Shown here piece after piece: positions 1 through 12,599 of a stretch of 12,599 nucleotides of DNA. The position numbers and the translations under genes are program-made. The stretch lies in contig CAKUHP010000036.1 in the NCBI GenBank assembly GCA_934658705.1, forward strand, positions 1 to 12,599, in the 5' to 3' direction. Within the stretch, counting starts at the first letter, position 1. The number at the start of each line of letters is the position of its first letter. The notes beneath the pieces were generated by a model. The model searched no databases. It saw only the letters and a list, made by a program, of their open reading frames with translations, and had not been told where the DNA came from. The DNA comes from an uncultured Collinsella sp. (GTDB lineage Bacteria > Actinomycetota > Coriobacteriia > Coriobacteriales > Coriobacteriaceae).

Positions 1-927
<927 letters not shown>

Positions 928-950
928 GCAAGCTACATAAGCGATCTGAT

Positions 951-980
951 GGGGCGCTCCTGTCTAGGGCGCCCTATTTT
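951..980 (+). terminator. Intrinsic terminator of serS
   Basis: GGGGCGC (951-957) pairs with GCGCCCT (969-975, one G-T pair). The stem continues inward as CCT/AGG around a GTCT loop after one bulged T. It is followed by ATTTTG. The structure ends the serS transcript and separates it from the next gene. Confidence 0.85.
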
Positions 981-1028
981 GTGCGCAGATCCATACCATG
1001 TCGTGCGGACAGCTCAATAGAAAATACA

Positions 1029-1042
1029 CGAACAGATGTTCT
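1029..1042. promoter_or_regulatory. LexA (SOS) box-like operator
   Basis: The sequence is CGAACAGATGTTCT. The Gram-positive/actinobacterial LexA consensus is CGAAC-N4-GTTCG, often with an A/T-rich centre ending in AT. This site has the first half-site intact, the N4 spacing, and only the last base of the second half-site changed. It lies 60 bp before the start codon of the 125-residue gene and just upstream of, or overlapping, where the -35 would fall for the TATGCT -10 at 1063-1068. That is a repressing position. LexA itself is not in the window, so regulation is inferred. Confidence 0.6.
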
Positions 1043-1062
1043 ATATACAGCTATCTACCTGC

Positions 1063-1068
1063 TATGCT
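1063..1068 (+). promoter_or_regulatory. Candidate -10 box for the 125-residue gene
   Basis: TATGCT lies 33 bp upstream of the ATG at 1102. The hexamer 17 bp further upstream (TTCTAT, about 1039-1045) is a poor -35 and overlaps the end of the SOS-like box. The assignment is weak without transcript data. Confidence 0.35.
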
Positions 1069-1101
1069 TTTGCTAGATAAGAGCGAGAGAAAGGGGATGC
1101 A

Positions 1102-1479
1102 ATGGAGTTGTTCGATGAGCGGGTAGTTATGTTCGAGAGCGATGAAGGCGGTGAGTACCTGCTGGTAACGTGCGAGCCGTCTGGTATGGGTGGCTTGGTG
1201 GTTCGGCAGACGAGCGAGGGGCCGTTGACGCGATGGTGCTATGAGGAATCGCCGCATGTGGTCGAGACGTTTGTGCCACGCGAGGGACTTGCGGCACTTG
1301 AGCACTTCTATGGGGTTGGAACTTCTAACCAGGTTGCTCGCATGCTGAGCATCTCGTTTGCCGACTATGACTGTGCCCAACGGGTGCGGTCACTTTTGGG
1401 GGAGCTTGGCGCCGGGTTCGATGTGATTGAAAAGCCAATCGATCGCACGAGAAGTGTTGGTGCTCGCGGTGCAGCATGA
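1102..1479 (+). CDS. Hypothetical protein, possible SOS-regulated gene
   Basis: 125 residues, not recognised as any family I know. The start ATG has a good ribosome site (AGAAAGGGG, 5-6 nt upstream). The product is acidic and soluble-looking, with no signal peptide or membrane segment. It begins MELFDERVVMFESDEGGEYL and its first half reads like a beta-rich domain. A central stretch (about residues 50-70) has the helix-like segment REGLAALEHFYGV. The C-terminus (about 100-125) has a short helix (VRSLLGELG) and then a basic tail. Three cysteines are scattered and form no metal motif. It stands alone between the serS terminator and the first tRNA-Arg gene. The LexA-like box at 1029-1042 suggests DNA-damage induction. 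SOS-controlled small proteins are often division or mutagenesis effectors, but nothing in this sequence identifies such a role. Confidence 0.75.
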   Translation: MELFDERVVMFESDEGGEYLLVTCEPSGMGGLVVRQTSEGPLTRWCYEESPHVVETFVPREGLAALEHFYGVGTSNQVARMLSISFADYDCAQRVRSLLGELGAGFDVIEKPIDRTRSVGARGAA

Positions 1480-1517
1480 CAAATTACGGTCTCGAGAAAA
1501 AAAGTTTGAGATTGTGC

Positions 1518-1549
1518 TTGACTCCAATAAGCTAAAGTGGTTTTATATG
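1518..1549 (+). promoter_or_regulatory. Promoter of tRNA-Arg copy 1
   Basis: -35 is TTGACT (1518-1523). A 17-bp spacer places the -10 at TTTTAT (1541-1546) within TTTTATATG. The spacer length and the distance to the tRNA 5' end are the same as in copies 2 and 3. The -10 is a weaker match than in those copies. The shared context is GCTTGAC. Confidence 0.65.
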
Positions 1550-1558
1550 TCTTGCGCT

Positions 1559-1635
1559 GCGGCGTTACCTCAGCTGGATAGAGGGTCTGACTACGAATCA
1601 GAACGTCATAGGTTCGAATCCTATACGCCGCACCA
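1559..1635 (+). tRNA. tRNA-Arg(ACG), copy 1
   Basis: A complete cloverleaf of 74 nt plus encoded CCA. The acceptor stem is GCGGCGT (1559-1565) with ACGCCGC (1625-1631). The D stem is CCTC/GAGG. The anticodon stem is TCTGA/TCAGA around the loop CTACGAA, giving anticodon ACG. The variable loop is ACGTC, the T stem is ATAGG/CCTAT with loop TTCGAAT, and the discriminator is A1632. A34 is expected to be edited to inosine to read CGU, CGC and CGA, the dominant arginine codons in nearby genes. It has its own promoter upstream and a terminator 10 bp downstream. Its sequence is identical to copies 2 and 3. Confidence 0.97.
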
Positions 1636-1805
1636 ATTGAAATTGAAGCCTCCGGCAACGGGGGCTTTTCTTTTATGCCGACATCCCATGGATTCGAACC
1701 TCGGTCGAGGCGCGGGCGTGAAGAAAACGCGGAGCGTTTTCAGCCCGCGGGCGAGCACGCCGGCAGGCGGGCGAAGCCGGTGCGGATCCGCGGAGCGGAT
1801 ACGCG
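1616..1805 (+). repeat. 190-bp tRNA-tail repeat, unit A
   Basis: The unit starts in the T-loop of tRNA-Arg copy 1 and ends where the next 20-nt tRNA 3' fragment begins, exactly 190 bp later. In order it holds the tRNA 3' end with CCA, a terminator, a CCTC/GAGG mini-hairpin (1699-1710), a GAAAACGC/GCGTTTTC hairpin with GGA loop (1723-1741), a G+C-rich block with GCCGG inverted repeats (about 1754-1782), and an ATCCGC/GCGGAT hairpin with GGA loop (1786-1800). I see no coding potential beyond accidental open frames. Confidence 0.9.
1646..1674 (+). terminator. Terminator after tRNA-Arg copy 1
   Basis: AAGCCTCCG (1646-1654), loop GCAA, CGGGGGCTT (1659-1667), followed by an interrupted T tract ending TTTTCTTTT. 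The stem has one T-G pair. It lies 10 bp after the tRNA CCA. Confidence 0.88.
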
Positions 1806-1982
1806 GAATCCTATACGCCGCACCAATTGAAATTGAAGCCTCCGGCAACGGGGGCTTTTCTTTTATGCCGACATCCCATGGATTCGAACCTCGGTCGAGG
1901 CGCGGGCGTGAAGAAAACGCGGAGCGTTTTCAGCCCGCGGGCGAGCACGCCGGAAGGCGGCCGAAGCCGGTGCGGATCCGCG
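1806..1982 (+). repeat. 190-bp tRNA-tail repeat, unit B (tandem copy, 3' end missing)
   Basis: Direct tandem copy of unit A. Over 177 aligned positions I count two differences: C1764 versus A1954, and G1771 versus C1961. It begins with the orphan 20-nt tRNA-Arg 3' end including CCA (1806-1825), with no tRNA body. A second terminator and the same hairpins follow. It breaks off after the GCGGATCCGCG sequence, losing the last 13 or so bases of the unit, and runs into unique A/T-richer DNA carrying the copy 2 promoter. Confidence 0.9.
1836..1864 (+). terminator. Duplicate terminator in unit B
   Basis: Identical to the terminator at 1646-1674, shifted by 190 bp: AAGCCTCCG, GCAA loop, CGGGGGCTT, then a T tract. 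It follows the orphan tRNA 3' fragment, not a tRNA gene. Confidence 0.8.
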
Positions 1983-2026
1983 CGGCAACTGAATCAGCGC
2001 TTCGTAAAAATTTTCCAAATTGTTGC

Positions 2027-2055
2027 TTGACCCATCGAAGGGTCACGTGCATAAT
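2027..2055 (+). promoter_or_regulatory. Promoter of tRNA-Arg copy 2
   Basis: -35 is TTGACC (2027-2032), the spacer is 17 bp, and -10 is CATAAT (2050-2055). The tRNA 5' end is 12 bp after the -10. An A/T-rich block (TAAAAATTTTCCAAATT, about 2005-2021) just upstream could act as an UP element. Confidence 0.85.
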
Positions 2056-2067
2056 AATCCGTGCGTT

Positions 2068-2144
2068 GCGGCGTTACCTCAGCTGGATAGAGGGTCTGAC
2101 TACGAATCAGAACGTCATAGGTTCGAATCCTATACGCCGCACCA
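2068..2144 (+). tRNA. tRNA-Arg(ACG), copy 2
   Basis: Identical to copy 1 from the acceptor stem through CCA: GCGGCGT at 2068-2074, anticodon loop CTACGAA, T loop TTCGAAT, acceptor 3' strand ACGCCGC ending at 2140, discriminator A2141, encoded CCA 2142-2144. It has its own promoter and terminator, so it is transcribed independently of the other copies. Confidence 0.97.
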
Positions 2145-2314
2145 GTTGAGCTTTAAGCCTCCGGAAACGGGGGCTTTTCCTTTACGGGGGCATTGCAGAG
2201 ATTCGAACCTCGATAGAGGCGCGAGCGTCAAGAAAACGCGGAGCGTTTTTAGCGAGCGGGCGAGCCCGCCGGCAGGCGGGCGAAGCCGGTGCGGATCCGC
2301 GCAGCGGATGCGCG
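2125..2314 (+). repeat. 190-bp tRNA-tail repeat, unit C (divergent)
   Basis: Again exactly 190 bp from the GAATCC of the real tRNA (2125) to that of the next orphan fragment (2315). It is the most divergent unit. The segment after the terminator differs (GGGGGCATTGCAGAG instead of the GACATCCCATGG type). The mini-hairpin loop is GATA instead of GGTC with the CCTC/GAGG stem kept. The main hairpin is GAAAACGC/GCGTTTTT (2232-2250). It contains a perfect GCCCGCC/GGCGGGC hairpin with loop GGCA at about 2263-2280. Confidence 0.88.
2155..2183 (+). terminator. Terminator after tRNA-Arg copy 2
   Basis: AAGCCTCCG (2155-2163), loop GAAA, CGGGGGCTT, then TTTTCCTTT. It has the same architecture as after copy 1, with a GNRA loop change from GCAA to GAAA. 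Confidence 0.88.
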
Positions 2315-2372
2315 GAATCCTATACGCCGCACCAATTGAACTTTAAAGCTCCCGGCGACGGGAGCTTTTCTT
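2315..2372 (+). repeat. Partial tRNA-tail repeat after unit C, with variant terminator
   Basis: It starts with the orphan 20-nt tRNA-Arg 3' end plus CCA (2315-2334). It then has a different, perfectly paired terminator at 2345-2372: AAAGCTCCCG, loop GCGA, CGGGAGCTTT, ending TTTTCTT. The stem changed on both strands (CTCCCG/CGGGAG versus CCTCCG/CGGGGG elsewhere), so the hairpin is preserved. The repeat ends here, and 2373-2482 is unique A/T-rich sequence. Confidence 0.85.
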
Positions 2373-2482
2373 ATATAACGATTCGGTCAAGTGACAAGCG
2401 TTGAATGTCAGATGATCCAAACTGGTCGTAATTGCCTCAAATGAGTAAAAATCCAATTTGATAACTTTTTTCGAAAAAATGC

Positions 2483-2511
2483 TTGACCTATATTCAGTCC
2501 ATGTGCATAAT
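2483..2511 (+). promoter_or_regulatory. Promoter of tRNA-Arg copy 3
   Basis: -35 is TTGACC (2483-2488), the spacer is 17 bp, and -10 is CATAAT (2506-2511), 12 bp before the tRNA. The 2460-2480 stretch (CTTTTTTCGAAAAAAT) is A/T-rich and could be an UP element. The hexamers and geometry match copy 2. Confidence 0.85.
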
Positions 2512-2523
2512 AATCAACAAGTC

Positions 2524-2600
2524 GCGGCGTTACCTCAGCTGGATAGAGGGTCTGACTACGAATCAGAACGTCATAGGTTCGAATCCTATACGCCGCACCA
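2524..2600 (+). tRNA. tRNA-Arg(ACG), copy 3
   Basis: Identical to copies 1 and 2. The acceptor stem is GCGGCGT 2524-2530 with ACGCCGC 2590-2596, the anticodon is ACG, the discriminator is A2597, and CCA is encoded at 2598-2600. It is independently transcribed. Perfect identity of the three copies while their promoters and tails differ indicates gene conversion or recent duplication plus strong selection. Confidence 0.97.
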
Positions 2601-2770
2601 GTTGAGCTTTAAGCCTCCGGCAACGGGGGCTTTTCTTTTATGGCGACATCCCATGGAATCGAACCTCGGTCGAGGCGCGAGCGTAAAGCGGACGCGGAGC
2701 GTCCGTAGCGAGCGGGCGAGGACGCCGGCAGGCGGCCGAAGCCGGTGCGGATCCGCGAAGCGGATGCGCG
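2581..2770 (+). repeat. 190-bp tRNA-tail repeat, unit D
   Basis: Third location of the unit, again exactly 190 bp between the two GAATCC sites. The order is terminator, CCTC/GAGG mini-hairpin, main hairpin, G+C block, and ATCCGC/GCGGAT hairpin with GAA loop. The main hairpin (2688-2706) is GCGGACGC/GCGTCCGT. Compared with GAAAACGC/GCGTTTTC in units A and B, three neighbouring base pairs changed on both arms, while the GGA loop is unchanged. Confidence 0.9.
2611..2639 (+). terminator. Terminator after tRNA-Arg copy 3
   Basis: AAGCCTCCG (2611-2619), loop GCAA, CGGGGGCTT, then TTTTCTTTT. Same sequence as after copy 1. Confidence 0.88.
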
Positions 2771-2865
2771 GAATCCTATACGCCGCACCAATTGAACTTG
2801 AAGCCTCCGGCAACGGGGGCTTTTCTTTTATGGCGACATCCCATGGATTCAAACCTCGGTCAAAG
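2771..2865 (+). repeat. Partial tRNA-tail repeat after unit D
   Basis: Orphan tRNA-Arg 3' end with CCA (2771-2790), then a terminator (2801-2829), then the GACATCCCATGGATTC segment. Similarity ends in the decayed mini-hairpin (CCTCGGTCAAAGG). It marks the right edge of the repeat region, 94 bp before the next gene. Confidence 0.85.
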
Positions 2866-2905
2866 GGACCATTTCCTATCGACTCGTGTAAGATTTCGAA
2901 TAGAT

Positions 2906-2931
2906 GCCGCGCTTCGTTCGCGGCCCTTTCT
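2906..2931 (+). terminator. Possible hairpin terminator before the 813-residue gene
   Basis: GCCGCG (2906-2911), 7-nt loop, CGCGGC (2919-2924), followed by CCTTTCTT. The stem is short and the T tract is broken. It could be a weak terminator of read-through from the tRNA region or a hairpin in the leader of the next gene. Confidence 0.35.
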
Positions 2932-2958
2932 TCAGTCGACCGATCAGGGTGATATTTC

Positions 2959-5400
2959 GTGGCAGAGCGTCCGACATACAAGCTCAGGTTTCTCGATCCC
3001 AAAAAGCGCTTTCCGGCCATGCCCGAGCAGCCCGCCGGCCGTTCGTATGGCGTGGTCTGGAAGCTCTTTGGCGAGGACCCGCATGAATCATGCTATATCG
3101 TCGAATTCGTCGGCAAAAGCCATGTGTCGCTTTTGGGCTACGTGAGCGTTTCGGGTGAGGTCTATAAGGTGGACCGTCCCGTTAACGAGGTATCGCTGCC
3201 CGACGATCCCGACATGCAACTGATTCTTGACGAGTTCGATTCCAACATCGGTGAGATTGCGGTCAGGGGTACCGATGGGGCGATGCACTCCCGGGCGCGA
3301 GTCATCGGCTCTCCCGAAGGCGCCATGCGCGAACAATCCGATCGCGAGACGTGGAATTCGACGCGCAGCCTTCGCTACGGCGAGTTCATGGCCTCGATGT
3401 TCTTGCGTTACGTGATATTCGCAGATTCCGAAAACGCTGTCGCAAGCACGGCGGAAGCTGACGGCCTCGACGAGGGCATGAAAAATGCCGTCGACAAGAT
3501 CAAGCTTGTAAAACTCCCCGAGCCGGTTGAGGTGTTGCTGGGCTTTGACTCCACGCCGCTGCCCGATGCCATCGAAACATTGCTCTATCGCGTCGACCAC
3601 GCAGATAATCCGAGTGGCATCGAGCGCTATGCCGCGGCCTTGATGGGCGAGGTCAATCTACCGCGCCTGCGCACCATCGCGGCTAAAACCGAAATGAGCC
3701 TGGCGCGCATCGATCGCTCGAGGCTCTTCTATCTCAATTTTGACCGTAGCTTGCTTGACCAGGACGAGATCGATAGTCTGCTTGCCATCGAATGCCGCCT
3801 GAATCGCCTCTCGGGCATCCTCGAGCGCATTGGGGCGGGGTTGGGCCCCGTTGCCTCGTCGCCAAGCTTTGAGGGCTGCTCGCTCTTTGACCTATGGCAT
3901 ATCAGCAAGACGACAAACGACGTTCCCCGTCTGCTCGAAACGCTGTCGAATGACAACCCGTGGGCCAAGCCGGGGACGGTTGCGTGCCAGCCCGGTGGCG
4001 AGTGGGACGTTCGCACCCGCTTTGCACGTATCGTAGAAGCACTCAACGTGGTCACGCGGCTCGACTATACCTACCGAGCGAACATCGCCGAGGGGATCAT
4101 GCTGGTGCGATTTGGTCGCACGGTTGTCGATGCTATGCCGCAGCGCGAATACGATGCTCAAGATGACGCCTGGCGCGAGGTGGATGAGCCTAAGCGTGCG
4201 GCATGGGCCGCTGAGCACGATGCGCGTATTGCGCTTACACTCGCGGCGGCGTGCTTTGCTTCGGGCTCCTGCATCACGCGCTGCTACGTGCAGATTGCGG
4301 CTCCCGACGGCGAGCAGGGCGAGCGCATCGTCGCAACATATTCCTTTGGCCGTGCGGCCTATCTGGCCGATTGCGTTTCCGTCGCCAAAGACCTCGAGAC
4401 GATGGACATGGATGACATGCCCTGCAAGCATTTGCTCGAGGCATATGAGGCAGATGCGCCGGACATGATTGAGCCTGCGGAGGCCCATGCTCGCCCGCGC
4501 GACGACCATCGTCCATTGCCGCCTGCGCTTCGCGATTTGCTGCTCGCCGATACAGCTGACGAGCTTGAGGTCATGGAGGAGGACAACGATCCATATGTCG
4601 CCCGTGTCGTCGAGCTGCGCGAGCAATCCAAAGTTGACCGAGCTGGTGCTTTCGAGGGCTTTTCTCGCCTTGTCGAGGAGCTGGAAGCCAAGTGTACTGT
4701 TGCTGAGCTTTTGGCGACGGGCCCGGTGCAGACCCAGTTCTGCGACAACCAGCTGGTGCGTATGGTGCTGCCGGTGATGGAGGAGGATCGTTCCGTGCGT
4801 ATCCTTCGCGCTCCCGATGCGCTGTATTTTGCCCAGCACGAGATCTGCAGCTTTTACGCCGAACAGGAGGACTTTGAGCGTGCACTGCCCGAGGTGCGTC
4901 GTCTCTACGATTTGGCGCGCTCGTCCATGCAGTCTCATTTTGCCCTGATCAACGTGCTGGCACGCCTGGAGCGCTATGACGAAATTATCGAGGTGGCGCG
5001 CCACGGCCTGCGCATCGCCAGCGATCGCCCCTCGATTGGCTACCTGTTCTATCGCCTGGCGTTTGCCTATTGGAACTGCGACCAGCTTGAGCTGGCGCTG
5101 GCGTGCTACCGCCTGGTGCCGCGCGGCGAGGAGTCGGGCGGTAGCGCGCAGGAGGAAATGCAGGGCCTTATGAACGAGATGGGTGTCATCAAACCGCCCG
5201 CGTTTGAGGAGGCTGTCGAAACCATCCGCAAGGCAGGTCTTGAGCTGCCGCCGGTGCCCGCCGTGACCAATCAACTCGCGGATGCCGCCGTGCAACTCGT
5301 CGATAACGGCTTCTTTTTCCTGGCGCGCGGCTGCATCTATCAAATGTGGCGCACCATGGGCAACGACGAACTCGGCTCCCTCAACCGCTCGCTGGGATAG
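2959..5400 (+). CDS. Uncharacterised 813-residue protein with TPR-like C-terminal region
   Basis: I do not recognise the family. Start is GTG at 2959, preceded by AGGGTGAT, and an in-frame TGA at 2950-2952 rules out an earlier start. The product has no signal peptide or membrane segment, so it is probably cytoplasmic. Residues 1-110 (starting MAERPTYKLRFLDPKKRF) look like a small beta-rich domain. The middle (about 180-450) is mainly helical. An acidic, proline-containing linker lies at about 495-545. Residues about 615-720 read as two to three TPR-like helical pairs (ALYFAQHEICSFYAEQEDFERAL, then ALINVLARLERYDEIIEVARHGL, then FYRLAFAYWNCDQLELALACY). TPR modules usually bind other proteins, so a scaffold role is possible but unproven. 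It stands alone, converging on the minus-strand ATPase gene. No catalytic motif is visible. Confidence 0.9.
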   Translation: MAERPTYKLRFLDPKKRFPAMPEQPAGRSYGVVWKLFGEDPHESCYIVEFVGKSHVSLLGYVSVSGEVYKVDRPVNEVSLPDDPDMQLILDEFDSNIGEIAVRGTDGAMHSRARVIGSPEGAMREQSDRETWNSTRSLRYGEFMASMFLRYVIFADSENAVASTAEADGLDEGMKNAVDKIKLVKLPEPVEVLLGFDSTPLPDAIETLLYRVDHADNPSGIERYAAALMGEVNLPRLRTIAAKTEMSLARIDRSRLFYLNFDRSLLDQDEIDSLLAIECRLNRLSGILERIGAGLGPVASSPSFEGCSLFDLWHISKTTNDVPRLLETLSNDNPWAKPGTVACQPGGEWDVRTRFARIVEALNVVTRLDYTYRANIAEGIMLVRFGRTVVDAMPQREYDAQDDAWREVDEPKRAAWAAEHDARIALTLAAACFASGSCITRCYVQIAAPDGEQGERIVATYSFGRAAYLADCVSVAKDLETMDMDDMPCKHLLEAYEADAPDMIEPAEAHARPRDDHRPLPPALRDLLLADTADELEVMEEDNDPYVARVVELREQSKVDRAGAFEGFSRLVEELEAKCTVAELLATGPVQTQFCDNQLVRMVLPVMEEDRSVRILRAPDALYFAQHEICSFYAEQEDFERALPEVRRLYDLARSSMQSHFALINVLARLERYDEIIEVARHGLRIASDRPSIGYLFYRLAFAYWNCDQLELALACYRLVPRGEESGGSAQEEMQGLMNEMGVIKPPAFEEAVETIRKAGLELPPVPAVTNQLADAAVQLVDNGFFFLARGCIYQMWRTMGNDELGSLNRSLG

Positions 5401-5438
5401 GGATGGCTGGCCTGCCGTTTCCGCATTGAAAAGCGAAC

Positions 5439-5491
5439 TTGTTCAGTATGGTGAACGGAAATGCCTCCAATTTGTTTAACATACTGAACAA
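5439..5491. promoter_or_regulatory. Inverted pair of operator-like palindromes in convergent junction
   Basis: TTGTTCAGTATG (5439-5450) is repeated as its exact reverse complement CATACTGAACAA (5480-5491). Each arm lies in a 16-bp imperfect palindrome, GTTCAGTATGGTGAAC (5441-5456) and GTTTAACATACTGAAC (5474-5489), spaced 33 bp, close to three helical turns. No T tract follows on either strand, so it does not look like an intrinsic terminator. It could be a double protein-binding site or a long cruciform. Confidence 0.55.
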
Positions 5492-5526
5492 AACGGAAGG
5501 TGCGGGGCGGCCTGAACCGAAAACCG

Positions 5527-6935
5527 TCACCCCAGCATCTCTTCGAGTGTAACAAGCTTGACATTGCCGATCGCCGCAGCGCGGTGGTGGCAGTTATCGG
5601 TAAAGCCCTCCTTTGAGAACACGTAGTACCGCTCGATGTGCTCGCCCAAAAGGATGCTGCGTCGCAGGAGCGTATCGAGCACGTCAGCGTCCACAGTCTC
5701 ATTTCGCCATTTGCATTCACCGACGATGAGCCCGCTGTCGATGCTTTCGAACACGATGTCGATTTCTTCCTGCTGCTTTGTTTGAGGATTGGTTCCCCAC
5801 CACGTTCCAATTCCTTTGAACAAGACATTCAAGCTGCCGTTAGCTACTTGTTGAGCTAGCCACTGGCGACAAACGTCTTCGAAAACCGGCCCAACGAACG
5901 TTGGGAAATCAGCTTTAATGATCGCGCTTGCGATCTGCTCTTCGAGCCCAACCTCGAGCGCTCCGGCATATTTAGGGACGAAGCGGTAACAAAAACGAAA
6001 GAGGTTATCGCTGATGCGGTAGAAAACCTGACGTTTTTGGCATTGACTTGAGGCGTTACGCGCTCAACCAGTTGAAGCTCAGCAAGGGCGTCAAGTAATT
6101 GAGAAACTTGCGGGCTGTTGAGGCCAGTGGTATCGGCAATTTCCTTGGGCCGCACGTAGCCGTTGGCAATCGCAGAAATAACGGCGTTGTAAATGGCGGG
6201 ATTCCGCACCTCTTGAAGCAGGCAGTTTTCGGGTTCGATATGCAGGTAGGCGCCCTGGCGCAAGATATACTTGGCAAGATTACCCGCTGTCGAATCCGAA
6301 TCGTCGAACTGACTGAGATACATAGGGATGCCGCCAACGGCCGCATAGAGCTCGACGAGCTTTTGGGCATCGGCCCTCGGGAGCATTTTCTTAGCATCGA
6401 AAACTGAAAAAGGTTTGAGCTTAATCTGCATAGTTCTGCGTCCATACAGGGGACTTTTGTAGCCCATAACCTGATGCTCCATAAAGCTCATTGAAGACCC
6501 GCACAGGACGAGGAATAGTTTGCTCGATTCGCGATTTTGATCGATGAGAACCTGAAGGAACGATGAGATGCCCGGGTAGCAGGCAGCAAGATAGGGATAT
6601 TCATCGATAACGAGAACCAGACGCTCCCTCTGGGCAATCTCGAAGACGGCGGTAAGTGCGCTGCAGATGGAGTTCGTCGTTGGCTCGGGAGTCATCAGGC
6701 CAAAGGCTGGGTCGATTTCCGATAAGGCTTTGTTGAGCAGGCGAACGTTGTCACCGATGGTCGTCTCGAGTGCTGTGAAGAAGCAGACCTTTGGCTTGTC
6801 AGCGACAAAGGTTCTGAGCAGGCTTGTCTTGCCAACGCGGCGACGTCCATAGACGACGGCAAATTGAAAAGAGTCGCTGGAGTAAGCGGTTTCGAGCTCA
6901 GTGAGCTCGCACCCTCGGCCAACAAAAGACGGCAT
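5527..6935 (-). pseudogene. ATPase with C-terminal DUF234 domain, interrupted by one frameshift
   Basis: Member of the archaeal-type AAA+/STAND-like ATPases with a C-terminal DUF234 domain, often found near mobile or defence genes; their cellular role is poorly known. I prefer the ATG at 6935 (MPSFVGRGCEL) because AGGTGAT lies 8 nt upstream and family members start this way; ATGs at 6941 and 6950 are alternatives. Visible are Walker A YGRRRVGKTS (about residues 29-38), Walker B LVLVIDEYP (about 106-114), a sensor-like VLCGSS, and a winged-helix stretch (about 255-290). The frame then breaks at the A run complementary to 6034-6038. One extra A would restore AKKRQVFYRISDNLFRF and join the C-terminal part in one 469-residue protein, normal for the family. 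That part has a PD-(D/E)XK-like EIDIV...GECKW. As written, the upstream frame stops at 5856. This could be a decayed gene, a sequencing error, or -1 frameshifting. Confidence 0.85.
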
Positions 6936-6955
6936 TCGCATCACCTTCATATAGA

Positions 6956-7006
6956 TAAGGTATAACTAATTAAACTATAACGAATTAAGGTATGAATTAC
7001 TATAAC
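6956..7006. promoter_or_regulatory. A/T-rich direct repeats upstream of the ATPase gene
   Basis: On the plus strand ACTATAAC occurs at 6974-6981 and 6999-7006 (25 bp apart), with a third, degenerate copy GGTATAAC at 6959-6966. TAAGGTAT occurs at 6956-6963 and 6986-6993 (30 bp apart). The block is immediately upstream of the minus-strand start codons and much more A/T-rich than its surroundings. It probably contains the ATPase promoter (TATAGT or TATACC on the minus strand as -10) and iterated binding sites for a regulator. I could not find a convincing -35. Confidence 0.45.
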
Positions 7007-7279
7007 AGGACACCATGCACTTGGGATTCACAAGGCTAGCCATGCCGGGTTAGGTTGGTCTGGCGAATGCAGTCGTGGCAAAGAGGGCAGAGGAGAAGTT
7101 TCTCGCCGTATAATCACATTCATAATTGGTGTTGTGCAACAGTGCCTTATTTGTCCGGCGGCCTCAAATAATTACCCGCTTAAAATCTCTTTTAAGGGAT
7201 AGCCGTTTCACATATCTTGTGAATCAGCAAAGGGGTGGTCGCGTACGCGATCGAGAAAAGGGGAAGGGGAGCGATCGTT
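7007..7279. other. Divergent intergenic region upstream of the zinc-ribbon operon
   Basis: This completes the 344-bp gap between the divergent ATPase and zinc-ribbon genes. It has a TATAAT at 7109-7114 but no good -35 at 16-18 bp. A hairpin at 7176-7198 (CTTAAAA/TTTTAAG, loop TCTC, extended by CC/GG past a bulged G) has no T tract after it. The ribosome site GGGGAAGGGGAG is at about 7259-7271. Nothing looks coding. Confidence 0.5.
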
Positions 7280-8704
7280 ATGTATTGCCCTCATTGTGGA
7301 GCCGAGAACGTCGAGAATGCCAAGTTCTGCTATGCCTGCGGAACGCCACTGACTCCTGTTGCTGCAGCGCCGGGTGCACCCGGCGCTTCGGAGACGAGAC
7401 AGAGCATGAATCAGGGCACAGCGTTCGAGCAGGGTGTTCCTGCTTCCTCGCAACAGCCGGCAGGCAATCAGGCGTTCCAGAATGTTGATTACGCTGCGCA
7501 ATACGCCGCTCCAACCAATGTTCAGCCACTGCCTGCCAGCTCGAGCGTCGGCTCCAAAATCTCTGCGATTTCCACGAAACAAAAGGCAATCATCGGCGGT
7601 GTTGCCGCAGTCGTCCTGGTTGCAGTTGTTGCCGTGGTCATGTTCCTGAACAGCGGCCCCTCCAACGGCACAATTGAGCAGATCGTGCGCGAGAACGTCT
7701 CGACCAAGGACATGAGCACTGGCTCGATGTGGAGCGACGGTAGCGATTACTCCATCAAGTCGGTCAAGGTGCTCAGCAAGCAAAAGGGCAATATGCAGGG
7801 CGTCTCGAGCTATCAGGTCATGGGCGTTAGGATTACCGATCCATACTCCGCAAGGGTCGAGGTCGTCTTTGCCAACGATGACTCCGAGGTCACCAAGCAG
7901 GGCAATATCAACCTGGTCAAAGCCAACGGCAAATGGGACACGATTTACTTTACGGGATCCGAACTCGATACAACGGGAACCAAGGTAACCGGGGGCGTCG
8001 ACGAGAAAAAGGTCATCAAGAATATGGGGACGATTCTGAGTACGGCTGATGCAAACGGCTATTCCATGAGCCTGTCCTCGCTGTATGACAACGGCGATTT
8101 TAAGGTTAAGAAAAGCGACCTTAACTCGGAAAAGGCAACGGATACCGTAAAGATCTCTTGCAAGTCGAGCTCGACATACAGCGAAAGTAAGGGCACTATC
8201 ACCGCTAAGTTTGTCTATGGCGGTAATGGTTGGGAACTCAATTCCGTTGATGCGAGCGATGATATCGACAAGGTGAGCTATCAGAAGCTCGTGGGAACGT
8301 GGACCGGCAAGTTTAAGAGCCAATCAAGTAGCGAGGAATGCTTTGGTGGCAAGGCGAATCCCGTTAAGGTGACGATTACCAAGGTTGACGATGAGACCGG
8401 CGAGGTCGAGGGGACGTTTAGTGGCGTGGCGCATAATCACAAGACGCCCGATAACGCAGAGGATTCCGATGCCGGCGATACCGTGCTTACCGATGTTCCG
8501 TTCAATATGGTGTTCACGTTTAATTCCTCGTGGTCGTATCCTTCGGATGACTATGAGTGCCCCCAAGACGCAAACGGCAAAGTGACGTTTTCGCTGAGCT
8601 TTGGCGATGACGCCGTTGCAAAGATCAACACGTCCTACCAGCCGAGCAGCATTTTTGATTGGTCGTACTATTACGACACCTATACGCTGACCAAGGATAA
8701 CTAG
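7280..8704 (+). CDS. Zinc-ribbon, single-pass membrane protein 1
   Basis: 474 residues. I start it at ATG 7280 (MYCPHCGAENV), since zinc-ribbon proteins begin this way and GGGGAG lies 8 nt upstream; an ATG at 7235 would add 15 unsupported residues. Residues 1-24 form a zinc ribbon with Cys3, 6, 17 and 20. A Pro/Ala/Gln-rich linker follows (25-100). Then one hydrophobic helix, IIGGVAAVVLVAVVAVVMFL (about 104-123). Basic residues before the helix and the short N-terminus suggest the ribbon is cytoplasmic and about 350 residues lie outside. The outer part is Ser/Thr/Asp/Gly-rich and beta-like. It ends with a segment starting LVGTWTGKF (about 342) and VTITKVDDETGEVEGTFSG, reminiscent of lipocalin or beta-barrel sheets, though I cannot name a family. 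It is the first of three related genes. Function is unknown; membrane-anchored sensing or cell-surface binding is possible. Confidence 0.88.
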   Translation: MYCPHCGAENVENAKFCYACGTPLTPVAAAPGAPGASETRQSMNQGTAFEQGVPASSQQPAGNQAFQNVDYAAQYAAPTNVQPLPASSSVGSKISAISTKQKAIIGGVAAVVLVAVVAVVMFLNSGPSNGTIEQIVRENVSTKDMSTGSMWSDGSDYSIKSVKVLSKQKGNMQGVSSYQVMGVRITDPYSARVEVVFANDDSEVTKQGNINLVKANGKWDTIYFTGSELDTTGTKVTGGVDEKKVIKNMGTILSTADANGYSMSLSSLYDNGDFKVKKSDLNSEKATDTVKISCKSSSTYSESKGTITAKFVYGGNGWELNSVDASDDIDKVSYQKLVGTWTGKFKSQSSSEECFGGKANPVKVTITKVDDETGEVEGTFSGVAHNHKTPDNAEDSDAGDTVLTDVPFNMVFTFNSSWSYPSDDYECPQDANGKVTFSLSFGDDAVAKINTSYQPSSIFDWSYYYDTYTLTKDN

Positions 8705-8725
8705 AGCGATTCATTTGGGATAGCT

Positions 8726-8757
8726 GGCGGCTCTGCGGATGTGTGAACGGAGCTGCC
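8726..8757 (+). other. Intergenic hairpin between zinc-ribbon genes 1 and 2
   Basis: GGCGGCTC (8726-8733) pairs with GAGCTGCC (8750-8757, one G-T pair) around a 16-nt loop. No T tract follows. The ribosome site of gene 2 begins 7-8 nt after it. It may be an mRNA-stability or processing element that sets different expression for genes 1 and 2. Confidence 0.45.
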
Positions 8758-8777
8758 GTGATGAAGGAGAGACGTCG

Positions 8778-9899
8778 ATGTTCTGCCCGGTATGTGGTAC
8801 AAAAGTGGGAGATAACGCGCGATTCTGCACCGGTTGCGGTGCTCCGCTTAACGCACTGCATCACGACGGTTTTGATGCGTCAACACAAGTGAATCAGGTT
8901 GAAAGCGTTAATCCCGCAGGCCCTGTGAATCCGGTGGACTTTGGGTCCCCGGCACCGATGCCCCAACAACCCAAGCGCTCGAGCATGCTCGATTTTCTCA
9001 CAGAGAAGCGTCAGATCGGCAACCGCTGGGTGCCGACGTTCGCCCTCATCATCGCGAGCTTCATCGCCGCCGCAGGTATCGCTTACGCTGCATTCATGTT
9101 CTACAAGAATGTTGTCGAGCCCCGCATCCAGCAGCCCGTCCAGCAGGAGCAGACGGCGAAAAAGAATAAGGAGCAGCAAGGGGCTTCAGGGGAAGACGAT
9201 AAGAAAAAGGATAATAAGGAAGCCCACATTGCCTACGATGAGGTTTTAACCCAATATCGCGAGGCCTTCGCTGACGGCTCGTTGACAGATAAAGATGAGG
9301 CCAATGGGTTTGTATACGACGATACCGTGGAGTCGCCATATTGGACTGATGGGCTGAAAGACTCTAAACATCCTCTATTCAATTACTTTATAGATGTGCA
9401 GGGGACTGACATAACTTTGCAGGGAATGCGCTATCTCTATAAGGATTTGGATGGCGATGGGGTGGATGAACTTCTAATTGGCCATGCATATGACGATACG
9501 GAGGCCAGTGGTCCATCAACATGTGTTTTGGCTATATATGGGTTTGAGGACCATCAAGTTAAGGGGCTTGTTGCCACAACCGGCTATAGGCAGGGTATGA
9601 CGCTCTGCTCGGACAACGTAATTTGTCAGTCGGGCAATGGTGGATGGGCTGTAGTTTACTGGGATTATAGCCGGCTGATCGAAGGGCATTTCGAGAGCGA
9701 GACAACAATGTCGCAGGATCGCGACGACGATGCGAAGATTGCAACTGTTAAGTGCTCGGGAGCAATTAATGAGGCAGCGAGCGATTCGTTCGAAGGCATT
9801 CATGATGCTTCTAATTTAGTAAATTGCAGTGCATTGATTCAAAAGGTCGAAGAGGCCTATCCGGTTGATACTTCGGCAGCTTGGCAACCGTTGATCTAG
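8778..9899 (+). CDS. Zinc-ribbon, single-pass membrane protein 2 with DxDxDG motif
   Basis: 373 residues from ATG 8778, with AAGGAGAG 6 nt upstream; an earlier ATG at 8739 lacks a ribosome site and precedes the zinc ribbon. Residues 1-24 (MFCPVCGTKVGDNARFCTGC) carry Cys3, 6, 17 and 20. A Pro/Asn/Val-rich linker leads to one membrane helix (about 86-107, FALIIASFIAAAGIAYAAFMF). A Lys/Glu/Gln-rich, probably extended stalk (118-150) and an outer domain follow. The domain contains DLDGDGVDELLIG (223-235), a DxDxDG loop like those that bind calcium in EF-hand/FG-GAP-type proteins. From about 9240 on, A- and T-ending codons become commoner than in the 5' part, suggesting the outer domain has a different history. 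It lies 73 bp after gene 1 and 12 bp before gene 3, so it is very probably co-transcribed with gene 3. Function is unknown. Confidence 0.88.
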   Translation: MFCPVCGTKVGDNARFCTGCGAPLNALHHDGFDASTQVNQVESVNPAGPVNPVDFGSPAPMPQQPKRSSMLDFLTEKRQIGNRWVPTFALIIASFIAAAGIAYAAFMFYKNVVEPRIQQPVQQEQTAKKNKEQQGASGEDDKKKDNKEAHIAYDEVLTQYREAFADGSLTDKDEANGFVYDDTVESPYWTDGLKDSKHPLFNYFIDVQGTDITLQGMRYLYKDLDGDGVDELLIGHAYDDTEASGPSTCVLAIYGFEDHQVKGLVATTGYRQGMTLCSDNVICQSGNGGWAVVYWDYSRLIEGHFESETTMSQDRDDDAKIATVKCSGAINEAASDSFEGIHDASNLVNCSALIQKVEEAYPVDTSAAWQPLI

Positions 9900-9911
9900 C
9901 AAGGAGCAAAT

Positions 9912-11414
9912 ATGTTCTGTCCAAAGTGCGGCGCTAAGCTCGCTGACAATTTAAAATTTTGCACTGAGTGCGGTGCTTCGCTAGAAGGCGCAGCTCAGGT
10001 AATGGCCGAAGTTCGTGAAAGAGCGAGCGCGGACGCCTCGCCATCCGAACTTTCTGGTGAAACACTCGCCGATGGCGCTATGGTGACTGATGCTGTTGAC
10101 GAAGCTGTTGAGGTAGAGCCTGAATTCGGAACGGATGGGCATGTGCTCGACAGCACCCCGCAGGTGAGTGAATCCGCGCAAACATCGACTGCGGCAAACG
10201 CGGTATCTCAGGCTGCGGCTCCGCAGCGGAAAGAGCCCAAGGCGCTCTATATCGTTGGAATTGTCGTCGGGATTATTGCGATTGCGCTGATCTCTTGGCA
10301 ACTCTTCTTTAACGGCTCCGGTGGCAATGTCGTCACGTTCGGCCAAAAGGAATCGGTGGTTTGCGCGCTCGATACCAAGGTAATTCCTACGGACTCAGAC
10401 GGTAATAAAATCACGTCTTTTGTTGCGGAACTCATAGATGAGGATGGTCACTCTTCGAAAGTCAAAGTAACCGGCGAATCAGGTTTTTCGATAGGGAAGT
10501 TCAAGGACGCCGCAGAGGGATCGTACACACTCAAGGTGACCAACAAGCAGACGAAGGTCGAGTATTCGATTCCGGTAAAAATTGTGAGCGATAACCGTAA
10601 ATCTGAGGCCGAAACTGAAATTACTGTTCAAGCTCCTGGCAAGGATGCTGCCACGGATACCAAGAAGGATAATGCGGGCGGGAAAGATGCGGACCCTACC
10701 CAAGTTGCCGCATATCGCGCATACAACCAAAAGTGCCGAGAATATCTCAATAAATATGGCGAGGCACATGTTGTTGAGACGTACGGTTATGCGCTGACGG
10801 GTTTTTGCGTGGCGGATTTGGTTGATTTCGACAACGATGGAAATGACGAGCTGCTAACAATAACGTGCGACCTGGATGAGAGTGCATCCCAGATGGACTG
10901 GATCGGGACAGATTCGACCAAGCCCTATGAGGTCGAGGTCTGGTCTTATGTTGACGGGGGTCTGAAGCGTATATATGAACAGCACTGGGTTGATTACAGC
11001 AACGGTGGCGGTGAGTTCCTCTCTCTTACGGAGAAATCTGGCTCGATTTTTATCGAGAGCAACATGTATATGATGAGCGATCAGATGAAGGCCATGTGCG
11101 AGGAAGGCAATGTCCTTTCTGCTTCAATTACGACGATGCGCGGCAAAAAGGGTGACGCTTTTGAGGACGACATTTCAATGGAAATTGCAGTTAAAGAAAT
11201 ATCGGGTGCAAACGAATCCTTCTGCCTTGTAAGGGGCATACCTGCATCGGAAGGAGAATACGCAGAAGCACTAAAGAGCTATGGGCAACATGCGACCTAC
11301 GCATTGCTGGATTTCAGTATGACGCGAAACGAGTATCGAGATTCGACCTATTTATCCTTGCAAGATGTCCAACAAAGGACTGCGGATACGCTATCAAAGC
11401 TTGAGAAAGCGTAG
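9912..11414 (+). CDS. Zinc-ribbon, single-pass membrane protein 3 with Ig-like and DxDxDG regions
   Basis: 500 residues from ATG 9912, with AAGGAG 6-7 nt upstream. Residues 1-24 (MFCPKCGAKLADNLKFCTEC) repeat the same four-cysteine ribbon (3, 6, 17, 20). An acidic Ala/Ser/Glu/Val-rich linker runs to about 108. A membrane helix follows (about 111-133, ALYIVGIVVGIIAIALISW). The outer part has a roughly 85-residue beta-rich, Ig-like stretch (140-225; note GSYTLKVTNKQTKVEYSIPV). An Asp/Lys linker (about 235-265) leads to a C-terminal domain with DFDNDGNDELL (305-315), the counterpart of the motif in gene 2. This domain and that of gene 2 may be homologous, although little else aligns by eye. It is the last gene of the cluster, closed by a strong terminator 20 bp after the stop. 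Function is unknown. Confidence 0.88.
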   Translation: MFCPKCGAKLADNLKFCTECGASLEGAAQVMAEVRERASADASPSELSGETLADGAMVTDAVDEAVEVEPEFGTDGHVLDSTPQVSESAQTSTAANAVSQAAAPQRKEPKALYIVGIVVGIIAIALISWQLFFNGSGGNVVTFGQKESVVCALDTKVIPTDSDGNKITSFVAELIDEDGHSSKVKVTGESGFSIGKFKDAAEGSYTLKVTNKQTKVEYSIPVKIVSDNRKSEAETEITVQAPGKDAATDTKKDNAGGKDADPTQVAAYRAYNQKCREYLNKYGEAHVVETYGYALTGFCVADLVDFDNDGNDELLTITCDLDESASQMDWIGTDSTKPYEVEVWSYVDGGLKRIYEQHWVDYSNGGGEFLSLTEKSGSIFIESNMYMMSDQMKAMCEEGNVLSASITTMRGKKGDAFEDDISMEIAVKEISGANESFCLVRGIPASEGEYAEALKSYGQHATYALLDFSMTRNEYRDSTYLSLQDVQQRTADTLSKLEKA

Positions 11415-11434
11415 GTAAGCCGTTTAATTTGGCG

Positions 11435-11467
11435 AGGGCGGGGATCATCTGATTCCCCGCCCTTGTT
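11435..11467 (+). terminator. Strong terminator of the zinc-ribbon cluster
   Basis: GGGCGGGGA (11436-11444) pairs perfectly with TCCCCGCCC (11454-11462) around a 9-nt loop, plus an outer A-T pair. TTGTT follows. It is 20 bp after the stop of zinc-ribbon gene 3. Confidence 0.88.
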
Positions 11468-11511
11468 CGGTTACAGCCAAGTTGGCCAAGTTGAGCTTTT
11501 GTAAGACCGGC

Positions 11512-11548
11512 TGTTAAACTTGTTAAAGTTTGCTAAAGTTGTTAAACT
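11512..11548. repeat. Four tandem 9-10 bp repeats in convergent junction
   Basis: Consecutive copies are TGTTAAACT, TGTTAAAGTT, TGCTAAAGT and TGTTAAACT, covering 37 bp with a period close to one helical turn. Just upstream (about 11477-11494) CCAAGTTG occurs twice, 9 bp apart. The block lies between the operon terminator and the 3' end of the convergent gene. It may be phased protein-binding or bent DNA; no gene start is nearby. Confidence 0.55.
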
Positions 11549-11586
11549 CGCCACCACGAATTCGGCAACGCTCATGTCCAGCCTAC

Positions 11587-12599
11587 CTATCTCCCGCTCG
11601 CGATTCGTTTGAGCTCGGCTTTTCGCTTGCTGTTGAGGAGTTGGTCCAGGTTGAGACCCTCGGATCCACAGCGTTTAAGCAGGTCGGAGCCGTTGAACCC
11701 GTTTTCGGCAAGATCATCTTCTAGCTCATGCTTGAGCTGAGTCCATTTACTCAATTGTTTGCGAATATAGTCGGGGCGGCGCTCGGTCGCCCCGACTATT
11801 TCGTTTATCGATTGGCCCAGAGAGAAGCGACGACGTATCTCGAGCGTTTCCTGACGGGTCTTTTCGTTCTTGGCATCGGTCTTGCACTTTTCGCTGCAGT
11901 ATTTACGCTCCATGCCGCGATGTCCCGCGAGCGAAAAGGCGCGTCCACACTGTTCACAGTACCCGATGCGCACGGTGCTGAGCTTGCGCGAAAAATCGAA
12001 CCACAACCAGGATAGATAGCTGTCAAACGAAAGAAATCCGGTGGACTCGCTGCCTTGGAACACGTCGACGTGCGCACCGGAGAGATGTGCAATCACGAGT
12101 GCTTGGACAAGTGCGGTGAGCGCTCCCTTGTCGGTGTCGTCGAGGGGTCTGTTTTGCGGAACGATGCTCGCATCGGGGGCGATGTCGTAGTAGCTCTGTT
12201 CGCTGGGAACAAGTTTGAGATGCTGCAGCGCTGCGCGTGAGTCGTCATCGCTCAGGGCGAGCAGTAGCTTGAGGGTCTCGAAGTCTTCCAGGGTTAGCTC
12301 ATGGTCAAAGGAAAAGACGCGGAATTCAACGACGGATCCGGCGGCATCTCCCGTCGCGGAGACAAAGGCGTAGAAAAAGCCGTCGTTCGATTCGATGCGA
12401 CGGATGATTGGCAGACTCTTGAAGCATGCCGCGTAGCCACCGCTTATACCGAGGTAAATCGAGTACATGGAGAACGACGACCTGTCGGCTTCACTTGTGA
12501 TGACGACTTTATCTATCTGCCGAATGGCGCTGACTTTTGCAATGCTGCAGTTACCGTTGAGGAACTCCTGAATGCGCACCGCAACAAGTGCCGATACGG
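11587..12599 (-). CDS. Zinc-finger (CxxC-x16-CxxxC) protein with HTH-like tail, 5' end outside window
   Basis: The frame is open to the window edge at 12599, and the GTG at 12579 has no ribosome site, so the true start probably lies beyond the window. At least 330 residues are visible, numbered here from that GTG. The N-terminal two thirds (about 1-205) is a predicted mixed domain I do not recognise. A metal-binding motif follows at about 207-232: YCEQCGRAFSLAGHRGMERK, then YCSEKC, a CxxC-x16-CxxxC arrangement like the treble-clef or CGNR/DUF6076-type fingers with the KYCS..C signature. A basic stretch and a likely helix-turn-helix (about 245-275, FSLGQSINEIVGATERRPDY) follow, suggesting nucleic-acid binding. 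Family membership (DUF6076-like) is a guess from the finger pattern. A perfect 12-bp inverted repeat (11767-11799) lies within the HTH codons. Confidence 0.8.
   Translation of the reverse strand, partial: VSALVAVRIQEFLNGNCSIAKVSAIRQIDKVVITSEADRSSFSMYSIYLGISGGYAACFKSLPIIRRIESNDGFFYAFVSATGDAAGSVVEFRVFSFDHELTLEDFETLKLLLALSDDDSRAALQHLKLVPSEQSYYDIAPDASIVPQNRPLDDTDKGALTALVQALVIAHLSGAHVDVFQGSESTGFLSFDSYLSWLWFDFSRKLSTVRIGYCEQCGRAFSLAGHRGMERKYCSEKCKTDAKNEKTRQETLEIRRRFSLGQSINEIVGATERRPDYIRKQLSKWTQLKHELEDDLAENGFNGSDLLKRCGSEGLNLDQLLNSKRKAELKRIASGR
11767..11799. other. Perfect 12-bp inverted repeat within a coding sequence
   Basis: ATAGTCGGGGCG (11767-11778) and CGCCCCGACTAT (11788-11799) pair perfectly around a 9-nt loop. 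On the plus strand it is followed by TTTCGTTT, giving a terminator-like form facing against the gene. On the coding (minus) strand it encodes the IVGATERRPDY part of the putative HTH. Confidence 0.75.

Follow-up and report, generated by a model that had tools for sequence, protein, structure and literature searches.

The closest described systems are the tRNA-linked repeats (TLRs) of Escherichia coli, 22 copies of which are described at ten loci (PMC8144298; for this and the two other sources cited below, statements refer to excerpts). They lie on the same strand behind tRNA or rRNA genes, often in tandem, and their last 18 to 19 bp reproduce the upstream gene's 3′ end exactly (PMC8144298). 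For TLRs located downstream of 5S, read-through transcription followed by processing has been shown; RrB has its mapped 3′ end 3 nt past the copied end of 5S, and RrA, RrB, and RrF bind Hfq and CsrA (PMC8144298). Furthermore, a tandem GA motif is reported for RtT (PMC7657543), and a VNTR of 175 bp is recorded for the rtT RNA of Salmonella (PMC2658671).

The window, by which we mean the whole analyzed 12,599-nt stretch of DNA from an uncultured Collinsella sp., contains three tRNA-Arg(ACG) genes that are identical in sequence (ARAGORN), each followed by a full unit of the same kind (Table 1). The original prediction had placed behind each gene a 190-bp spacing that begins inside the T-loop and after which the same tRNA 3′ end with CCA restarts. 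The coordinates confirmed this spacing, as the copied 3′ ends (GAATCCTATACGCCGCACCA) stop at positions 1825, 2334, and 2790, exactly 190 bp past the CCA of the respective gene, and position 1616 corresponds to G57 in the T-loop. Overlooked at that time were a truncated fourth unit behind tRNA 1 (model R1 match at positions 1871 to 2027, 98.5 bits; breakpoint near 1980 read from the sequence), a remnant left end from yet another unit, the antisense T-arm present in every unit, and the units at other tRNAs and at tmRNA. The repeat family is not a product of chance, because a 300-nt block is repeated within the window at 88 to 93% identity (repeat search) and relatives have the unit at the same site. 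The three units of the window score 147 to 148 bits with covariance model R1 (E value of ~1e-39); they belong to its training set, and therefore this score is no independent test.

Table 1. Positions of tRNA-Arg(ACG) genes, terminators, and repeat units within the window
Feature	Positions	Strand	Basis
tRNA-Arg(ACG) gene 1	1559..1635	+	ARAGORN; Rfam tRNA
Terminator T1, between tRNA 1 and unit 1	1645..1674	+	Hairpin GCCTCCGGCAACGGGGGC followed by T-run, read from sequence
Unit 1, full: antisense T-arm, hairpins P2-P5, second tRNA 3′ end	1681..1825	+	Model R1, 147.1 bits (training-set member)
Antisense copy of tRNA-Arg T-arm within unit 1 (GGATTCGAACCT)	1690..1701	+	Read from sequence
Copied tRNA-Arg 3′ end of unit 1, T-loop nt 57 to CCA76	1806..1825	+	20/20 nt identical to tRNA 1
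Terminator 3′ of unit 1	1835..1864	+	Read from sequence
Second, truncated unit 3′ of tRNA 1: has left end and most of core, lacks right copy	1871..~1980	+	
tRNA-Arg(ACG) gene 2	2068..2144	+	ARAGORN
Terminator T1 behind tRNA 2	2155..2184	+	Read from sequence
Unit 2, full; right copy 2315-2334	2190..2334	+	Model R1, 148.3 bits (training-set member)
Terminator 3′ of unit 2	2346..2374	+	Read from sequence
tRNA-Arg(ACG) gene 3	2524..2600	+	ARAGORN
Terminator T1 behind tRNA 3	2611..2640	+	Read from sequence
Unit 3, full; right copy 2771-2790	2646..2790	+	Model R1, 147.3 bits (training-set member)
Terminator 3′ of unit 3	2801..2830	+	Read from sequence
Remnant left end of another unit: antisense T-arm alone, with one mismatch	~2845..2864	+	Read from sequence

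All units share one plan, in which the left strand is antisense to nt 51 to 64 of the T-arm, the right end copies nt 57 or 59 to 76, and four hairpins lie in between. The copied 3′ end, preserved through CCA, repeats that of the tRNA in direct orientation on the far side. The E. coli TLRs of tyrT and lysV are built alike, with an antisense T-stem or T-arm on the left, a copied 3′ end on the right, and GNA-loop hairpins between them. The lysV TLR in addition is preceded by a terminator, as most Coriobacteriia units are by a terminator-like structure, and contains 13 nt exactly antisense to the T-arm of its own tRNA. A closing helix of antisense T-stem and copied 3′ end is likewise found in the Rfam consensus of the RtT RNA (RF00391; E. 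coli tyrT/rttR), and inspection of P3 in the Coriobacteriia units revealed tandem G-A steps resembling the RtT motif. When the Coriobacteriia model R2 was run on an E. coli test set of 15,760 bases, the five best of 14 matches were TLRs (four of tyrT and that of lysV) at 18 to 29 bits, part of which comes from the tRNA-derived end letters; the arg and rrB TLRs in this set were missed. The resemblance to the E. coli tyrT repeats, originally drawn from length and plan, thus runs deeper and includes the antisense T-stem or T-arm, the GNA-loop hairpins, and the R2 matches.

Nevertheless, the Coriobacteriia units differ from the E. coli TLRs in that they belong to another phylum, share one core across 25 anticodons and tmRNA, reach up to 20 matches per genome, and have a terminator-like structure between tRNA and unit (136 of 163). 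Their antisense spans nt 51 to 64, whereas that of the E. coli tyr and arg TLRs covers mainly the 3′ strand of the T-stem, and among three E. coli arg TLRs only one retains an exact antisense 8 nt or longer. The rrA, rrB, and rrF TLRs also lie between two terminators and carry a copied 3′ end (PMC8144298); unlike here, their host gene is 5S, and an antisense of the 5S end was not seen by eye in the rrB sequence. No match to RF00391 reached the 45-bit gathering cutoff in the window or in any of the 39 genomes of the genus group, the best match among these genomes being a true unit at 24.4 bits. Rfam scans of the window and other unit loci assigned the unit to no family, and the Collinsella-1 RNA (RF01700) had no match in the window and ten other unit loci scanned. 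Weak matches to microRNA and leader families at unit loci were taken as chance. In the open-licence literature searched, we found no report of TLRs in Coriobacteriia.

Both ends of the unit are tailored to the tRNA that precedes it. This was assessed for the 163 of 220 matches whose tRNA or tmRNA lies no more than 150 nt away and has a readable T-loop. The longest exact match of the right copy to its own tRNA averaged 17.4 of 20 nt, and the own tRNA type beat every other type in 145 of the 163 units. In the left strand, complementarity to nt 59 was 0.98 for the own tRNA compared with 0.33 for another type, while the whole field of other types was beaten in only 43 of the 163. At nt 57, A met T in 14/14 and G met C in 149/149 units, in 44 of which (G57 units) the right copy lacks the G. 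In 13 of the 14 A57 units the right copy also has A, and these units therefore cannot separate the copy from the intact tRNA as the pairing partner. At tmRNA the right copy matches a median of 10.5 of 20 nt, short of the 18- to 19-bp identity at most such units, and in the C. aerofaciens group it often retains only the T-stem strand.

The core between these ends is formed by four hairpins, P2 to P5, supported by covariation. Eighteen of the 42 pairs change on both sides, and the covariation score was 0.249, compared with 0.129 in shuffled controls (0/500) and 0.048 to 0.095 in slid ones; further pair types, one of five covariation measures, showed no excess (39 versus 40.7 shuffled). With eight weak rows omitted, P2 to P5 contain 204 G-U versus 49 A-C cells, about 70 of the former contributed by one pair. 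This G-U excess and the GNRA/GNA loops indicate a transcribed strand.

The covariance model yielded 220 distinct matches in 180 stretches, which represent a part of all matches and were picked by model score or place with tRNAs disregarded. As many as 200 of these matches follow a same-strand tRNA or tmRNA at a distance of at most 400 nt, and Rfam added two more (202 in total). Matches were found in at least 87 of 296 Coriobacteriia genomes. A search of Coriobacteriia for copies on tRNA 3′ ends, as originally proposed, thus bore out this location, while the notion of an arginine-tRNA version proved wrong, given hosts with 25 anticodons plus tmRNA. The remaining 18 matches include one located 479 nt behind a tmRNA, five behind tRNA 3′ fragments, and six at contig ends. 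Weak matches (18 to 22 bits; L173, L174, L206 to L208, and a few others) were kept within the 220, and those of ~18 to 20 bits without a tRNA (L172, L175, the plus strand of L207, and the minus strand of L104) were taken as chance. In genome G011, 15 of 16 units are no more than 350 nt away from a tRNA and the remaining one is that of tmRNA, where random placement expects 0.07; in G022 the count is 11 of 11, with 0.05 expected. These counts took 16 of the 18 R2 matches in G011 and 11 of the 13 in G022; by coordinates, the four weak matches omitted are also behind tRNAs. In all 25 cases (14 in G011 and 11 in G022), the unit-bearing tRNA gene is the last of its run. A phylum-wide scan matched 15 of 396 genomes, among them G425 and G473, whose matches (L271, L272, and L282) are likewise at tRNA-Ser or tmRNA.

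Close strains differ in the presence of individual units: tRNA-Arg genes bear zero to two units among the strains compared, Leu-CAG sites are empty in 3 of 10, and empty Ser sites retain the antisense T-arm. Since many strains lack units at tRNAs that bear them elsewhere, no single unit is essential.

On balance, we lean toward the reading that the units are TLRs of the E. coli kind, which have tailored ends, encode a predicted structured RNA past the terminator, and likely act on their own tRNA precursor. RNA polymerase would pass terminator T1 and produce a read-through transcript containing the unit; read-through may be rare, given the terminator-like structure in front of most units. In this transcript, the left strand could pair with the distal copy of the 3′ end (helix P1, nt 59 to 64) and leave the tRNA free, or alternatively with the T-arm of the tRNA itself (14 nt, nt 51 to 64) and spoil the fold of the precursor. 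As for the second 3′ end, it would be both a competing partner and a processing signal, and unit number might shift through recombination between the repeated stretches of 3′ end and terminator. The broader proposal that TLRs act in cis as antisense gates on the production of tRNA and tmRNA, in which competition by the duplicated 3′ end decides precursor folding, is tentative and in our judgment rather improbable.

Folding was predicted without tmRNA, and energies and strand usage were compared after units with a right-copy match below 15 nt had also been omitted. In a model that ignores tRNA tertiary structure, 139 of 143 read-through RNAs had a lower predicted energy with the natural antisense, the mean decrease being 8.6 kcal/mol. 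The distal acceptor strand was predicted to be chosen in 113 of 143 natural and in 342 of 429 shuffled-antisense RNAs. As this choice is alike with or without the antisense, it gives no evidence for a switch, and a switch reading from acceptor-strand usage was dropped. Energies calculated with antisense-tRNA pairs forbidden (-81 on average) look like a constraint artifact and were not used.

The main rival is a mobile element with the T-loop as its site. The unit would then be a small, non-autonomous element inserted by a recombinase that acts in trans and recognizes structure, its copied 3′ end would be the displaced target, and the cell would gain no function from it; we consider this possible, if doubtful. 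Known T-loop attachment sites carry an identity block reaching from the T-loop through the tRNA 3′ end, as the right copy does. The differences between close strains are in keeping with mobility, as are the units found behind mere 3′ fragments of tRNAs. The same applies to genome-specific clades that span many tRNA types, such as that of seven units at seven tRNAs in G022 (SH-aLRT 98, quick tree). In a tree of 197 cores, 97 changes of tRNA type were counted against a minimum of 25, but gene conversion between cores gives the same tree pattern. Unlike integrative elements at T-loop sites, the units are only 190 bp long, which leaves no room for a recombinase gene, and carry an inverted T-arm and a conserved hairpin core. 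Moreover, each new tRNA would require both ends, the inverted T-arm included, to be tailored anew, and we know of no integrase that does this. The signs of a transcribed strand and the antisense T-arm retained at empty Ser sites also speak against mobility. In phage and plasmid collections, the best matches covered at most 17% of the query, and among those listed the only named features were tRNAs, the others being unannotated. The units do not fit REP elements, which are scattered between genes generally and moved by a RAYT protein, as the matches sit at the 3′ sides of tRNAs and tmRNA. A relation to bridge RNAs or to duplication of repeats as in CRISPR was weighed and set aside.

Plain tandem duplication of tRNA 3′ ends, homogenized by recombination and devoid of RNA or DNA function, would fit the tandem arrays, the truncated copies, the variable number of units per tRNA-Arg gene, and the Salmonella VNTR (PMC2658671). 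However, duplication produces neither an antisense T-arm nor compensatory changes and leaves one core over 25 anticodons and tmRNA unexplained; strongly contradicted by the covariation and the tailoring counts, it is highly improbable. The units might instead be small-RNA genes or processing decoys, whose second CCA end occupies tRNA-processing enzymes or stabilizes a trans-acting small RNA. The preservation of the copied 3′ end to CCA is consistent with this, as are the mapped end of RrB and the binding of Hfq and CsrA by RrA, RrB, and RrF (PMC8144298). Yet the unit offers no good 5′ partner for the copied acceptor strand, with pairing near background from nt 65 on (154 units, duplicates removed), and the antisense to nt 51 to 58 is left unexplained, which makes this account unlikely. 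As for the original prediction that the units could produce small RNAs, the analogy with the E. coli 5S TLRs supports that they may.

Under the favored reading of TLRs acting on their own tRNA precursor, antisense action would mean a class-wide layer of control on tRNA and tmRNA supply in gut bacteria, none of which was found in the literature searched. Should the gate proposal be true, it would provide a first general function, class-wide in Coriobacteriia, for the TLR family known since 1978. If the unit is mobile, an element rebuilding both ends for each tRNA would apparently also be new. The ~200 tailored copies in a distant phylum provide comparative data beyond the reach of the 22 E. coli copies, namely a conserved fold, a two-end tailoring rule, and a precise prediction (antisense to nt 51 to 64) that single mutations can test. 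Finally, the second CCA end may mislead annotation, as ARAGORN called a permuted tmRNA at one unit locus.

ARAGORN identified three identical tRNA-Arg(ACG) genes in the window. Downstream of each gene stands a terminator, then a GC-rich stretch that leads to a second tRNA 3′ end, and finally another terminator. The copied 3′ end comprises 20 nt, from G57 of the T-loop through CCA. The original prediction of an exact 190-bp spacing was borne out at all three genes, measured from the CCA of the gene to the copied CCA, as was the restart with the 20-nt tRNA 3′ end and CCA followed by a terminator. Furthermore, a second, truncated unit lies downstream of the first tRNA-Arg gene and a left-end remnant downstream of the third unit.

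BLAST searches with the unit revealed matches in 9/9 relatives, including sites beyond tRNA-Arg, and all 20 further BLAST sites examined contained a tRNA or tmRNA. A covariance model (R1), built on 33 aligned units from eight RNA kinds, the three units of the window included, matched 39 of 43 genomes in the genus of Collinsella sp. genome G007, with a maximum of 20 matches per genome. In its class, Coriobacteriia, at least 87 of 296 genomes were matched, which is a lower bound, as the filters were strict and ten candidates were scored per genome. A phylum scan matched 15 of 396 genomes, 13 of which had already been found by the genus and class scans. Altogether, 245 model matches over 180 stretches yielded 220 distinct matches.

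Two hundred of these lie within 400 nt 3′ of a tRNA or tmRNA gene on the same strand, their hosts representing 25 anticodons plus tmRNA, with the caution that tRNA-derived letters in the model ends favour tRNA neighbours; many of the initial BLAST matches did not include the left end and depended on the core. An Rfam tRNA/tmRNA search brought two more, at L099 (tmRNA) and L091 (a tRNA interrupted by the contig end). In all, 202 of 220 matches lie behind a tRNA or tmRNA, with hosts beyond tRNA-Arg, and 18 remain. Four of the 18 are weak and are ascribed to chance. The five behind tRNA 3′ fragments give the impression that an island broke the gene in two and took its 3′ half together with the unit. 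No tRNA was found by ARAGORN within the 3,139-nt stretch around the free-standing unit at L124. In G011 and G022, two genomes whose tRNAs were listed in full, 15 of 16 and 11 of 11, respectively, of the units entered in the count lie within 350 nt behind a tRNA, compared with 0.07 and 0.05 expected from random placement; the sixteenth G011 unit is the tmRNA unit. The unit-bearing tRNA genes (14 of 57 and 11 of 49) were the last of their run in 25/25 cases.

Both ends of the unit are tailored to their own tRNA. The elements are ordered as tRNA, terminator, antisense T-arm (left strand), core of hairpins P2 to P5, sense 3′ end (right copy) and terminator. The longest exact match between right copy and own tRNA averaged 17.4 of 20 nt, and in 145 of 163 units no other type matched as well as the own; identity to the own tRNA was 84 to 98% at nt 59 to 76 and 9 to 37% at nt 54 to 56 (tRNA numbering). 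Complementarity of the left strand to the own intact tRNA was 0.94 to 1.00 at nt 52 to 62, 0.82 at nt 51 and 0.61 to 0.63 at nt 63 to 64, and nt 59 paired in 0.98 of units versus 0.33 with a tRNA of another type. The mean left-strand match was 13.3 nt to the own tRNA versus 8.3 nt to another type. Only 43 of 163 units had a left strand that fitted the own type better than any other; the best other type often ties on this strand because T-arms are alike across tRNAs. Pairing in P1, the helix of left strand and right copy, was 0.69 to 0.99 at nt 59 to 64 and near background from nt 65, with a small excess at nt 65 to 67. At nt 57, the left strand was complementary to the own tRNA in 163/163 units. 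The 14 units with A57 are not decisive between copy and intact tRNA, because the right copy also has A in 13 of them. However, C was retained in the left strand although the right copy lacks G57 in 44 of 149 G57 units, and this strand is therefore matched to the tRNA in its intact form, beyond being a mere complement of the copy.

In the C. aerofaciens group, the right copy of the tmRNA units L038, L046, L052 and L056 retains the T-stem strand and lacks the acceptor and CCA; it is complete in the tmRNA unit L099, from another genome. At L272, ARAGORN reports an overlapping permuted tmRNA beside the normal one. This annotation was probably caused by the second tmRNA 3′ end in the unit, which constitutes an annotation trap.

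In the alignment used for covariation counts, 88.6% of cells pair, and both sides change in 18 of 42 pairs (13.9 when shuffled; 2/500 as high). The covariation score was 0.249 versus 0.129 for shuffled (0/500), and slid versions did not exceed 0.095, while further pair types showed no excess (39 versus 40.7 shuffled). P5 alternates between ATCCGC/GCGGAT and ATTTGC/GCAAAT and P3 between AAAC/GTTT and GGAC/GTCC; by inspection, GG/CC in the outer part of P3 alternates with tandem G-A steps. P5 loops read C-GNA-G in 161 of 237 rows, and at least 155 of these 237 rows have a P3 loop of the form GNA (80) or GNRA (75), counted from the 25 commonest forms listed. Cells of P2 to P5 comprise 204 G-U (about 70 from one pair) versus 49 A-C. 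This excess of G-U and the GNA/GNRA loops suggest that the molecule which folds is the transcribed strand. GNA loops would, however, be stable in single-stranded DNA as well.

By a simple rule, 136 of 163 units have a terminator-like structure in front of them and 101 of 163 have one behind. Among predicted read-through RNAs, 131 of 157 minimum-energy folds contained a helix of antisense and T-arm of at least 8 pairs, and forcing this helix beat the separately folded tRNA in 149 of 157. Shuffling the antisense cost a mean of 8.6 kcal/mol, and the natural sequence was predicted to be the more stable one in 139 of 143 cases. Whether the predicted folds used the distal acceptor strand was independent of the antisense (113/143 natural versus 342/429 shuffled). 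With moderate confidence, we propose that the unit is a cis-acting RNA, whose left strand would select one of two partners, the tRNA or the distal 3′ end.

The main rival explanation is a mobile T-loop element. Close strains carry 0 to 2 units per tRNA-Arg gene. By reading, the single tRNA-Ser(GCT) has a unit at 7 of 19 loci, the antisense T-arm only at 5 and a decayed unit at 6, the remaining locus being cut, and tRNA-Leu(CAG) has a unit at 7 of 10 loci, the other 3 being empty. A tree of 197 cores, weak because it rests on few columns, required 97 changes of tRNA type (least possible, 25; shuffled mean, 152; 0/200 as low). In this tree, tRNA types group among close relatives, and some clades confined to one genome or genome group span many tRNA types. 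Either the units have spread to new tRNAs or their cores have undergone gene conversion with one another.

This kind of repeat is already known. A previous study describes tRNA-linked repeats (TLRs) of E. coli as 22 copies at ten loci whose terminal 18 to 19 bp are the same as those of the upstream RNA; three TLRs behind 5S genes are made by read-through and then processed, and an early claim of a starvation phenotype of the tyrT TLR has since been retracted (PMC8144298). The Coriobacteriia units share the plan of these TLRs. We searched 15,760 bases of E. coli K-12 with R2, a later model from the Coriobacteriia matches; the set comprised tyrT and nine further stretches, of which two overlap and eight contain tRNA or rRNA genes. 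The five best of its 14 matches (28.9 to 18.2 bits) were the lysV TLR and the four TLRs of tyrT, and the remaining nine reached at most 12 bits; the arg and rrB TLRs were not recovered in this set. By sequence, a 10-nt antisense is present in 3/3 TLRs behind tyrV, the lysV TLR carries 13 nt of antisense to its own T-arm and the argV TLR carries 8 nt, with at least 8 nt found in 1/3 arg TLRs. The Rfam consensus of RtT (RF00391, E. coli tyrT/rttR) likewise pairs an antisense with the copied end, and its model matched the lysV TLR at 47.3 bits. None of the 39 genus-group genomes and 1 of 14 control genomes reached the RtT cut-off; the best RtT match in the 39 genomes was a true unit (24.4 bits). 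Collectively, the Coriobacteriia units are of the TLR kind, to the exclusion of the RtT family, and their common descent with the E. coli TLRs is likely but unproven. In the portions of the open-licence literature consulted, we found no report of TLRs in Coriobacteriia, of a reach of 25 anticodons plus tmRNA, of two-ended tailoring or of a conserved fold.

The 5S-linked TLR of E. coli rrnB (L294) contains GGATTTGAAC, which resembles an antisense T-loop though the host gene is 5S; this TLR may descend from a tRNA-linked copy.

Coordinates and placement of units and other features
Feature	Location	Positions	Strand	Remark
190-bp period, exact at 3/3 tRNA-Arg	window	1635 to 1825; 2144 to 2334; 2600 to 2790		read from sequence
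Reading frames with zinc-ribbon-like N termini	window	7235-8704; 8739-9899; 9912-11414		motif by eye
Free-standing unit	L124	1501-1639	minus	right copy of tRNA 3′ end CCCGCTGGGGGCACCA
1/18 remaining matches	L112			479 nt downstream of tmRNA
5/18 remaining matches	L166, L209, L232, L234, L245			behind tRNA 3′ fragments, by reading
6/18 remaining matches	L213 (three times), L181, L182, L248			contig ends, by reading
2/18 remaining matches	L124, L241			L124 stands free, L241 is the other one, by reading
Permuted tmRNA (ARAGORN)	L272	1280-2031	minus	overlapping
5S-linked TLR	L294 (E. coli rrnB)	450-530

An 813-residue protein neighbouring the units matches 20 loci, all titled Collinsella, with 87 to 96% identity over the best segment, which places the host in Collinsella or a near relative. 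Three neighbouring reading frames of the window start, as judged by eye, with zinc-ribbon-like CPxCG...FCxxCG motifs followed by a hydrophobic stretch.
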